This document shows, one piece after another, positions 1 through 64,000 of a DNA stretch of 64,000 bases; position 1 is the first letter of the stretch; each line of letters opens with the position of its first letter. The notes beneath the pieces were generated by a model that had not been told where the DNA came from, did no database searches, and was given only the letters and a program-made list of their open reading frames with translations. A program made the translations under genes and the position numbers. The stretch is from an uncultured Lachnospiraceae bacterium (GTDB lineage Bacteria; Bacillota; Clostridia; Lachnospirales; Lachnospiraceae): contig CATOOV010000010.1 in NCBI GenBank assembly GCA_951801955.1, forward strand, positions 1 through 64,000, read 5' to 3'.

Positions 1-33
1 AAGTTAATGTGTTTGGTCATACATTAATTTTAC

Positions 34-76
34 ACCAACTGCCGGATTTTTTCGAGGTCCGGCAGTTGGTTTTTTT
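34..76 (+). terminator. Intrinsic terminator of a gene upstream of the window
   Basis: A perfect 13-bp stem (34-46 with 58-70) with an 11-nt loop is followed directly by six T residues (71-76). It would end a plus-strand transcript entering from the left, a gene of the same mobile element. Confidence 0.85.
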
Positions 77-256
77 GCATGGAAAAGGAGCTGTGCACTA
101 ATTACTTTTAGTGCGACAGCCCCTTTAATGTTTTTTATGTGAGCATATGGGGGACTGGAATACTGCCCCCACATCCCTGTTACGATAAAATAAAAATAGG
201 ACTTAACAGAATGTTGGGATCTATTTCTGTCCCTAAATTGTTTGTCCCTGTTGTTT
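77..256. other. Non-coding stretch with two further hairpins
   Basis: No credible gene. A 17-bp stem with one mismatch and one bulged G (84-100 with 109-126) is followed by TTTTTT at 131-136 and could be a second plus-strand terminator. A shorter hairpin pairs TGGGGG (148-153) with CCCCCA (166-171). Either could also end the minus-strand Rep transcript, whose stop is at 257, but there is no good T-run in that direction. Confidence 0.5.
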
Positions 257-994
257 TTAGGAGTGTTTTTTTAGGATATATCCCCGGCAATTTCCATACT
301 CTTTAAAATTTTTTTCCATTTTCGCTACAAGAAGTTTTGTTTCAAATGCTTCGTCCAACATTTTTTTATGCAAAGCATAGGTGAGTTTCCATTCCTCATT
401 CATAAAAATATCTTCAATAGCAATCTCACCGCTCAAAATGCCGACCTTTAAGAAGTTGAGAAGTCCCTTTGCGGTCATGGTAATTTTTTCGGCTCTTCCC
501 CTCATCCATGTTTCACGCTGTTCCCTGTAATGCTCCATGTAATCTTTACCGGCGACTGTCCGGACGGAACTGGGGGCATACTGGTACTTCTGGGGGTATT
601 TGATATGTATTAAATAAGACAGCATATTGTCATAGGCGTAACGCCCCGACTTTGGCTTTTCAATATAAGATTCCCCAATGCCGATGGCACTGGCAATTTT
701 GGGGAGTGTCTTTCCTTTTTTGAATTTGACAATAAAATGGGCATGGTGTGACGTGAATGCAATTTCATAAGCGTGTTTATACTCATTCCATAATTTTTTT
801 TCATCCTTATCATGTTCAATAGCGTACATTTCCTGAATCTCACATCCTGCTTTTTCTAACCGTGTTTTGATAATTTTTCCCATTTCATCTATATTTCCAA
901 GCTGTTTCTTTTCGTCATCTGTCCAGTTCCAGTGTTCGGGTAAAAAATCTTGTGTAATTTGTGCAATCCCTAAGTCAGCCAATCTTTTAGCCAT
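257..994 (-). CDS. Rolling-circle plasmid-type replication protein (Rep_2/RepB-like)
   Basis: A 245-residue protein resembling pMV158-type Rep initiators, which nick one strand at an origin and start rolling-circle replication. The HUH-type metal-binding motif is visible as HHAHFIVKF near residue 83, followed by GRYAYDNMLSYLIHIKYPQKY, which in this family lies next to the catalytic tyrosine region. The C-terminal third is lysine-rich and probably binds DNA. The ATG at 994 has a good Shine-Dalgarno (CGAGGTG) 6-8 nt upstream. A minus-strand promoter lies at 1026-1055. In an integrated element such a protein most likely replicates the excised circle. The family is fairly sure; the origin it acts on is not proven. 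Confidence 0.8.
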   Translation of the reverse strand: MAKRLADLGIAQITQDFLPEHWNWTDDEKKQLGNIDEMGKIIKTRLEKAGCEIQEMYAIEHDKDEKKLWNEYKHAYEIAFTSHHAHFIVKFKKGKTLPKIASAIGIGESYIEKPKSGRYAYDNMLSYLIHIKYPQKYQYAPSSVRTVAGKDYMEHYREQRETWMRGRAEKITMTAKGLLNFLKVGILSGEIAIEDIFMNEEWKLTYALHKKMLDEAFETKLLVAKMEKNFKEYGNCRGYILKKHS

Positions 995-1025
995 ATTTTC
1001 ACCTCGTTTCTTATCTTATATAAGC

Positions 1026-1055
1026 ATTGTACCAAATATGGGGGTAAAAATGCAA
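1026..1055 (-). promoter_or_regulatory. Promoter of the rep gene
   Basis: Read on the minus strand: TTGCAT (1055-1050), 18-nt spacer, TACAAT (1031-1026), about 30 nt ahead of the rep start codon. An AATAGTTA box begins inside the -35 hexamer. Confidence 0.6.
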
Positions 1056-1226
1056 TAGTTAAAACAAAAAGTTTTAATTAATCACTAACTATTACATTTT
1101 ATAAGACGCTTTGCGGTGTGCAAAAACGCCGGGAAATGACCGTGCGGTATCGACAAGCCCTACCGCACGGTCATTCTATGTATGTGTGGTATTTGTAATA
1201 GTTAAATTGTACAAATTTTAACTATT
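1054..1226. promoter_or_regulatory. Two inverted pairs of an AATAGTTA box
   Basis: AATAGTTA occurs at 1054-1061 and 1197-1204, each followed by its inverted copy TAACTATT at 1086-1093 and 1219-1226. The first box overlaps the -35 of the rep promoter, as expected for a repressor site; the second pair lies on the other side of the 15-bp hairpin. They could be Rep-binding or copy-control repressor sites. No regulator gene is visible in the window. Confidence 0.5.
1135..1175. other. Perfect 15-bp hairpin, candidate replication origin
   Basis: The arms 1135-1149 and 1161-1175 are perfectly complementary and enclose an 11-nt loop, TCGACAAGCCC. No T-run follows, so it is unlikely to be a terminator. 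Its place upstream of rep, flanked by two pairs of short inverted boxes, fits a double-strand origin or an oriT. I do not recognise the canonical pMV158 nick sequence in the loop. Confidence 0.45.
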
Positions 1227-1233
1227 CATGAAT

Positions 1234-1257
1234 AATATATTGATATATCAATATATT
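1234..1257. repeat. Perfect 24-bp A/T-only-flanked palindrome
   Basis: The 24 bases at 1234-1257 equal their own reverse complement; the centre is TGATATATCA. Such a fully self-complementary site suits binding of a dimeric regulator or an A+T-rich unwinding element near an origin. Confidence 0.6.
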
Positions 1258-1319
1258 TTAGCATTTTTGGAAAGTGAATAATTAAAAAATAGTGTTTTGG
1301 AAAGTAAAAGGTTTGAAAA

Positions 1320-1522
1320 AAATCGTAGACACCCCAAAATCGTATTCAAAACAGACTTTTTCCAATACTGGCGTGGTTTTCAATGAATACGATTTTGAAT
1401 ACGGTACAATTCTAAATCGTAGACAAATGTATTCAAAACAGGCTTTTTCCAATACTGGCGTGGTTTTCAATAAATACGATTTTTGGATACAGTAATCCCC
1501 AGACATCAGAAATCGTATTCAT
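1320..1522. repeat. Direct repeats with inverted ends
   Basis: Two long direct copies lie at 1320-1396 and 1413-1483. Both start with AAATCGTAGACA and share a nearly identical core (CTTTTTCCAATACTGGCGTG, then GTTTTCAAT). In copy one the core is bounded by a 13-bp inverted pair, AAAATCGTATTCA (1336-1348) and TGAATACGATTTT (1384-1396). A third partial end, AAATCGTATTCAT, lies at 1510-1522. There are only two units and no cas genes, so this is not a CRISPR array. It may be a set of binding sites for Rep or the recombinase, or a small folded RNA. Confidence 0.75.
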
Positions 1523-1667
1523 CCCCGAAATTGAGAGGGGAGATTCTGACAGATTCCCATAGTACAGCACTGCTTTTAGGGCTTTATGCATGTTTGGAAT
1601 AGCTAACCAAACTTTTGGTTATTTTTTCAATGTTTTTTGTATCATATTCACAAAAAAGAAAATACGA

Positions 1668-1697
1668 TTGACAGCGAAAAAAGATATGTGGTATAAT
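1668..1697 (+). promoter_or_regulatory. Strong sigma-A promoter of the leader/recombinase unit
   Basis: TTGACA (1668-1673), 18-nt spacer, TATAAT (1692-1697): both consensus hexamers. Transcription should start at about 1704 and run through the leader toward the 132-residue gene and the recombinase. Confidence 0.85.
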
Positions 1698-1703
1698 ATG
1701 GAA

Positions 1704-1940
1704 AAATAAAATATTATTGTGCTTTTCTCACAGTAGTGCCGACGGACAGCATAACCGGTATGCTTAATTTCCAAGTATATTGGTGCTGATAAGGCGGTCG
1801 TGGGGGAAATATATCGCAGGAAGTACCGAGTTCAGAGGAAATTTCTGACAGTGCCAAGTATGTGCAGGCGGTGTAACAAATATAAATTCCAATTAGTGAT
1901 TATGCTGATTGGGGTTCATATATGTTACACCGCTTTTTTT
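1704..1940 (+). ncRNA. Structured leader or small RNA ending in a terminator
   Basis: Between the strong promoter and the next start codon lie about 270 nt. The first 235 are rich in short hairpins, for example GCATA-ACCGG-TATGC (1749-1763), CCAA/TTGG (1771-1783) and TCAGA/TCTGA (1832-1848), and the segment closes with a long intrinsic terminator (1868-1940). The arrangement is that of an attenuated leader, or of an independent small RNA with the next gene expressed by read-through. I do not recognise any known riboswitch class. Limits are inferred from the promoter and the T-run. Confidence 0.55.
1868..1940 (+). terminator. Intrinsic terminator inside the leader of the recombinase unit
   Basis: GCGGTGTAACA (1868-1878) pairs with TGTTACACCGC (1923-1933), followed by seven T residues. 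The 44-nt interior folds further through CCAAT/ATTGG. It lies downstream of the promoter and upstream of the next gene, so transcription of that gene must escape it. Confidence 0.8.
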
Positions 1941-1973
1941 GTTTCCCAATGCACAAAGAAAGGAGAAGTTCTT

Positions 1974-2372
1974 ATGACTGATTTAATTACAGAAATTTAT
2001 ACAAAACGCAAGCGGACTTACCATGATTATGAATGCGAGGATATAGTTATTATGAAAAAAGATTACGGGTGCAGTTGGAAAGACACAATCAAATTATTCC
2101 ATTTAAGAACGTATCAAGGAAGTGTATATCACCCCAAAGGGAATACCTCTTTTGCATGGGACAAAATTTTACGGAATAGTCATATAATAAGATTCATTTG
2201 CCCGGAGATTTTCATGTCCGATACTACTTATCAACAGATTGAACAGAAAATAAATGGTATAAAGGTTGTGCTTGAGTTCCCTACACAACCAGAACAGACG
2301 GATATTTTACATCAAGAAATAAAGTCTATTCTTTCAAGTGTCTTACGGGAACAGTTACAAAAAATCTCATAA
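1974..2372 (+). CDS. Unknown 132-residue protein upstream of the recombinase
   Basis: I do not recognise this protein. It begins MTDLITEIYTKRKRTYHDYE, is basic at the N terminus, has several aromatic residues in the middle and a charged, probably helical C-terminal end, with no membrane segment or signal peptide. The ATG at 1974 has a clear AAAGGAGAAG site just upstream; the open frame continues back to a GTG at 1800, but that part runs through the terminator hairpin and is unlikely to be translated. It ends 52 nt before the recombinase and shares its promoter. By position it could be an excision (directionality) factor or a regulator of the recombinase; this is inference. Confidence 0.7.
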   Translation: MTDLITEIYTKRKRTYHDYECEDIVIMKKDYGCSWKDTIKLFHLRTYQGSVYHPKGNTSFAWDKILRNSHIIRFICPEIFMSDTTYQQIEQKINGIKVVLEFPTQPEQTDILHQEIKSILSSVLREQLQKIS

Positions 2373-2424
2373 CGTCAGCAGAGGGATAACCCTCTGCTGG
2401 TTAGAAAGAAAGGACGATTGACTT

Positions 2425-4125
2425 ATGAAAAAAGTGAGAATGTTATTACGCGTTAGTTCAAATCAGCAGTTAGAGCCGGACGGTGATTTGAGTGTGCAAA
2501 GAGAAATTGTAAAAGACTATGTAAAAAAACACGAAGAATGGCAACTCGATTCAAAGGAATACTTTGAGGGAAGTAACAGCGGATATAAAAATTCAGTCGC
2601 AGACAGAAATGTACTTCAAAACGCCTTACAGGACGCACAGGCAAAAGAATATGATATTTTGGTGGCATACAAAGACGATAGAATTGGCAGACTTATGTGG
2701 GAAATCGGAGCCTATGTAATGGCTCTGAAAAAATGTGGTGTGGATATTTACACCGTGAAAGACGGCTGCATTTCTCCTGAAACAGATGATACAATGGGGC
2801 AAATGATGTTAGCTTTGAGATACGGTAATGCCCAGAAACAAAGCGCTGATACAGGTATGCGTGTAAAAGATACCGCCCAGAAGTTAGTGCAGAAAGGAAA
2901 ATTCATGGGTGGAAAAGCCCCTTATGGCTACAAATTAGAGTTATCAGGAGAAATCAGTAAACACGGACGGGCGTTACATCATCTTGTTATTGTTCCAGAA
3001 CAGGCAGAGGTTGTCAGTTATATTTATGACCTATCTCTCAATAAGGAGTACGGTTCTTCCAAAATTGCCAGCGTTTTGAACAGGCATGAAACCTATAAAA
3101 ACCTTGCCCCCAATGACACATGGAAAGGCGGAACTATCACAAGCATTTTAACGAATCCCATCTATGCCGGACATACAGCTTATAAACGCAGGGAGCGAAT
3201 CAACGGACAATATCACAGGCTTGACAGTGAGAATTGGATTACTTCTATTGACGCAAACGAAAGTATTATGATTATCGACGGTGATACATGGAATAAAACA
3301 CAGGAACGACGTAAACGCCGGGGCGATAAATACATAAAAGCATTAGAGCATAAGGATGTGAATGTGATTAGAAAGAATGATGGTATGTTAGCCTTAATTG
3401 ATGTTTTATATTGCGGATATTGTGGAAGTAAAATGACAAATGGGAGTAAATATAACTATTGGACGATAAAAGGTACAGGAGAAAAAAGAGCAAGCAAAAT
3501 TGCGATATATAAATGCCAAAATGCATGGCAAGGGGTAACCCATGTTAAGACTAAGCAAATCCGAGCCGACATGATTGAACCGATTGTATTTGAATCCATC
3601 GCACAATACATTGGGAAATTACAGGAAAATGAAAGTATTTTTAATGAGATTGAGAACAATCAGAATCAAGAAAAGAAACGGAAACAAGCTGAATTAAAAA
3701 AGGAAAAACAGAATCTTGAAAATATTCAGGACAAGATTCGGATTATGGAAGAAAATATTCCAAATGCTATGACTGGTGACTATCCTTTGTCATTGGAAGA
3801 ACTGGTAGCAATCATCAAAAAGCATAAAGAACAGGCACAGCAACAACAGGATGTTGTTACCCTAAAGGAACTGGAATTGAAAAGCACTTCTGTATCAATC
3901 AACGAATGGGAAGATATTAAAAATAAGATTCCAACATGGCAGGATGTGTTTCTAAATGCAGATGTGGCAACAAAGCGGGTACTGGTAAATAAGCTCGTAG
4001 AGCGTATTGATGTAAAGAAAACAGAAGTCGTTATTCGTTTCAAAATCAACCTTAATGACTTCATTCCACAACCCAGAATATGTGGTGATTCCCATACCAC
4101 TCCGTATATACCCGGTTTAAAGTAA
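2425..4125 (+). CDS. Large serine recombinase (TnpX/TndX-type integrase)
   Basis: A 566-residue site-specific recombinase that should cut and rejoin the attachment sites of the element. The N-terminal resolvase domain shows the catalytic serine in LLRVSSNQQ (Ser11) and the arginine-containing DDRIGR motif near residue 85. A recombinase domain follows (about 150-300), then a zinc ribbon (CGYCGSKM with a later YKC near 355) and a long coiled coil (about 405-450). The ATG at 2425 follows an AAGAAAGGACG site. The last eight or so codons (about 4096-4125) are the antisense of the interrupted SleC-like gene, so the present C terminus PYIPGLK is host-derived. In the circular form the protein would end differently. 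Confidence 0.95.
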   Translation: MKKVRMLLRVSSNQQLEPDGDLSVQREIVKDYVKKHEEWQLDSKEYFEGSNSGYKNSVADRNVLQNALQDAQAKEYDILVAYKDDRIGRLMWEIGAYVMALKKCGVDIYTVKDGCISPETDDTMGQMMLALRYGNAQKQSADTGMRVKDTAQKLVQKGKFMGGKAPYGYKLELSGEISKHGRALHHLVIVPEQAEVVSYIYDLSLNKEYGSSKIASVLNRHETYKNLAPNDTWKGGTITSILTNPIYAGHTAYKRRERINGQYHRLDSENWITSIDANESIMIIDGDTWNKTQERRKRRGDKYIKALEHKDVNVIRKNDGMLALIDVLYCGYCGSKMTNGSKYNYWTIKGTGEKRASKIAIYKCQNAWQGVTHVKTKQIRADMIEPIVFESIAQYIGKLQENESIFNEIENNQNQEKKRKQAELKKEKQNLENIQDKIRIMEENIPNAMTGDYPLSLEELVAIIKKHKEQAQQQQDVVTLKELELKSTSVSINEWEDIKNKIPTWQDVFLNADVATKRVLVNKLVERIDVKKTEVVIRFKINLNDFIPQPRICGDSHTTPYIPGLK

Positions 4126-4780
4126 AGGACATAATGGCAAGGATATTTGCCCGTATGGTACTGTCTGGCCAGGTAGCATAAATCTCACTGGAGGCAACGT
4201 TTTTGATATAATCCTTATATCTCACATAGTAATCCCCTGCTGTGGAATCTCCTGGCGTCCCGTCATGTACCACTACATACTCTGGAATTACAACCCTGCT
4301 CAACACGATTTCCCCGCTCTCATCTACAGGTTTAATCTCTGCCTCTGCAATTTTGGGCGGGAAATTTCCAAACAGCGTATTTGCTGGAATGACAATGTTT
4401 TTTAAATCTTCGCCAAACACCTCAATGGGCTCCATTTGTACATTTTGAAGAGACAGTTCTCCTGAAAACACATCCACTCCCTCCACATTTACCGGACGGT
4501 AACCTTCTGCCTCCACTTCAACCGTATACTCTGCATAAGGCTGGGACTGCTCAGGTTCCATACTGTACTCTAAGGGAGGTGCAGAAAGCGTGACTGTTTC
4601 TGTCTGTCCTTCTGCATTAGTATCAAGCTGTTCTAATGTACTTTGGGGTTCGCCAGTATAAGAGATTCGGATCCTGGCATTTTCAACTGGAATCAATCCC
4701 ACGGTTGAAGTCACTTGGACTCTCAGGGTTCCATTATCCACATGATTCACCTGTGCTGCGCGCAACTTCTGATTTTGCAT
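4061..4780 (-). pseudogene. sleC: SleC-like spore cortex-lytic protein, 3' part cut off by the element
   Basis: The protein starts MQNQKLRAAQVNHVDNGT and follows the N-terminal part of clostridial SleC-like cortex-lytic enzymes: beta-rich repeats, the segment YVRYKDYIKNVASSEIYATW, then IMSFTLNRVYTEWY. In intact homologues this is followed by a catalytic region and peptidoglycan-binding repeats. Here homology stops after TEWY (plus-strand position about 4094), and the frame reads 11 foreign residues of the mobile element to a stop at 4061. The catalytic part is therefore lost from this copy unless the element excises. A small membrane protein gene ends 34 nt upstream. SleC homologues degrade spore cortex during germination. 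Another intact copy elsewhere in the genome is possible. Confidence 0.8.
4085..4100. other. Right attachment-site junction
   Basis: Homology of the host gene begins at about 4094-4096. The junction carries GTGGT (4082-4086) and ACCAC (4096-4100) as an inverted pair around GATTCCCAT. TnpX/TndX-type recombinases usually exchange at a GA dinucleotide, and a GA is present at 4086-4087. The exact crossover cannot be set without the left end or the empty site. Confidence 0.5.
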
Positions 4781-4814
4781 AAATACCTCTTAAGTTTCTA
4801 CACTTATAAATAGT

Positions 4815-5003
4815 TTATGCGAGAGCTTCTGAAAAGGTACTGTGTTCTTCCAATTGACTGATATATTTTTGTTCCATCTGGAGTTTCCTGGCACAAAGGG
4901 CGCCGCTGATACAGATTGCCAACACTGCGATTGCAAGCACAATCATATTTCCGCGTTTTTTTTCACCATTCACACAAGCAAACTTATCTCTATTTTTTCT
5001 CAT
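4815..5003 (-). CDS. Small single-pass membrane protein, DivIC/FtsL-like topology
   Basis: A 62-residue protein starting MRKNRDKFACVNGEKKRG, with one membrane segment (about residues 21-38, MIVLAIAVLAICISGALC) and the start of a charged helix, KLQMEQKYISQLEE. The layout of basic N terminus, one helix and a coiled-coil start resembles DivIC/FtsL septum proteins. Those are longer (about 90-100 residues), so this may be a shortened relative or unrelated. The ATG at 5003 has an AGAGTGG site 6 nt upstream; a GTG at 5012 is an alternative. It lies 34 nt upstream of the SleC-like remnant on the same strand. Confidence 0.5.
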   Translation of the reverse strand: MRKNRDKFACVNGEKKRGNMIVLAIAVLAICISGALCARKLQMEQKYISQLEEHSTFSEALA

Positions 5004-5482
5004 ACGATCCACTCTTTTCTATTTTGTTTTGACATTGACAGGAACTTCCTGCACTATTCGAGAATCGCTTCCACGAATCTTGGAGCAGGATTTAGCCAGC
5101 CTCAGCTGATATCTACCTTTTATATTTTAACAATAGTTTACGAAATAATCTTTAATTCCATTCTATTTCTTTCTTAAGAAATGATAAAAATACCATAAAA
5201 TCTTTGCTAAAATTTTCCAAAAAGCATACCCATAGCGCCGCTCATGATACTATTCGGTTTCATACAAGGTTCAAATACTCCAAAAGTGAAATCTCATGCA
5301 GCAGAGATGACAAGATAGAAAAAGCTGCAACTATAAGGATTTCATGAAAACACCCTCCTGGGTTTGAGAAAAATTCCAGCCAGCTTACTGACTTCTGTTC
5401 CCCTGCCTCCCTGCACATCCTCACGGATTTCCTTACTGTTACAGCTTTCATCATATTATTTTATTCAATGAAAATATTACAA
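5004..5482. other. Intergenic stretch, no convincing gene
   Basis: An open frame at 5260-5454 (minus) has no ribosome binding site and no recognisable product. The rest is A+T rich with no clear hairpin. I see no definite promoter or terminator here. Confidence 0.4.
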
Positions 5483-6553
5483 TCAGTCAGCCTTTACCTC
5501 TCTTGTCCATCCATATTTGTCTTCTTCATTTCCCCACTGGATACCTGTCAGATAATCGTATAATTTCTGAGTCAGTTCTCCAATTTTAAAATCATTTACT
5601 GTCACTACATCGTCTTTGTACATAAACTCACCTACTGGAGAAATCACCGCTGCGGTCCCGGTTCCAAACGCCTCCTCTAAGGTGCCGTCATGTCCTGCCT
5701 TCATCAAGTCATCTACAGACAAATGTGTCTCATTTACCTTATAGCCCCAATCTTTTAAGATATGGATAATGGAATCCCTGGTAACACCAGGAAGTACCGT
5801 TCCCTCCGTGGGAGCTGTGTAAATCTCCCCATTAATTTTGAACATAATATTCATTGTGCCTACTTCTTCCACATATCTCCTGTTTACCCCGTCCAGCCAT
5901 AGTACCTGTGTACAGCCCTTTTCTTCTGCCCTCACCTGTCCTAAAATCGAAGCTGCATAATTACCGCCGCATTTGGTATCCCCTGTTCCGCCCTTTACCG
6001 CACGTACCAGCTCGTCTTCCACCAAGATCTTCACTGGATTGATTCCTTCTGGGTAGTAGGCGCCAACAGGGCAGCAAATTATCATAAATTTATAAGAAAT
6101 TGCCATATGCACGCCCAAGGCAGATTCTGTTGCAAATACAAAGGGACGAATATAAAGGGATGTTCCCGGTTCAGAAGGGATCCAGTCTCTTTCCACCTTC
6201 ACCAATTCCTCGATTGCCTCCACAAACATATCTTCTGGGAAACCGGGCATACATAGCCTGGCATTGGAATTGATCATTCTTCTTGCATTCATTTCCGGGC
6301 GGAATAATAAAATCTTATCCTCTTTTGTGCGGTAAGCTTTCAAGCCTTCAAACGTTTCCTGGGCATAATGCAGTGTCACACAAGAAGGGCTGATTTCTAC
6401 CGGACCATAAGGCTCGATTCTCGCATCATGCCAGCCAATCCCCTTGTCCCAATCCATCACAAACATATAGTCTGTCATATACTTGCCAAATCCTAGGTTC
6501 TTCTGGTCTGGTTTTTCTTTTAGTTCTTCTCTTTTAAAAAACTTAATTTCCAT
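5483..6553 (-). CDS. ilvE: Branched-chain amino acid aminotransferase
   Basis: A 356-residue PLP-dependent transaminase of the class IV fold, transferring amino groups between glutamate and the 2-oxo acids of valine, leucine and isoleucine. The catalytic lysine is in GDTKCGGNYAAS, substrate and phosphate-binding segments include YAQETFEGLKAYR and EAFGTGTAAVISPVG, and the length suits the eukaryote-like BCAT group. The ATG at 6553 is chosen because GGAGGA lies 7 nt upstream; the open frame extends 17 codons further without such a site. It stands alone on the minus strand but works in the same pathway as ilvB-ilvN 2.3 kb downstream. Confidence 0.95.
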   Translation of the reverse strand: MEIKFFKREELKEKPDQKNLGFGKYMTDYMFVMDWDKGIGWHDARIEPYGPVEISPSCVTLHYAQETFEGLKAYRTKEDKILLFRPEMNARRMINSNARLCMPGFPEDMFVEAIEELVKVERDWIPSEPGTSLYIRPFVFATESALGVHMAISYKFMIICCPVGAYYPEGINPVKILVEDELVRAVKGGTGDTKCGGNYAASILGQVRAEEKGCTQVLWLDGVNRRYVEEVGTMNIMFKINGEIYTAPTEGTVLPGVTRDSIIHILKDWGYKVNETHLSVDDLMKAGHDGTLEEAFGTGTAAVISPVGEFMYKDDVVTVNDFKIGELTQKLYDYLTGIQWGNEEDKYGWTREVKAD

Positions 6554-6873
6554 TATATTTTCCTCCATCCTGTTTTTATACCTTCTGTTTATACTTTTTA
6601 TCAATTATTATACTTTTTTCTTTTGCTGTCAAGATTATTCTCAAGGCTTATACTTTCCATAACCTTGTATTATGTTATGATAAATTTTATAATCAACAGC
6701 ACATTTTTCGCCGCACACAAACCAGATGAATGTAATCTTATACAGACAAACTCAAAATTCTTCGCAATATATTACTCCGTCAGGTTCTTGATTTTTTTCA
6801 CATTTTCTGTAGGCAAATTTCAAAAAATGATGTATACTCAACCTATGTAAAAATTTAGCAAAGGAGACTTATT
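6554..6873. other. Divergent intergenic region of ilvE and the flavin reductase
   Basis: On the minus strand TTGACA (6632-6627) and TATAAT (6612-6607) are only 14 nt apart, so a shifted AATAAT at 17 nt may be the working -10 of ilvE. On the plus strand TATACT at 6833-6838 is a likely -10 for the gene at 6874. No riboswitch or T-box signature is seen. Confidence 0.45.
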
Positions 6874-7389
6874 ATGCATCAATTTCAACCATATCCCATA
6901 GAATTGTTAGAAATCAATCCTTTTACTAAAATTTCAAATGAATGGATGCTGATTGCCGCAGGCGATCAGGAGAAAGCCAATGCCATGACTGCAAGCTGGG
7001 GAGGATTCGGCGTTCTCTGGGGGAAAAATGTAGCTTTTATTTTTGTCCGTAAAAGCAGGTATACCAAAGAATTTATTGACAAAGGATCTTGTTTTTCCTG
7101 CAATTTTTTTGAAAAGAAATACTTAAATGACTTGAAATATTTTGGAATTGTCTCCGGCAGACAAGAAGATAAATTTAAGACCTCTGGACTCAGCGTAAAC
7201 CACAAAGGCAATATTCCATTTGTAGACGAAGCAAATTTTGTCTGCCTCTGTAAGAAAATGGCTGCGGTGCCAATCACCGAAGCAAACTTCTTAGTTCCAG
7301 AAATCAAAGACAAATGGTATTCTGATAAAGAGCAGGATAATTTCCACACCCTGTATATTGGGGAAATTGTGGAAGTCCTGGCACGGTAA
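6874..7389 (+). CDS. Flavin reductase-like domain protein
   Basis: A 171-residue cytoplasmic protein of the flavin reductase/FMN-binding split-barrel family. The signature is the N-terminal NAMTASWGGFGVLWGKNVAFIFV block, followed by KSRYTKEFIDKGSCFSCNFF, where members of this family hold FMN. The length is that of single-domain members, which reduce or bind flavin; the real substrate of this type in gut Clostridia is not settled. The ATG at 6874 follows AAAGGAGA with 6-nt spacing. It is transcribed alone, divergently from ilvE, and followed by a repeat-rich non-coding region. Confidence 0.85.
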   Translation: MHQFQPYPIELLEINPFTKISNEWMLIAAGDQEKANAMTASWGGFGVLWGKNVAFIFVRKSRYTKEFIDKGSCFSCNFFEKKYLNDLKYFGIVSGRQEDKFKTSGLSVNHKGNIPFVDEANFVCLCKKMAAVPITEANFLVPEIKDKWYSDKEQDNFHTLYIGEIVEVLAR

Positions 7390-7482
7390 ACAGTTTGTCC
7401 CACAAACGATTTCTGTACAACCGATGGAAAAAGCAGATAGGATGGCGTTTTTCATAAGCACTGCGCGGGTTCTGGACCAGTG

Positions 7483-7643
7483 TTTGTTGGCATGGTACAA
7501 CTCCGAATCCCTGCGCCTGCATTATGGACTATTATTGGTACTTTGCTGGCATGGTACCCCGGATCTTTGCGCCTCACCGCATTCAACGAGCGGCTGCGGC
7601 TGGGTTTGCTGGCATATTCCCTCCGGATCCCTGCGCATCAAGG
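7483..7643. repeat. Three imperfect tandem copies of a roughly 40-bp repeat
   Basis: Copies at 7483-7523, 7542-7583 and 7605-7643 share TTTGCTGGCATGGTAC, then CCGGATCCCTGCGC. A related copy is found at 47361-47402 between znuC and znuA. Confidence 0.7.
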
Positions 7644-7670
7644 ACAGGGCATAGATCAGACGGAGCCCCC

Positions 7671-7730
7671 CTCCCGCCACGGATATGAAGTGTTGCCCAC
7701 CGCCTATCCAGGCGGGAGTCATCTCACATC
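7671..7730. repeat. Hairpin repeat CTCCCGCC/GGCGGGAG
   Basis: CTCCCGCC (7671-7678) pairs with GGCGGGAG (7711-7718). An inner hairpin forms CCGCCT/AGGCGG, and the tail is TCATCTCACATC. A second copy with the same layout is at 27324-27384, and a weaker relative at 13716-13754. Confidence 0.6.
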
Positions 7731-7763
7731 GGATCTGTCATGCCTAATCCCTGTTTTCCCCAC

Positions 7764-8291
7764 TTAATTTGATACCATTGCAATCTGGCACATTTCCATT
7801 GTAAGAAGTGCGGCTTTGTGAGACTCAACTGTTACCCCTGCACAGCAGGATGGATCCACTTGGATTGCCGCTTCCGGCATAGCTGCCTTTAACAACAGTG
7901 CGTTTGAAACTACACAGATGTCCGTGCATAATCCCACCAATTCGATTTCCAACAGCTCTTTTTCATTTTCTTGGCGCAGCAGTTCCATTAGTTCCATAGA
8001 ACCAAACGCAGGCTTATCCAGAATATGCCCTGGATCTGTCAGCGCTTCAACGGAAGGATGAAGCTGCCACCCTTCTGTGCCTTTGATACAATGTGCCACC
8101 GGGAGCTTCTTCCCCTCTGCCGTTTCAAGATAATTCTCATAATGGGTATCTCTGGTTACATAGATATCATTTTTGTCATAAGATTTCATTTTCTCTATTA
8201 CAGAAGTTACAATTGCCTGTGCCTCTGCCGTTCCCAAAGCACCGTCAATAAAATCTTTCTGCATATCCACAACGATAAGAATGTTACGCAT
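7764..8291 (-). CDS. Nicotinamidase-like cysteine hydrolase
   Basis: A 175-residue isochorismatase-fold hydrolase. The catalytic triad is visible as Asp9 (VVDMQKDF), Lys70 (HCIKGTEGW) and Cys126 (GLCTDICV). A nicotinamidase-type metal site, Asp48-x-His50 and His67, is also present, so hydrolysis of nicotinamide to nicotinate for NAD salvage is the most likely reaction. The ATG at 8291 is preferred over an upstream in-frame start because AAAGGTGG lies just before it. It ends the minus-strand run that follows ilvN at a distance of 54 nt, possibly as part of the same transcript. A related amidohydrolase activity cannot be excluded. Confidence 0.85.
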   Translation of the reverse strand: MRNILIVVDMQKDFIDGALGTAEAQAIVTSVIEKMKSYDKNDIYVTRDTHYENYLETAEGKKLPVAHCIKGTEGWQLHPSVEALTDPGHILDKPAFGSMELMELLRQENEKELLEIELVGLCTDICVVSNALLLKAAMPEAAIQVDPSCCAGVTVESHKAALLTMEMCQIAMVSN

Positions 8292-8345
8292 ACTTTCCCA
8301 CCTTTCCATTCCAAACCTGGTAATCAAAAAATTTAATTAGTATCC

Positions 8346-8870
8346 TTATTTTCGAAAATACTCTGCCCTTCCAGCGCAGGAAGTGCTGATGGATTCGATT
8401 GCCACTGCGCCGCCACGGACAATTTCGATCTGCTTGAATTTGCTTCTGAGCAAATCTATCAACTCATTGTTCCGCCGTTCTGTCATCTTACATTCCAAAA
8501 GGACGCTGTCTTTGCCGATATCTGATACTTCCACATGAAAAACCTGCGCAATCTGGAACAGCTCTGCCTTGTCCTCCACAGAACAATTTTTAACCTTGGC
8601 AAACAGGATTTCCTTCATATGAATGGGCATATCTGTAAGGTCGATTACTTTGATTACCTCCACCATTCGGTTTAACTGCTTTTTGATCTGCTCAAAGGTC
8701 ACATCGTCGCTGGTCACACAGATTGTCATGCGGGAGACAGTCTCATCTTCCGTTGTACCCACAGTAAGGCTCTGCAGATTATAAGATTTTCCGGAAAAAA
8801 GACCGGAAACCTTGGCAAGAACACCCACTTGATTTTCCACATACAATGCAATCCATCTGTTTTTCATCAT
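8346..8870 (-). CDS. ilvN: Acetolactate synthase regulatory subunit
   Basis: A 174-residue small subunit that binds valine and stimulates the catalytic subunit. The N-terminal ACT domain is clear (WIALYVENQVGVLAKVSGLF, then YNLQSLTVGTTED), followed by the C-terminal ALS_ss domain. The length is that of IlvH/IlvN of Firmicutes. It begins 18 nt after the ilvB stop with an AAGGAG site, so the two are translated from one message. Confidence 0.95.
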   Translation of the reverse strand: MMKNRWIALYVENQVGVLAKVSGLFSGKSYNLQSLTVGTTEDETVSRMTICVTSDDVTFEQIKKQLNRMVEVIKVIDLTDMPIHMKEILFAKVKNCSVEDKAELFQIAQVFHVEVSDIGKDSVLLECKMTERRNNELIDLLRSKFKQIEIVRGGAVAIESISTSCAGRAEYFRK

Positions 8871-8888
8871 CGCTTCTGTCTCCTTCCC

Positions 8889-10613
8889 TTATTTTAGTAT
8901 CATTTCTGTCATGGGATTCCCACCCTTTACCATCGGAAGAACGATCTCCTCTGTGGCAATCATAAACTCAATCAGTACTGGCGTGCTGCACTGCTTTGCC
9001 TGTTCCAATGCCGGGACAATCTCCGATTCTTTTGCTACCCGGATTCCACATGCACCATAGCTTTCCGCAAGCTTCACAAAATCTGGTTCATAAGGCGGGC
9101 AGTTGCCTGACGGACCTTTGCAATCCTTTGGACAGCTCTTTCGGCTTCTCAGGCAGGTTGCCTCATAGCGCTTTCCATAAAAAAGCTGCTGCATCTGGCG
9201 CACCATGCCTAAATAATAATTATTGAAAATACAGACAATGACGTTTGCCCCCTGTGCCATTGCTGTGGCAAGTTCCTGAATATTCATCTGCATCCCGCCG
9301 TCACCGCTGATACAGACTACCGGTTTCTCAGGGCATCCGATCTTTGCCCCGATTGCCGCTGGAAATCCAAATCCCATGGTACCCAGCCCCCCGGAAGTAA
9401 TAAACTGTTTCTTCTCATTCAGCTCTATGTACTGGGATGCCCACATCTGATGCTGTCCTACATCTGTGACGATAATGCCTTCCTCAAACTGCTGGTTGAT
9501 CTGCTCTAAAATCATCTGGGGCGTCATCCCTTTATCACGGCGCATTTCCAGAGGGTTCTCCTTGTCCCATTCCTGTATTTGTTCTAACCATTCCTGGGTG
9601 TTTTGGGGTTCCGCCCACTCTAAAAGCTTTTCCAAGGCAAGATTTGCATCTGCCACAATCGGTACATCTACCACAACGTTCCTGGAAATGGAAGCTGTAT
9701 CAATATCCACATGGACAATCTGTGCTTTGGGCGCAAATTCATTCAAGTCCCCCGTAATCCGGTCGTTAAACCTGGTTCCAATGGAAAACAGGACATCGCA
9801 CTGCCCCACGGCAATATTTGCCGCATAACGCCCATGCATCCCGCTATTGCCAATGTAATAAGGATGGTCTGTAGGGATTGCCCCTTTGCCCATCACAGTT
9901 GTCACCATCGGGATCTTGGTCTTTTCCACTAATTTCAAAAGTTTTTCATTTGCCTTGGCGATATTTACTCCGCCTCCAATTAAAAATAGCGGTCTTTGTG
10001 CAGATTTCAATAATTTATATCCCTTTTTCAACTGACCGATATGAACGCTCTCGTTGGGCTTATATCCCCGGATTGACACGGACTCAGGATAATCCCCTGG
10101 TCCCACTGCCGTTTGAATATCTTTGGGAAGGTCAACCAGGACAGGTCCCGGCTTCCCGCTTCTTGCAATATAAAACGCCATCTTTAATATTTTTCCAAGA
10201 TCTTTCCTGTCACGGACTGTCACACTGTATTTTGTAATGCTGCTGGCCATGCCTACAATATCCACTTCCTGGAAGGCATCATTTCCAATCAGATTCAAGG
10301 GCACCTGCCCTGTAATGCATACCAGGGGAATACTGTCGTAATGGGCGTCTGCAAGCCCCGTAATAATATTGGTAGCTCCCGGACCGCTGGTCACAATACA
10401 AACCCCAGTTTTGCCAGTGGCACGGGCATATCCTTCTGCCTCATGGACCAGCCCCTGCTCATGCCGGGGCAGGACCAGGTCAATCTCCTCATGTTTATAT
10501 AATTCATCCAAAATATCCGTCACCATACCGCCTGGATAGCCAAACACTGTATCCACGCCTTCTTCCAGCAACGCTTTTACAAATAATTTCCTTCCTGTCA
10601 TATCCATCGCCAT
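8889..10613 (-). CDS. ilvB: Acetolactate synthase catalytic subunit
   Basis: A 574-residue thiamine-diphosphate enzyme that condenses two pyruvates to 2-acetolactate, or pyruvate with 2-oxobutyrate, the first common step to valine, leucine and isoleucine. The catalytic glutamate is in LPRHEQG (about residue 50), followed by VTSGPGATN. The cofactor-binding motif is GDGGMQMNIQELATA with NNYYLGMVRQ near residues 440-470. The ATG at 10613 has AGAGGTGAAATT upstream. There is no T-box or long attenuator in the short leader. Confidence 0.96.
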   Translation of the reverse strand: MAMDMTGRKLFVKALLEEGVDTVFGYPGGMVTDILDELYKHEEIDLVLPRHEQGLVHEAEGYARATGKTGVCIVTSGPGATNIITGLADAHYDSIPLVCITGQVPLNLIGNDAFQEVDIVGMASSITKYSVTVRDRKDLGKILKMAFYIARSGKPGPVLVDLPKDIQTAVGPGDYPESVSIRGYKPNESVHIGQLKKGYKLLKSAQRPLFLIGGGVNIAKANEKLLKLVEKTKIPMVTTVMGKGAIPTDHPYYIGNSGMHGRYAANIAVGQCDVLFSIGTRFNDRITGDLNEFAPKAQIVHVDIDTASISRNVVVDVPIVADANLALEKLLEWAEPQNTQEWLEQIQEWDKENPLEMRRDKGMTPQMILEQINQQFEEGIIVTDVGQHQMWASQYIELNEKKQFITSGGLGTMGFGFPAAIGAKIGCPEKPVVCISGDGGMQMNIQELATAMAQGANVIVCIFNNYYLGMVRQMQQLFYGKRYEATCLRSRKSCPKDCKGPSGNCPPYEPDFVKLAESYGACGIRVAKESEIVPALEQAKQCSTPVLIEFMIATEEIVLPMVKGGNPMTEMILK

Positions 10614-10750
10614 AATTTCACCTCTAACTTTTTATTTTCGCAAGCGGCTTTTACTGAACAGACTTGCTTCAATGGTTTTCCTGTTATTGTAACAGATAAC
10701 TGCCATTTGGAAAAGCCTTTTTTTCTTCAAAATGCCATCGGTGTTCCTGT

Positions 10751-10792
10751 GGCGCGCGTGCTGCTTTTGCAGCATCTTTTAATTCGCGCGCC
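10751..10792. other. Long G+C-rich hairpin between the AEC transporter and ilvB
   Basis: GGCGCGCG (10751-10758) pairs with CGCGCGCC (10785-10792), with an inner GCTGC-TTTT-GCAGC hairpin. It lies 6 nt after the stop of the minus-strand AEC gene and upstream of ilvB. It probably ends or processes the AEC transcript, though no T-run follows. Confidence 0.6.
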
Positions 10793-10798
10793 TGCCTC

Positions 10799-11743
10799 TC
10801 AAATCAAACCTAACGTCCTTAATAAAAAAATCCATCCTGTCAGTGTAAATGACGCCAGTAATGTAGTCATCACCACAATACTGGCGGTGAGCGTTCCATC
10901 ATTGTTCATATTTTTTGCCATAATATAACAACTTGGCGTAGTAGGAGAGGCGAGCATAATCAGTATGCCGATCATCTTCTCCCCGGTAAATCCCATTGCC
11001 GCCGCTGCCGGAAGCAGCAATGCGGGCTGGAGCACCAACTTGACCATGGAAGCTGCAAGGGTTGGCTTAATCTTTGCCAGTGCCTTTTTGCCCTCGAAGC
11101 CGGCACCCAGCGTTATCAATGCTAAGGGAGTCGCCGTAGACGCGATACTTCCTATGGTTTTATCCACAAGCATAGGAAAATCCAGATTGCACAGGGAGAC
11201 AAAAAGCCCCAAAAAGATACTGATAATAATAGGATTTTTCAAAATATTTATACATGCTTCCCGAATTTTTCCTGAATAATCTGATTGTTCCTGTCCCTCA
11301 AAAGTCAGCACAATTACGGAATAAATATTGTACAAAGGCACCGCGCCTATAATCATCAAAGGACCCATTGCCGATTTTCCATATAAATTTTCTATAAACG
11401 CAAGCCCCATCACTGCGGCGCTGCTACGAAAAGACGCCTGTACAAAGGCGCCTGTCATATACCAATTTTTTATAAACAGTTTTGCGGCGCCCCAGATCAT
11501 CCAGAAACATACGGTGCTCGCCCCTGCGCAAAACAGCACATAGGAAAAATCAAACGTTTCTTGAATGTCCACAGAAGAAATATTTTGAAACAACATGACC
11601 GGAAGCGTCACATCAAAATTAAATTTATTCGCCACTGTAACAAAGTTCTCATTCAGCATTCCCACCTGCCTGAGCCCCCATCCCAGCAGCATGACCAAAA
11701 AAATCGGAATTGTAACATTGATGCTAAAAATAAAATTATCCAT
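10799..11743 (-). CDS. AEC-family transporter
   Basis: A 314-residue integral membrane carrier of the auxin efflux carrier family, with about ten hydrophobic segments in two halves. The N terminus IPIFLVMLLGWGLRQVG and the central NPIIISIFLGLF are typical. Bacterial members carry malate, malonate or other small organic acids; the substrate here cannot be read from the sequence. The ATG at 11743 has only a weak ribosome binding site. It stands between folA and ilvB on the same strand; the 185-nt gap with a strong hairpin before ilvB suggests separate transcription. Confidence 0.9.
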   Translation of the reverse strand: MDNFIFSINVTIPIFLVMLLGWGLRQVGMLNENFVTVANKFNFDVTLPVMLFQNISSVDIQETFDFSYVLFCAGASTVCFWMIWGAAKLFIKNWYMTGAFVQASFRSSAAVMGLAFIENLYGKSAMGPLMIIGAVPLYNIYSVIVLTFEGQEQSDYSGKIREACINILKNPIIISIFLGLFVSLCNLDFPMLVDKTIGSIASTATPLALITLGAGFEGKKALAKIKPTLAASMVKLVLQPALLLPAAAAMGFTGEKMIGILIMLASPTTPSCYIMAKNMNNDGTLTASIVVMTTLLASFTLTGWIFLLRTLGLI

Positions 11744-11830
11744 AACCTAATGACTCACTCTGGCATAGTGAAATACAAGGTAACAAACGGACCGATAGAC
11801 AGGGAGCCCTGCCTAATGGAGCCATAAGCA

Positions 11831-12334
11831 CTACGCCAGCCTTTCATATTTCAAATAATAGTATTCTAAATCAAGATACGTCTGTTCCCCACTCTCCTCT
11901 GTGAGTTTCCATCCATCACGTTCTTCCAGGACAGGAAACCAGGCATCCGCCTGATATTCAAAGCCTATTTTTGTAATATATGCCGTATCACATTGTTCCA
12001 ATAGTTGCCGGTAAACACTCTCGCCGCCGATTACAAAAATATCCTCGGTATTATATTTTTGGAGTTCTTTTGCAAGCTCCTCCATATTAGAAAGAAAAGT
12101 AACTTCCTTTCCCTTATATTTTTCCTGGTAGCTCCTGTCTGTGGTCAAAACTAGATTGATCCGGTTTTTCAGCGGCTCGCCCCCTGGAAAACTCTCCAAA
12201 GTTTTCCTTCCCATCACTACCACTTTTCCAGTTGTAATCTTGCGGAAACGTTTCATATCGTCGGGAATACGCACTAATAATTGATTGTTCCGCCCAATTC
12301 CCCAATTTTTATCCACTGCTGCAATTAAATTCAT
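11831..12334 (-). CDS. folA: Dihydrofolate reductase
   Basis: A 167-residue enzyme reducing dihydrofolate to tetrahydrofolate with NADPH. The start MNLIAAVDKNWGIGRNNQLL, the acidic region PDDMKRFRKIT and the cofactor motif VVMGRKTLESFPG are typical of bacterial DHFR, and FVIGGESVYRQLL completes the NADPH site. The ATG at 12334 follows AAGGAGAGAATC. It lies 15 nt after thyA and recycles the dihydrofolate that thymidylate synthase produces, so the pair is a functional operon. Confidence 0.95.
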   Translation of the reverse strand: MNLIAAVDKNWGIGRNNQLLVRIPDDMKRFRKITTGKVVVMGRKTLESFPGGEPLKNRINLVLTTDRSYQEKYKGKEVTFLSNMEELAKELQKYNTEDIFVIGGESVYRQLLEQCDTAYITKIGFEYQADAWFPVLEERDGWKLTEESGEQTYLDLEYYYLKYERLA

Positions 12335-12349
12335 GATTCTCTCCTTAAT

Positions 12350-13198
12350 TTACACCGCCACGGGAATCTCTTTGATCTGTGGTCCCGTCACATAATGGTC
12401 AAGCCTGACATCTTCCCTGGTAAATTTATAAAAATCTTTTATTTCTGGATTCAGCCAGAGCTCAGGCGCCGGATATGTCTCTCTGGAAATCAGTTCTTTT
12501 ACCAGGGGAATATGCCGGTCGTAAATATGGGCGTCTGCGATTACATGCACCAACTCCCCTGCCTCCATATTGCACACCTGCGCCAGCATGTGCACCAGCA
12601 CTGCATACTGGCACACGTTCCAATTGTTTGCTGTCAGAATATCCTGGGAACGCTGATTTAAGATGGCATTTAAGATCAGCCTTTCCTGTCCCTGTTTCTG
12701 AGTGACATTAAATGTCATACTATAGGCACAAGGATACAAATTCATTTCACAAAGATCCTGGTGCACATACAAATTCGTCAGAATACGCCTGCTAAATGGA
12801 TGATTCTTCAAATCGTATATCACCCGGTCCACCTGGTCCATCATTCCTTCCTTATATCTGTGTTTCACACCCATTTGATACCCATATGCTTTTCCGATGG
12901 AGCCTGTCTCATCTGCCCATTCATCCCACACATGGCTGTTAAGGTCATGGATATTGTTGGACTTTTTCTGCCAAATCCAGAGCATTTCATCCGTGCAGCT
13001 TTTGATTGCCGTCTTGCGCAAGGTAATTGCTGGAAACTCCTTTGCCAGATTATAACGGTTTACCACACCAAATTTTTTGATGGTGTATGCGCTGCTTCCA
13101 TCCGCCCAGTGTGGACGTACTTTCTCCCCTTCTGTACTGACGCCGTTATCCAAAATATCCTGGCACATCTCTATAAAAATATGATCCGCTAAACTCAT
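12350..13198 (-). CDS. thyA: Thymidylate synthase
   Basis: A 282-residue ThyA methylating dUMP to dTMP with methylene-tetrahydrofolate. The catalytic cysteine is Cys157 in LYPCAYSM, followed by the NWNVCQYA and AGELVHVIADAHIYDRH segments that bind nucleotide and folate. The protein is a little longer than E. coli ThyA (264) because of inserted residues around 85-125. The ATG at 13198 has AAGGAGGGAATT upstream. It is the first gene of the thyA-folA pair, divergent from the small membrane protein at 13376. Confidence 0.95.
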   Translation of the reverse strand: MSLADHIFIEMCQDILDNGVSTEGEKVRPHWADGSSAYTIKKFGVVNRYNLAKEFPAITLRKTAIKSCTDEMLWIWQKKSNNIHDLNSHVWDEWADETGSIGKAYGYQMGVKHRYKEGMMDQVDRVIYDLKNHPFSRRILTNLYVHQDLCEMNLYPCAYSMTFNVTQKQGQERLILNAILNQRSQDILTANNWNVCQYAVLVHMLAQVCNMEAGELVHVIADAHIYDRHIPLVKELISRETYPAPELWLNPEIKDFYKFTREDVRLDHYVTGPQIKEIPVAV

Positions 13199-13375
13199 AA
13201 TTCCCTCCTTCTTGTATCCAAAGCATGTTCCCTCCCGATTGCTGTCGTGGACATTTTACCATAATACCTTCTGGCTGAGAAGGAGATTTTTTCTTCTTTT
13301 CCATAAAATGTACAAGACTTTTTCACAAAATTGGTGTATACTTGTAACAGAAAAAATGAACGAAGGAGAATAATC

Positions 13376-13636
13376 ATGAGTCAAGCAAAAGTAGACCGTT
13401 ATAAAGCGGAAAAAGCAAACCGCAAAAAAACGATGAAAAAAGAAAAAATCAAGGGCACCTTTGCTGCTTTTTGCGGAACTGTTGTATGTATTGCAATTGT
13501 AGGCTGGATAGGGTATTCTGCTTATGGATATTTCCATACGAAAGAGGATAATAAGCCTACACAGACAGAAGTAAATTTAGATGCGCTGAGCGATTATATG
13601 AACACATTACAGACAGCAGAAAATACAGAAGATTAA
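13376..13636 (+). CDS. Small single-pass membrane protein
   Basis: An 86-residue protein starting MSQAKVDRYKAEKANRKK. A strongly basic N-terminal segment is followed by one membrane helix (about residues 31-52, AAFCGTVVCIAIVGWIGYSA) and an acidic external tail. I do not recognise the function; the layout is that of a small membrane-anchored accessory protein with the basic end inside. The ATG at 13376 is set by AAGGAG 8 nt upstream; a TATACT at 13337-13342 is a likely -10. It is divergent from thyA and convergent with the patatin gene. Confidence 0.7.
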   Translation: MSQAKVDRYKAEKANRKKTMKKEKIKGTFAAFCGTVVCIAIVGWIGYSAYGYFHTKEDNKPTQTEVNLDALSDYMNTLQTAENTED

Positions 13637-13715
13637 TTTTTGATACGGTTTCCCTTCTTTATGAACCAGGTCTTCGCCTGAATAGATGGGCACGATCTTC
13701 TACTCATACAAATTT

Positions 13716-13754
13716 GCCGCCCGCTGCTGTTAGTGGCGGGCGTCATTTCCCATC
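13716..13754. terminator. Hairpin between convergent genes
   Basis: GCCCGC and GCGGGC pair around TGCTGTTAGTG at about 13719-13741, followed by GTCATTTCCCATC. It is a weak relative of the hairpin repeat at 7671 and lies between two gene ends, so it may end both transcripts. Confidence 0.45.
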
Positions 13755-14954
13755 TGACAAAGCCCAGATGTAATCCGGCGTCTGGGCTGAAATTTGATTT
13801 TTCCCTAGACAACCTAATATCTCAGATTTTTTTGCCATAAAATCTTGGTATCCTAAATCCATACGCCATTTTGCATTTTTAGAATCAAAATCTATGGTTC
13901 CATCCACAAAATTTCCCAAACTTTCAGATGGCCTTAACAGGTAGATCTGGCTCCCACCTATCTCGCACGCTCCCGAAGCCCCTTCTTTTAAGTCAACGGC
14001 TAAAATATGTTGATATCCCAATTCTACGGCTTTTTGATAAGGAAAATTATGTCCTTTTACAATTCCTCCGTCACGGTACTTTTTTCCATCAATCGCAACA
14101 CTGTCATAGACAGCAGGCAATGCAGAAGAAGCAAGCAGATATAAAACCTGCTTTTCTTTCTCCAGCCCATTTAACTTTATATACTCTGGAATGGCTCTCT
14201 CATTCATGTTTACCCCCAGAAAGTCTGCCTTCCGTTTTTCTCCCAACACCAAAAACGGTTTCTTGTGTGTATCAAAAGAGGGATTGTGCATTTGGAATGT
14301 GCCATTGCTACCCCCTGGTCCAGAAATCCATTCTTTCTGCTGGCTATTTTCTATACAGGAACAACACACATACACATCTTTTGATAGATTTCCTGTTACA
14401 TAGCGTTCCAACAAATCCTTTAATCCTGACTGGCTGGCAAGGGCGCTGCCCGTATCAAGATTTTTTAAATATTCCTGTTTTGGCTCTCCGTGTTCTTCTA
14501 TTTTATCACCTGGTACAGTATTTGATGAAAGGATCTTTCCTGTCTGCCCCATTACTTTTTCACGGAAACTGGAGTTTGACGAAATGGCGTTTCCTGACTG
14601 TTTCCATAGATTTCCGCTGAAACTGGCTTTTGATGAAATGACTTTTCCTGCCTGCTCCATTACTTTTGCACTATAACTAACTTTTGATGAAATGGCTTTT
14701 CCCGCCTGTTCCAATACTTTTGCACCCAAACTGGCATTTGGCACAAGAATTTTTCCTGGATGCAGCTCCCTCCATATTTTTTCGGCAACAACATAATCTT
14801 CTTGTCCAAATAAAAGTGCATTCAGTGCGCCTACGGAAGTCCCTATTACACTGGTAAATTCTTCTTCCAGCCCCAGTTCATGCATTGCCTTCCAAACACC
14901 GATTTCATATGCGCCTTTCCCGCCGCCTCCTGCAAATACAAGCGCAGCACTCAT
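13743..14954 (-). CDS. Patatin-like phospholipase with internal tandem repeats
   Basis: A 403-residue patatin-family lipid acyl hydrolase. The oxyanion loop GGGGKGAYEIG (about 9-19), the nucleophile elbow GTSVG (Ser40) and the catalytic aspartate in YRDGG near residue 300 are all present, so an active Ser-Asp dyad is likely. Unusually, four copies of an 18-residue repeat of the form AKVxEQAGKxISSKxSxS fill residues 78-149, between the nucleophile and the rest of the domain. The start at 14954 is chosen because AAAGGAGGGG precedes it; the open frame extends 35 codons further without a site. There is no signal peptide, so it acts in the cytoplasm or at the inner membrane face. Confidence 0.85.
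   Translation of the reverse strand: MSAALVFAGGGGKGAYEIGVWKAMHELGLEEEFTSVIGTSVGALNALLFGQEDYVVAEKIWRELHPGKILVPNASLGAKVLEQAGKAISSKVSYSAKVMEQAGKVISSKASFSGNLWKQSGNAISSNSSFREKVMGQTGKILSSNTVPGDKIEEHGEPKQEYLKNLDTGSALASQSGLKDLLERYVTGNLSKDVYVCCSCIENSQQKEWISGPGGSNGTFQMHNPSFDTHKKPFLVLGEKRKADFLGVNMNERAIPEYIKLNGLEKEKQVLYLLASSALPAVYDSVAIDGKKYRDGGIVKGHNFPYQKAVELGYQHILAVDLKEGASGACEIGGSQIYLLRPSESLGNFVDGTIDFDSKNAKWRMDLGYQDFMAKKSEILGCLGKNQISAQTPDYIWALSDGK
14508..14723 (-). repeat. Four in-frame 54-bp repeats inside the patatin gene
   Basis: Codons 78-149 encode four 18-residue units starting AKVLEQAGKA, AKVMEQAGKV, GNLWKQSGNA and EKVMGQTGKI. Units one and two are nearly identical; units three and four have diverged. 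The unit length is a multiple of three, so expansion or contraction would keep the frame. Confidence 0.9.
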
Positions 14955-15380
14955 CAAACCCCTCCTTTCGCTTCCATACCTTGTCCAAATGGGATATTTC
15001 TCTATTTTATATTTCTGTCCTTCGAAAGTCAAATTGTTTATTCTAAATTCATCACACAATCTACAAAATAGTTACGATTAATTTCCATCCCGCCAAGATT
15101 TTTATTGCACAAATCGTTCCATATTGATATAATATTTTTATAATTTGACGCAGAATACTCGTGACTTTAGCCATGAGAGGAATGCACAAGACTTGCTTAA
15201 ATTTGCCGTGAGTACAATCTCGCTCCAAATCAGAAACGCTCCGTCAGGATACGCATGGATTTGGTCATGTATTTATCAGCAAATCTGACCTGGATCCCGC
15301 GCTAAGACTCGCGAGCGAGTCTTGAAAATACATACACATTTACTCTATATTAAGATACAAATACTTAGGAGGTTAAATCA
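14955..15380. other. Intergenic region upstream of the TerD-like gene
   Basis: It holds a copy of the TTTGACGC dispersed repeat (15144-15177) and a near-perfect palindrome, AAGACTCGC-GA-GCGAGTCTT (15304-15323). The palindrome overlaps by 2 nt a promoter, TTGAAA (15322-15327), 18-nt spacer, TATATT (15346-15351). The palindrome is well placed for an operator or upstream activator site. Confidence 0.55.
15322..15351 (+). promoter_or_regulatory. Promoter of the TerD-like gene, abutting a palindrome
   Basis: TTGAAA, 18 nt, TATATT, about 30 nt before the ATG at 15381. The palindrome at 15304-15323 touches the -35, so a dimeric regulator could act there. Confidence 0.6.
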
Positions 15381-15983
15381 ATGGCAATTAATTTACAAAA
15401 GGGACAAAAAGTCAGCCTTAAAAAAAGTTCTTCTACAGGATTGGGAGAAATCCTTGTAAACCTGAATTGGAATGCAAAACCCAAAAAAAAGGGCCTTCTT
15501 TCAGGATTATTTGCAGGTTCTGGAATTGACCTGGATTTGGGCTGCCTTTTCGAATTAAAAGACGGAAGTAAAGGGACCGTACAGGCACTGGGAAATGCGT
15601 TTGGCGCATTGAACCGTCCTCCTTATATCGCCCTGGACGGCGACGACCGTACTGGAGCAGCTGTTGCAGGAGAAAATCTCAGAATCAATGGAAATGAAAT
15701 TGCAAAAATTAAGCGAATCCTTGTCTATACATTTATCTATGAGGGCGTGGCAAACTGGCAGCAGGCAGACGCAACCGTAACGCTGAAATATCCAGGCGCA
15801 GAAGATTTGATTGTCAAAATGGATACCTTCAATTCTTCAAATAGGATGTGTGGACTGGTACTTTTGGAAAATGAAAACGATGAGACTTTCAGCGTAGAGA
15901 AAATCGTACAATTTTACCAGGGACACCAAGACTTAGACCAAGCGTTCCATTGGGGGCTTCGCTGGAAGGCAGGACGGAAATAA
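15381..15983 (+). CDS. TerD-family stress protein
   Basis: A 200-residue cytoplasmic protein of the TerD/TerE/GSP family. The start INLQKGQKVSLKKSS, the Asp-rich segment IALDGDDRTG that forms the calcium site in TerD proteins, and NNW-type core strands (ILVYTFIYEGVANWQQADAT) identify it. A short Lys-Gly-rich insert (KPKKKGLLSGLFAGSG, about 34-49) is seen between the first strands. Members are linked to tellurite, phage and membrane stress; here only one gene is present, not a full ter operon. The ATG at 15381 has TAGGAGG upstream. Confidence 0.88.
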   Translation: MAINLQKGQKVSLKKSSSTGLGEILVNLNWNAKPKKKGLLSGLFAGSGIDLDLGCLFELKDGSKGTVQALGNAFGALNRPPYIALDGDDRTGAAVAGENLRINGNEIAKIKRILVYTFIYEGVANWQQADATVTLKYPGAEDLIVKMDTFNSSNRMCGLVLLENENDETFSVEKIVQFYQGHQDLDQAFHWGLRWKAGRK

Positions 15984-16029
15984 AATTCTATCTCCTCAAA
16001 GAAGATTCCCACTTCTATCAGTGGTAAGG

Positions 16030-16296
16030 AACAAAAGTGCGCTTCACGCACCTCGTGACCAATTTCTTTTGCTGACGCATCTTTTGTTCCGCGCCGCGCA
16101 CAGTCACGAAGTGACTCTTTCTTCTTGTGCGCGTGCGCATATTTATTTTCTCATATAGGAAATTCGGTGGAATTTCCTATATGAGAACAAAAGTGCGCTT
16201 CACGCACCTCGTGACCAATTTCTTTTGCTGACGCATCTTTTGTTCCGCGCCGCGCACTGTTGCATAGTAATAGTTTCCTCTTGTGCGCGTGCGCAT
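16030..16296. repeat. Composite dispersed repeat, two tandem copies
   Basis: The first 72 bases (16030-16101 and 16186-16257) are identical in both copies. Each contains AACAAAAG...CTTTTGTT arms and CCGCGCCGCGCAC. After this comes a 5-bp hairpin with different sequence in each copy (GTCAC-GAA-GTGAC at 16103; GTTGC-ATA-GTAAT at 16259) and then TTGTGCGCGTGCGCAT. The first copy ends in the palindrome TCATATAGGAAATTC (16151-16165) / GAATTTCCTATATGA (16170-16184); the second lacks it. Related copies: 24374, 55238; fragments at 22538 and 45411. Confidence 0.85.
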
Positions 16297-16343
16297 CCTG
16301 CCCAGAGGGCTTACCTCTATTCTTGGGGGAAGGGTTTGTACAC

Positions 16344-16379
16344 TTATGTCAGTGGGAGATGCTTCTCCGACTGACATAA
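16344..16379. terminator. Long hairpin near the 3' ends of convergent genes
   Basis: Arms 16344-16359 and 16364-16379 pair over 16 positions with one mismatch, with loop TGCT. No T-run is evident; it may still end or stabilise transcripts from either side. Confidence 0.45.
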
Positions 16380-16443
16380 ACGCCTTACCGCACAATTCGG
16401 AGCAGTTTCCGCTTAAATGGTACAGCACACGGATCCCTGCTGT

Positions 16444-16472
16444 ATTCAAGAACGCTGCAAGCGTTCTTGCTG
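16444..16472. repeat. ATTCAAGAACGC hairpin repeat
   Basis: CAAGAACGCT-GCA-AGCGTTCTTG is a perfect 10-bp hairpin. The same flanks and layout recur at 44101-44129 with CGCC/GGCG in place of CGCT/AGCG, a compensated pair. Confidence 0.65.
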
Positions 16473-16517
16473 AAAAGCGCATAAAAGAAATTTGCCATCC
16501 CTCACCTGATATACAAA

Positions 16518-19184
16518 TCACCGTTCGCCCGCAATTTCACTTATAATATTCTCCTTCACAATTTTTCTTGCCGGAATCAAAACAGCCGCTTCGGCAGCCA
16601 ACAAATTCAGGCTCATTACCATTGCCATAATACTTGTTGGGACTTCCGCTGTAAAATGTAAAAACTGCACTATATGGACCATATAGTAATCCATCATTTT
16701 TCTTAGGACAATATTATAAATAAGAAATAGAAATAAATCTGTCAGCAATCCATACGTCATACCAGCCTGAAGCACCATCCTGTAAAACCCAATATCGGTA
16801 ATCCCCATGGCACGGATCATACCATATTCCCGTCTGCGGGAAAGAATAGAATAATTTACACTGTTCATAATATGGAATAAACTAATCACGAATAATATAC
16901 CCGCAATCCCAGAAAAAAATAATTGCTGTTGGCGAAGATAATGTTTCTGCGTCTCAATTGCCCCAGACAAATCTTTTAAAACGGTCTTTGGTATATCCTT
17001 GATTTTTTGCAGCAGCAGATTCGTAACCGTGCCTGTGTCATTCCCCTCTGCAGGAGAAGCGTTGATAAAACTGTAATCTGCGATATTGTACTGTCTTTCC
17101 ATCTGTTGGTTTGTCATAATAATACTTTGGCTATTACTCCATCCTTGCACATTTAAAAATTGTTCCTCTTTTGCCAATGCGCGGCTCACAATTGCTGCAA
17201 TCTGAAATTCTTTCTCAATATAACAGTCCTCTGGACCTTGAAATTTCAAGTTCTCATCTGGGCAGTCCTGATCTTTGGGTACTCTCAAACGAATGGTATC
17301 TCCTGGATGCTTTCCATAAAAATTATAATTGCCCTGCCCGTCTTTGTTTGCCACTGCAACAATTTTATCTTGATTTTCCAGCTCCTCCATACGAATCCTG
17401 CCTTCTAAAAGAAACTCCTCAAGCTGGGTTACCATGCCTTCTTCGTATCCATAGACGTCATACTTAATTCCATATGTTCCATTCTCCTTTTCTACACAAA
17501 TCCCCCCATAGCGCTGGTTGAAGTAACTGTCCTGATTCTGCTCTTTAAAATATTCCACCCACTCTAACTCATTTTTTTGAATGATCAGTTCCCCCAAGGT
17601 ATATTTTGACGCATATACCATTGACAACTCCGGCATATTTCTTATTTGCTCTACAACCGACTTGGGTATGGTATCTGACAAAGCGTTTGATTTCACAGAG
17701 ATCTTATATTGGGAACCCAGTCCATCTTCTGACTTCATCGACATATCTGCATGGATTTTCAAATTCTCTGCCATATAAGCCGTACAAAGGAATATACAGC
17801 CTCCTATGGAAAGTGAAAGCAAAATTCCAATTACTTTTCTCTTATTGGAAAACATAAATTTCCTGACAACCACAGATGCAAGGTCTCCATTCCTTCTGGC
17901 ATAGATATATCTTTTTCTTTTGATATATGAAGTGTCCCCTGCCATAATCTGACGGACAGACCGCCTATGCATAGCATACACAGTGATGAAACCAATGATC
18001 GCCAATGCCGTCATCAGAACAAAAAATCCTATAATCATTACCTTCCATGCCACATAAAATCCAGGGGATTCTGCCTGCCTCTGTGCAAATACCTGATCTG
18101 TCTTGGAAAGTTCTGTCCCAGTCTTTGCTGTACCAAATGACCTCGTCCCAAAAATGTTGGCCAATTGTTGATAACATATGTTTAAAATTCCATTTCCCAA
18201 CAGGCATCCAATAGGATATCCAACAAAAAATAGGATCCATAACTCCATAATCAGAATGCCTGCAATCCTCTTTTCGCTGATTCCCAAAGTCTGCATAATT
18301 CCATATTCTGAAGTCCTCTTAGATACTGAAATTTGAAAGATGCTGTAAATTACAAATAAACTAAACAAGCACAACAGAGTAATCATACCATAAAAATCCA
18401 GACGGTATTCATTGGTAAGTTTTAACAAAACATATGTGAAATTTCCCCTCTCATCTGTCAGTGCAAACTTCACAATCTCATAGATACTATCAGGCTGTTC
18501 CCCTCCCAAATCTTGAATTACATGTTCATTTCCTTCCACAGCATCACCAGAAATTCCATATTTCCTGCAAAACGCATCCAATTGCCGATACAATTTCTGA
18601 TTTTCCGCAAACCTCAAGTAAAGGCACATCTGCCTTCCTCTTCCTGCAAATCCCTCGCCTACAAATACTTCCATCTCATCTGCATCAGAAGACCATTTGC
18701 CATTTACAATTCCTGTAAGGATATAGTCCTCTCCACCCAGGCTCACTCCGTCGCCTATACCGCCCGTAAAACCCAAATTTCCCAATGTATAATGGTCTGC
18801 TGCAATCTCGCCTTCTTTCTGCGGATAACGCCCTTTGGTTAACTCACGATGCGTCATCTGCATATAAGGCACGTCTGCATAGACAAAAGAAATCAGATAA
18901 GGTTCTCTTAGCACATCCCGGATCTCTTTTTTGCCCACTTGCACAAGATCATATCCATTTCCTGTTTCTTTCTGCTGCACAGACTCACAGAACTGCTGGT
19001 TTGCCTCTATATTATAATGCCAGTCTCCATATATGGTTTTATTGTTCTCCAAATCATTCCTCTGGCTGCTGTACATCAGGGAACTGATTCCAGACAATAA
19101 GGCGGCAGTCAAAATCATACTTGCCAAAATGGCAAACGTCTGATTTTTATAATATCTCATATACTGGTATGCCAGCTTTAACAT
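16518..19184 (-). CDS. ABC exporter permease with two FtsX domains
   Basis: An 888-residue permease with an N-terminal helix, a first extracellular domain, three helices of an FtsX domain (about 270-420), a further helix (near 455), a second extracellular domain, and a C-terminal FtsX domain with three helices. The RREYGMIRAMGI motif, typical of the coupling region, precedes the second-last block. Eight membrane segments and two large outer domains match peptide- or lipid-exporting ABC systems of Firmicutes rather than the ten-helix BceB type. It overlaps the ATPase gene by 7 nt. With the two-component system just upstream it is likely a stress- or antimicrobial-responsive exporter; the substrate is unknown. 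Confidence 0.88.
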   Translation of the reverse strand: MLKLAYQYMRYYKNQTFAILASMILTAALLSGISSLMYSSQRNDLENNKTIYGDWHYNIEANQQFCESVQQKETGNGYDLVQVGKKEIRDVLREPYLISFVYADVPYMQMTHRELTKGRYPQKEGEIAADHYTLGNLGFTGGIGDGVSLGGEDYILTGIVNGKWSSDADEMEVFVGEGFAGRGRQMCLYLRFAENQKLYRQLDAFCRKYGISGDAVEGNEHVIQDLGGEQPDSIYEIVKFALTDERGNFTYVLLKLTNEYRLDFYGMITLLCLFSLFVIYSIFQISVSKRTSEYGIMQTLGISEKRIAGILIMELWILFFVGYPIGCLLGNGILNICYQQLANIFGTRSFGTAKTGTELSKTDQVFAQRQAESPGFYVAWKVMIIGFFVLMTALAIIGFITVYAMHRRSVRQIMAGDTSYIKRKRYIYARRNGDLASVVVRKFMFSNKRKVIGILLSLSIGGCIFLCTAYMAENLKIHADMSMKSEDGLGSQYKISVKSNALSDTIPKSVVEQIRNMPELSMVYASKYTLGELIIQKNELEWVEYFKEQNQDSYFNQRYGGICVEKENGTYGIKYDVYGYEEGMVTQLEEFLLEGRIRMEELENQDKIVAVANKDGQGNYNFYGKHPGDTIRLRVPKDQDCPDENLKFQGPEDCYIEKEFQIAAIVSRALAKEEQFLNVQGWSNSQSIIMTNQQMERQYNIADYSFINASPAEGNDTGTVTNLLLQKIKDIPKTVLKDLSGAIETQKHYLRQQQLFFSGIAGILFVISLFHIMNSVNYSILSRRREYGMIRAMGITDIGFYRMVLQAGMTYGLLTDLFLFLIYNIVLRKMMDYYMVHIVQFLHFTAEVPTSIMAMVMSLNLLAAEAAVLIPARKIVKENIISEIAGER

Positions 19185-19888
19185 AGGACATCACCGCCTT
19201 TTTGCAAGAACTGGCATCTGTCCGTGCAGACCCTGCCATCCTCAATATGAATCATCCTGTCACAAATTTGGGCAATCCCTTCATTATGTGTAACCATCAA
19301 AATGGTCTGGTTATATCTCCTGCTGCTTGACTTTAAAAGCCCGATTACTTCCACGGTTGTGACAGAATCCAAATTTCCGGTAGGCTCATCGGCAAGAATA
19401 ATTGCTGGTTTATTGACCAAAGCCCGTGCAATCGCAACCCTCTGCTGCTGTCCGCCGGACAACTCGGTAGGATATCTAAAACGCTGCTCAAAAAGCCCCA
19501 ATTCTTTGAGCAATTCTTCAATATAACCATGATTGACATGTTTTCCCTTATCAAAAGTAACTGGAAGAGCCACATTGTCATACACATTTAACACAGGCAT
19601 TAAACTGTAATTTTGGAACACAAACCCGATATTCCTCCGTCTGAAAATCGTCAGCTCTTTTCTTGTGAGAGAGCCGATCTCCCTTCCTTTGACCAATATT
19701 TTCCCGTTTGTGGGCGTGTCAAGCCCTCCCACAAGATTTAAAAGGGTTGATTTTCCAGAACCTGATGTTCCAACGATTGCAATAAATTCCCCCTCCTTTA
19801 CTTGTATATTGATATCACGTAATGCCTTTACCTGGTTTTCTCTTTCACCATATACCTTATCTACATGGCATAATTTTAAGACACTCAT
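19178..19888 (-). CDS. ABC exporter ATPase
   Basis: A 236-residue ATPase of the MacB/LolD type. Walker A is GTSGSGKSTLLN, the signature is LSGGQQQRVAIAR, Walker B is ILADEPTGNLDS, and the H-loop is MVTHNEG. It energises the permease whose start it overlaps. The ATG at 19888 follows AAAGGAGTGGTAAAGG. A 22-bp dyad 77 nt upstream may bind the response regulator of the cluster. The C-terminal tail after residue 215 is short and Cys-containing. Confidence 0.95.
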   Translation of the reverse strand: MSVLKLCHVDKVYGERENQVKALRDINIQVKEGEFIAIVGTSGSGKSTLLNLVGGLDTPTNGKILVKGREIGSLTRKELTIFRRRNIGFVFQNYSLMPVLNVYDNVALPVTFDKGKHVNHGYIEELLKELGLFEQRFRYPTELSGGQQQRVAIARALVNKPAIILADEPTGNLDSVTTVEVIGLLKSSSRRYNQTILMVTHNEGIAQICDRMIHIEDGRVCTDRCQFLQKGGDVLC

Positions 19889-19964
19889 CCTTTACCACTC
19901 CTTTATGCTTGATACCAATATGATAACTGATATATCTTGCATTTTCTTTACAAGGTGATAATTT

Positions 19965-19986
19965 GTTCTTACAAAATTGTAAGAAC
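19965..19986. promoter_or_regulatory. Dyad upstream of the ABC exporter, candidate operator
   Basis: GTTCTTACAA and TTGTAAGAAC face each other across AA, a perfect 10-bp dyad. A half-like TTGTAA lies about 13 nt nearer to the ATPase gene and may be its -35. Response regulators of exporter clusters commonly bind such sites just upstream of the promoter; binding here is inference. Confidence 0.5.
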
Positions 19987-20106
19987 TGGAAAAGAGGTCC
20001 ATTGGGAATGCGAACTTCCGCCGGCTTTTGGCATACGCCGCATGTTCCGCACATTCCCGCTTCTCTTTTTGGAATGCGAAATCCCGTTGGATTTTGGTGC
20101 CAGCCC

Positions 20107-20877
20107 CTATAAAATCCTTATTATCTGCTCATACAAACAAGAGCTGGACTCCTCCGGGAAGATTCGATCTACATGCATATGTCCAAAATACCAATGTTTA
20201 AAGTCAATCATCTGTTTGATCGTTTGCAGATAGTCTGTAAAATAGTTGCTTTCATACAATAAAGCCCCGCCATCCATCTGTTTAAGCAGCGATGTATATG
20301 GACTATGGGTGAGAATGTAATCCACTTTGTGATTATATTTTTGTAAATTCCTTAAACCTTCTTCCATCTCTGATTGGTTGGGCAGTTCTTGTTCCCACCA
20401 GCTCACATGGTTGATTCGGTACAATGCAAATGGATCCCGATCCAATTTTTTCTTCTTCTCTTTAAAATTAGGATCATCCAGTTCCAAAATGCCTGATGAT
20501 ATATCGTGGCTGCCTGCACCGCCAAAAGTAAAAAACGCTTGCCTTCCTATCTGGAAAACCTGCCCTCTCATAAGGTGGATAACGGAAGGCCTTAGAAAAT
20601 GGACTTTTCCACCAAGCCACTTTTCCACCGGATATGCCTCAAGCCTGTCAAAACATTCATGGTTGCCATCAATAAACAGTGTGGTAAACGTTTTTTGTTC
20701 CAGCCAATCCAACCAATATTTCTCAGAGTGATCCTCTCCCCTGTAATCCCAAACAATTCCAAAATCGCCAAGACAAATCACAAAATCTTTTTTCGTCAAC
20801 TGCTTTTGTTCGGGAAAATTGCCTGTTGAAAACCTCTCTGGGTTCCCGTGTATATCCCCCGTCAGCCATATAGCCAT
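20107..20877 (-). CDS. Calcineurin-like metallophosphoesterase
   Basis: A 256-residue cytoplasmic phosphoesterase with the full set of metal motifs: GDIHG (near 7), GDFG (37), GNHE (about 71), THSP (about 190) and GHMH (about 232). The family includes protein and nucleotide phosphatases; the substrate is not evident. The ATG at 20877 has GGAGGTGCAGG upstream. It lies 57 nt after the histidine kinase and 218 nt before the ABC ATPase on the same strand, in the middle of a signalling/export cluster. Whether it takes part in the signalling or is a bystander is open. Confidence 0.88.
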   Translation of the reverse strand: MAIWLTGDIHGNPERFSTGNFPEQKQLTKKDFVICLGDFGIVWDYRGEDHSEKYWLDWLEQKTFTTLFIDGNHECFDRLEAYPVEKWLGGKVHFLRPSVIHLMRGQVFQIGRQAFFTFGGAGSHDISSGILELDDPNFKEKKKKLDRDPFALYRINHVSWWEQELPNQSEMEEGLRNLQKYNHKVDYILTHSPYTSLLKQMDGGALLYESNYFTDYLQTIKQMIDFKHWYFGHMHVDRIFPEESSSCLYEQIIRIL

Positions 20878-20934
20878 CCTGCACCTCCTCTAAAAATTTT
20901 ATAAAATTCCCTTTTTGAAACCTTATTGCTGCTT

Positions 20935-21846
20935 TTAAGCGCCTTTCCCTGCATTTTTTAAATAGACGGAAAAACAGCTCCCTGCCCCATAAACAGATTT
21001 TACCGTCATATAACCCTTTTCCCGCTCCAAAATCAAATTTGAAAGATACAACCCAATTCCAGAGCCTTCTATATTTTCCACCTCTTTGCCCCTGTAAAAC
21101 CGCTTGAAAACCTGTGCAACCTCTTCCTTGGGAATCCCGCGCCCGTTATCAATAAACTGGATTTCTGTATACATCTCGTAAGGGAATACCTGAATCTGTA
21201 TGGTCCCACCATCGCCTGTATATTTTACAGCATTTTCCAGAAGGTTCACAAAAACTTCTGCCGTCCATTTTCTGTTGTGGTACAAGGCACAGTCTTTAAA
21301 AGGCTTTGCCACAAGGTCAATCCTCTTTCTCTCAGCCTTGCCATATATGGCATCAATGGCGTCTAAAATGGTTTTCTTTATGGAAATATCCTGACACTCA
21401 AATATTATTACATTCTGCTCCAGCTTTACCATTTTTGTCAAAGAATTTACCATCCAATCCAATTTATCAATCTGTTTTTCTATTTTCTGGCAAATTTCCG
21501 CCTTTTGGCTTTCGTCAGCCTCCTGGCACATTAATATTTGTGTGTATAAAGAAAGGTTTGCCAGAGGTGTTTTCAATTGATGTGTGATATTGGAGACAAG
21601 ACCTTTTACCTGCTCTTTCTCTTCCTCTGCCGCTTCAACCTGTTTTCCAAGAACCTCCTGGATCCTGTGAATCTTATGGACAAGGGACGACAATTCTCCC
21701 TCCTTGATTTGCGAATATGGTATTTCCTCCTGTTCCAGCACACAATCTAAAAACTGGTCAATCATGCGATAGGTTTTCTTAATGCTGTAACTATGATACC
21801 ACCATGTAAGGAGCAATATTGCTGCAAACACAAAAAATCCAACCAT
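20935..21846 (-). CDS. Sensor histidine kinase with one short membrane anchor
   Basis: A 303-residue kinase. One N-terminal membrane helix (MVGFFVFAAILLLTWWYH) is followed by a charged coil with no extracellular domain. The phosphoacceptor is His89 in SNITHQLKTPLANL; the N box is LLENAVKYT, and G boxes DNGRGIPKEE and GSGIGLYLS complete the ATPase domain. With no outer domain it probably reads a signal in the membrane or through the ABC exporter, as in BceS-type systems. The ATG at 21846 starts 2 nt after the response regulator stop, so the upstream in-frame start at 21915 is rejected. Confidence 0.92.
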   Translation of the reverse strand: MVGFFVFAAILLLTWWYHSYSIKKTYRMIDQFLDCVLEQEEIPYSQIKEGELSSLVHKIHRIQEVLGKQVEAAEEEKEQVKGLVSNITHQLKTPLANLSLYTQILMCQEADESQKAEICQKIEKQIDKLDWMVNSLTKMVKLEQNVIIFECQDISIKKTILDAIDAIYGKAERKRIDLVAKPFKDCALYHNRKWTAEVFVNLLENAVKYTGDGGTIQIQVFPYEMYTEIQFIDNGRGIPKEEVAQVFKRFYRGKEVENIEGSGIGLYLSNLILEREKGYMTVKSVYGAGSCFSVYLKNAGKGA

Positions 21847-21847
21847 A

Positions 21848-22522
21848 TTAATCTCCCTTCCAGATATATCCAATCCCATGTACGGTTTTAATATTTTGGG
21901 GAAGAGATGCGTCATCCTCTATTTTCGTCCTCAGCCTGCTGATATTCACAGAAAGCGTATTATGATCGACATATTTTCCATCACAATCCCAGATATGGCT
22001 TAAAATCTGCTCTTTGGATAAAACATGGTTTTTATTTTCCATCAGGTACATTAACAGCTTATATTCCAATTTGCTAAGGGAAACCTCTTCCTTTCGTTTA
22101 TAGACCTTGCAGCTATTTTTATCAATCAAAATGTCCGCAGAAACTATCTTTGCGTTCTCTATTTTATCATTTAAAATCCGCTTCATCCTGGCTTTCAGCA
22201 CCCCCAAAGAAAAGGGTTTTGATAAGTAATCATCTACCCCTAATTCCAACGCTTTAATCTCGTCCATTTCAGTGTCCCTTGCCGTCAGCATGACCATAGG
22301 CACCGTACTGAATTTTCGTACCTCCTTACATAATTCAAAGCCTGTGCCATCTGGAAGGTTACAATCCAAAAGGACAATCTCATAAATTCCCTTTTGAATC
22401 TCCTTAATCCCCTGCTTTTTGGTCCCTGTAACAACTACATCATATCCATCGCCTGCAAAAGAAAAATGCAGCCCTTCCCTCAAATCCAGATCGTCTTCAA
22501 TAATCAGCAGCTTCTTTCCCAT
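21848..22522 (-). CDS. OmpR-type response regulator
   Basis: A 224-residue regulator with a receiver domain (phosphoacceptor Asp53 in VLLDCNLPDG; LTARDTE; KPFSLGVL) and a C-terminal winged helix (KLEYKLLMYLMENKNHVLSKEQIL, SVNISRLRTKIED). The ATG at 22522 has AGGAGG immediately upstream. The open frame continues further 5' but that part is the antisense-free reading of tRNA-Gly and its terminator, so it is not coding. It pairs with the kinase that follows at 2-nt spacing and likely controls the ABC exporter. Confidence 0.95.
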   Translation of the reverse strand: MGKKLLIIEDDLDLREGLHFSFAGDGYDVVVTGTKKQGIKEIQKGIYEIVLLDCNLPDGTGFELCKEVRKFSTVPMVMLTARDTEMDEIKALELGVDDYLSKPFSLGVLKARMKRILNDKIENAKIVSADILIDKNSCKVYKRKEEVSLSKLEYKLLMYLMENKNHVLSKEQILSHIWDCDGKYVDHNTLSVNISRLRTKIEDDASLPQNIKTVHGIGYIWKGD

Positions 22523-22537
22523 AGCGTCCTCCTTCCA

Positions 22538-22589
22538 GCGAGTGCGCATATTTATTTTCATATAGGATTCGAAAGAATTTTCTATATGA
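22538..22589. repeat. Fragment of the composite palindromic repeat
   Basis: GCGAGTGCGCATATTTATTTT is followed by TCATATAG (22558-22565) and CTATATGA (22582-22589). The palindrome is partly degraded, but the flank matches the copies at 16131 and 24471. Confidence 0.75.
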
Positions 22590-22618
22590 TAATAAAAGAA
22601 CCTGGTAAATACCAGGTT
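22590..22618 (-). terminator. Terminator after tRNA-Gly
   Basis: On the minus strand AACCTGGTA-TT-TACCAGGTT (22618-22599) forms a 9-bp stem followed by CTTTTATT. It lies 7 nt after the tRNA 3' end. Confidence 0.85.
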
Positions 22619-22625
22619 CCCTGTA

Positions 22626-22698
22626 AGCGATAGACGGGGCTCGAACCCGCGGTCTCGACCTTGGCAAGGTCGCGCGTTACCAACTACGCCACTATCGC
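22626..22698 (-). tRNA. tRNA-Gly(GCC)
   Basis: A full cloverleaf on the minus strand: acceptor GCGATAG/CTATCGC, D-stem GCG/CGC, anticodon stem CGACC/GGTCG around TTGCCAA (anticodon GCC) and the T-arm GCGGG-TTCGAGC-CCCGT. Discriminator base T; CCA is not encoded. It is followed by its own terminator and precedes the response regulator. Confidence 0.95.
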
Positions 22699-22818
22699 AC
22701 ATTATAAAATTCTCTCAAACACAAATAGAATTATACTTCAATCTTATTTATTTGTCAATAGCATATTTGAATTTTTATTTTCATATAGTGGATTAAAGAG
22801 TATTTAAGGAGGAGTTCT

Positions 22819-23259
22819 GTGAGTTCTAAAACGAAAATTGTTGTTCTGCATTTAAAAGAATTGATCTATACAGCAATCTTTGCAGTACTGGGAATTCTGC
22901 TGATTTTACTGCTGATCTTTATGTTCCTGCCAGACGACAAAGAGAAAAATCCAAAAGAAACCATGAAATACACGGCGGGAGTATATACTTCCTCCATCCA
23001 GTTAAACGACAATGCCATTGACGTGGAAGTTACAGTAGATGACAGCCATATTAACTCCATCAGCCTGGTAAACCTGGACGAAACCACTGCTGCCATGTAC
23101 CCGCTCATGCAGCCCGCATTGGACAGCTTAAGCCAGCAGATTTACGAAAAACAGTCACTGGAAAACATCTCCTATGAGGACGACAACCAGTACACCTCCA
23201 TGGTGCTGTTAAATGCAATCCAAGCAGCACTGGATAAAGCTGCCTACACAAAAAAATAG
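22819..23259 (+). CDS. Membrane-anchored protein with FMN-bind-like domain
   Basis: A 146-residue protein: one N-terminal membrane helix (about 17-36, TAIFAVLGILLILLLIFMFL) and an outer domain. The domain begins YTAGVYTSSIQL and continues IDVEVTVDDSHINSISLVN, the strand pattern of FMN-binding (FMN_bind) modules, ending in a helix rich in Ala. The serine/threonine residue used for covalent flavin attachment in some members is not clearly seen. The start is GTG at 22819, set by AAGGAGGAG 7 nt upstream. It is transcribed away from tRNA-Gly and toward degV. Function is unknown. Confidence 0.65.
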   Translation: MSSKTKIVVLHLKELIYTAIFAVLGILLILLLIFMFLPDDKEKNPKETMKYTAGVYTSSIQLNDNAIDVEVTVDDSHINSISLVNLDETTAAMYPLMQPALDSLSQQIYEKQSLENISYEDDNQYTSMVLLNAIQAALDKAAYTKK

Positions 23260-23286
23260 GTTTTACCATAGGCTGTTGTTACATAA

Positions 23287-23334
23287 ATATGGCATATTCA
23301 AAATTCACTTCCCTGAGTTCTGAATATGCCGTAT
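23287..23334. terminator. Hairpin between convergent genes
   Basis: GGCATATTCA (23291-23300) pairs with TGAATATGCC (23321-23330), extended by four further pairs including one wobble. It lies between the ends of the FMN-bind-like gene and degV; no strong T-run. Confidence 0.55.
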
Positions 23335-23396
23335 ACCCCACGCTGCAATACTTCCACAATAATTCTCCCACCACTGCCATACGTATTTCCATACTG

Positions 23397-24236
23397 CTAC
23401 ACTGCCATAATAATTCCGCCATCACTGGCATACATACTGCTGATACCAGCCGTGTCTATCACAAACACTTCCCGAAAGTTCCCAAGCTCTCGTACCTTTA
23501 AAGCTGCTTCCTGTGCCCGTTTCGGCGCATTACAATGTGAAATAGCAAAAATCTTCTCTTGTTGATCCTTTGTCTTTTCTAACAAATCCTTTATCATTTT
23601 ATCCACGGCACGAACCATGCCCCTTGCCTGCCCTAACTGGCAAATCGTTCCTTCTGGCGTGGCGCCCATCACTGGCTTAATATTTAAGGCGCCTGCCACA
23701 AACGCTTTGATATTGCTCAGCCTGCCATTTTTGCGGAGGGTTTCCAGCGTCTCAAGCACAAAAGAAGTATTCATATGGTCTGTAAAATCATTTACTTTTG
23801 CAATGATCTGTTTAAACTCAAGTCCCGCATTCTCATACTCCTGAATTTTCATGGCAATCAATGTCTGCCCAATGGAAGCCGACTTGGAATCAAAAATATG
23901 AATCTGTTTTTCTCCCTTTTCTTCTAAATACAATTTTTTTCCAAGCTGGGCACTGTTGCAGGAACCACTGAGCTGTGCCGAGAGCGTTACTGCGTAAACA
24001 CGCTCTGCCTCACAATCGTATGCCTCCATATACCGCTCTGGGGACGGACAGGTAGATTTTGGACAATTGGGGCTTTCCCGTACCCGTCTTAAAAATTCTG
24101 CCTGGTCAAAGGACTCATCATCCACAATATGATAATCATCCACATAAATTTCCAAAGACACTGTCTCAAAATGCCCATCTTTTTTTAACCGTTCTGGCAG
24201 CTCTCCACAACTATCCACTACAATCTTATAACTCAT
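23397..24236 (-). CDS. DegV-family fatty-acid-binding protein
   Basis: A 279-residue protein of the DegV/FakB fold, which binds one fatty acid and in known cases presents it to a FakA kinase for phospholipid synthesis. The start YKIVVDSCGELPE, the loop KSTCPSPERYMEAYD, TLSAQLSGSCNSA and SASIGQTL (ligand-binding region), and the later KNGRLSNIKAFVAGALNIKP segment are all family features. The length is normal. The ATG at 24236 is preceded by AGGAGGAAGA. No fakA is in the window; the gene stands alone. Confidence 0.93.
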   Translation of the reverse strand: MSYKIVVDSCGELPERLKKDGHFETVSLEIYVDDYHIVDDESFDQAEFLRRVRESPNCPKSTCPSPERYMEAYDCEAERVYAVTLSAQLSGSCNSAQLGKKLYLEEKGEKQIHIFDSKSASIGQTLIAMKIQEYENAGLEFKQIIAKVNDFTDHMNTSFVLETLETLRKNGRLSNIKAFVAGALNIKPVMGATPEGTICQLGQARGMVRAVDKMIKDLLEKTKDQQEKIFAISHCNAPKRAQEAALKVRELGNFREVFVIDTAGISSMYASDGGIIMAV

Positions 24237-24588
24237 CTTCTTCCTCCTGAATATTCAAACATAGCTTCAAAACTTGCTTCTGCAAATCTTGGCGCTGGAT
24301 TTCGGCAAACTTCCGCTAACATGACGCACATATGATAACCATAGGGCACCCCATGATACCATTTAGCGTGTCAGGACAAAAGTGCGTTTCACACACACCC
24401 GCGACCAATTTCTTTTGCTAACGCATCTTTTGTTCCGCACCGCGCACTATTGCGCAGCAATCGTTTTCCATTTGTGCGCATATTTATTTTCTCATATAGG
24501 AAATTCGGAGGAATTTCCTATATGACAAGATATGGTTTTTAATACTACTTAATACTAGCATAAATATTCAGGTTTGGAAAGTCCTTTT
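24237..24588. other. Intergenic region filled by dispersed repeats
   Basis: It contains an inverted copy of the CCTTATGACACGCC repeat (24339-24375) joined directly to a full composite palindromic repeat (24374-24525). No gene is supported. Confidence 0.7.
24374..24525. repeat. Composite palindromic repeat, full copy
   Basis: It has the same order of parts as the copy at 16030. The internal hairpin is ATTGC-GCA-GCAAT (24449-24461), different in sequence but the same in size and place. The terminal palindrome is TCATATAGGAAATTC (24492-24506) / GAATTTCCTATATGA (24511-24525), with GGAG as loop. Confidence 0.85.
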
Positions 24589-25950
24589 TCACGATTGGTT
24601 AAAACAAAAGCTAATCTCTTTCCACTGACTGTCCTCAATATAGTTGATCTGTGTAATTTCGCTGCAGTAATCTGCAAGATGCCCTTCCTGAATAAAATAC
24701 TGAAACGCCATTTCTTTTAAACTTTCATCTGAAAACCTTAGGGTGATTACCCGCCTTTCCTCCCATGCTGCGGCAAGTATCATTCCGATCCCATCTGGAT
24801 CCCATTCCTCAATATAGTTTCCTTCTTTTCTATAGTAATTATTCAGTATTGCTGAACATTCCGGCAATTCCAGTTCTTCATTGGGCTGGTGCCCCATCAG
24901 CATTTCTTCTGTAGTCATAGCCATAAAATTGTAATTGATAAAGGGGGTTTCCACACCTTCTTTATTCTCATAACCGTTATTTCCCCAAGTGGCATCCATA
25001 TAGTAATAATCCCCATCCAGACAGATCAAATTCCAGGCATGTGGCTCCCCCATGGCTTTTCCTGATACAATAACGCTCTGGATCCCAAGCTTCCCCATCA
25101 AATACTGCACTGCACAGGCATACCCTTGGCACACAGTCTGCTGTCGGATAAAAACACTGATAATATTCTGGTTATCCTGGGCGTCTTTTACATATTTTGT
25201 ATTCATGGCAAGCAGTTCATAGATGTATTTTGCCTTTTCATAATCGGAAGCCTCCTGGGAAATTCCTGTAAGCCATATTTCTACAATCCCATCAATCTGG
25301 TCCTGCATGTCCTTTCGTTCTTCCTGCGTCATCGTATATTTCGGAGAAAACTCCAGGCTAACCAACTCTTTCCCCTTTGTATATCTGGTATATACATACC
25401 CGTCTACCCAGAACAATCCGCCATAGTCGCTGCAGATTGCTGTGTAAGCACGCTGCATAATTTCTGTATCAATGGTAGAAAGTTTTACTTTTTCCTCCTG
25501 GTCTAAAATAGCAGGAAGCATTTCATCATACACGGTCTGTTCTGATTTCCCTAATTGTTCATAAGCATATTTCCCAGTAGAAACCTGTTCTTGCCGTTGT
25601 GCAGTTTCCTGCCCTTCCTTACGCCCTTCTTCTTCCATTTGATTAGAAGATTCCGTAACCTGCCCCGTTTCATTGTTCCGCAAATTCGGCGGTTCCACAA
25701 TCTGTCCATTCTCTTCCTCCTGCTGACCGGGAGAATCCAGAGACTGTCCATTCCCTTCCTTCTGCTCATTCGAAACTTCTTTGGAATATCCTGATTCTTC
25801 CTCCCGTTGTGTAAAATATCCGGCAGATTCCTCTGCTTGTCTGCCCTGCTGCATAAATTTATACAGCTCCTCTGGAGCACACCCTGCAAAATTGCCACAA
25901 AGAAGTATAAATGTCATCATCAACGCTGCTTTTTTCTGATTCTTTTTCAT
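24589..25950 (-). CDS. Transglutaminase-like lipoprotein
   Basis: A 453-residue exported protein. The signal peptide ends in the lipobox FAGC, so it should be lipid-anchored outside the membrane. A Gln/Glu-rich linker (about 30-125) contains four imperfect 14-residue units (GQQEEENGQIVEPP type). The transglutaminase-like core shows the Cys-His-Asp triad in TVCQGYAC, GEPHAWN and YYMDATWG. Such domains act as proteases or peptide-crosslinkers at the cell wall; the real activity is not known. The ATG at 25950 is set by AGGAAGGAAGG. It starts 38 nt after the M18 aminopeptidase stop and may share its message. Confidence 0.88.
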   Translation of the reverse strand: MKKNQKKAALMMTFILLCGNFAGCAPEELYKFMQQGRQAEESAGYFTQREEESGYSKEVSNEQKEGNGQSLDSPGQQEEENGQIVEPPNLRNNETGQVTESSNQMEEEGRKEGQETAQRQEQVSTGKYAYEQLGKSEQTVYDEMLPAILDQEEKVKLSTIDTEIMQRAYTAICSDYGGLFWVDGYVYTRYTKGKELVSLEFSPKYTMTQEERKDMQDQIDGIVEIWLTGISQEASDYEKAKYIYELLAMNTKYVKDAQDNQNIISVFIRQQTVCQGYACAVQYLMGKLGIQSVIVSGKAMGEPHAWNLICLDGDYYYMDATWGNNGYENKEGVETPFINYNFMAMTTEEMLMGHQPNEELELPECSAILNNYYRKEGNYIEEWDPDGIGMILAAAWEERRVITLRFSDESLKEMAFQYFIQEGHLADYCSEITQINYIEDSQWKEISFCFNQS

Positions 25951-25988
25951 TGCCTTCCTTCCTCTGCATGTTTTCTTTTCCAATCAAC

Positions 25989-27272
25989 TTATATCTGGAA
26001 AAAAATACGTATCAAATCTGTCAAAGCCTTCATATCCGCAGTTCCCATGGTCTCCACTGCAGAATGCATGGCAAGGACAGGAACCCCGACGTCTACCATT
26101 TTCACAGGAAGAAAACTAGATGCAACGGCTCCCAATGTACCTCCACCTGGTAGATCGGAACGGTTTACAAACTTCTGATAGGGGATGTTCGCTTTTTGGC
26201 AAATCTGCTGCACAACTGCTACTGCTTCACAGTCTGTAGCATAAGACTGGCTGCTTGCCTCTTTGATACACAATCCTTTTCCCAAAACCGGCTTATTTGT
26301 CGGATCCATTTTTCCCATCTGGTTTGGATGGAGCCCATGTGCCACATCCACAGACAAGAAAAACGCGTCGTACAAACTCTCTGCCGCCTGTACCGGCGTC
26401 TTTCCAAAGCAGTCAAAAATTCTCTCAAACAAATTTAACAACAGCATAGAACCTGCCCCCTGCTTGGTACGGCTGCCTACTTCCTCATGGTCAAACAAGG
26501 CAATTACATTGATACCTTCCTGTCGTTTACTTTCTATAAGCCCTGCCAGCAACGCCTGTACAGAGGTAAGGTTATCCAATCTGGGAGAGAGAATCAGTTC
26601 TTCCTTCATACCGGCATATTGTGGCTTCTCCTGGCAATATACCCATAATTCATAATCCAAAATGGATTCCTTATCTGTGCCAAGTTCCTCGGCAAGAAAA
26701 TCTAAAAAAGATTCCGTTTGCCCTTCTTTTACCAAACCTAAAATGGGGAGAAGATCTGTCTGTTTATTTAATTCTATTCCTTTATTGACCTCACGATTCA
26801 TATGGATGGCAAGATTCGGGATTACCCCTATGGTCTGTTTCAGAGAGAGATATCTTATTTGGGGATGCATCACATCATCGCTTGCCAGTGCCACTCTGCC
26901 GGAAATACTTAAAGGGCGGTCCAGCCAGGTATTCAAAATAGCGCCCCCATACACCTCCACATTCACCTGCGCATACCCTCCCGCTGTAATATCTGGATTG
27001 GGTTTCATCCGCAGACATGGGAAATCTGTATGTGCCGCCCCAATTCGTATCGTATCCCGAAATTCAGCACGCTCTCCAATGGTAAATGCAAATAATGTTG
27101 TATCATGATGTTTTACATAGTATTTTCCTTTTTCTGTCAAACCCCAGGTCCGATGAAAAGACAATGCTTCAAATCCAGCCGCCTTTAACTGTTCTTCTGC
27201 TTCCTTTACCACCATAACCCCACTGGTCCCATGTTCCAGTAAATGAAATAATCTCTCTTCTGACTGCTCCAT
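25989..27272 (-). CDS. M18-family aminopeptidase
   Basis: A 427-residue zinc aminopeptidase of the aspartyl aminopeptidase family, removing N-terminal residues from peptides in the cytoplasm. The metal and catalytic motifs are IGAAHTDFPCLRMKP (His and Asp), LSPRLDNLTSVQALL, LFDHEEVGSRTKQGA (Glu-Glu), SVDVAHGLHPN and the late VLAMHSAVETMG (His). The length is typical. The ATG at 27272 follows TAGGAGGCAGAAA. It is the likely first gene of a pair with the lipoprotein. Confidence 0.94.
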   Translation of the reverse strand: MEQSEERLFHLLEHGTSGVMVVKEAEEQLKAAGFEALSFHRTWGLTEKGKYYVKHHDTTLFAFTIGERAEFRDTIRIGAAHTDFPCLRMKPNPDITAGGYAQVNVEVYGGAILNTWLDRPLSISGRVALASDDVMHPQIRYLSLKQTIGVIPNLAIHMNREVNKGIELNKQTDLLPILGLVKEGQTESFLDFLAEELGTDKESILDYELWVYCQEKPQYAGMKEELILSPRLDNLTSVQALLAGLIESKRQEGINVIALFDHEEVGSRTKQGAGSMLLLNLFERIFDCFGKTPVQAAESLYDAFFLSVDVAHGLHPNQMGKMDPTNKPVLGKGLCIKEASSQSYATDCEAVAVVQQICQKANIPYQKFVNRSDLPGGGTLGAVASSFLPVKMVDVGVPVLAMHSAVETMGTADMKALTDLIRIFFQI

Positions 27273-27323
27273 TTTCTGCCTCCTAAATATAAATTTAAAA
27301 TTATTTTATCTCATCGGAGAAGA

Positions 27324-27384
27324 CTCCCGCCACTGATTCAAATCAGTTACTCACCGCCTCTAAAGGTGGGAGCCATACCTCATC
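27324..27384. repeat. Hairpin repeat CTCCCGCC/GGTGGGAG
   Basis: Second copy of the repeat seen at 7671. CTCCCGCC is followed by an ACTGAT/ATCAGT hairpin, CACCGCCT-CTAA-AGGTGGGAG and a CCATACCTCATC tail. A G-T wobble replaces G-C in the inner stem, so pairing is kept. Confidence 0.6.
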
Positions 27385-27468
27385 TAATATAATCTCCCCC
27401 TACTATACTATAAATACTGATAATTTACCAGCTATATTTGATTTGCCGTTTTTCATAATTCATGGTAA

Positions 27469-27502
27469 AATGACACCAAAATACGCGTGACTTTCGTCAT
27501 AC
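27469..27502. repeat. TTTGACGC-type dispersed repeat
   Basis: It shares AATAC, CGTGACTTT and CAT with copies at 15144-15177 and 38583-38613. It ends 24 nt before the start codon at 27526. Confidence 0.5.
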
Positions 27503-27525
27503 TTAATGGAAACAGGGAGGTACCT

Positions 27526-28032
27526 ATGACAGCACTATCCATTCTAAATGTAAAAGAATTTATGAACATCCTACTGCGCACAGATGCTTTTGACAACTTT
27601 CTCTTGTCAGAAGGATCCATTACCACTTATATGACCTTTCTTCTGGATGGGCATTGCAAGGAAGAGTTCTTTAGCCCAGAAGACGAACCTTATGAACTAG
27701 TCTCCAACGAAACTTATGTGCCTTTTTCCTTGGTACGCCCCACCTGCTTCGAGCTGATCAAAGGGAAGCGCACTCCTTCCTCTTTTAAATTTGTATTCCA
27801 GCTTTCCAGTGAAAACCAGGCACGTACCTTAGCTTCCATGGGAAGTTCTTTTTCCTCGGAAGAGATCACCGGTATGTACCTAAACCTTAAGTACCAAAAT
27901 CAGCAGCTTACCTGTACCACAGGTGTCTCCTGCCGCATTTTTTCGATGGACAAATCACTGGAACATGCATGGGATGAACTGGTCAAACGCTTTCTAAAAA
28001 ACCAAAAAATTCCTTTTGAATCCCTAGTCTAA
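27526..28032 (+). CDS. DUF5721-like protein
   Basis: A 168-residue cytoplasmic protein starting MTALSILNVKEFMNILLRTD. It resembles a conserved Lachnospiraceae family of unknown function (DUF5721): an N-terminal LLxTDxFDxFLLSE segment, a central FELIKGKRTPSSFKFVF strand pair and a C-terminal HAWDELVKRFLK helix. No catalytic motif is evident. The start at 27526 is taken from GGGAGG 7 nt upstream; the open frame begins 13 codons earlier inside a dispersed repeat. It precedes the cold-shock gene but has its own spacing. Confidence 0.75.
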   Translation: MTALSILNVKEFMNILLRTDAFDNFLLSEGSITTYMTFLLDGHCKEEFFSPEDEPYELVSNETYVPFSLVRPTCFELIKGKRTPSSFKFVFQLSSENQARTLASMGSSFSSEEITGMYLNLKYQNQQLTCTTGVSCRIFSMDKSLEHAWDELVKRFLKNQKIPFESLV

Positions 28033-28131
28033 GCCCTGAAATCATCCTCTACATAGATTCTTCTGGATGCCTTTTCTCACTTTTACCAGAATTTTATAAA
28101 TTTTTGCCAGAATATTTCTTTACTTTTCAAA

Positions 28132-28137
28132 TATAAT
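28132..28137 (+). promoter_or_regulatory. Likely -10 of the cold-shock gene
   Basis: TATAAT lies 58 nt before the start codon at 28196. The -35 is poor. This leaves a 5' leader of about 50 nt, as is usual for cold-shock genes. Confidence 0.5.
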
Positions 28138-28195
28138 GTGCTATTCTAGGTCTATGTCAAAGAAATGGCATATATTATTATTTGGAGGTACTGAC

Positions 28196-28396
28196 ATGCA
28201 AGGTACAGTAAAGTGGTTTAACAACCAAAAAGGATATGGTTTTATCTCTGATGAAGCAGGAAACGACGTATTTGTCCACTATTCTGGATTAAATATGGAA
28301 GGTTTCAAATCCTTAGAAGAAGGCGCTACTGTTGAATTTGACGTGACTGAGGGTTCCAAAGGTCCCCAGGCTGTGAATGTAACTGTAGTACGCTAA
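28196..28396 (+). CDS. csp: Cold-shock protein
   Basis: A 66-residue single cold-shock domain that binds single-stranded RNA and DNA and melts RNA structure. The RNP1 motif KGYGFISDE and RNP2 motif VFVHYSGL are intact, and the start [15 protein letters not shown] is typical. The ATG at 28196 follows TTGGAGG with good spacing; the longer open frame from 28136 is not used. It is followed by a strong bidirectional terminator. Confidence 0.96.
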
Positions 28397-28480
28397 TCTC
28401 ATCAGGTTCTCATTGTGCCTTTGTCTGAATATAGAAATTTCGATTTTTTATTAAGATATAAGTATTGATGAAACACAGGT

Positions 28481-28537
28481 GATTAAAAAACTGCAAGGAT
28501 ACTTTATTATAAAAGTATTCCTTGCAGTTTTTTAATC
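28481..28537. terminator. Bidirectional terminator between csp and lspA
   Basis: A stem of about 25 bp (28481-28505 with 28512-28537; one bulge) has AAAAAA on the left and TTTTTT on the right, so it works for both strands. The centre is ACTGCAAGGATACTTT paired with its complement. Confidence 0.9.
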
Positions 28538-28657
28538 GTTTCAAATACGCACCTGCGTATTTTTCTATCATTGCTAGAAATAAGAAATTTATCAAATTTC
28601 CCTGAGCAAAAAACTCTCCATGACAGATTCTTGTTCACCCACTGCTTCCGCCGCAAA

Positions 28658-29107
28658 CTACCCTTTCACAAAAAAGGCAAAAAACATCCCGCCCAGAAAA
28701 ATACACAGATCCGAGAGATTGAAAATAATCCGATTCAAACTTTTGAATGGTGTATGAAAACTAAAATAATCCACTACATATCCCCTTTTTAGTCTGTCAT
28801 AATAATTACTGGCTCCACCGCCCAGAAGAAGGGCAAACGCCAGCAATACACCAGGATTCTCCTTTTTTTGAATCAACCAAAACCACAAACTCCCCAGTAT
28901 CAGCAGCATACCGCCACACAATGCCTGAATCAATCCTGGACGTTTTTCCAGTAAATTCAAAGCCACACCATAATTGTGGTATTTGTGCAGCAAGATCTTT
29001 CCCCTGCAGATTTTTATTTGTTTTCCCCATTCCAAGCGTTTCTCTGCTTGGTTTTTCAGTAACAGCTCCCCTGTAAATATTGCCGCTGCCGCCGCTGCAT
29101 ATCTCAC
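28658..29107 (-). CDS. lspA: Signal peptidase II
   Basis: A 149-residue membrane aspartyl protease that removes signal peptides from lipoproteins. Four hydrophobic segments are present. The NYGVALN motif, GGASNYYDRLKRGYVVDYFSF with catalytic Asp113, and FNLSD with Asp133 are conserved, although the sequence is divergent from common LspA. It ends the minus-strand run after the subtilase (34-nt gap) and faces a strong terminator. It would process lipoproteins such as the one at 24589. Confidence 0.88.
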   Translation of the reverse strand: MRYAAAAAAIFTGELLLKNQAEKRLEWGKQIKICRGKILLHKYHNYGVALNLLEKRPGLIQALCGGMLLILGSLWFWLIQKKENPGVLLAFALLLGGGASNYYDRLKRGYVVDYFSFHTPFKSLNRIIFNLSDLCIFLGGMFFAFFVKG

Positions 29108-29141
29108 TTTTGTCTCCTTTCACATATGTATTTTGGGGCAA

Positions 29142-30824
29142 TTATTGAATCCTGAAATCCTCAAAGGTATGATATACATTCATCCTTCCCCATCCAAACG
29201 CCTGGTCAGGATAATTGCGCCGTGCTTCCCGGTCAGCACCTCGAATCAATGCATTTTTAATACCAGAATTGGTAATTGTTGAATAATTCCCCCGGACAAT
29301 TCCCCACTCCATGACTAGCGCTACTGCTCCAGCGGTAACTGCTGACGCTGCGCTGGTACCTGACCTTTGGACAAACATACCTCCTGGCGCTGCCCCATAT
29401 ACATTCACTCCTGGTGCAACAAAATCGGGCTTGATCAAACCGTTTGCCGTAAACCCTCTTCCGGATCTCAGATAAATGCTGTTGTCTTTGTCATTGTAGG
29501 CGCCCACTGTCATAGGCGCTGACGCACTTGCGGGAACAGTAAGGGTCGTATCTGGATTTGACCGGACAAAAAACACCTCCCCCGTCAAAAATTCCTCCAA
29601 AGGCAGCCACATATGGAACGTACTGCCAAGTTCACCTTCCCGATACACCCGAATATTCCACAATCCCTGGGTAGGCCTGCCAAATCGGATATAGATCACT
29701 TGGGAACCATCCAGAATACCCACAATCCGATAATCCACAGATACCCGCGTATTTTCAAATAAAAAATTGTATTCCCTTCCTCCAGATAAAATATATTCGC
29801 TGGGCATCCGTTCTCCGGTAGGTGAAATAATATCAACCACAAAGCTCTGTGGAGACTGTGCCCACACTTCCACAGAGAATCCCTCCACCCCGCTTCCCAC
29901 ATTGACCTCCACATTTCGGAAATTCTCTTCCTCTGTAAGCTGCCCCAAAAAATGATGACGGGAATTCCCCTCATTACCTGCCGCCACTACCACTGCATGT
30001 TCATTGTGCAGGGACATAACATTCAGCATATTAGAAAGGGGATTCGCACCCGTATGTCCGCCCATATCAGTTCCAAGCCCTACACAAATCACAAGGGGCA
30101 TATGCCGCTCCTGGGCAAGCCTGCTTAAATATACGATCCCTGCCATAATATCATTTTCCTGATATACGGTCGCATCCCTGTTGATAAAATAGAATTCCCG
30201 CAAATATTCCTTTGCAGGTTTTAATTTGACCATCGCAATTTTTGCAAAAGGCGCAGCTCCCGCAAATTCCTTTTCTGGCATTTCACTTCCCGCCGCCACG
30301 CTCGCCATATAAGTCCCATGTCCATCCTCATCTGTCATTGGCACCATTTCCTGGGGATTTGCAGAATTTAAGGCACGATTAATCTGGTCGTCCTGGTACT
30401 CGCTTCCATAGATAAACCCTGCCGGCGGAGTCCCGCTGCGGTCTGTCTGATCCCAAAAAGCCGCAATTCTAGTGCTGCCGTCGGAGTTACGGAATACTGG
30501 GTTTACATAGTCTATCCCAGAATCCAGAAATCCAATCAAAACCCCCTGGCCTTTTAGCGCCAGGGTAGGCTGATTTTGTAATCTTAATATCCCGCTGGCT
30601 TCCAGTGCACTCTCATCCATAGGGGCATAACATCCAGGAATTGCGCTATAGCTATAGTTTTTTATGGTCAGCGGCGGATTCTCTGCCCTGGACAGATAGA
30701 CAATATCATACGTCCGATCTAATGTCTGCACACAGCAATTTAAGGGCTTTCCCCGCAGGTCCAGGATATATTCCTTAATAAAATCATAATAATCATTTGA
30801 GTATACAGCTTCTTCACATTCCAT
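29142..30824 (-). CDS. Subtilisin-like protease of the Csp type
   Basis: A 560-residue S8 family peptidase. The triad is Asp101 (FLDSGIDYVNP), His169 (DEDGHGTYMAS) and Ser491 (RSGTSAASAVTAG), with the oxyanion Asn in VVAAGNEGNSRHH. A long insertion between Asn and Ser (about 300-420) reads as a beta-rich jelly-roll, as in the clostridial Csp proteases that activate pro-SleC in spores. No signal peptide is present, also as in Csp proteins. The start at 30824 has a weak site. The protein is clearly catalytic; the role in germination is inference, strengthened by the SleC-like gene at 4061. Confidence 0.85.
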   Translation of the reverse strand: MECEEAVYSNDYYDFIKEYILDLRGKPLNCCVQTLDRTYDIVYLSRAENPPLTIKNYSYSAIPGCYAPMDESALEASGILRLQNQPTLALKGQGVLIGFLDSGIDYVNPVFRNSDGSTRIAAFWDQTDRSGTPPAGFIYGSEYQDDQINRALNSANPQEMVPMTDEDGHGTYMASVAAGSEMPEKEFAGAAPFAKIAMVKLKPAKEYLREFYFINRDATVYQENDIMAGIVYLSRLAQERHMPLVICVGLGTDMGGHTGANPLSNMLNVMSLHNEHAVVVAAGNEGNSRHHFLGQLTEEENFRNVEVNVGSGVEGFSVEVWAQSPQSFVVDIISPTGERMPSEYILSGGREYNFLFENTRVSVDYRIVGILDGSQVIYIRFGRPTQGLWNIRVYREGELGSTFHMWLPLEEFLTGEVFFVRSNPDTTLTVPASASAPMTVGAYNDKDNSIYLRSGRGFTANGLIKPDFVAPGVNVYGAAPGGMFVQRSGTSAASAVTAGAVALVMEWGIVRGNYSTITNSGIKNALIRGADREARRNYPDQAFGWGRMNVYHTFEDFRIQ

Positions 30825-30995
30825 ATGCTGCTCTTTTCTTTTTTTTCAGCATATGCCAAAAGTCAGGAATACATGAACAGAAACATTTTTTCATAAAACC
30901 TTCTTAGCAAATTGCACAAAGAAATGCAAACGTTGTTCCAGGTGTTCCAGACAGATTGACACCCCAATCCTATAAAAAATACGTTTTCGAGATTC

Positions 30996-32456
30996 CTATA
31001 TCCCCGCGGCGCCTGCTTTCTCTTCCATGGAAAGGCAACCCCGCATACTAATCAGGGGGCCCCCGTTATGCTCAATATAATCTTCTGTGATTGTCACCAT
31101 GCCAATACCATCGTCCTTGGGAATCTCATACATAATATCTAACATAAATTCCTCGATAATCGCCCGAAGCGCCCTGGCGCCCACATCCTTCTTCTTTGCC
31201 TTTCTGGCAATGGCGCGCAGCGCCGTCTCTTCAAATTCCAACTTCACCTCATCCATGGACAGAAGTTTTTTGTATTGTTTCACAATGGCGCTCTTAGGTT
31301 CCGTGAGAATCCGCACCAACATATCCTCTGTCAAGGCATCCAATGCAAAGATCACAGGAAGCCGTCCCAAAAACTCTGGAATCATTCCATATTTGCGGAT
31401 ATCTTCCACTTCTACCCTCTGCAAAAGATTCTCTTCCCCATCATATTTATCCTTCAACTCGCCATGAAATCCCATGGACGACTTCTTATTCAGCCGTTCC
31501 TTGACAATCTCCTCCAAATCTGGAAAAGCGCCCCCGCAGATAAACAAAATATTTTTCGTATTGACTGTGGCAAGGGGAACCATGGCATTCTTGCTGTTGG
31601 CGCCCACCGGGACTTCAATCTCTGCGCCCTCCAGCAGTTTTAACATCCCCTGCTGGACGCTTTCACCGCTGACGTCCCGCTGGTTGGTCGTCTTCTTTTT
31701 GGCAATTTTATCAATCTCATCTATGAAAATAATTCCATGCTCGGCGCGCTCCACATCATTATCTGCTGAAGCAAGAAGTTTTGATACCACGCTCTCAATA
31801 TCATCTCCAATGTAACCTGCCTCTGTCAAGGATGTGGCGTCTGCAATGGCAAGGGGTACGTCCAAAAGCCTTGCCAATGTCTTGACCATGTAGGTTTTTC
31901 CGCTTCCGGTAGGTCCCAGCATCAGCATATTGGACTTTTCAATCTCAATCCCGTCCAAATCATCACAGGACACACGTTTATAATGGTTATATACGGCAAC
32001 GGACATAACTTTTTTTGCATACTCCTGCCCAACCACATATTCGTCCAGGCTCGCTTTAATCTTATGGGGAGCCGGAATTGACCGGATATCAAGCACTGGT
32101 TCCGATTTCTTTTCTTCTTTTGCCTTTTTCTTTTTCAGCTTTTGTTTTTTAGGCATCATATTTAGATTTTGAAGATCTGATAAATTGATCATGCTGATAT
32201 TGGGCATATTCCCAAAATTCCCCATATCCCCCATAGGGAAATTCACATTATTCATACTGTCAAAGGTTTTCTGCATACAGTCTGAACAGATGCAGATATC
32301 ATTGGGAATGCGAATCATTTTCCCTGCCTTGCTCTCTGGTCTGCGGCAGATATAACAGATATCTTCGTATCCGTCTTCTCTGTCCTCCTGATTCACTTCT
32401 AAATCCTGTATTACTTCACGAAAGTCTGTATCATCAAATTTTTCTTTATCACTCAT
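30996..32456 (-). CDS. Divergent ClpX paralogue
   Basis: A 486-residue AAA+ unfoldase. It has an N-terminal zinc finger (CYICRRPES and CICSDCMQ), an unusual Met/Asn-rich and then Lys-rich linker (about 70-118), Walker A GPTGSGKT, Walker B IIFIDEID, pore loop GYIGDD and sensor PEFLGRLPV. The ClpP-docking loop is KSSMGFHGE, so binding to ClpP is plausible. It is clearly distinct from the canonical ClpX at 51486: longer linker, different finger, no link to clpP. A promoter TTGTGC-N17-TATAAT lies at 32534-32506. It probably feeds a different substrate set to ClpP. Confidence 0.9.
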   Translation of the reverse strand: MSDKEKFDDTDFREVIQDLEVNQEDREDGYEDICYICRRPESKAGKMIRIPNDICICSDCMQKTFDSMNNVNFPMGDMGNFGNMPNISMINLSDLQNLNMMPKKQKLKKKKAKEEKKSEPVLDIRSIPAPHKIKASLDEYVVGQEYAKKVMSVAVYNHYKRVSCDDLDGIEIEKSNMLMLGPTGSGKTYMVKTLARLLDVPLAIADATSLTEAGYIGDDIESVVSKLLASADNDVERAEHGIIFIDEIDKIAKKKTTNQRDVSGESVQQGMLKLLEGAEIEVPVGANSKNAMVPLATVNTKNILFICGGAFPDLEEIVKERLNKKSSMGFHGELKDKYDGEENLLQRVEVEDIRKYGMIPEFLGRLPVIFALDALTEDMLVRILTEPKSAIVKQYKKLLSMDEVKLEFEETALRAIARKAKKKDVGARALRAIIEEFMLDIMYEIPKDDGIGMVTITEDYIEHNGGPLISMRGCLSMEEKAGAAGI

Positions 32457-32505
32457 CCTGTATTCTCCTTCTTGTTCCGAAAATCTGCTTTCGAAACCTG
32501 ATTTT

Positions 32506-32534
32506 ATTATAATTCAAGGCTGAAGATAGCACAA
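32506..32534 (-). promoter_or_regulatory. Promoter of the ClpX paralogue
   Basis: On the minus strand TTGTGC (32534-32529), 17-nt spacer, TATAAT (32511-32506), about 50 nt before the start codon. Confidence 0.55.
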
Positions 32535-32561
32535 CCGCTTTTTCAAAGAGTTTCGAAAAAT

Positions 32562-33590
32562 TTAAGATTCATAAAAATAATTATATCCGCAAAACTTCTG
32601 GCTGATTGGGTCATAATAGAATCCAAGCGTCTTATCTCCCTGCATCAAAAGCAGGATCATATCTTTTAATTCCACCACCTGGTAAGAGTAATGGACAACA
32701 TTTTCCACATTCTCCTCTTCCTCATTTCCACCTGTGATCATACACTCATCTTTCCAGAAAAACCCTTCCCAATCCTGTTTCTGTTTTTTCATCTCTTCTA
32801 ACAACATTGATTCCTCCGGGCGTTTTTGCATAATACATTCCAGCCATCGGAAGCTCTGCAGATAGGAATTTTCATAATTCCCATCCACAAGATAAATGGA
32901 TGGCGTAACCATATAATACAACTGCGTCATGTAGGCAGAAAATTTTGACAACGATATTTCTGACTCTTCTAATACCTCCACCATTTTCTCTTTACCTCTC
33001 TTCCACCCTGCTTCATTTCTCTGGTCTTTGGTATGGTACGCCGTACAGATAAAACTGATGACATTCCAGTTACTGCACGCAATCCGCACTTGATATTGCA
33101 GTCCTCCCAGTTTCAAGATATCCTGGTAGAAAAAAATATCTCCCACGGAAGATCCAGTTACTTTTACCATATTTTGCAAAATATGGTGGTTGCTTTCGTC
33201 AAACCAATCCAAAACATCTTCCAACGCTACACCTGCCTCGTATGCAATCAACTGTCCGAAATACCAGTCTGTAGCTTTCACCGAGGACAATTCCTCTATT
33301 CCATATGTCTCCTGGTACATTTCCATAAAAAACTCTTCCTCAAGAAATATAGGAACATTTTTTGGCGCTTCTATATTGGCATGGGGATAATAATTCCATG
33401 GAAAAATCTCGATATCATCCTCGATTTTCCCATAAAAAATATTAGAACCAACATTTTCATACTCCGCCTGCTCTGGTGCACTCTCGCTTTTCAAGACACG
33501 CCTGCCGCTCTCCACAATTCCCAAATAACCCATTCCTAAAACAATCCCTGCACACCCAAGGGTTATCGCCATAGATTTTATGTTGTGCAT
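32562..33590 (-). CDS. Unknown membrane-anchored protein of a two-component operon
   Basis: I do not recognise this 342-residue protein. It has one N-terminal hydrophobic segment (about 6-26, an uncleaved anchor or signal peptide) and then a soluble domain rich in Glu, Tyr and Trp, with an acidic stretch GGNEEEENVENV near residue 285. No catalytic motif is seen. It overlaps the end of the histidine kinase gene by 13 nt, with AGGAGGG before the ATG at 33590, so the two are translated together. An extracytoplasmic role modulating the kinase or acting as its output is likely but unproven. Confidence 0.7.
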   Translation of the reverse strand: MHNIKSMAITLGCAGIVLGMGYLGIVESGRRVLKSESAPEQAEYENVGSNIFYGKIEDDIEIFPWNYYPHANIEAPKNVPIFLEEEFFMEMYQETYGIEELSSVKATDWYFGQLIAYEAGVALEDVLDWFDESNHHILQNMVKVTGSSVGDIFFYQDILKLGGLQYQVRIACSNWNVISFICTAYHTKDQRNEAGWKRGKEKMVEVLEESEISLSKFSAYMTQLYYMVTPSIYLVDGNYENSYLQSFRWLECIMQKRPEESMLLEEMKKQKQDWEGFFWKDECMITGGNEEEENVENVVHYSYQVVELKDMILLLMQGDKTLGFYYDPISQKFCGYNYFYES

Positions 33591-34993
33591 ACACTTTTCC
33601 CTCCTTTCATTCGGATTAATACACGGGTTCCTTCTCCAAGATTGCTTTCAAACCGCATAATTCCCCGATGGGTTGAGACAATTTCTGCGCACAGCGCAAG
33701 CCCCAGACCGGCGCCGCCGTTGGCACGGCTCCTGACTTTATCTACCATATAAAATGCCTGCGTAATCTTGTCGATCTCTTCTTTTGGAATTCCTACTCCC
33801 TGATCTTCCACCTCAATACAAAACTGCCCTTTTTCAAACTGTCCGGTAACTTGAATGCTCCCGCCTTCCTGGGATGCTTTGATGGCATTGTCGACCAAAT
33901 TGTAGAGCAGGGATTTAAACAGCTCCCGGTCTATCCACAACATTCCTTTCTCCGATTCACAAGACAACTGCATATTGTGGCTGTCTGCAACCACTTTCAG
34001 GGAGGCGCCGATTTCAGAAAATAATTTTCCCATATCTTCCTGCACCCATTCCAGCTTTGCTTCCCCCACAGTGATCAGTTCCATCAGCTTTCCTGACAGA
34101 GTCCGCATCCTAGTGGCTTCTTCTTTGATAATCCCAGCATACTCAATCCGGCTCTCATCTGGAATATCCTTCTTAATCTGGAGCAGGTCAGAAAAACCTA
34201 AAATAGAAGTAAGGGGCGTTTTCATTTCATGTGACAAATTGTCAATAAAGTGTTTCCGGTCTTCTGCCACATTTTCTAAAGCACGCACATTGATCTCTAC
34301 AGATTCTGCCATCAAATTCATATTATGCGCCAACTCCGACAGTTCATCATGCCCTTGCTCTTTAATTCTCTTATGGTAGCTTCCCTGGGCGATCTCCCTG
34401 GTCCCTTCATTAATTCTCTTTAACGGGTGGAGCAGCATTTTTACTACTACAAGCAAAATCAGGGCAATCCCCATGGCGCAAGACATATTGATAACCAGAA
34501 TCTGGCGCAGGATATTTTCATGATTCTGTACCACATCCTGAATATCATTTTCTGTAATTACATAATAATTTTTTCCTTCTATGCTTTCTGCAGATGCTGT
34601 GTAAAGCTGGTATTTCTGTACCTGCATATGGGGATACCCGCTCTTCTTTACGGCATCCACAAGCGCACCTGGAATCTGCATTTTCTTATTGGCATATATT
34701 TGTTCATTTTCCCCGTTAAAAAAGGCAATGCCATTCTTTCCCTCCCCAAACGTCCCCACCATAAACTTCTGCAGCGTTTTCTCATCCAGCACTACGGCGT
34801 TGGCGCGCAGCCGCTCTGTTACCATCAGGCTTTTAAAACTTGTAATCATAAATTCATGCTCACTGTACACATTCTGCTTTCTCTGGTCCAAGGCAAGGGA
34901 AAAACTGTTTTTTAACAGTAAAATACTGGTTATGCTCACAGCAAGCATCACCAGTATCAATGTATATAAAAATATTTTCTGCCAAAGTTTCAT
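33578..34993 (-). CDS. Sensor histidine kinase with extracytoplasmic domain
   Basis: A 471-residue kinase. It has two membrane helices (about 7-28 and 165-187) around an outer domain of roughly 135 residues, a HAMP linker (HPLKRINEGTREIAQG), the phosphoacceptor His in DNLSHEMKTPLTSILGF (about residue 250), N box LVDNAIKAS, and G boxes DQGVGIPKEE and GGAGLGLALC. The ATG at 34993 follows AAAGGAG and begins 4 nt after the response regulator. It is a full OmpR-type partner and overlaps the unknown membrane protein that follows. Confidence 0.94.
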   Translation of the reverse strand: MKLWQKIFLYTLILVMLAVSITSILLLKNSFSLALDQRKQNVYSEHEFMITSFKSLMVTERLRANAVVLDEKTLQKFMVGTFGEGKNGIAFFNGENEQIYANKKMQIPGALVDAVKKSGYPHMQVQKYQLYTASAESIEGKNYYVITENDIQDVVQNHENILRQILVINMSCAMGIALILLVVVKMLLHPLKRINEGTREIAQGSYHKRIKEQGHDELSELAHNMNLMAESVEINVRALENVAEDRKHFIDNLSHEMKTPLTSILGFSDLLQIKKDIPDESRIEYAGIIKEEATRMRTLSGKLMELITVGEAKLEWVQEDMGKLFSEIGASLKVVADSHNMQLSCESEKGMLWIDRELFKSLLYNLVDNAIKASQEGGSIQVTGQFEKGQFCIEVEDQGVGIPKEEIDKITQAFYMVDKVRSRANGGAGLGLALCAEIVSTHRGIMRFESNLGEGTRVLIRMKGGKSVCTT

Positions 34994-34997
34994 GGGA

Positions 34998-35660
34998 CTA
35001 CTCCTTTGCACTCTCCAGACGATACCCCAGCTTTGGAATCGTCACCAGCTTGTCTTTCAAATTTAATTTCTTGCGCAGCTGCTGAATATGAATGTCGATG
35101 GTCCTGCTCTCTCCTTCATACTCAAAGCCCCACACTGCGGCAAGAAGGCGGTCCCTGGAAATTGCAACATCCTTGTGCTGGATAAAAAATATCAATACCT
35201 CAAACTCCTTGGGCGTCAGATACACTTCTTCCCCTGCACATTTACAAGTGTGTTCTTCCACATTTACAGTAATATTGCCGTAATGGTATACCCGCTCAAT
35301 CCGTTTTACCCGGCGCAGGATCACTTCAATCCTTGCAAGCAGTTCCATCGCCTCAAACGGCTTTACAATATAATCTTCCGCTCCCAGCCTAAGCCCCCGG
35401 ACTTTGTCGGTAAGTTCCTGTTTTGCCGTAATAAAAATTACCGGCGACTGTGTGTTGGTGCGCTTTTTCATAATCTCAAATCCATCCATATCTGGAAGCA
35501 TCACATCCAGCAGTATCAAATCATAATTCTCATGCTCTATCTTGTCAAATGCGTCTGCACCATTGTTGCACACTTCACTTTCATATCCGCCAATCGCCAC
35601 TGTCGCTTCCATTAATTTTGCAATATTTGTATCGTCTTCTACGATTAAGATCTTTATCAT
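34998..35660 (-). CDS. OmpR-type response regulator
   Basis: A 220-residue regulator: receiver domain with Asp52 in LILLDVMLPDMDG, the conserved ITAKQE and KPFEAMEL, and a winged helix (LTPKEFEVLIFFIQHKDVAI, TIDIHIQQLRKKL). The start MIKILIVEDD at 35660 is typical; upstream open frame is the 3' end of mnmA on another frame. It begins 19 nt after mnmA, so the two-component genes appear to be the tail of the iron-sulfur/tRNA-thiolation transcript. Confidence 0.95.
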   Translation of the reverse strand: MIKILIVEDDTNIAKLMEATVAIGGYESEVCNNGADAFDKIEHENYDLILLDVMLPDMDGFEIMKKRTNTQSPVIFITAKQELTDKVRGLRLGAEDYIVKPFEAMELLARIEVILRRVKRIERVYHYGNITVNVEEHTCKCAGEEVYLTPKEFEVLIFFIQHKDVAISRDRLLAAVWGFEYEGESRTIDIHIQQLRKKLNLKDKLVTIPKLGYRLESAKE

Positions 35661-35679
35661 TTTTGTATGCTTCTTTCCT

Positions 35680-36759
35680 TTATAAAATCGTTCCGCCGCC
35701 TGCCACCACGTCCCCCTGGTAAAAGACAATTGCTTGTCCCGGCGTAATGGCACGGACTGGCTCCTCAAAGCAACAAGCCACTTTGTCTGGAGCCACTTTG
35801 TAAATGTTACAAGGCGCACCTTTGTGGCTATAGCGAATCTTTGCCGTGACCTTCAGTTCCCCGCTAAAATCTGGAACAGACATAAAATTCAGATGATCTG
35901 CATAAACCGTTGTGCCAAACACATCCTCATTGGCGCCCAGCACTACCTCATTGGTACCAGGACGTATCTTTGTGACGAACACAGGGATACCCATGGCAAT
36001 CCCAAGGCCTTTGCGCTGCCCAACGGTATAATGCGTGATCCCTTTATGCTGCCCTAATATTTTTCCATCTTCTGTGACAAAATTACCTGGGGGCGGCACC
36101 TTTCCATGTACCTCCCTTTCAATAAACCCTGCATAGTCATGATCTGGGATAAAACAAATTTCCTGGCTGTCCGGCTTATTTGCTGTCCGAAGCCCAATTT
36201 TTTGTGCGATCTTTCGGACTTCTTCCTTGGTATAAGCTCCTATTGGCATCAGGGTATGCGCAAGCTGGCCTTGTGTCAGATTATAGAGGGCATAAGTCTG
36301 GTCCTTTGCTGTTGTCACAGATTTTTGCAAGGCAAACCTGCCGTTTTCAAGCTGTATGACCCTGGCATAATGACCGGTAGCGATATAATCGGCACCGATA
36401 TCTAAACTGCGTTTTAAAAGGGATTCCCATTTTACAAAGCGGTTGCAGGCGATACATGGATTCGGTGTGCGTCCCCTTAGATATTCTGCCACAAAATAGT
36501 CTATCACATTTTTTTGAAACTCTGACTTAAAATTCATCACATAATAGGGAATATCCAGCATTGCTGCTACGCGTCTGGCATCTTCCACCGCAGACAAGCC
36601 GCAGCAGCCGCCGTTTTCCTCCTGCTTTTGTTCTTCTTCCTCTGGTAAAACCTGCATGGTGACTCCAATTACCTCATATCCCTGCTCCTTGAGCAGCCAT
36701 GCTGCAACGGAAGAATCCACGCCTCCAGACATCCCTACCACTACTTTTTTCTTTTTCAT
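35680..36759 (-). CDS. mnmA: tRNA-specific 2-thiouridylase
   Basis: A 359-residue enzyme that thiolates U34 of Lys, Glu and Gln tRNAs with sulfur passed on from a cysteine desulfurase. The PP-loop VGMSGGVDSSVAAWLL, the catalytic cysteine in GRTPNPCIACN and the second in SQEICFIPD are intact. A short acidic insert (LPEEEEQKQEENGGCCG) lies near residue 42. The ATG at 36759 has GGAG 6 nt upstream. It lies 15 nt after iscU, placing it next to its sulfur donor. Confidence 0.96.
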   Translation of the reverse strand: MKKKKVVVGMSGGVDSSVAAWLLKEQGYEVIGVTMQVLPEEEEQKQEENGGCCGLSAVEDARRVAAMLDIPYYVMNFKSEFQKNVIDYFVAEYLRGRTPNPCIACNRFVKWESLLKRSLDIGADYIATGHYARVIQLENGRFALQKSVTTAKDQTYALYNLTQGQLAHTLMPIGAYTKEEVRKIAQKIGLRTANKPDSQEICFIPDHDYAGFIEREVHGKVPPPGNFVTEDGKILGQHKGITHYTVGQRKGLGIAMGIPVFVTKIRPGTNEVVLGANEDVFGTTVYADHLNFMSVPDFSGELKVTAKIRYSHKGAPCNIYKVAPDKVACCFEEPVRAITPGQAIVFYQGDVVAGGGTIL

Positions 36760-36774
36760 AAAGAACTCCAAAAA

Positions 36775-37212
36775 TTAATAATCCTCTTCTTCCTCTTCTT
36801 CACTGATATCATTCTTTGGTTTTTCCAAACCTTCAATTTTAATTCCATTTTTCTCCGCGTAATCCCAGAGCGCCGCGTGAATTGCCTCCTCTGCCAGCAG
36901 GGAACAATGCACCTTCACTGGAGGAAGCCCGTCCAGCGCCTCCATAACTGCCTTGTTGGTAACCTGCAATGCCTCCTGTATGGTTTTTCCCTTTACCAAC
37001 TCCGTTGCCATGGAACTTGTCGCCACAGCAGCCCCACATCCAAAGGTTTTAAACTTTACATCTTTGATAATCCCATCCTCGTCAATATCCAAAAAAATAC
37101 GCATAATGTCCCCGCATTTTGCATTTCCCACAGTTCCCACGCCGCTGGCGTTTTCAATTTCTCCTACGTTCCTTGGATTTTTAAAATGATCCATTACCTT
37201 TTCACTATACAT
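36775..37212 (-). CDS. iscU: Iron-sulfur cluster scaffold, IscU/NifU-like
   Basis: A 145-residue scaffold on which [2Fe-2S] clusters form. The three ligand cysteines are in GNAKCGD, FGCGAAVATSS and VKVHCSLLAEEA, the usual spacing for the NifU-N type of anaerobes. An acidic tail (SEEEEEEDY) ends the protein. The ATG at 37212 has GGAGG 8 nt upstream; the longer open frame is not needed. It lies between iscS and mnmA. Confidence 0.95.
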   Translation of the reverse strand: MYSEKVMDHFKNPRNVGEIENASGVGTVGNAKCGDIMRIFLDIDEDGIIKDVKFKTFGCGAAVATSSMATELVKGKTIQEALQVTNKAVMEALDGLPPVKVHCSLLAEEAIHAALWDYAEKNGIKIEGLEKPKNDISEEEEEEDY

Positions 37213-37298
37213 TTGATTTCCTCCAGATTGTTTAAAAATAGCCTGACTGATCCACATTCCCTACTTCCAATTTATCTCAGTGGGCAGATGTTACGGTA

Positions 37299-38480
37299 CT
37301 AATGGTTCTTCTTCATATAATCTTCATATAACGGAGACATTTCCCGAAGCTGTGTCACAATTTCCTTGATGGCATCCACAGTATCGTCAATATCTTCTTT
37401 TGTTGTATCTGCCCCCAGTGTCAGCCGCAAGGAACCATGGGCGATCTCATGGGGCAGCCCGATTGCAAGCAGCACATGGGAAGGATCCAGGGAGCCGGAC
37501 GTACATGCCGAACCAGAAGACCCGCAGATTCCTTTCATATCCAGCATAATCAGCAATGACTCACCCTCTACAAACTGAAAACAGATATTAACATTGTTGG
37601 GAAGCCGATTGGTCCTGTCTCCATTTATCCTGGTAAAAGGTATCTCCTTTAACACACGTTCCATAAGGTAATTACGCAGTTTCTGCTCCTTTTCACTGCG
37701 GTCTTCCATAGAGGCAATGGCAAGTTCCACCGCTTTTCCAAATCCCACAATTCCAGGAACATTTTCCGTCCCTGCGCGGCGTTTTCTTTCCTGCGCCCCT
37801 CCATGCAGGAAGGAACGGATCTTTACCCCTTTACGGATATAGAGAAATCCAATCCCTTTGGGACCATTTAATTTATGCCCGCTGGCGCTTAACATATCTA
37901 TATTCAATTCATCTACATTGATTGGCACCTGGCAGAAAGCCTGTACTGCATCTGTATGGAACAGCACGCCATGTTCCTTTGCAATTGCCCCGATTTCTTT
38001 CACCGGCTCTATGGTTCCAATCTCGTTATTGGCAAACATAATGGATATCAGTATGGTATCAGGACGGATTGCCTTCTTTAATTCCTCAAGCTTTACCACG
38101 CCAAACTCATCCACATCCAGATAAGTCACCTCAAACCCATTTTTCTCCAACCACTGGCAAGTGTGCAAAATGGCATGGTGTTCGATCTTACTGGTAATAA
38201 TGTGTTTCCCTTTGCCTTTGTATGCCTCTGCCGCAGCTTTCAACGCCCAGTTATCCGCCTCGCTTCCGCCTGCAGTAAAGTATATCTCATTTTCTTTTGC
38301 CCCCAAAGAATTTGCAATGGTTTCCCTAGCTTTAGAAATCGCCTCCTTGCTTTTTGCCCCAAACTCATAGACAGTGGAAGCATTTCCATAATACTCCGTA
38401 AAATATGGAAGCATTGCCTCCACAACCTCTGGAGCCGTCCTGGTTGTTGCCGCGTTGTCCAGATATATCATTTTCTTCAT
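37299..38480 (-). CDS. iscS: Cysteine desulfurase
   Basis: A 393-residue PLP enzyme converting cysteine to alanine and delivering sulfane sulfur to IscU and MnmA. The start YLDNAATTRTAPEVVEAM, PLP lysine in SASGHKLNGPKGIGF (about residue 205) and the active-site loop CGSSGSACTSGSLDPSHVL are intact. The ATG at 38480 follows AGAGGTG. An 86-nt gap separates it from iscU, and iscR lies 213 nt upstream. Confidence 0.96.
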   Translation of the reverse strand: MKKMIYLDNAATTRTAPEVVEAMLPYFTEYYGNASTVYEFGAKSKEAISKARETIANSLGAKENEIYFTAGGSEADNWALKAAAEAYKGKGKHIITSKIEHHAILHTCQWLEKNGFEVTYLDVDEFGVVKLEELKKAIRPDTILISIMFANNEIGTIEPVKEIGAIAKEHGVLFHTDAVQAFCQVPINVDELNIDMLSASGHKLNGPKGIGFLYIRKGVKIRSFLHGGAQERKRRAGTENVPGIVGFGKAVELAIASMEDRSEKEQKLRNYLMERVLKEIPFTRINGDRTNRLPNNVNICFQFVEGESLLIMLDMKGICGSSGSACTSGSLDPSHVLLAIGLPHEIAHGSLRLTLGADTTKEDIDDTVDAIKEIVTQLREMSPLYEDYMKKNH

Positions 38481-38582
38481 CTTTTTACACCTCTATACGT
38501 TCATTTTCAATATTCCCTGCCATTTGGCAGTTACTTTCACTACCATTCCTTTCAACAATAATGTTACAAAGCATTTTTACAA

Positions 38583-38653
38583 TTTGACGTCAAATACCGA
38601 TGGCTTTGACCACACCCAAGTGCCGCCCATCATGCCATTTGGCGTGTCATAAG
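38583..38653. repeat. Two dispersed repeats joined upstream of iscS
   Basis: A TTTGACGC-type repeat (38583-38613) is followed by an inverted CCTTATGACACGCC repeat (38611-38653). Their relatives are at 15144 and 27469, and at 24339, 54768 and 59368. Confidence 0.6.
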
Positions 38654-38693
38654 GTATGGAATAAATGCGCAAGATCCGCAAGTAAGCCTTGAA

Positions 38694-39128
38694 TTATGTC
38701 TTGCCGGCTGCACGGCTTTCTTTTACCAGCTCCCCAATATTGATGCTGTCTACCGTATCGTTGATACTGTCATTGATACGCTTCCAAACAATCTTGCTGA
38801 CACACTGGGAGGAACTGCTGCAATGTGTCGTCCCGCTGGTATCAATTCCTGCGCACTCCACAGGGATCAAATCGCCTTCCAATGCCCTTAACACATCTCC
38901 TACAGAAATCTCATCTGCCGGTTTTGCAATACGATAACCACCGTTGACGCCCCGAACACTTTTGACAAGCCCTGCCTTTTTTAATTTTGCCATAAGCTGC
39001 TCTAAATAGCTGACAGAAATTTCCTGACGCCCAGCAATACTTGTCAAGGGAACAGGCTGGTCTTCCCCGCAGACTGCCAAATCAATAAAGGCCCTCAGCC
39101 CATATTTTCCTTTTGTAGATAATTTCAA
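38694..39128 (-). CDS. iscR: Rrf2-family iron-sulfur regulator, IscR-like
   Basis: A 144-residue winged-helix regulator starting LKLSTKGKYGLRAFIDLAV. Three cysteines in CAGIDTSGTTHCSSSSQC match the [2Fe-2S] ligands of IscR, which are absent in CymR. The recognition region GVNGGYRIAKPADEI is typical. The start is TTG at 39128 after AAGGTGAGAGG. Its own promoter carries a large inverted repeat (39162-39194), so autoregulation is likely, and it should sense cluster supply for iscS, iscU and mnmA. Confidence 0.9.
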   Translation of the reverse strand: MKLSTKGKYGLRAFIDLAVCGEDQPVPLTSIAGRQEISVSYLEQLMAKLKKAGLVKSVRGVNGGYRIAKPADEISVGDVLRALEGDLIPVECAGIDTSGTTHCSSSSQCVSKIVWKRINDSINDTVDSINIGELVKESRAAGKT

Positions 39129-39161
39129 CCTCTCACCTTCTATCTGGTATCTGCTTGCGAA

Positions 39162-39194
39162 ACTAAATCCCCAGTAATTTAGTCGGGATTTAGT
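39162..39194. promoter_or_regulatory. Inverted-repeat operator of iscR
   Basis: ACTAAATCCC (39162-39171) and GGGATTTAGT (39185-39194) are perfect inverted copies. A related ATTTAGT half also lies between them. It covers the expected transcription start, just downstream of the -10, which fits repression by Rrf2-type regulators. Confidence 0.75.
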
Positions 39195-39202
39195 ACAATC
39201 GC

Positions 39203-39231
39203 ATAGTATCATGGTTTTATTCTGCTGTCAA
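39203..39231 (-). promoter_or_regulatory. Promoter of iscR
   Basis: On the minus strand TTGACA (39231-39226), 17-nt spacer, TACTAT (39208-39203): a strong sigma-A promoter immediately upstream of the operator. Confidence 0.85.
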
Positions 39232-39307
39232 GTTTATTTTTTTATGCATGACATCTTTTTTTGCACATATATTTTAAGTAACCCTTTTATGATATTATGG
39301 AGCTTCT

Positions 39308-40717
39308 ATGAAATCTGATACACTTCACAATCATCCATTGGTTACAGGCACGCTGCTGTTAACCCTTGCTGGTCTTCTTTCCCGTATCATCGGCTTTTTC
39401 TATAGAATATTCCTTTCACACACAATTGGTGCCGAAGCAATGGGAATTTACCAGCTCACCGTACCACTGCATATCCTTACGATCTCCGTGACTTCGTCTG
39501 CGATTCAGACTGCAATTTCCAGGTTTGTGGCACAGGCTGCAGTCTCCTCTTCCCCTGGGGCTTCCTGTAATAACATTCCGCCTGCACCATATGAAAACCG
39601 CCATAGCATACGGTTTCTATTGTACAGACGCCCAAAAAACACATTTTGCAACGAGAGCTGTTATCTTTCTGCAGGGTTGATGCTTTCCATGTCCCTTGCC
39701 TTCTTCTGTACAATTTTCCTGTACCAGCTCTCTGAACCGATCGCCATACATTTTTTAGAGGAACCAAGATGCGCCCCGCTCCTTCAGATCCTTGCGTTTA
39801 CCATCCCTTTTGGCGCTGTCCACGCATGTATCAACGGATATTTCTATGGACTGAAAAAAACCTTTGTCCCTGCAGTCTCACAATTATTGGAGCAGTTGGT
39901 CCGTGTCCTAAGTGTCTGGATATTTTTTGAAATTTCCATGGAAAAACACAATGCCATTTCCCTGAACCTGGTGGCATGGGGGATGGTTGCAGGAGAACTT
40001 GCCGCCATGCTCTTTTCCGTCAGTTTCCTGCGGCAGAAAAGAAGCCAGGGGAGCCGTTTTCGTGCAATGGAACAAATTTTCCTTATGTCCCTGCCTTTAA
40101 GCGCCAACCGGGTCCTGGTAAATATCCTGCAGAGCATGGAAGCAGTTATGCTTCCTGGGCAGCTCAGGCTGTATGGCTACTCCAACAGTGAGGCGCTAAG
40201 CGTATACGGCATCCTTACCGGAATGGCGCTTCCAATGGTATTGTTCCCTTCCGTGCTGACCAATTCAGTCTCTGTGATGCTGCTTCCAATCATTGCGGAA
40301 GCCCAGGAGAAAAAAGAACACAGCTATATCGTCAATGCCGTAAAGAAAACCTGTTTTTACAGCCTGTTTCTGGGATTTGGATGCACTCTTGTGTTTTTGG
40401 TTTTTGGAAATTGGATGGGGGAAGTGTTATTTTCCAATTCCCTTGCCGGAAATTTTATTGTTACCTTGGGCTGGATCTGCCCCTTCCTTTATCTATCTAC
40501 CACCCTGCACAGTATTATCAATGGATTGGGGAAAACCACTTCCACATTCTTATTAAATGTTTTAGGGCTTTCCATCCGCATTGGGTTCGTACTGTTCGTA
40601 ATTCCCCATACTGGAATGAAAGGGTATCTTTGGGGCACGCTCCTAAGCCAAATTTCCATGGCAGTTGGCGCTTTATTGCTGCTTTTAATCCGCCGTTCCA
40701 CTGGCATTCGGAAGTAG
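39308..40717 (+). CDS. SpoVB/MurJ-like polysaccharide flippase
   Basis: A 469-residue membrane protein with about 13-14 helices of the MVF/MATE-like lipid flippase superfamily. The start VTGTLLLTLAGLLSRIIGFFY and YRIFLSHTIGAEAMGIYQL are typical of SpoVB, which moves lipid-linked precursors for spore cortex or envelope polymers. A loop rich in Ser, Pro and Asn (about 76-107) between early helices is longer than usual. The ATG at 39308 has GGAGC just upstream. It is divergent from iscR. SpoVB versus another envelope flippase cannot be decided by sequence alone. Confidence 0.85.
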   Translation: MKSDTLHNHPLVTGTLLLTLAGLLSRIIGFFYRIFLSHTIGAEAMGIYQLTVPLHILTISVTSSAIQTAISRFVAQAAVSSSPGASCNNIPPAPYENRHSIRFLLYRRPKNTFCNESCYLSAGLMLSMSLAFFCTIFLYQLSEPIAIHFLEEPRCAPLLQILAFTIPFGAVHACINGYFYGLKKTFVPAVSQLLEQLVRVLSVWIFFEISMEKHNAISLNLVAWGMVAGELAAMLFSVSFLRQKRSQGSRFRAMEQIFLMSLPLSANRVLVNILQSMEAVMLPGQLRLYGYSNSEALSVYGILTGMALPMVLFPSVLTNSVSVMLLPIIAEAQEKKEHSYIVNAVKKTCFYSLFLGFGCTLVFLVFGNWMGEVLFSNSLAGNFIVTLGWICPFLYLSTTLHSIINGLGKTTSTFLLNVLGLSIRIGFVLFVIPHTGMKGYLWGTLLSQISMAVGALLLLLIRRSTGIRK

Positions 40718-40740
40718 GAAACGATTCAACCACACAAAAC

Positions 40741-40770
40741 AGGCTGCTACTTATTTACCTGTAGCAGCCT
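40741..40770. terminator. Hairpin between convergent genes
   Basis: AGGCTGCTAC (40741-40750) pairs perfectly with GTAGCAGCCT (40761-40770). On the minus strand it is followed by GTTTTG, so it may serve the diguanylate cyclase gene as well as the flippase. Confidence 0.65.
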
Positions 40771-40799
40771 AGTGAATCATCCTCTATTTTTCCTCCACT

Positions 40800-43127
40800 C
40801 TATTTCTTAACACTTTTTCTCCTCACTGCCTTTGCCTGGTACAGCAGCTCGTCTGATTTTTGAATCAGTTCGCTTAAATCTGTCTTGGCATTACAAAAAA
40901 AACCATAAATCCCCACGGATATCTCTACATAGTATGGTTTTCCACTGCACTGGTTAAATCCTTCGCCGATCTTTCTCAAATGTTCTTGTACCTTTTCCTT
41001 AAAATCAGGTTTTTCAGACAGGGCAAGCGCCATAAATTCATCCCCGCCGATCCGTGCCGTAATCGCTTCTTTTGGAAGCGCTTTGCGCAGATTTTTTGCC
41101 GCGTTGCTGATAGCAAAATCCCCTGCCGCATGACCGAAACAGTCATTGATTTCTTTTAAGTGGTCCAGGTCCCCAAAGATCAGATAAGCCCTCTTTCCTT
41201 CGCTCTGCTGGCAGCATTGGATGGCACGCTCCATAAATCCCCGTCGGTTTAAAAGATGTGTAAGTTCATCATATTCTGACACAAAACTTAAAATATGATT
41301 CTGCTCCTGGATTGTACGCAAAGACTTCTGCAATTCCTTTTGAGATTCCCGTTCCATCTGGTTTAATTCCAGAAAACGCAGCAGGGAACCAAACTGGAGA
41401 CTGCAAACCTGCAGAAATGAGATATCTTCCTGATTGACTTCACACAACATAATTCCATATTGTTTCACTCCAGAAAACAATACAAAAGAGGTAAGTATAT
41501 TGTAATCTGTCGTTGAGAGAAAGGAATGGAACCCATTCTCCACCGTTACGCAGGGGCATTCCCCTTTCCGATAACATACCATTTTTTCACCTTTAAACCA
41601 TGCATTCAGATAAATCTCCTCTGGAAAATCTGGATCCATGCCCTCTTTATGTATGATAGGCGTTTCAAACAGATAGATATAGCAACTTTTTACTTTCATC
41701 ATGCGAAAACGTTTCATAATGTAGAACAATGCTGTCGAAAGCCCTTCCCCAGCGGCAATGGTGGTCAAATCTCGGATAAAGGAAGGCACAAACCAACTTT
41801 TTCTGTTGGAGTCCATAACCTCCTGCTCAAGCTTGGACACATTGGTAAAATGAATATACTCTTGTGTGGCGTTTAAAACTCTTGTAAGCTGTTTTTGTTC
41901 CTTGGCGTCTTTCGCATTGGCAACCAGCACTTGGAGCACATTTGTAAAATACTCTAACAAAAGTGAACTGGACATATGGCTGTAATCTGTCAATTCCTTT
42001 AAAATATCCAGCAAATAATCCATATCAACATTTTTGCTTCCGGAACCGCAAATGTTTTGATAAATATGGTGGAAATAATCCAATATCAATCCCGAATATC
42101 GGTTTCGTTCTTTCTGATAGGGAACAGAAGACAAAAGTTCCCTTGCCGCGTTTCCCACAGTTTTTACTACATATTGTTCTTTTTTCCCGGCGTCTGCAAA
42201 AATATTTGACTGCATTTGCCCATAACTACATCCACAGGACTCCCGTTTGTGTAGTGCCACTGGCATACGCTGGGCAAGCATAATCTTATTTTCACACAAT
42301 CCAATCGCATTACGCAGCGCCACATAACTAAATTGAAACCCATTCTGGGACACACTGGTCAGCAGCGGATCCATCGTCCTTGCTAGTTCCACATCATCAA
42401 ATCCAGTGATGGCGATATCCTTACCCACCCGAAGATTCCTCGCCGCGCATACCCGGTAACAGCACTTTGCCATATTGTCATTGGCACAGGCAATCGCCTG
42501 AAGCCCTGGATGATTGTCAAGCAAATATTCCGCCTGGATTTTTACCTGTTCCGAATAATCTCCATATGCCACCATCCCAGGTTCCACGGCAAGACCATGC
42601 TCCCTCATCACATCAAAATAAGCCTGGAGCCTTTCATTGGCATCCAGGTTATATTCAGGACCACTCAAAAATGCAATTTTTTGATAACCATGGTCAACCA
42701 CCAGATGTTCCATACAGATACGCATCCCCTTATAATTATCCGCCATCATATATGGTATACTAAAATCTTCCGGCATTTCCCCCATCAATAAATAAGGAAT
42801 ATCTGCATACTTGTCCAGAAATTCTTTTTTCTTACTTTTATCATTGAAACATGCAAGCGCCGCATAGGTAATAATCATCGCATCTGGTCTGGTAAAATGT
42901 GCGTAAGAATAAACCGTATCAAACTGATAGTTGTAATCCCCCTCTGTCTCGCCAGAAAAAACATCCCTGCAATACTGTGGAATCTGAGGTCCCATCAGAA
43001 ATACAATATTCACATCTTCTTTTTGTGCACAAGTATAAAAACCCTGCAATAATTCTCCTGAATAATCAGACTGCATATCACCGAGCATAATGGCGATGGT
43101 ATATCGTTTCTTCTGATACTCCCTCAT
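40800..43127 (-). CDS. Cytoplasmic LacI-type sensor fused to a GGDEF diguanylate cyclase
   Basis: A 775-residue protein. Residues about 8-300 are a periplasmic-binding-protein-like sensor of the LacI type (AIMLGDMQSDYSGELLQGF; HGYQKIAFLSGPEYNLDA; ITGFDDVELARTMDPLLTSV) without a DNA-binding head. The middle region (about 310-590) is helical and GAF-like. The C-terminal GGDEF domain (GGDEF at 694; FGDLDHLKEINDCFGH) is intact and should make c-di-GMP. The usual RxxD inhibition site is not seen in front of GGDEF. There are no membrane segments, so it should sense a cytoplasmic small molecule, perhaps a sugar. The ATG at 43127 follows GGAAAGGATT. Confidence 0.88.
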   Translation of the reverse strand: MREYQKKRYTIAIMLGDMQSDYSGELLQGFYTCAQKEDVNIVFLMGPQIPQYCRDVFSGETEGDYNYQFDTVYSYAHFTRPDAMIITYAALACFNDKSKKKEFLDKYADIPYLLMGEMPEDFSIPYMMADNYKGMRICMEHLVVDHGYQKIAFLSGPEYNLDANERLQAYFDVMREHGLAVEPGMVAYGDYSEQVKIQAEYLLDNHPGLQAIACANDNMAKCCYRVCAARNLRVGKDIAITGFDDVELARTMDPLLTSVSQNGFQFSYVALRNAIGLCENKIMLAQRMPVALHKRESCGCSYGQMQSNIFADAGKKEQYVVKTVGNAARELLSSVPYQKERNRYSGLILDYFHHIYQNICGSGSKNVDMDYLLDILKELTDYSHMSSSLLLEYFTNVLQVLVANAKDAKEQKQLTRVLNATQEYIHFTNVSKLEQEVMDSNRKSWFVPSFIRDLTTIAAGEGLSTALFYIMKRFRMMKVKSCYIYLFETPIIHKEGMDPDFPEEIYLNAWFKGEKMVCYRKGECPCVTVENGFHSFLSTTDYNILTSFVLFSGVKQYGIMLCEVNQEDISFLQVCSLQFGSLLRFLELNQMERESQKELQKSLRTIQEQNHILSFVSEYDELTHLLNRRGFMERAIQCCQQSEGKRAYLIFGDLDHLKEINDCFGHAAGDFAISNAAKNLRKALPKEAITARIGGDEFMALALSEKPDFKEKVQEHLRKIGEGFNQCSGKPYYVEISVGIYGFFCNAKTDLSELIQKSDELLYQAKAVRRKSVKK

Positions 43128-43160
43128 ACACGCAATCCTTTCCAAAATTGTATTACCTTT

Positions 43161-43323
43161 ATCTTATACTTATTTCATTTGCATTACAAGTTGTTCTTTA
43201 TATACAGAATTTACAAAAAATTTTGTAAAAAAATAGTAATATTTACCACCCATGGAAAGGTCCAGGAAATAACGACAGAAATAACTTTCCGCGCTTTTAT
43301 TTTTCGACATTTGGGATTATAAT
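43161..43323. promoter_or_regulatory. Divergent promoters and dyad between the cyclase and phosphatase genes
   Basis: Minus strand: TTGTAA (43189-43184), 17 nt, TAAGAT (43166-43161) for the cyclase gene. Plus strand: TATAAT (43318-43323) with a weak TTTTAT -35 for the phosphatase gene. Between them TTTACAAAA-AA-TTTTGTAAA (43210-43229) is a perfect 9-bp dyad that could be an operator. Confidence 0.5.
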
Positions 43324-43370
43324 AGAAAAATAAGAAATAGGATTTGAATTGAAAAGAAAAGGAGATACAT

Positions 43371-44087
43371 ATGAAACTAATATTTATTCGGCATGGAGAA
43401 CCAGATTATGCGATAGATTCCTTAACAGAAAAAGGCTGGCGGGAGGCAGAACTCCTTGCACAGAGAACTGCAAAATGGACGGTCACGGATTTCTATTGTT
43501 CCCCTTTGGGACGTGCCCGTGACACGGCAGACTGTACCCTGCAGAAAGTCAAACGGACTGCAAAAACTTTGGAATGGCTGCGGGAGTTCAACGCCCCCAT
43601 TTGGGATGAAATGATGGGCAGGAAAAAAGTGCCCTGGGATTTCTATCCAGAATTTATTGCCGTACACCCAGAACTGTTCGACCTCCATAACTGGCAAAAA
43701 AACGATGTGATGGCAAAAGGCAGTGTGGGAGAGGAATACTGCCGTATCTGTAAAGAGCTGGACACCCTTCTTGCCGGCTACGGTTATGTACGGGATGGAT
43801 ACCGATACCGCACAGATGAGGCTACCCAAAAAGACGCCGTTGTTGTCTGCTTCTGCCATCTTGGAATTACATGCGCCCTGCTCTCCCATTTGATCAATAC
43901 CACGCCAAGCCAGCTATGGCAGGGATTCTTTCTTGCCCCCACCTCGGTAACTGTCATCGGCACAGAGGAACGCACTCCCAAGGAAGCTTATTTCCGCTGC
44001 CAGATGATGGGGGATACCTCCCATCTGCTTATGGGAAATGAACCTGTCTCCTACTACGGTTATTTTACAGAACCTTTCCAGGGATAG
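43371..44087 (+). CDS. Histidine phosphatase family protein
   Basis: A 238-residue phosphatase of the phosphoglycerate mutase-like superfamily. The phosphohistidine motif is FIRHGEPDY (His8), followed by SPLGRARDTAD and the second catalytic histidine in VVCFCHLGIT (about residue 166). The substrate is not evident; members include phosphosugar and cofactor phosphatases. The ATG at 43371 has AAAGGAGATA upstream. It is monocistronic and followed by a hairpin repeat. Confidence 0.9.
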   Translation: MKLIFIRHGEPDYAIDSLTEKGWREAELLAQRTAKWTVTDFYCSPLGRARDTADCTLQKVKRTAKTLEWLREFNAPIWDEMMGRKKVPWDFYPEFIAVHPELFDLHNWQKNDVMAKGSVGEEYCRICKELDTLLAGYGYVRDGYRYRTDEATQKDAVVVCFCHLGITCALLSHLINTTPSQLWQGFFLAPTSVTVIGTEERTPKEAYFRCQMMGDTSHLLMGNEPVSYYGYFTEPFQG

Positions 44088-44100
44088 CGTGTTCCTGGTT

Positions 44101-44129
44101 ATTCAAGAACGCCACCGGCGTTCTTGCTG
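44101..44129. repeat. ATTCAAGAACGC hairpin repeat, second copy
   Basis: CAAGAACGCC-ACC-GGCGTTCTTG, a perfect 10-bp hairpin, lies 13 nt after the phosphatase stop. It has the same flanks as the copy at 16444 but with a compensated base pair. It may act as a terminator. Confidence 0.65.
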
Positions 44130-44199
44130 CAATGTACAGAACAGCTCCGCTGGCAAAACAAATCCGCAGGCCTGCCAGCCAATACAGGAAAACGCCACA

Positions 44200-45321
44200 T
44201 TAAAATTTACGAAATTCATTGATATCTGACACCAATTCACGGATACACCGAATCTGATTGTCAAAAACACCTGCCTGATAAAGATTGATCAGGATCATTC
44301 CCACAGGAACTGCGATAATCATACCGATAATGCTGCTGACCTTATAGCCAATATACATAAAAAACAAGGTTGCCAATGGATTCATGCCAATGGTATCCCC
44401 TACAATCTTCGGCTGAATTACTTGGCGCACTACTTGGGTAACTGCATACAGAATAATCAACCCCACGGCAAGTTTATAATCAGAAGACAGAATCTTCAGT
44501 ACTGCCCAGGGGGCAAGAACCGTGCCCGTTCCAAAAAAGGGCAGGGCATCTAAAAATGCAATCAACAATGCCACCAACAGGGCATAATCCACTTGAAGGA
44601 TAAACAGTCCTGCAACCAGAATTACATAAACCACTGCCATAATTTTAAACTGTGCCTTGAAATAGCCGCCCACCACATGTTTCAGGTCGCCTATAACCTT
44701 TGACACCTGGCTCCAGATTCCCTCTGGCATAAGTTCCTCTAATTTATCCAAAATCAAATCCCGCTCTGCGGTAAAAAAATAGGCAGACAGAATACTCATA
44801 ATGATAGCAACCAACGTCCCTGGCACATTTTTTGCAAAATTCCCCGCCGCCTCAAAAGTGGGTTCCCCGATTGCCTGCACAAGCCCGCCAACGTAACTTG
44901 CCAGGTTTGAAGTCACTTCCTGGATATTTTCCTGCATATCCCTCGGAAGCCTCTCATAAAAAATCTGCAGATTTTCTCCAATCTCCTGAAAATCCTCCTG
45001 CCAATTAGCATAAATCTGCGGCAGGCTGGAAATTAAATTTACGACTTCCTTTAACAGACGGGAAACCGCAAGATACCCCAGCCCAATTACACCGGCAAGT
45101 ACTCCAATAATAATCATCATGGAGCCATGCTTTCTCACTATTTTCACTCTTTTTTCCAAAAAACGCACCAGTGGGTTCGCGATCATAGAAATCAGCCATC
45201 CCACTACAAAAGGCATAAAAAATACAATCAACCTGGGAAAAACAAAACACAGACATACAATCGTAAATACCGCAACCAGCAGATTTACCAGTATTTTCAG
45301 ATACTTTACAGACTGCTTCAC
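44200..45321 (-). CDS. AI-2E family membrane protein, YtvI-like
   Basis: A 373-residue integral membrane protein with about eight helices. The N-terminal pair of helices, the long helical segment PQIYANWQEDFQEIGENLQIF, and the C-terminal GTGTVLAPWAV and VIQPKIVGDTIGMNPLATLF motifs place it in the AI-2E/PerM family. The length and pattern are closest to the sporulation-linked YtvI group. Substrate and role are not known. The ATG at 45321 has AGAGGTGGTAGC before it. Convergent with the histidine phosphatase gene. Confidence 0.85.
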   Translation of the reverse strand: MKQSVKYLKILVNLLVAVFTIVCLCFVFPRLIVFFMPFVVGWLISMIANPLVRFLEKRVKIVRKHGSMMIIIGVLAGVIGLGYLAVSRLLKEVVNLISSLPQIYANWQEDFQEIGENLQIFYERLPRDMQENIQEVTSNLASYVGGLVQAIGEPTFEAAGNFAKNVPGTLVAIIMSILSAYFFTAERDLILDKLEELMPEGIWSQVSKVIGDLKHVVGGYFKAQFKIMAVVYVILVAGLFILQVDYALLVALLIAFLDALPFFGTGTVLAPWAVLKILSSDYKLAVGLIILYAVTQVVRQVIQPKIVGDTIGMNPLATLFFMYIGYKVSSIIGMIIAVPVGMILINLYQAGVFDNQIRCIRELVSDINEFRKF

Positions 45322-45410
45322 GCTACCACCTCTTACATTATCCTCTTTTTTGTCTTTTTAACCTTTGCGCACATTTTACCATACTCTGTTTTATTCGTAA
45401 AGATTCTATT

Positions 45411-45455
45411 CACGCACTCTCGCGCACAATTACTTTTGCTAACGCATTTTCCTTT
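45411..45455. repeat. Fragment of the composite repeat overlapping a gene end
   Basis: CACGCACTCTCGCGCAC, then ACTTTTGCTAACGCAT matches the inner part of the copies at 16041 and 24386. Its right part includes the stop codon of the Cys-rich gene at 45439. Confidence 0.6.
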
Positions 45456-45693
45456 TGAGAAATTCCATGATTCTTTCATAGTGTTCTGGCTTATGGGGAA
45501 AGGTGCATTTACTGCAGTCCTTTTGTATAGTTCCATTCGGACATTTCAAGTAATTGGGAGTACCCAGACAATCTTGATACGGATTCATGGGGCAATAGCA
45601 GAACAGACAATTAAACCCTTCCCCTTCCATTCCCTGATGGCAGGGAAAATACTTACATCTCTCATTTTTAAAATATTTATAGCTGTGCTCCAT
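45439..45693 (-). CDS. Cysteine-rich small domain protein
   Basis: An 84-residue protein with nine cysteines in CKYFPCH, CLFCYCP, DCLG, KCPNG and CSKC, a pattern of a small metal- or cluster-binding domain (the cysteine-rich small domain family). It is probably a redox or metal-binding accessory protein; no partner is certain, though the zinc-type transporter genes start 50 nt upstream in the same direction. The ATG at 45693 is set by GGAGGAG. The last two codons and the stop lie in a dispersed-repeat fragment, so its C terminus may have been altered. Confidence 0.8.
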   Translation of the reverse strand: MEHSYKYFKNERCKYFPCHQGMEGEGFNCLFCYCPMNPYQDCLGTPNYLKCPNGTIQKDCSKCTFPHKPEHYERIMEFLKRKMR

Positions 45694-45744
45694 ATGCTCC
45701 TCCTTCTGTGACATCCAAGCACGCTTTGCAGCCACCGCCAGAAG

Positions 45745-46557
45745 TTAAATATTATAGCGCCTTCCCCACCAATAGGTGATAAAATAAATCATGGATGCAA
45801 GAATCACGATTGCCGGACCTGTCGCCACATTTACATAATAAGAAATAACCAAACCCAAAATCCCGGAAAATACAGAAAATACAATAGAAAAAAAATGATA
45901 TTCCCGCATATTTGCCGACATATTCCTGGATGCTGCCGCTGGAAGAATCAGCAATGCATTGATAATCAAAATACCAACCCATTTGATTGATACCATAACA
46001 ATCAAAGCAGTCAGCACGGCAAAAAGGTTTTCCATCCACGCGGCAGGAATATGACAGCTTCGTGCCAAGGTACGGTTTAAACTTACCGCCAAAAGCTTAT
46101 TAAAACAAAGCGTCCAAAAGAACAGCGTAATCGCAAAAATCACTGCCAGATACCAGATTTCCTCTGGAGTGATGCTTAAAATATCTCCCACCAAAATACT
46201 GGAATATCTGCTGAAATTTCCTCCTTTGGATAAGATAGCAAGTCCGATGGCAATACTAAAGGAAGAAAACACAGAAATCACCGTATCTGTGGATGCCGCT
46301 ACCCTGCTACTGATTTGATTCAAGAGAAGCGCAAATATCACGGCAAATACTGCCATGGAAACATTGGTATTGCTGACGCCAAGCACCACGCCCACTGCGA
46401 TTCCCGTCAATGCCGAATGCCCCAAGGCATCCGAGAAAAACGCCATTTTCCGGTTGACCACCATCGTTCCCATCAGTCCAAACAACGGCGTGATAATTAG
46501 AATCGCCAAAAAAGCATATTTCATAAAGTCATAATGCAGCCAGGAAAACCATTCCAT
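45745..46557 (-). CDS. znuB: Zinc/manganese-type ABC importer permease
   Basis: A 270-residue permease of the ABC-3 family with about eight helices. The PLFGLMGTMVVNRKMAFFSDALGHSALTGIAVG segment and the later GILIINALLILPAAASRN motif are diagnostic. It begins directly after the ATPase stop (TAAATG), so the two are translationally coupled. Zn or Mn as substrate follows from the family; the metal is not proven. Confidence 0.94.
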   Translation of the reverse strand: MEWFSWLHYDFMKYAFLAILIITPLFGLMGTMVVNRKMAFFSDALGHSALTGIAVGVVLGVSNTNVSMAVFAVIFALLLNQISSRVAASTDTVISVFSSFSIAIGLAILSKGGNFSRYSSILVGDILSITPEEIWYLAVIFAITLFFWTLCFNKLLAVSLNRTLARSCHIPAAWMENLFAVLTALIVMVSIKWVGILIINALLILPAAASRNMSANMREYHFFSIVFSVFSGILGLVISYYVNVATGPAIVILASMIYFITYWWGRRYNI

Positions 46558-47304
46558 TTAATTTTCCTCCTCTTCCTTCTGAAATACTTGTGCAAATTCT
46601 GTACTGCCAAACACTTCCTTCACACTTCCCTGTTTTAATATGGTTCCCTCCAAAAGTACCACTTTATCGGCATATCGGCGGACATACTCTAAATCATGGG
46701 AAATCAAGATCACGGCAAGGTCATAGCTCTCTTTCAGTTCATAGATCGTCTTGTAAAACAGCTCCATACCATTCCTGTCGATCCCAGAAACTGGTTCATC
46801 TAAAAGCAGCAGGTTTGGTGAATCCATCAATGCCATGGATAACAATACACGCTGTAACTCACCGCCGGATAAATTGCACACTTGTTTATCTATCAGATAA
46901 TCCGCCTCAAATATTTTCAAATGTTCCTGTATTTGCCGCCGGATTTTTTTGCCCCTCATGAAAAATACCGGCACACGGCTCTGATATGCCGCAATCATAT
47001 CATAGACACTAACCGGCGTCTGCTTCTCTACGTTTAGGGACTGTGGGACATAACCAATTTTCATTTTTTGTATACGCCCGTTTTCTCGGTCCTTAAATTC
47101 AATATTTCCCGTATGGGGAATATCCCCCAATACCGCACGGATCAAGGTGGATTTTCCAGCGCCGTTGCGCCCAATCACAGCATTTAAGCTGCCACAGTGA
47201 ATGTGCAGGTTAATGTCCCTTAAAATTTCTTGTTCGCCAAAAGCAACTCCAAGATGATTTATTTTTATACAATGCAGCCCGCAGGGCTTGATAATCTTAC
47301 GCAA
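46558..47304 (-). CDS. znuC: Zinc/manganese-type ABC importer ATPase
   Basis: A 248-residue ATPase: Walker A GRNGAGKSTLIR, signature LSGGELQRVLLS, Walker B LLLLDEPVSGID, H-loop ISHDLEY. The start is taken as TTG at 47304 with GGGAGG 5 nt upstream; an in-frame GTG at 47364 would add 20 residues but lies in a dispersed repeat and lacks a site. It is coupled to znuB and separated from znuA by 119 nt. Confidence 0.92.
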   Translation of the reverse strand: MRKIIKPCGLHCIKINHLGVAFGEQEILRDINLHIHCGSLNAVIGRNGAGKSTLIRAVLGDIPHTGNIEFKDRENGRIQKMKIGYVPQSLNVEKQTPVSVYDMIAAYQSRVPVFFMRGKKIRRQIQEHLKIFEADYLIDKQVCNLSGGELQRVLLSMALMDSPNLLLLDEPVSGIDRNGMELFYKTIYELKESYDLAVILISHDLEYVRRYADKVVLLEGTILKQGSVKEVFGSTEFAQVFQKEEEEN

Positions 47305-47360
47305 ATGAACCTCCCTATCCAAAACTCTCTTTTTCCTGGGTGCAGGATTCCAAAGAGTTC

Positions 47361-47402
47361 TCACTGGCTATGGAACAAATCCGAATCCCCGCGCATCCTC
47401 GC
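47361..47402. repeat. Single copy of the GGCATGGTAC/CCGGATCCC repeat
   Basis: TCACTGGCTATGGAACAAAT, then CCGAATCCCCGCGCATC matches the three tandem copies at 7483-7643. It lies between znuA and znuC. Confidence 0.5.
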
Positions 47403-47423
47403 AGATATACAGCGTCCTGAACC

Positions 47424-48320
47424 TTATTTTTCTAACGCCTGTTCCAGCAAATCTATATTTTGCTGGACCGCTGTCAGATAACTGCCTGCCTCATAATCCC
47501 CGCGCACCAGCGTATTAAGATAACACACCCTTGCCTTGGTTTCTGCTTCCACGGTATCTCCCATATCCTTCCCGTACAATTCCTCAGCAAAAACAAGGGA
47601 AACATGATTCTTGGAAATCTCGCCCATCATATCAGCAATTTCCCCGGCGCTGACTTGGCGTTCTTCATCTAAATCCAAACAATACGCCGTCTCCATTCCA
47701 AGCTCCTTTGCAAGATAAGCATATGCTTCGTGAAAAATTACAACGCTTGTTCCTGCCGCTGCTGCTTTCAGATTCTCTAATTGGTCTGTCAGGTTTTGAA
47801 TTTGCCTGCAATAATGTTCTGCATTTGCCTGATAAACCTCTGCACCGGCAGGATCGGCAGTACAGAAAGCCTCTGCGATATTTTTTACCATCTGTGCATA
47901 TAATGTGGTATCCATCCACACATGGGCATTGTCCTCCAGCAGTTCCACTCCCTCTGACGCCTGGCAAACCGCAAGTTCTGGATAAGATTCGCTTACCTCT
48001 GTAAGAAAATTTTCAATCCCACCGCCATTTACCAAAAACAAATCTGCCCCAGACAACAGGATCAAATCCTGGGGCGTAAGCTGATAATCGTGCATACATC
48101 CCGTCTGAGGCTCACTTAAATTTTCCAGTTCCACATTCGGGCTTTCTCCAGCTACATTGAGTGCCGCGATATACACTGGATAAAAAGAGGTCACTACATG
48201 CAGCTTTTCATTCTTTTCCTGTTTTTCTTCCAAGCTGACATATATCCTTGTAAAAATACCGCCTGCCATGGCAATGGCAAGCAGCATACAAAATACAAAC
48301 AGATATTTATGGTTTTTCAT
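47424..48320 (-). CDS. znuA: Zinc-type ABC importer substrate-binding protein
   Basis: A 298-residue exported protein with an N-terminal hydrophobic signal/anchor (about 5-24), no clear lipobox, and the cluster A-I fold of metal-binding proteins. Likely ligands are the His in CMHDYQLTP, His in NAHVWMD, His in IFHEAYAY and Glu/Asp in FAEELYGKD. The His-rich loop of many ZnuA is absent. The ATG at 48320 follows GGAGGAATCA and overlaps the end of ysxC by 14 nt, so zinc uptake is attached to the tig-clp-lon transcript. Confidence 0.92.
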   Translation of the reverse strand: MKNHKYLFVFCMLLAIAMAGGIFTRIYVSLEEKQEKNEKLHVVTSFYPVYIAALNVAGESPNVELENLSEPQTGCMHDYQLTPQDLILLSGADLFLVNGGGIENFLTEVSESYPELAVCQASEGVELLEDNAHVWMDTTLYAQMVKNIAEAFCTADPAGAEVYQANAEHYCRQIQNLTDQLENLKAAAAGTSVVIFHEAYAYLAKELGMETAYCLDLDEERQVSAGEIADMMGEISKNHVSLVFAEELYGKDMGDTVEAETKARVCYLNTLVRGDYEAGSYLTAVQQNIDLLEQALEK

Positions 48321-48978
48321 TGATTCCTCCCTGTTTGGATTGCCCAGCCTCTTCTCCTGGCATTCCAACAGATTTTTCTTTGCCGGATTCGGCAAACCCT
48401 AACAGTTCATCCATCAAATTCCAAATTTCCTCCCTGCCCTGTTTTGTCAATGCTGAGTAGGGTAAAATAGGCGTGTTTTCTCTTACATTAAGTCCAGTCT
48501 TTATCATTTTGATATGTTTCGGCACCTGGCTTCGTTTCAGTTTATCCAGTTTCGTAGCGATAATAATTGGGTGATAACCTTGATAAGCAATCCATTCATA
48601 CATCTGTTTATCATTTGCGGAAGGCTCATGGCGAATATCAATCAACAAAAATACTGCTTTTAACTGTTTGGAGACATGGAGGTAATTTTCAACCATCTGT
48701 CCCCACTTTTCTTTTTCCTTGGGAGATATTTTGGCATATCCGTAACCTGGAAGGTCTACCAGATACATACAGTCATTGATATTATAGTAATTGATTGTCT
48801 GGGTCTTTCCGGGCTGAGCCGAGGTTCTCGCCAAGGATTTCCGATTCATCAATCCATTAATCAGGGAAGATTTTCCCACGTTAGATTTCCCCGCAAACGC
48901 TATCTCCGGTTTCTTTGTATCTGGCAATTTGCTGGTAATTCCGCATACCGTTTCCAATGCCACTGATTTTATTACCAT
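48307..48978 (-). CDS. ysxC: Ribosome-biogenesis GTPase YsxC/EngB
   Basis: A 223-residue GTPase needed for 50S assembly. G1 is GKSNVGKSSL, G2 TQTINYY region, G3 DLPGYGYAK, G4 TKLDKLKRS, G5 SALTKQG. The C-terminal tail (about 200-223) is longer and Gly/Gln/Glu-rich. The ATG at 48978 has AAAGGAGACATCT. It follows lon at 122 nt, the usual order in Firmicutes. Confidence 0.95.
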   Translation of the reverse strand: MVIKSVALETVCGITSKLPDTKKPEIAFAGKSNVGKSSLINGLMNRKSLARTSAQPGKTQTINYYNINDCMYLVDLPGYGYAKISPKEKEKWGQMVENYLHVSKQLKAVFLLIDIRHEPSANDKQMYEWIAYQGYHPIIIATKLDKLKRSQVPKHIKMIKTGLNVRENTPILPYSALTKQGREEIWNLMDELLGFAESGKEKSVGMPGEEAGQSKQGGINEKP

Positions 48979-49011
48979 AGATGTCTCCTTTATACTAAAT
49001 TAAATTTGCTG

Positions 49012-49092
49012 CCTGATTTTTGCTGGCACTCTGTCCAATGTACCTGTAAAATTTTCAGATTTTGGCCACTGCCCTTCCATGTACCTATAAAA
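49012..49092. repeat. Direct repeat of about 38 bp between lon and ysxC
   Basis: Copies at 49012-49051 and 49056-49092 share GATTTTTG-GC, the CACT region, CCAATGTACCTGTAAAA and CCATGTACCTATAAAA. They lie just after the lon stop and may be a duplicated regulatory or former coding segment. Confidence 0.5.
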
Positions 49093-49101
49093 CGGTTAAT
49101 C

Positions 49102-51474
49102 TTACACCAGCGCCGTCTCAAGCACCTGTTCCATATTCTCCACAAATACAATTTCCAATCCCTTTTTAATCTCCTGGGAAATCTCCATGACATCTGGTTC
49201 ATTCTTTTTGGGAACACAAATCGTCTTGATTCCCGCATTTTTTGCTGCCAGAATCTTTTCTTTTAAGCCGCCAATGGGCAGCACCCTTCCTCTGAGGGTA
49301 ATTTCCCCTGTCATTGCAACGTCTTTACGCACTTTCCGCTTTGTGATTGCGGAGAGCATTGCTGTCGCCATGGTAATTCCTGCAGAGGGTCCGTCCTTTG
49401 GCACAGCGCCCTCTGGTATGTGGATATGGATATCGTATTCCTTAAAAAATTCTTTGTCTATCTGGTACTGCCCGCTGACAGAGCGAATGTAACTGATTCC
49501 TGCCTGCGCAGATTCCTTCATCACATCTCCCAACTGTCCTGTAAGCTGGAATTCACCCTTGCCAGGCATAATATTCACTTCAATCTGCAAAGTATCCCCG
49601 CCTACGCTGGTCCAGGCAAGCCCACGCACAATGCCGACTTCATCATTTTCATTGATGAGGTCATAATTATATTTTTCTTTTCCAAGAAGTTTTTCCAAAC
49701 TGTTCTCTGTAACTTTTATAGTTTTTTTCTTGGGTTTTTGCAGACCTTTCTTCTGATCCTTTACAGCCGTTTTCTGCTTTTGTTCTTCTGCCTTGCCACG
49801 ATAAAGCTCCCTTGCCGCTTTCCGGCAAATCTCACCAATTTTCCGCTCCAAATTCCGAACCCCGGCTTCTCTGGTATAACCACGGATCAATTTTTCCAGG
49901 GCATGGTCACTGATGGAAAGCTGTCCTTCTTTCAGACCATTTTTCTCCATCTGTTTTGCAATCAAATGTTCCCTTGCAATATGTGCTTTCTCGTTTTCCG
50001 TATAGCTGCTCACCTCAATAATCTCCATACGGTCCATCAAAGGCTTTTGAATATCCTGCAGGGAGTTTGCGGTGGCAATAAACAGTACTTCGGAAAGGTC
50101 AATGGGAATCTCCACATAATGGTCACGGAAGCGTCTGTTTTGCTCACTGTCAAGCACCTCCAGCAGGGCGGAAGCAGTATCTCCTTTGTAATCACTGCTG
50201 ATCTTATCAATTTCATCCAACAGCATCAAAGGATTTTTTACCCCGGCATTCTTTAATCCATTTGCAATGCGGCCCGGCATGGCACCCACATATGTCTTCC
50301 TATGCCCCCGAATCTCTGCCTCATCCCGGACGCCGCCCAGGCTGATCCGCACATATTTTTTATCCAGTGCACGCGCCACAGAACGGGCAATACTGGTCTT
50401 ACCTGTTCCCGGCGGTCCTACCAGGCAGATAATCGGGCTGTCACCTTTTGCGGTAAGGTTGCGCACAGCAAGAAACTCCAACATACGCTCCTTTACCTTT
50501 TCCATCCCATAGTGATCTTCATCCAGGATACGTTCTGCATCCCCAAGATTTTTATTATCTTTGGAAACTTTATTCCAAGGCAGCTCCAGCAAAGTCTCAA
50601 TATAACCTCGGATCACCGCACTTTCAGAAGAATTGGAGGACACGTTTTTAAAACGCTCAATCTCTTTTTTCAGCTTTTCCTTCACTTCTTTGTCCGCTTT
50701 GAGCTTCCCTGTCTGTTCCAGGAAATGATCTGCTTCTGACAACGTATTGTCTTCCCCAAGTTCCTCGCGAATCAGGCGCATCTGCTCCCTCAGAATATAT
50801 TCTTTCTGATTCTTATCTACTTTTTCCTTTACTTTGCTCTGGAACTCTGTTTTAATTTGAATGATATTGATTTCATTCATCAGTATGATCATCAGCGTTT
50901 CATACCGCTCCTGCAGTGCGTCTGCCTCCAACAGCTTCTGTTTCTCTTCATATCCGACTGGAAGGTTATTTCCAATATAATCCAAAAGTTTTGAAAGATC
51001 CCGGATATCCTGCATTTGCTTTGACAGATCTTTTCCAGGTTTGGGATTCAGCAGGCAGTAATGGCTAAAGGTTTCCTGTATTCCCCGCAGCATAGCTTCC
51101 TGCAAATCCACAGGAAGCGTCTCTTGCTCCTGCCCGAAAACTTCAACTTCTGCAAGAAGGTATTCCTGCGATTCCAAAGCAATCAGGCGTCCTCGGCTTT
51201 CCCCTTCTATCAACACCCTGACAACATTATTCTGAAGCTTGATTACCTGTTTAATTATGGCAAGAACTCCTATTGCATATAAATCAGAACATTCCGGCTC
51301 CTCTTTGTCTATATTTTTCTGAGTTATCAGAAATACAGTCTGATCTTCTATCATGGCATTTTCCACAGCCCTGATGGATCTATTTCTGCTTACATCAAAA
51401 TGTGCCACCATGCCAGGAAGGATAGTCATACCCCGAAGCGCTACTGCTGGAACTTTTCTGTATTCTACATCCAT
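49102..51474 (-). CDS. lon: ATP-dependent protease Lon
   Basis: A 790-residue Lon protease of the cytoplasm. The N-terminal substrate domain (VPAVALRGMTILPGMVAHF), coiled coil, Walker A GPPGTGKTSIARS, Walker B LMLLDEIDK, and the Ser-Lys protease dyad in KDGPSAGITMA and GGLKEKILAAKNAG are intact. A Lys-rich insert (about 578-605) sits between the ATPase lid and the protease domain. It begins 11 nt after clpX and carries the usual place in the tig-clpP-clpX-lon-ysxC cluster. Confidence 0.97.
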   Translation of the reverse strand: MDVEYRKVPAVALRGMTILPGMVAHFDVSRNRSIRAVENAMIEDQTVFLITQKNIDKEEPECSDLYAIGVLAIIKQVIKLQNNVVRVLIEGESRGRLIALESQEYLLAEVEVFGQEQETLPVDLQEAMLRGIQETFSHYCLLNPKPGKDLSKQMQDIRDLSKLLDYIGNNLPVGYEEKQKLLEADALQERYETLMIILMNEINIIQIKTEFQSKVKEKVDKNQKEYILREQMRLIREELGEDNTLSEADHFLEQTGKLKADKEVKEKLKKEIERFKNVSSNSSESAVIRGYIETLLELPWNKVSKDNKNLGDAERILDEDHYGMEKVKERMLEFLAVRNLTAKGDSPIICLVGPPGTGKTSIARSVARALDKKYVRISLGGVRDEAEIRGHRKTYVGAMPGRIANGLKNAGVKNPLMLLDEIDKISSDYKGDTASALLEVLDSEQNRRFRDHYVEIPIDLSEVLFIATANSLQDIQKPLMDRMEIIEVSSYTENEKAHIAREHLIAKQMEKNGLKEGQLSISDHALEKLIRGYTREAGVRNLERKIGEICRKAARELYRGKAEEQKQKTAVKDQKKGLQKPKKKTIKVTENSLEKLLGKEKYNYDLINENDEVGIVRGLAWTSVGGDTLQIEVNIMPGKGEFQLTGQLGDVMKESAQAGISYIRSVSGQYQIDKEFFKEYDIHIHIPEGAVPKDGPSAGITMATAMLSAITKRKVRKDVAMTGEITLRGRVLPIGGLKEKILAAKNAGIKTICVPKKNEPDVMEISQEIKKGLEIVFVENMEQVLETALV

Positions 51475-51485
51475 ATGTTCTCTCC

Positions 51486-52739
51486 TTAAGCAGAGATACT
51501 TTCTCTGCCGTATACAATCTCCACTTCTCTCTCTCCCTCTACCACTTCTTTTGTAATTCGGCAGCTTGTAATTGATTGGTCTGATGGTACATGGTACATC
51601 AAATCCATCAACACTTTTTCAACAATGGCGCGCAATCCTCTTGCCCCTGTTTTCCTCTTGACAGATTTCTCTGCAATGGCTTCGATTGCATCTTCATCAA
51701 ATGTAAGCTGCACTCCATCCAGTTCAAAAAGCGCCTCATACTGACGAATAAGAGAATTTCTTGGTTCCTTTAAAATGCGGATCAATGCTTCTTTATCCAG
51801 GGACTCCAGAGAAACTGTTACTGGAACACGCCCAACAAACTCAGGAATCAATCCAAACTTTACCAGATCCTGCGGCAGTACTTTCTTCAAAATCAATCCT
51901 ACATTCTTCTCCCGTTTATCTGCAATCTCTGCATTAAATCCCATTGATTTCTGGTCCATCCTGGTCTCTACAATTTTATCCAGCCCCTCAAAAGCGCCGC
52001 CGCAGATAAACAAGATATTGCTCGTGTCAATCTGTATCAGTTCCTGTTGCGGATGTTTCCTTCCCCCTTGGGGCGGGACGCTAGCCACCGTACCCTCCAG
52101 GATCTTAAGCAACGCCTGTTGTACACCCTCGCCAGAAACGTCCCTGGTAATGGACGGATTCTCTGATTTTCTGGTAACTTTATCAATTTCATCTACATAA
52201 ATAATGCCTCTCTGGGCACGTTCAATATCATAATCTGCAGCCTGTATAATTTTCAGCAGGATATTTTCCACGTCCTCACCCACATAGCCAGCCTCTGTCA
52301 ATGCCGTTGCATCCGCAATGGCAAAGGGCACATTCAGAACACGCGCCAAGGTCTGCGCGAGCAATGTCTTCCCGCTGCCAGTAGGTCCCAGCATAAGAAT
52401 ATTGCTTTTCTGAAGCTCCACTCCCAGATTCTGCGGCGCTAAGATTCTTTTATAATGATTATATACCGCAACAGAAAGTACTTTTTTTGCCTCTTCCTGC
52501 CCAATCACATATTCATCCAGAAATGCTTTCAGCTCCACCGGCTTTAACAGGTTGATTTCCTCAACTTCCGGCTCCACAACTTCTTCTTCTTCCAATTCCT
52601 CTTCAATAATCTCTGCGCAAATATCTACACATTCGTCACAAATGTATGCACCATTTGGTCCTGCAATAATTTTACGCACCTGAACATCTGCCTTTCCGCA
52701 AAAAGAACAGCGTACTCTCTCTTCATATCTTCCAGCCAT
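51486..52739 (-). CDS. clpX: ClpX, unfoldase of ClpXP
   Basis: A 417-residue canonical ClpX. The zinc finger is CSFCGK and CDECVDIC, Walker A GPTGSGKT, Walker [10 protein letters not shown], pore loop GYVGED, and the ClpP-docking loop [10 protein letters not shown]. The start is taken as ATG at 52739 ([16 protein letters not shown]); a GTG 5 codons upstream is a possible alternative, neither having an ideal site. It lies 73 nt after clpP, its protease partner. Confidence 0.96.
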
Positions 52740-52812
52740 ATCTTCAATCTTCACCCCGTTTATTTATGATTCCTTAAAGGGACAGTGGCATATGCTCGCT
52801 GTCCCCTCATCC

Positions 52813-53397
52813 TTACTTTCTATTCGTAATCACACCGTCAATCAGACCATATTCCTTTGCTTCCATTGCAGACATATAATTGTCACGCTCTGTATCTGCT
52901 GCAATTATATCGTATGGTTTCCCTGTATTTTCTGCCAAAATCGTATTTAACTGTTTCTTGGTTTTTAAAATATTGTCTGCAGCAATCTGAATATCTGTCG
53001 CCTGACCTTTGGCTCCGCCAGAGGGCTGATGAATCATAATCTCTGCATTGGGGAGTGCAAAACGTTTTCCTTTTGTTCCGCCTGCCAAGAGAAATGCCCC
53101 CATACTTGCAGCAAGCCCGATGCAGATGGTCTCCACATCGCATTTAATATAATTCATTGTATCATAAATGGCAAGACCCGCCGTTACGACACCTCCTGGG
53201 GAATTGATATACAAATGGATATCCTTGCCAGGATCCTCAGATTCCAAAAACAAAAGCTGGGCAATCACAAGCCCTGCTGTCGTCTCATTCACTTCTTCTC
53301 CCAGAAAAATAATCCTGTCTTTTAACAATCTGGAATAGATATCGTAAGACCGTTCTCCCCTGCTGGTCTGCTCAACCACATAAGGCACTAAACTCAT
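52813..53397 (-). CDS. clpP: ClpP protease subunit
   Basis: A 194-residue serine peptidase that forms the barrel of ClpXP. The triad is Ser98 (GLAASMGAF), His123 (MIHQPSGG) and Asp172 (TERD). The start [22 protein letters not shown] is typical; the ATG at 53397 follows AAGGAGGAATCTGT. It lies 45 nt after tig. No other clpP is seen here, so the divergent ClpX at 30996 would have to share this subunit. Confidence 0.97.
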
Positions 53398-53442
53398 ACA
53401 GATTCCTCCTTACTCTGTCTCTTTGTCGGATTGTGTCATGAA

Positions 53443-54726
53443 TTATTCTGTGACATTTTCCATAATCAACTCTACTGCTTTCTGAACAACAATATCCTTC
53501 TTCAAGGATTCCATCTCGCCATCCCCAAACAGTTTCTTCAATTCTTCTTTTTCCATTCCATACATGTCTGCCATCTTGGTGATTTCAGCTTCCACATCTT
53601 CTTCAGACGCCTGGAGATTCTCCTTTTCCCCAACTGCTTCCAAAACCAACCGGGACTGAATTGATTTCAAAGCCTCTGGTTTCATCTGCTCAATCATCTG
53701 TTCCACGGTGGAACCGGTAAACTGCATATACTGTTCCATAGATAAGCCCTGCTGCTGGATTCTGTTTGCAAAATCTTCCACCATGGAACGTGCCTGGGTA
53801 TCAACCATAGCATCTGGGATTTCCATTTCAGCTTTCTCAATCACTGCCTGGATTGCCTCGTCTTCCCTGGCGCGCTCAGATTCAGCTTTTTTGCGCTCTT
53901 CCAGCTTCTTTTTAACACTTTCTTTGTACTCTGCAAGGGTATCAAATTCGGAAACATCCTGCGCAAACTCATCATCCAATTCTGGAAGTTCCTTTGTCTT
54001 AATCTCATTAATTTTTACCTGGAATACAGCCTCCTTGCCAGCAAGTTCTTTCGCATGGTACTCTTCCGGGAACGTAACATTCACCATTACTTCTTCCCCG
54101 GCACTTTTGCCGATTAACTGTTCCTCAAAGGTATCAATAAAGGAATGGGAACCAATTTGCAGAGAGTGGTTTTCATCTTTTCCGCCTTCAAATGCAACAC
54201 CATCCACAAACCCTTCATAATCAATCACTGCAAAATCTCCGTCAGCAATCGTCCGGTCTTCCACAGTAACCATTCTGGCATTGCTTTCTCTTTCCTTGTC
54301 GATCTCCTGGTTCAATTCTTCTTCTGTTACGGAGGTATCCATTGCCGACACTGGAACACCCTTATACTCTCCAAGGGTTACTTCTGGCCTTACAGCAACT
54401 TCTGCAGTAAAAATGAACGGTTTGCCTTGTTCAATCTGTGTGACGGCAATTTCAGGTCTTGATACAACATCAATCGCAGATTCCTCTACTGCCTTGGGAT
54501 ATTCCTGAGAAATCAGAGCATTTGCTGCATCATCAAAGAAAATTTCTGCTCCATACATTTTTTCAATCATATGTCTTGGCACTTTCCCTTTGCGGAAACC
54601 TGGCAGACTAATCTTATTTTTTTCTTTCATATAGACAGTTTGAATTGCTTTGTCCAATTCCTCTGCTGAAACTTCAATCGTCAACTTTGCCATATTCTTT
54701 TCTAAATTTTCTACCTGTACGCTCAT
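53443..54726 (-). CDS. tig: Trigger factor
   Basis: A 427-residue ribosome-bound chaperone and prolyl isomerase. The ribosome-binding signature is GFRKGKVPRHMIEKMYG (about 43-60), the FKBP domain begins with IADGDFAVIDYEGFVDG, and a long helical arm domain follows. The ATG at 54726 has AGGAGGAAACAGCAGT upstream. It is the first gene of the proteostasis operon. The extended -10 promoter at 54984-54976 leaves a leader of about 240 nt that includes dispersed and direct repeats. Confidence 0.96.
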   Translation of the reverse strand: MSVQVENLEKNMAKLTIEVSAEELDKAIQTVYMKEKNKISLPGFRKGKVPRHMIEKMYGAEIFFDDAANALISQEYPKAVEESAIDVVSRPEIAVTQIEQGKPFIFTAEVAVRPEVTLGEYKGVPVSAMDTSVTEEELNQEIDKERESNARMVTVEDRTIADGDFAVIDYEGFVDGVAFEGGKDENHSLQIGSHSFIDTFEEQLIGKSAGEEVMVNVTFPEEYHAKELAGKEAVFQVKINEIKTKELPELDDEFAQDVSEFDTLAEYKESVKKKLEERKKAESERAREDEAIQAVIEKAEMEIPDAMVDTQARSMVEDFANRIQQQGLSMEQYMQFTGSTVEQMIEQMKPEALKSIQSRLVLEAVGEKENLQASEEDVEAEITKMADMYGMEKEELKKLFGDGEMESLKKDIVVQKAVELIMENVTE

Positions 54727-54837
54727 TACTGCTGTTTCCTCCTTAAATATATGTCTTTTCTTCTAAACCTTATGACACACCAAATGGTATCATGGGGTGT
54801 CCTTTTGGTACAACATGGTCATATTTTTTGAAATAAC

Positions 54838-54943
54838 TATCTCATCCTGTTAAGATATGCAAGACTTGCCTGCGGGTTATCCTCAAATTTTAATACCGCA
54901 TCTTGCCCTGTTAAAATATGCAAGACTTACTTCTGAGTTATTC
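54838..54943. repeat. Two direct repeats in the tig leader
   Basis: Copies at 54838-54882 and 54900-54943 share CCTGTTAAGATATGCAAGAC (with one A/G change), then TTGC/TTAC and GGGTTAT/GAGTTAT. Being in the transcribed leader, they could fold alike or bind a protein. Confidence 0.7.
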
Positions 54944-54975
54944 ACATAGTCTCCTATACTAACAGTCATTCTGAG

Positions 54976-54984
54976 ATTATAGCA
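54976..54984 (-). promoter_or_regulatory. Extended -10 promoter of tig
   Basis: On the minus strand TGC-TATAAT (54984-54976) is an extended -10; the -35 is poor. Confidence 0.6.
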
Positions 54985-55237
54985 TAATCCCTGACAAAAT
55001 ACCAGAGTTTTTTTGAAGTAAAATCCGGCTTTTTATAGAAAAAATGGTGATTCCTCTCTGGGAACTATGCAAAACACCACCCTGTCCCCTTCCCTTTTCT
55101 TGTGTTGGGACACAGGATGGTGTTACCCGTTATCTGAAATTTTTTAAATAGATCCATGAAATACATCTGCCACCCAGCACAAAACCAAAGGAAACGCAGA
55201 TCCGCCAGCACTGGTTGGAACCCTGCGCCAAAACCAG

Positions 55238-55332
55238 AACAAAAGTACGTTTCACGCAGTGACATCTTCCCTTTGCACGAGTGCGCATACTTATTTTCTC
55301 ATATAGGAAATTCGGAAGAATTTCCTATATGA
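55238..55332. repeat. Composite palindromic repeat, shortened copy
   Basis: AACAAAAGTACGTTTCACGC is followed directly by a GCACGAGTGCGCATACTTA segment and the palindrome TCATATAGGAAATTC (55299-55313) / GAATTTCCTATATGA (55318-55332), loop GGAA. The middle part of the full element is missing. Confidence 0.8.
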
Positions 55333-55339
55333 GAAAAAA

Positions 55340-56242
55340 TTACTTTACAGCTCCAATCAGCTCATTGACATCACTCACTCCATGATGCTCCATATACTCT
55401 TGAATCCCTTCCACAATCTCCATAGTAACAGAAGGATTTCGGAAGTTTGCCGTTCCCACAGATATGGCGGTCGCGCCGGCAAGAAGCATTTCAATTGCAT
55501 CTTCTGCCGTCATAATTCCACCCATTCCAATAATCGGGATGTTTACAGCATGGGCCGCCTCATAAACCATTCTTACCGCTACCGGATGAATTGCGGGACC
55601 TGACAACCCCCCCGTCTTATTGGCAAGTACAAACGTCCGTCTTTGGATGTCAATTTTCATTCCTGTAATTGTGTTGATAAGGGAAAGGGCGTCTGCGCCT
55701 CCTGCTTGTGCAGCCCTTGCCATCTCCGTAATATCCGTCACATTTGGGCTTAATTTCATAACCACCGGCTGTTTTGCGTATTTTTTTACTTCCTTTGTAA
55801 TTGTCTCTACAGACTTTGGGTTCTGCCCAAAGGCGATCCCGCCCTCTTCCACATTGGGACAGGAAATATTGATCTCTAACATATCGACTGGCTGGTCTGC
55901 AAGCCGTCTGACTACCTCACAATAATCCTGCATGGTCTTTCCGCAGACATTTACAATCACTTTCGTGTCATACTTCATCAAAAATGGAATATCCCGCTCA
56001 ACAAACACATCAATCCCAGGATTCTGTAATCCCACTGCATTCAGCATACCGCCGTAAGTCTCAGCAATTCTGGGGGTAGGATTTCCCTCCCACGGAACAT
56101 TTGCCACACCCTTTGTTACCACTGCTCCAAGTTTATTTAAATCCACGAACTCCGAAAATTCTTCCCCAGAACCAAATGTTCCTGATGCTGTCATCACTGG
56201 ATTTTTAAACGACACACCGGCAAGATTCACTTTTGTGTTCAT
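55340..56242 (-). CDS. pyrD: Dihydroorotate dehydrogenase B, catalytic subunit
   Basis: A 300-residue class 1B enzyme with FMN, oxidising dihydroorotate to orotate and passing electrons to PyrK. The class 1 catalytic cysteine is in [11 protein letters not shown] (about residue 130), and FMN contacts include [18 protein letters not shown] and [11 protein letters not shown]. The ATG overlaps the pyrK stop by one base (TAATG), so the two subunits are coupled. It ends the pyr operon in this window. Confidence 0.96.
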
Positions 56243-57009
56243 TAAAATTCCACCTCCTCTGCACGAAATACTGGTCCTTCCTTACAGACACGCTTACTGT
56301 TCACCTTGGTATGGCTGTCCTTCTCTTTGGATTTGCAGACACAGCCCAGGCAGGCGCCAATGCCGCATGCCATCCGTTCTTCCAAAGAAATCCAGCATTC
56401 AATCTGTTTTTTCTTGGCATATTCTTTCACTGCACGTAACATAGGCATGGGACCGCAGGCATAGATAATCTCAGCATCCAGCCCATTTTCCCGAATGGCA
56501 TCCAACACGTTTCCATCTGTCCCGTAACTTCCATCTTCAGTTGCCACATACAATTTTCCCTGTTTCTTAAATTCTTCCTGTAAAAATAAGGAATCCCGGT
56601 ATCCAAGCACCAATTGTTTTTCACAATTCAGCTCCTTTGCAAGCTGTAAAAGAGGCGGTATGCCTATTCCCCCGCCAATAAGAAATGCTTTCTTCTCCTT
56701 GATGGGAAATCCATTTCCAAGAGGACCTACAACATCAAGGCTTCTGCCTGTGCGCATCTGGGATAATTCCTCTGTCCCCTTGCCTGCCACTCGATACACA
56801 ATTCTAAAAGAGCGGTCGGCACGATCTATCTCGCAGATACTGATAGGTCTGGGCAATAACCTGCTGCCCTCATGACAATACACTGAAACAAACTGCCCTG
56901 GTTTTGCCTGCCTTGCAATTTGCTCTGTTTTTAACCACATACTATAAACCCCATAGGAAATTTCTTCCTGCCGGATAATTACAGCCTGTTCTTTAAACTT
57001 TTCCGCCAT
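56242..57009 (-). CDS. pyrK: Dihydroorotate dehydrogenase B, electron transfer subunit
   Basis: A 255-residue FAD and [2Fe-2S] protein linking PyrD to NAD. The FAD-binding RPISICEID region, the NAD-binding [13 protein letters not shown], and the C-terminal cluster cysteines in [12 protein letters not shown] are intact. The ATG at 57009 follows GGAGAAAAGT. It is coupled to pyrD. Confidence 0.95.
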
Positions 57010-57033
57010 ACTTTTCTCCTAACTTATCCTTCC

Positions 57034-57963
57034 TTATTTTGCCCCCTGCAGCGCTTCCTCAATATCCTTTGCCATTGCCGTTACAGCAGCCCTGGACGCT
57101 TCTGCATAATTTTGGGAACCAAACTTTGCGTATTCCTCCTGTTTATATGCTGCAATAATGCCCCTGGAAGAATTTACAATGGCCCCCAAGCCATCCTTAT
57201 TAAAGAAATGCACCAGGTCTGCACCTTTCCCCCCTTGTGCGCCATACCCCGGAACTAAAATAAAACTCTTGGGCATAATGCTGCGAAGCTTCTTTCCCAT
57301 TTCTGGATAGGTTGCTCCTACTACGGCACCGATGTAACTGTAGCTTTCTCCCATACAATCGTTTCCCCATTGTGCCACCTTTTCACCTACCAGCTCATAC
57401 AACGGTACGCCGTCTATAAGTTTATCCTGAAATTCCCCGCTGGATGGGTTTGATGTTTTAACTAGGATAAACAATCCTTTCTTTTCTTCCCGGCAGACAT
57501 CTATAAAGGGTTTTACCCCATCTGACCCAAGATACGGATTCACAGTAACAAAATCTTCCCCAAAAGGATGGTAACATTTACTGCCTACCTTTACTGTTCC
57601 AATATGTCCTGCGGCATAAGCTGCAGAAGTGGAACCGATATCCCCCCGTTTCACATCCCCAATAACCACTAAATCCTTTTCATGGCAATAATCTACCGTC
57701 TTCTGAAATGCCTGTAATCCAGGTATTCCAAACTGCTCATACATGGCAATCTGAGGCTTCACAGCAGGAATCAAGTCACAAACATGATCTACAATCCCTT
57801 TATTAAACTGCCAGATTGCTTCCGCTGCACCTTCCAATGTCTCCCCATATTCCTCAAACGCCTTCTTCTGAATATGTTCTGGAATATAGTTCAACATAGG
57901 ATCCAGCCCTACAACAATCGGAGCATGTGTTTTCTTAATTTTTTCTACCAGTTTATTGATCAT
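57034..57963 (-). CDS. pyrF: Orotidine 5'-phosphate decarboxylase
   Basis: A 309-residue enzyme, the long type-2 form, converting OMP to UMP. The start HAPIVVGLDPMLNYIPEHI and the catalytic Asp-Lys-Asp in IGDVKRGDIGSTS are present, and LVPGYGAQGGKGADL binds the phosphate. The ATG at 57963 follows AGAGGATATTGGA; the open frame runs 9 codons further into pyrC. It begins 13 nt after pyrC. Confidence 0.96.
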   Translation of the reverse strand: MINKLVEKIKKTHAPIVVGLDPMLNYIPEHIQKKAFEEYGETLEGAAEAIWQFNKGIVDHVCDLIPAVKPQIAMYEQFGIPGLQAFQKTVDYCHEKDLVVIGDVKRGDIGSTSAAYAAGHIGTVKVGSKCYHPFGEDFVTVNPYLGSDGVKPFIDVCREEKKGLFILVKTSNPSSGEFQDKLIDGVPLYELVGEKVAQWGNDCMGESYSYIGAVVGATYPEMGKKLRSIMPKSFILVPGYGAQGGKGADLVHFFNKDGLGAIVNSSRGIIAAYKQEEYAKFGSQNYAEASRAAVTAMAKDIEEALQGAK

Positions 57964-57976
57964 TCCAATATCCTCT

Positions 57977-59254
57977 CTATCCTTTCTCATAAACGACCCT
58001 GCCGTCTACAACCGTTGCCATAACCATTCCTTTTACTTTCCTTCCTGCAAAAGGAGTATTCCTGCCCTTTGAATAAAATTCTTCCGGGTGGATGACATAC
58101 TCTTTGCTGGGGTTAAAAACCACCAAATCTGCTGGTTTCCCTTCTTCCACAACACCTTTATCCAACCCTAAGATTTTTGCCGGATGATAGCTCATTTTTT
58201 CTGCCATCTGCATTATGGTAAGATAGCCCTTGTCCACCAGCTCTGTCATGGTAAGTGCCGCTACAGTTTCCAGCCCTACAATACCGAAAGGCGCCTTTTT
58301 CATCCCCACCCCTTTTTCTATCAGCGTATGGGGCGCATGGTCTGTGGCAATGACATCCATAATATCTGCTTTCAACCCTTCTTTTAATGCCTCCACATCC
58401 TTTTTGGTCCTCAAGGGAGGATTCATCTTAAAATTCGCGTCATTTCCTGGTATATCTTCACTGGTCAAGATAAAGTGATGGGGACATACTTCCGCAGTGA
58501 CACGGATTCCCTCCTGCTTTGCAAGCTGTACCAGCCGAACACTGTCTTTTGTGGAACAATGGCACAAATGAAGCGCCACTCCCGTATCCTTTGCCAGCAT
58601 AATATCACGTGCTGCGATCACATCCTCCACAGAGTTGCTGATCCCTGCAAACCCCATCTTCTCCATGTCCTTATCCGCATTGACTATGCCGCCTTTCACC
58701 ATGTTGGCGTCCTCACAATGTGCAAGGACTGGAATGTCATATTTGACTGCAAGAGTCATTGCTTCCCGATACAACTGTGCATTCATTACAGTCTTGCCGT
58801 CCTCACTGATTGCAGGAATTCCTGCTTCCACCATATCCTCAATATTGGACAATTCTTCTCCTCTCTGTCCCCTGGTTATGGCTCCAGTCTGTAATACATG
58901 CGCAAGCCCCACATCCTTTGCTTTATTGTGCACATAATTCACCACATCAGAATTATCTACCACAGGCTTTGTATTTGGCATGGCGACAATGGTGGTAAAT
59001 CCACCATGAACTGCTGCAAGAGAAGCAGTCTCCACTGTCTCCTTATCCTCCTGTCCCGGATCACGCAAATGCACATGCATATCAATAAATCCCGGCATCA
59101 CATAGCAGTCTTCTGCATTGATAATCCGGTCTGCTTTTACCTTTTGCTGGAGCGCGATTTTTTTTATTTTTCCATCTTCCACAAGCACATCTGCTTTTTC
59201 TTCTGTGTGATCTCCCGGATTGATTACAGTTCCATTCTGAATGAGAAGTAACAT
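57977..59254 (-). CDS. pyrC: Dihydroorotase
   Basis: A 425-residue zinc amidohydrolase closing carbamoyl-aspartate to dihydroorotate. The metal motif DMHVHLRDPGQEDKE, the later His in AHCEDANM and the catalytic Asp in VIATDHAPHT are present. The form is the longer class I type of Firmicutes. The ATG at 59254 has AAAGGATTTTCGAGT. It is the first gene of pyrC-pyrF-pyrK-pyrD; pyrB, pyrE and pyrR are not in the window, and I see no PyrR-type attenuator in the short leader. Confidence 0.95.
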   Translation of the reverse strand: MLLLIQNGTVINPGDHTEEKADVLVEDGKIKKIALQQKVKADRIINAEDCYVMPGFIDMHVHLRDPGQEDKETVETASLAAVHGGFTTIVAMPNTKPVVDNSDVVNYVHNKAKDVGLAHVLQTGAITRGQRGEELSNIEDMVEAGIPAISEDGKTVMNAQLYREAMTLAVKYDIPVLAHCEDANMVKGGIVNADKDMEKMGFAGISNSVEDVIAARDIMLAKDTGVALHLCHCSTKDSVRLVQLAKQEGIRVTAEVCPHHFILTSEDIPGNDANFKMNPPLRTKKDVEALKEGLKADIMDVIATDHAPHTLIEKGVGMKKAPFGIVGLETVAALTMTELVDKGYLTIMQMAEKMSYHPAKILGLDKGVVEEGKPADLVVFNPSKEYVIHPEEFYSKGRNTPFAGRKVKGMVMATVVDGRVVYEKG

Positions 59255-59324
59255 ACTCGAAAATCCTTTCTGAATCGTATTTCTAATAACTATTCTGTCC
59301 TATATATGTTCTATTTTATCACAG

Positions 59325-59350
59325 AAAAAAAGGAGGGGCAACCTCCTTTT
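59325..59350. terminator. Terminator after the DUF1653 gene
   Basis: AAAAGGAGG (59328-59336) pairs with CCTCCTTTT (59342-59350). On the minus strand TTTTTTT follows, ending the ktrB-ktrA-DUF1653 unit before pyrC. Confidence 0.85.
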
Positions 59351-59367
59351 CCTTAATCCTATTCATA

Positions 59368-59410
59368 CCTTATGACACGCCGAATGGCATATTGGGATAC
59401 CCTTGGGTGC
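59368..59410. repeat. CCTTATGACACGCC dispersed repeat
   Basis: CCTTATGACACGCCGAATGG, then CATATTGGGATACCCTTGGG. Its relatives are at 54768, and inverted at 24339 and 38611. It abuts the stop of the DUF1653 gene. Confidence 0.7.
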
Positions 59411-59411
59411 A

Positions 59412-59909
59412 CTATCTGAGTCTGCTGCATTCATACTTTTTAAAAGTACGGACACAGGTTTTCAACTCCTCATAACGCTGCTCCAATGGTCCTTCTTCAA
59501 TAACAACATCCAGGACTACTGCCATATTGTTAATCATGTGGTCATTGATCTCATCACGCATATCCACCAAAATTTTATATTTATCTTCCATGGATTCTGC
59601 ATCAAAGAAAGCCATCAGCTTATCTTTGACGGGTTTTTTTGTTTCCTCATGCGGCAATACCTCTGATTCCTGCTGTGGCTCTGCCAATTGAAAACGGTAT
59701 TCCTGCTGTGCCTGGGGATATTTTTCCTTGTCCACTGGACCGACAAACATTTCGAGAGGTCTTGCATAAGTCTGGAACCCTCCATACAATGCCTGATAGA
59801 CCACTAGCTTCTCTCCCGTTTCTGAGTGCTGTGCAACAGTTACCACCTGATACAGCTTGTTTTTAAAATGTAAATACTTTTCTCCTGGTTTTGGTTCTCC
59901 TTGGGGCAT
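59412..59909 (-). CDS. DUF1653 domain protein with helical tail
   Basis: A 165-residue cytoplasmic protein. The N-terminal part (about 7-60: PGEKYLHFKNKLYQVVTVAQ, YQALYGGFQTYARPLEMF) is a DUF1653 domain of unknown function. The rest is a charged linker and a helical C-terminal region (about 95-160) with several Met and Glu. No catalytic residue is known. It follows ktrA at 28 nt and ends at the terminator, so it belongs to the potassium-uptake transcript; a functional link is only suggested by this. Confidence 0.85.
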   Translation of the reverse strand: MPQGEPKPGEKYLHFKNKLYQVVTVAQHSETGEKLVVYQALYGGFQTYARPLEMFVGPVDKEKYPQAQQEYRFQLAEPQQESEVLPHEETKKPVKDKLMAFFDAESMEDKYKILVDMRDEINDHMINNMAVVLDVVIEEGPLEQRYEELKTCVRTFKKYECSRLR

Positions 59910-59937
59910 ATCAATTCCTCGCTTCCTTTTTCTTCAT

Positions 59938-60585
59938 TTACAAACGTCTTACAATCCTGTCAATATCAGCTTTTTTTCCAATTACCATTAAATGTTCCTC
60001 TGCACTAAAAATATGATCTGCATCTGGCAGAAGGGTACTCTCCCCTTCTTTTTTAATTCCAAGAATATTGGCGTCGTACTTTACACGAAAATTCATTTCC
60101 TTAATGGATTTCCCGATCCATTCTTCCAATGGCTGAATCTCATAGATGGAATAATCCCCCATCTCTATATAATCATATACATGGTTGGCACTGACTTTGA
60201 TCGCAAGCCTTTTTGCTATATCCCGGTCAGGATACACCACTTCATCCGCGCCGTTCCGAAGTAAAAATTTTGCTTGGATATCCCTGGTTGCCTTGCTGAT
60301 AACATAAGAGGCGCCTAACTCTTTCAACTGGCTTGTTATTTCCAAACTGCTTTGGAAATTTGTGCCGATGCATACAAAACAGATATCAAAATTACGGACG
60401 CCAAAACTGCGCAGCACTTCCACTTTGGTACAGTCTGCAATTTTTGCGCTGGTAACCACAGAGAGGATATCTTCCAAATTTTCCTCCTTTTCATCAACTG
60501 CCATCACATCGTTACCATTTTCCACCAAATCCATACATAAATGTTTTCCAAATCTTCCGATTCCAATTACCAGTATTGACTTCAT
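59938..60585 (-). CDS. ktrA: Potassium uptake regulatory subunit KtrA
   Basis: A 215-residue cytoplasmic RCK protein gating the KtrB channel. The Rossmann fold begins VIGIGRFGKHLCMDL (about 5-20) and binds NAD or ATP/ADP; an RCK-C domain (about 130-215) follows. The ATG at 60585 has AGGAGAGGTGAAATT upstream; an in-frame extension overlaps ktrB and is not used. It lies 13 nt after ktrB. Confidence 0.95.
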   Translation of the reverse strand: MKSILVIGIGRFGKHLCMDLVENGNDVMAVDEKEENLEDILSVVTSAKIADCTKVEVLRSFGVRNFDICFVCIGTNFQSSLEITSQLKELGASYVISKATRDIQAKFLLRNGADEVVYPDRDIAKRLAIKVSANHVYDYIEMGDYSIYEIQPLEEWIGKSIKEMNFRVKYDANILGIKKEGESTLLPDADHIFSAEEHLMVIGKKADIDRIVRRL

Positions 60586-60598
60586 AATTTCACCTCTC

Positions 60599-61933
60599 CT
60601 AACCAATTGTGATTCGCTCAATGGGAAGCTTAATCTTGGGACTATGCCTTTTCTCTGTAAAAGACAATGCAAAGGACATGCTTCCGATTCTTCCGCAGTA
60701 CATTAAGAAAATCAAAAGATACTTTGACGCTTCCGTAATTTCCCTTGTAATTCCAGTAGTAATCCCAACCGTACTGGTAGCTGAAAATATTTCCATTAAA
60801 ATATCTGACAGGGACAGGAGTGGTTCCAGCCCCGACATAATCAGCGCGCTTGCCGCGGCAAGCATCAGGTTGATAAAAAACACGGTACTTGCTTTCTTAA
60901 TCGAATCCTCATCCATTCTTCTTCCAAAAATATTCAACCCGCTTTTGTTGCGCAGCGTAGACCAAATATACAGCAAAATCACCATCATGGTTGTCGTTTT
61001 AATTCCTCCGGCAGTGGAACCTGGGCTTCCACCAATAAACATCAAAACCACTGTCAGCAGCCGGGTTGCCTCTGTATATGCTCCGGTATCTATCGTATTG
61101 AATCCTGCTGTCCTGGGTGTCACTGCTCCAAACACAGAAGAAAGGAACTTTCCTTTTACATCCATTCCCGCCAAAAGATTATCTTGCTCAAATACATAGA
61201 AACAAATACTTCCCGCCACAATCAAAACCAATGTCACTGTCAGCACAATCTTCGTATGGAGCAAATATTTCTTAACCCTCCATTTATGGACAGAGATATC
61301 ATCCCATACAATAAAACCAATCCCCCCAATCACAATCAATGCCATAATAACCACATTTACCAATACATCATCATAATAACGTACCAGGGAACTGTATGGT
61401 TCAAACTGTCCCATCAGGTCAAAACCTGCGTTGCAGAATGCTGAGATCGAATGAAATATCCCATACCAGATACCTTTTACAATTCCAAATTCTGGGATAA
61501 AGCGAATCATCAAAAGAAGTGCTCCCACCCCCTCAAATATCATAGCATAACGTACAATTTTGTTCACCAAACGGACCGTACCGCCAATTTGCAGCGTATT
61601 CACACTCTCTTGTATCAGATTGCGCTCTTTCAGTCCAATCCGCCGCTTCATAAAAATTGCCAGAAATACTCCAATTGTAATAAACCCTAATCCGCCGACT
61701 TGAATCAGAAGTAAAATCACAACCTGTCCAAACAGCGTCCAATTGGTATACGTATCTACCACTACCAAACCTGTCACACAGGTGCTGCTGGTGGCGGTAA
61801 ATAATGCATTTAAAAATCCTGCGCTCTCACCACTCTTGGACGCAATGGGAAGCATTAAGAGTATGGTTCCCAAAATAATAATCATCAAAAAGCCAAGGGC
61901 AATTGTCTGCACCCTGCTTAATCCTTGTTTCAT
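60599..61933 (-). CDS. ktrB: Potassium uptake channel subunit KtrB
   Basis: A 444-residue membrane protein of the Trk/Ktr/HKT family with four M1-P-M2 repeats. Selectivity-loop glycines are in SSTCVTGLVVVD, SISAFCNAGFDLM, TPRTAGFNTID and TSTVGITTGI. It forms the K+ pore gated by KtrA. The ATG at 61933 follows AAAAAGGAGATATT, with a strong promoter close upstream. First gene of the ktrB-ktrA-DUF1653 unit. Confidence 0.95.
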   Translation of the reverse strand: MKQGLSRVQTIALGFLMIIILGTILLMLPIASKSGESAGFLNALFTATSSTCVTGLVVVDTYTNWTLFGQVVILLLIQVGGLGFITIGVFLAIFMKRRIGLKERNLIQESVNTLQIGGTVRLVNKIVRYAMIFEGVGALLLMIRFIPEFGIVKGIWYGIFHSISAFCNAGFDLMGQFEPYSSLVRYYDDVLVNVVIMALIVIGGIGFIVWDDISVHKWRVKKYLLHTKIVLTVTLVLIVAGSICFYVFEQDNLLAGMDVKGKFLSSVFGAVTPRTAGFNTIDTGAYTEATRLLTVVLMFIGGSPGSTAGGIKTTTMMVILLYIWSTLRNKSGLNIFGRRMDEDSIKKASTVFFINLMLAAASALIMSGLEPLLSLSDILMEIFSATSTVGITTGITREITEASKYLLIFLMYCGRIGSMSFALSFTEKRHSPKIKLPIERITIG

Positions 61934-61968
61934 AATATCTCCTTTTTATCTGCATTTTCTTACCTGCC

Positions 61969-61997
61969 ATTATACAAAACTCTGTATGATCTGTAAA
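61969..61997 (-). promoter_or_regulatory. Promoter of ktrB
   Basis: On the minus strand TTTACA (61997-61992), 17-nt spacer, TATAAT (61974-61969), about 35 nt before the start codon. Confidence 0.8.
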
Positions 61998-62244
61998 GGA
62001 AATATATCGCAAAAGCTAACCTGAATCCCGCGGATTTGTAGACTGTGCAAGACCGGCACGCTGCCACAGGAAAGCGGGTGGCGTTTGGCATATGATTTAT
62101 TCTTACAAGCATTGTACCCCGCCCTTTGGGGCGAACTTGCGAAAATCTTGGACACTTGGAACAACGTTTGTATTTCTTTGTACAATTTGCCAAGAAGGTT
62201 TTCTGGAACCACCTTTTGACACCCGAATCCTTTATAACAATAAC

Positions 62245-62286
62245 AGGAGTGTTTTGCAACCCTTTTCCAAGTCGCAAAACACTCCT
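62245..62286 (-). terminator. Terminator of the chemoreceptor gene
   Basis: AGGAGTGTTTTGC (62245-62257) pairs perfectly with GCAAAACACTCCT (62274-62286), 11 nt after the stop. The following minus-strand bases are T-rich but broken. Confidence 0.75.
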
Positions 62287-62296
62287 ATCTCTTTCC

Positions 62297-63640
62297 TTAA
62301 TATTTTCCGAATTCACCCTCTAAAGAAATAATTTTTTCATTCTCTTCTGATTTATCACTAAAACTGGTTTCCCGAGGGCTGTAACTGTAGTTATCCATTG
62401 TTTTTAATTTGTAACGTCCAATCAAAGTGCGCAGGGATAGTGCATGGTTCGACAATACTTCACTTGCCGCTGCACATTGTTCACTTGTTGCAGAGTTCGT
62501 CTGGACAACTTGTGATACCTGGCTGATTGCCTGGTCAATCTGGCTGACAGCGGTTGCCTGGTCACTGGATGACACTGCAATACTGTCAATCAAGCCTACG
62601 ATATTGTCAACCGTCTTGATAATCTCTGTCAGTGAGTTTGCCGTTTCCTCTGCAAGTTTCGAACCATGTTCTACCTTTTTAATGGAATCTTCAATCATCT
62701 CTGCCGTCTCGCTTGCCGCGGAAGCACTCTTACCGGCAAGATTCCGCACTTCCTCTGCCACCACTGCAAACCCTTTTCCATGAACGCCTGCCCTTGCTGC
62801 TTCCACTGCAGCGTTTAAGGCAAGGATATTAGTCTGAAATGCAATATCATCGATTACTTTGATGATCTTGGAAATATTTTCAGAAGATTCATTGATCTCT
62901 TTCATGGCACCGATCATTTCTTTCATATGATGATCACCTGCCATTGCCTCTTCCCTCATACTATGTACCGAAAGATTTGCTTCATTTGCCTCTTCTGCAT
63001 TATGTTTCGTACGTTCCGCAATCTCCGCCATGGAAGCTGTCACCTGTTCAATGGCGCTTGCCTGTTCCGTAGAACCCTGTGCCAAAGACTGGCTGGCATC
63101 TGATACCTGTTCTGCACCAGTTGTAAGCTGTGCAGCAGACTCCCGTATATCTGACAACATATGGTTATTCTCGACTACAAGATTTTTGAATGCATTTCCA
63201 AGAGCGTCACTGCTGCCTTTTACATCCACATCAAAATCTAAATTTCCAGATGAAACTTTATTGGCAACCTCCGCCTGATATTTAACATTTTCGATGATCA
63301 ACTGGAAATCGTCTATCAGTTCCCCAAACTCATCGTGACGTTTCTTTTCCAGTGTGATATCAACCTTTCCTTTTGCAATTTCCTTTGCCGCTTGCCGCAG
63401 GACGCTCAAAGATAATCGAATATCCTTTAATATTCCAAAAGCCATCACCATTGTAATAATAATTGCAGCGAGTGTTAATATTACCACTACAATCTCTGCT
63501 TTTTGCAAATAAGACTCCGTCAGGTTCCCTTTTCTGCTTAACTGCAGCGTACCCATACCGGCATACCCGACCATCATCGTCATCAAAATAATGGTTCCAA
63601 AACAAACCAACAACCGTGTTCTAATTTTTGCGTTTTTCAT
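62297..63640 (-). CDS. Methyl-accepting chemotaxis protein with minimal outer loop
   Basis: A 447-residue chemoreceptor. Two membrane helices (about 10-30 and 46-68) enclose only about 15 outer residues, so there is no ligand-binding domain outside. A HAMP domain (about 68-120), a second HAMP-like segment and the long signalling coiled coil with the hairpin tip [29 protein letters not shown] follow. It may sense a signal in the membrane or cytoplasm, or through a partner. The ATG at 63640 follows TAAGGAGGTAAAAGGA. It follows cheW on the same strand by 21 nt. Confidence 0.94.
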
Positions 63641-63661
63641 TTCCTTTTACCTCCTTAAATC

Positions 63662-64000
63662 TTACGCAACCACATCTTCACCAGAGACAGCATCTTCCAA
63701 TGCTGTTGTATCTTCATCTCTGATCAGTCTTTCTGGATCCAGTAATAATTTTACTTCATCATCTACTCTTACCAGACCAAATACATATTTACTATTTCCA
63801 CTGCTAGACTGTGACAATGACGGTGGAAGGATAATTCCCTTCTCATCTACAGTAATAACACCAGCTATTCTATCTACTACCAGTCCTACAACTGTTGATT
63901 TAACGCCAATGACAATGATACAGGTGCGATCCGTATATTCAAGGGAAGGCTGTTTAAACCGCAGTCTGACATCAATAACAGGAATAATTTTTCCACGGAT
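63662..64000 (-). CDS. cheW: Chemotaxis coupling protein CheW, 5' part outside the window
   Basis: Reading from the window edge, 112 residues are visible, beginning IRGKIIPVIDVRLRF and continuing with CIIVIGVKSTVVGLVVDRI, GLVRVDDEVKLLLDPERLI and an acidic tail ending EDVVA. This is the C-terminal two thirds of a CheW domain, which couples receptors to the kinase CheA. The start codon lies beyond position 64000. It is upstream of the chemoreceptor on one transcript, suggesting a chemotaxis operon entering from the right. Confidence 0.9.
   Translation of the reverse strand: MRGKIIPVIDVRLRFKQPSLEYTDRTCIIVIGVKSTVVGLVVDRIAGVITVDEKGIILPPSLSQSSSGNSKYVFGLVRVDDEVKLLLDPERLIRDEDTTALEDAVSGEDVVA

Follow-up and report, generated by a model that had tools for sequence, protein, structure and literature searches.

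Is a spore germination gene that has been broken by a mobile element simply damaged, or is it put together again in the cell that needs it? The sleC gene of an uncultured Lachnospiraceae bacterium (genome G000) raises this question in a stretch of 64,000 nucleotides, called here the window. An earlier note, made from the letters of the window, had described a minus-strand frame that resembles SleC up to the residues TEWY and then ends inside a serine-recombinase element, and had wavered between a developmental switch reminiscent of skin and an insertion that damages the gene.

The frame (4061-4780, minus strand) is present in the list of open reading frames of the window, and its product is 78-92% identical to residues 1-227 of SleC proteins from congeners. 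TEWY are the last residues that it has in common with the intact congener proteins; it diverges straight after, and the exact boundary between host and element lies at 4096/4097, in agreement with the earlier description. Positions 4061-4096 provide the frame with an element-encoded tail, GNHHIFWVVE followed by a stop codon. The intact protein matches the 'Spore cortex-lytic enzyme pre-pro-form' of the PDB (9h68) over residues 12-421 (E 2.5e-128), so the name SleC is sound. The proposal that the interrupted gene loses its catalytic part needs correction: a weak match to the SpoIID domain (20.5 bits, under the Pfam cut-off of 23 bits; residues 186-245 of the 422 in intact SleC) is itself divided by the cut, and what is lost with the C-half is the remainder of this match and PG_binding_1. 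The features of the locus are collected in Table 1.

Table 1. Features of the interrupted sleC locus; positions refer to the window unless another locus is named.
Feature	Position	Strand	Remarks
Intervening element, window part	1-4096		remainder is contig C129:1-3564 (L152); complete in G028, 7,439 bp
Rep_OBD protein, plasmid replication initiator type	257-994	-	Pfam PF01719, E 9.5e-10
Vegetative-type promoter match, TTGACA-N18-TATAAT	1668-1697	+	12 of 12; upstream of small ORF and recombinase
Small ORF, candidate recombination directionality factor	1974-2372	+	directly upstream of recombinase
Large serine recombinase	2425-4125	+	Pfam Resolvase, Recombinase, Zn_ribbon_recom
Probable crossover dinucleotide TA	4095-4096		first 2 bases of a sleC Tyr codon; G-TA common to all genus junction pairs
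sleC N-half	4097-4780	-	host sequence, 228 codons, end ...NRVYTEW
Sigma-K-like motif of sleC, ACC-N16-GCATAAACTA	4811-4838	-	upstream of sleC
Site-2 element of G304	L195:863-3490		only ~2.6 kb; further site-2 stretches: L232, L233, L234, L235, L236, L249, L253

The other end of the element is invisible in the window, because base 1 of the window is base 1 of contig C10, whose end truncates the element at the left. When the whole genome was searched with the part of SleC that is missing here, taken from a congener with an intact gene, a single place was returned (C129:3568-4143, 91% identical, a 208-aa frame with no stops), and once its first codon is counted the C-half starts at 3565 (G000:C129:3565-4143, plus strand, 194 codons). 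Joined, the halves of 228 and 194 codons contain no stop and restore a full-length frame. Joining the host flanks was the check set by the earlier note; its outcome rules out a truncated gene without a partner and, together with the exact boundary, bears out that an element with a serine recombinase has inserted itself in a gene for germination. No second sleC was found in G000 at E<=0.001. The two element parts of G000 align with the copy in G028 over 3,975 nt and 3,441 nt, each with a single mismatch; the last ~120 nt at either contig end of G000 have no counterpart in the G028 copy. Window positions 1-127, the end of C10, are a dispersed short repeat with 12 more places in the same genome, two of them at 99% identity and several at contig ends; probably, an inserted repeat broke the G000 assembly inside the element.

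A search for the same site in related genomes, also suggested by the earlier note, revealed that among the 29 genomes of the genus sleC is split at the same codon in 14 and intact in 14 (frames of 424-463 aa); in the remaining one, G008, the contig stops within the gene, which was left uncalled. Thirteen split genomes have an N-part and a C-part, and in the fourteenth, G019, the contig ends after the N-half and a further 124 nt, which are identical to the G028 element. The N-part ends with NRVYTEW and then TA in 14/14 cases, the C-part begins with the TA of the Tyr codon in all 13 genomes having a C junction, and G-TA is the sole sequence common to every junction pair in the genus. Complete elements (n=9 in the genus) measure 4,047-14,601 bp; the element of G014 contains a stretch read as N. 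The element recombinase is present in 13 of the 14 split genomes (44-100% identity to that of the window), with only its last 71 residues assembled in G009, and G019 contains too little of the element for a recombinase call.

Insertion has occurred in two orientations. The C-half element end of G000 is, by eye, the reverse complement of the N-half end of G024, and vice versa, and in the alignment the matching parts of these elements lie on opposite strands. The recombinase is directed toward the N-half in G000 and G028 and toward the C-half in G024, and both orientations were also seen in other genera. The two orientations suggest that the crossover dinucleotide TA acts as a palindrome. Excision would yield an identical joined gene from either of them.

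The recombinase matches phiC31 integrase (phmmer E 2.9e-9). Strong matches to it, defined by E<=1e-60, were obtained in 12/397 family genomes and 11/392 order genomes, the union comprising 17 genomes of Lachnospiraceae and 2 outside the family. A sleC half (once a paralogue's half) adjoins the recombinase in all 17, within ~0.25 kb in 15 of them, at 1.1 kb in G370 and at 2.4 kb in G730; near the two recombinases from outside the family (28-32% identity) the stretch read contained no sleC half (0/2). In a FastTree tree of 39 recombinases, the 28 that are associated with sleC form one clade (support 0.999). Searches with the window recombinase returned one plasmid record (24.2% identity) and five phage records (23.7-28.2% identity). 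The recombinase of G720 has two in-frame stops, and that of G094 is incomplete because its contig ends. Conversely, a split did not always come with a match: for G215, whose sleC is interrupted at site 1, neither the family search nor the 4 kb read at the locus yielded a recombinase.

The 3' end of the recombinase gene overlaps its target: the final 29 bases, with the stop codon, are sleC sequence (window 4097-4125). At many loci the recombinase stop is the TGA in GGCTATGAT of sleC, past the crossover, and the end of the recombinase protein would differ after excision. In G366 (L242:2368-5523) a member of the recombinase family occupies a paralogue of sleC, at the position equivalent to site 1 (the paralogue's halves are 31% and 45% identical to those of SleC); the main sleC of this genome also has a break at the site-1 codon, close to the end of a contig.

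Apart from the recombinase and the replication protein, the element in its G028 copy encodes Mob_Pre, Big_2 and weak DnaJ-like proteins, as identified with Pfam. A Pfam scan of the main ORFs of the 7.4-kb element revealed no phage structural or packaging genes. The sleC N-halves of G000 and G028, which are different species, are 75.9% identical at the DNA level, and their elements have 2 mismatches in 7,416 nt; the same element occupies the same codon in G695, a member of another genus (97.9% over 7,453 nt), and one IMG/VR contig carries it in two blocks (98.8% and 97.1%). The presence of a near-identical element in another species and another genus indicates that it is mobile, and with an integrase, a relaxase-type gene (Mob_Pre, in the G028 copy) and the same element in other hosts it is most aptly classed as integrative and probably mobilizable. 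A lone, sub-threshold Rfam match to a miRNA (1294-1368) was disregarded. In the G018 element (L158:2645-8398), two ORFs next to the recombinase (676 and 322 aa) look by eye like pieces of a beta-galactosidase.

Related small ORFs were recognized by eye upstream of the recombinase in 21/21 loci. In the alignment of 10 of the 21 small proteins the residues EFP are invariant, and family scans found no credible match and no known relatives. The small protein is the obvious candidate for a directionality factor of the recombinase. A consensus scan of the kilobase upstream of this operon gave four vegetative-type promoter matches vs 4.2 expected, of which the one listed in Table 1 is the only 12 of 12. 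Neither sigma-E-like nor sigma-K-like sites rise above chance upstream of the recombinase in the 21 loci (sigma-K-like: 2, one element counted twice, vs 0.4 expected; sigma-E-like: 1 vs 0.8), and ten aligned upstream regions contain a conserved block and no recognisable promoter. A conserved DNA block ~350-450 nt upstream of the recombinase is found in otherwise diverged elements (L156, L167, L191, L194). The sleC gene itself is preceded by a sigma-K-like motif; the strict pattern occurs upstream of sleC in 8/16 genus loci, split and intact alike, a count in which G018 and G013, with unusable upstream rows, figure as misses. The assigned sleC start codons of G018, G005 and G013 are too far upstream. 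In C. difficile, sleC appears among the listed sigma-K targets (PMC5025042).

Purifying selection on sleC is strong, and equally so in the split and the intact genes. Median pairwise dN/dS values (Nei-Gojobori, taken over pairs with calculable dS and including the time before insertion) are 0.044 for the N-half (39/55 pairs calculable) and 0.024 for the C-half (24/55) in 11 split genomes, vs 0.042 (56/91) and 0.023 (37/91) in the 14 genomes with intact sleC. Where sleC is split by one break only (11 genomes), both halves are open, and the C-halves keep their own stop and the length of 194 codons. The best case is provided by G004 and G027, which have a site-1 element in common (94-98% identical blocks): across their three sleC pieces we counted 36+5+26 = 67 synonymous and 4+0+1 = 5 non-synonymous changes, and the probability of <=5 non-synonymous changes among 72 under neutrality is 7e-38. 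The simplest reading of this selection is that the gene is still in use and hence rejoined. An asporogenous host was rejected, since SpoIVA is present in G000 and altogether in 25/29 genus genomes (12/13 split, 12/14 intact, G019 yes, G008 no).

Taken together, the data are probably best explained by a skin- or gin-like intervening element in sleC that is excised in the mother cell, where both the excision and its timing are what we infer, by analogy with skin, SPbeta, gin and yin. Members of a family of small, horizontally mobile elements insert at one TA in sleC, in either orientation, by means of a large serine recombinase dedicated to this gene. When the cell sporulates, this enzyme, probably with the small upstream protein as its directionality factor, would excise the element in the mother cell and thereby rebuild sleC for late mother-cell expression, while the forespore, the cell that survives, would retain the element and pass it on to the spore. 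We propose that sporulating hosts tolerate the element because a broken sleC would be needed solely in the cell that dies.

We consider it unlikely that the element is an ordinary mobile one that uses sleC simply as a conserved attachment site: sleC would be inactivated in carriers, excision would be rare and independent of sporulation, and the gene would persist because the element is often gained and lost. The recent transfer of the element between species and genera fits such a scenario, as do its mobilization and replication genes, the vegetative-type promoter match at 1668-1697 in upstream scans that found no sporulation promoter, and a site that is empty in about half of the genus. Owing to recent transfer, many of the insertions may not be old enough for selection to be informative, and the intact sleC that G272 possesses alongside the split one counts against excision as the explanation. 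The pattern of joined element ends (attP) that excision would leave had 0 matches in viral_contigs. On the other hand, the site-1 element of G004 and G027 displays descent-like divergence and the sleC pieces around it still have the 67 to 5 excess of synonymous changes, and a damaging insertion fits poorly with half of the species, spore formers, having their sole sleC broken. Of the two possibilities left by the earlier note, recurrence at one codon in many species and unchanged purifying selection favour reversible interruption over damage. The likeness to skin is upheld: rejoining is exact and the recombinase lies beside a gene half. Excision during sporulation is the proposed part of this reading; no sporulation-type promoter stood out in the upstream scans, and the best promoter match upstream of the recombinase operon is vegetative-type.

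There is a second insertion site in sleC. The gene is also cut near codon 297 in at least six genomes among the matches listed (G111, G245, G261, G276, G304, G357), the loci having been chosen by short frames; the frequency of site 1 given above refers to the genus only. In all six a large serine recombinase of a different family adjoins the sleC piece, so a tyrosine recombinase at site 2 was rejected. G695 and one IMG/VR contig contain the element of the window at site 1 and a recombinase of the site-2 type at site 2; the stretches read from these two did not contain the final piece of sleC. Site 2 is also broken in G004 and G027. In G027 the last two sleC pieces are ~61 kb apart on one contig (G027:C1:112950-174466; L160, L207-L210), separated by ordinary genes that are colinear in G004 (L219-L222), namely aspS, gatA, gatB, formate C-acetyltransferase and an lspA-like gene. 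By eye, there are inverted arms at both junctions of this stretch in G004 and G027, and no recombinase was noticed inside it; the site-2-like recombinase lies elsewhere, on different contigs and not next to any piece of sleC. These two genomes are also the best case for selection, and their second break, which encloses 61 kb of ordinary chromosome, is hard to reconcile with simple excision. One might speculate, with little confidence, that in Lachnospiraceae sleC is spliced at the DNA level, through two sites for serine recombinases that act independently (codon 228/229 and about codon 297), and that its pieces, in some hosts severed at both sites, would be rejoined in the mother cell; rebuilding it in G004 and G027, where the arms of site 2 bracket the ~61 kb, would then delete this stretch including aspS, gatA and gatB, a bacterial chromosome diminution in which core genes would be lost only from the doomed mother cell.

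We regard it as very improbable that sleC is dispensable or dead in the split species and the insertion a neutral damage. YabG, which processes pre-pro-SleC in C. difficile (PMC10747680), was matched in 0/29 genus genomes, with the B. subtilis control matched, which would agree with a dispensable or dead sleC and makes YabG unusable as a sporulation marker here; another protease may process pre-pro-SleC in this genus. Against it stand the dN/dS values of 0.024-0.044 in split sleC, like those of intact genes, and the open halves of the 11 single-break genomes. That the halves merely appear separated by an assembly artefact, as the 164-contig draft of G000 with its sleC halves on separate contigs might have implied, is scarcely credible and was rejected, given that in 9 genus genomes, and likewise in G156, G239 and G713, the N-half and the C-part flank a complete element within a single contig.

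If excision from sleC is real, developmental DNA excision extends to the main clostridial cortex-lytic enzyme, and does so in a family of gut bacteria whose spores may carry transmission between hosts, and a plasmid-like class of mobile elements would be specialised on a single spore gene. The preference of mobile elements for genes whose only use is in the terminal mother cell becomes open to test as to its cause, and the many sites that are naturally empty or occupied within a single genus, with two orientations and two sites, offer good material for studying the evolution of such switches and for the search for a new directionality factor.

The sleC locus shares with elements of the skin, gin and yin kind a spore gene split at one point, flanks that restore the frame when joined, and a recombinase of the element's own encoded beside a gene half. 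Skin in sigK of B. subtilis and C. difficile (PMC5025042) interrupts a mother-cell spore gene, as the sleC element probably does, and has in common with it a large serine recombinase beside a gene half and an exact joined frame; unlike skin, the sleC element targets a germination enzyme rather than a sigma factor and has no phage gene among the ORFs scanned, and its excision is something we infer. In C. difficile skin the recombinase is constitutive and a directionality factor restricted to the mother cell sets the timing (PMC5025042). Gin in gerE of B. cereus (PMC5595907) is a non-prophage intervening element with a serine recombinase and a small extra factor (GirC and GirX), which the sleC element probably resembles in these points, but it is 28.6 kb long and has three recombinases, whereas the sleC elements measure 4.0-14.6 kb and that of the window is plasmid-like in look. 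Yin in yabG of C. botulinum (PMC10747680) also interrupts a spore gene with its recombinase beside a gene half, and its circle is excised; it is reported as unique to one strain and prophage-like, whereas sleC elements recur in many genera. SPbeta in spsM of B. subtilis (PMC4191935) is a mobile element whose excision at sporulation time rebuilds a spore gene, to which the sleC element may be likened; SPbeta, however, is an active phage, and the element of the window has replication and mobilization genes instead. Among the matches listed in a full-text literature search, with most subscription journals and all preprints outside its scope, we found no report of an interrupted sleC. Spore genes interrupted in this way are already known; sleC as the target, a dedicated recombinase clade, a plasmid-like element and two sites are, as far as this search shows, new.
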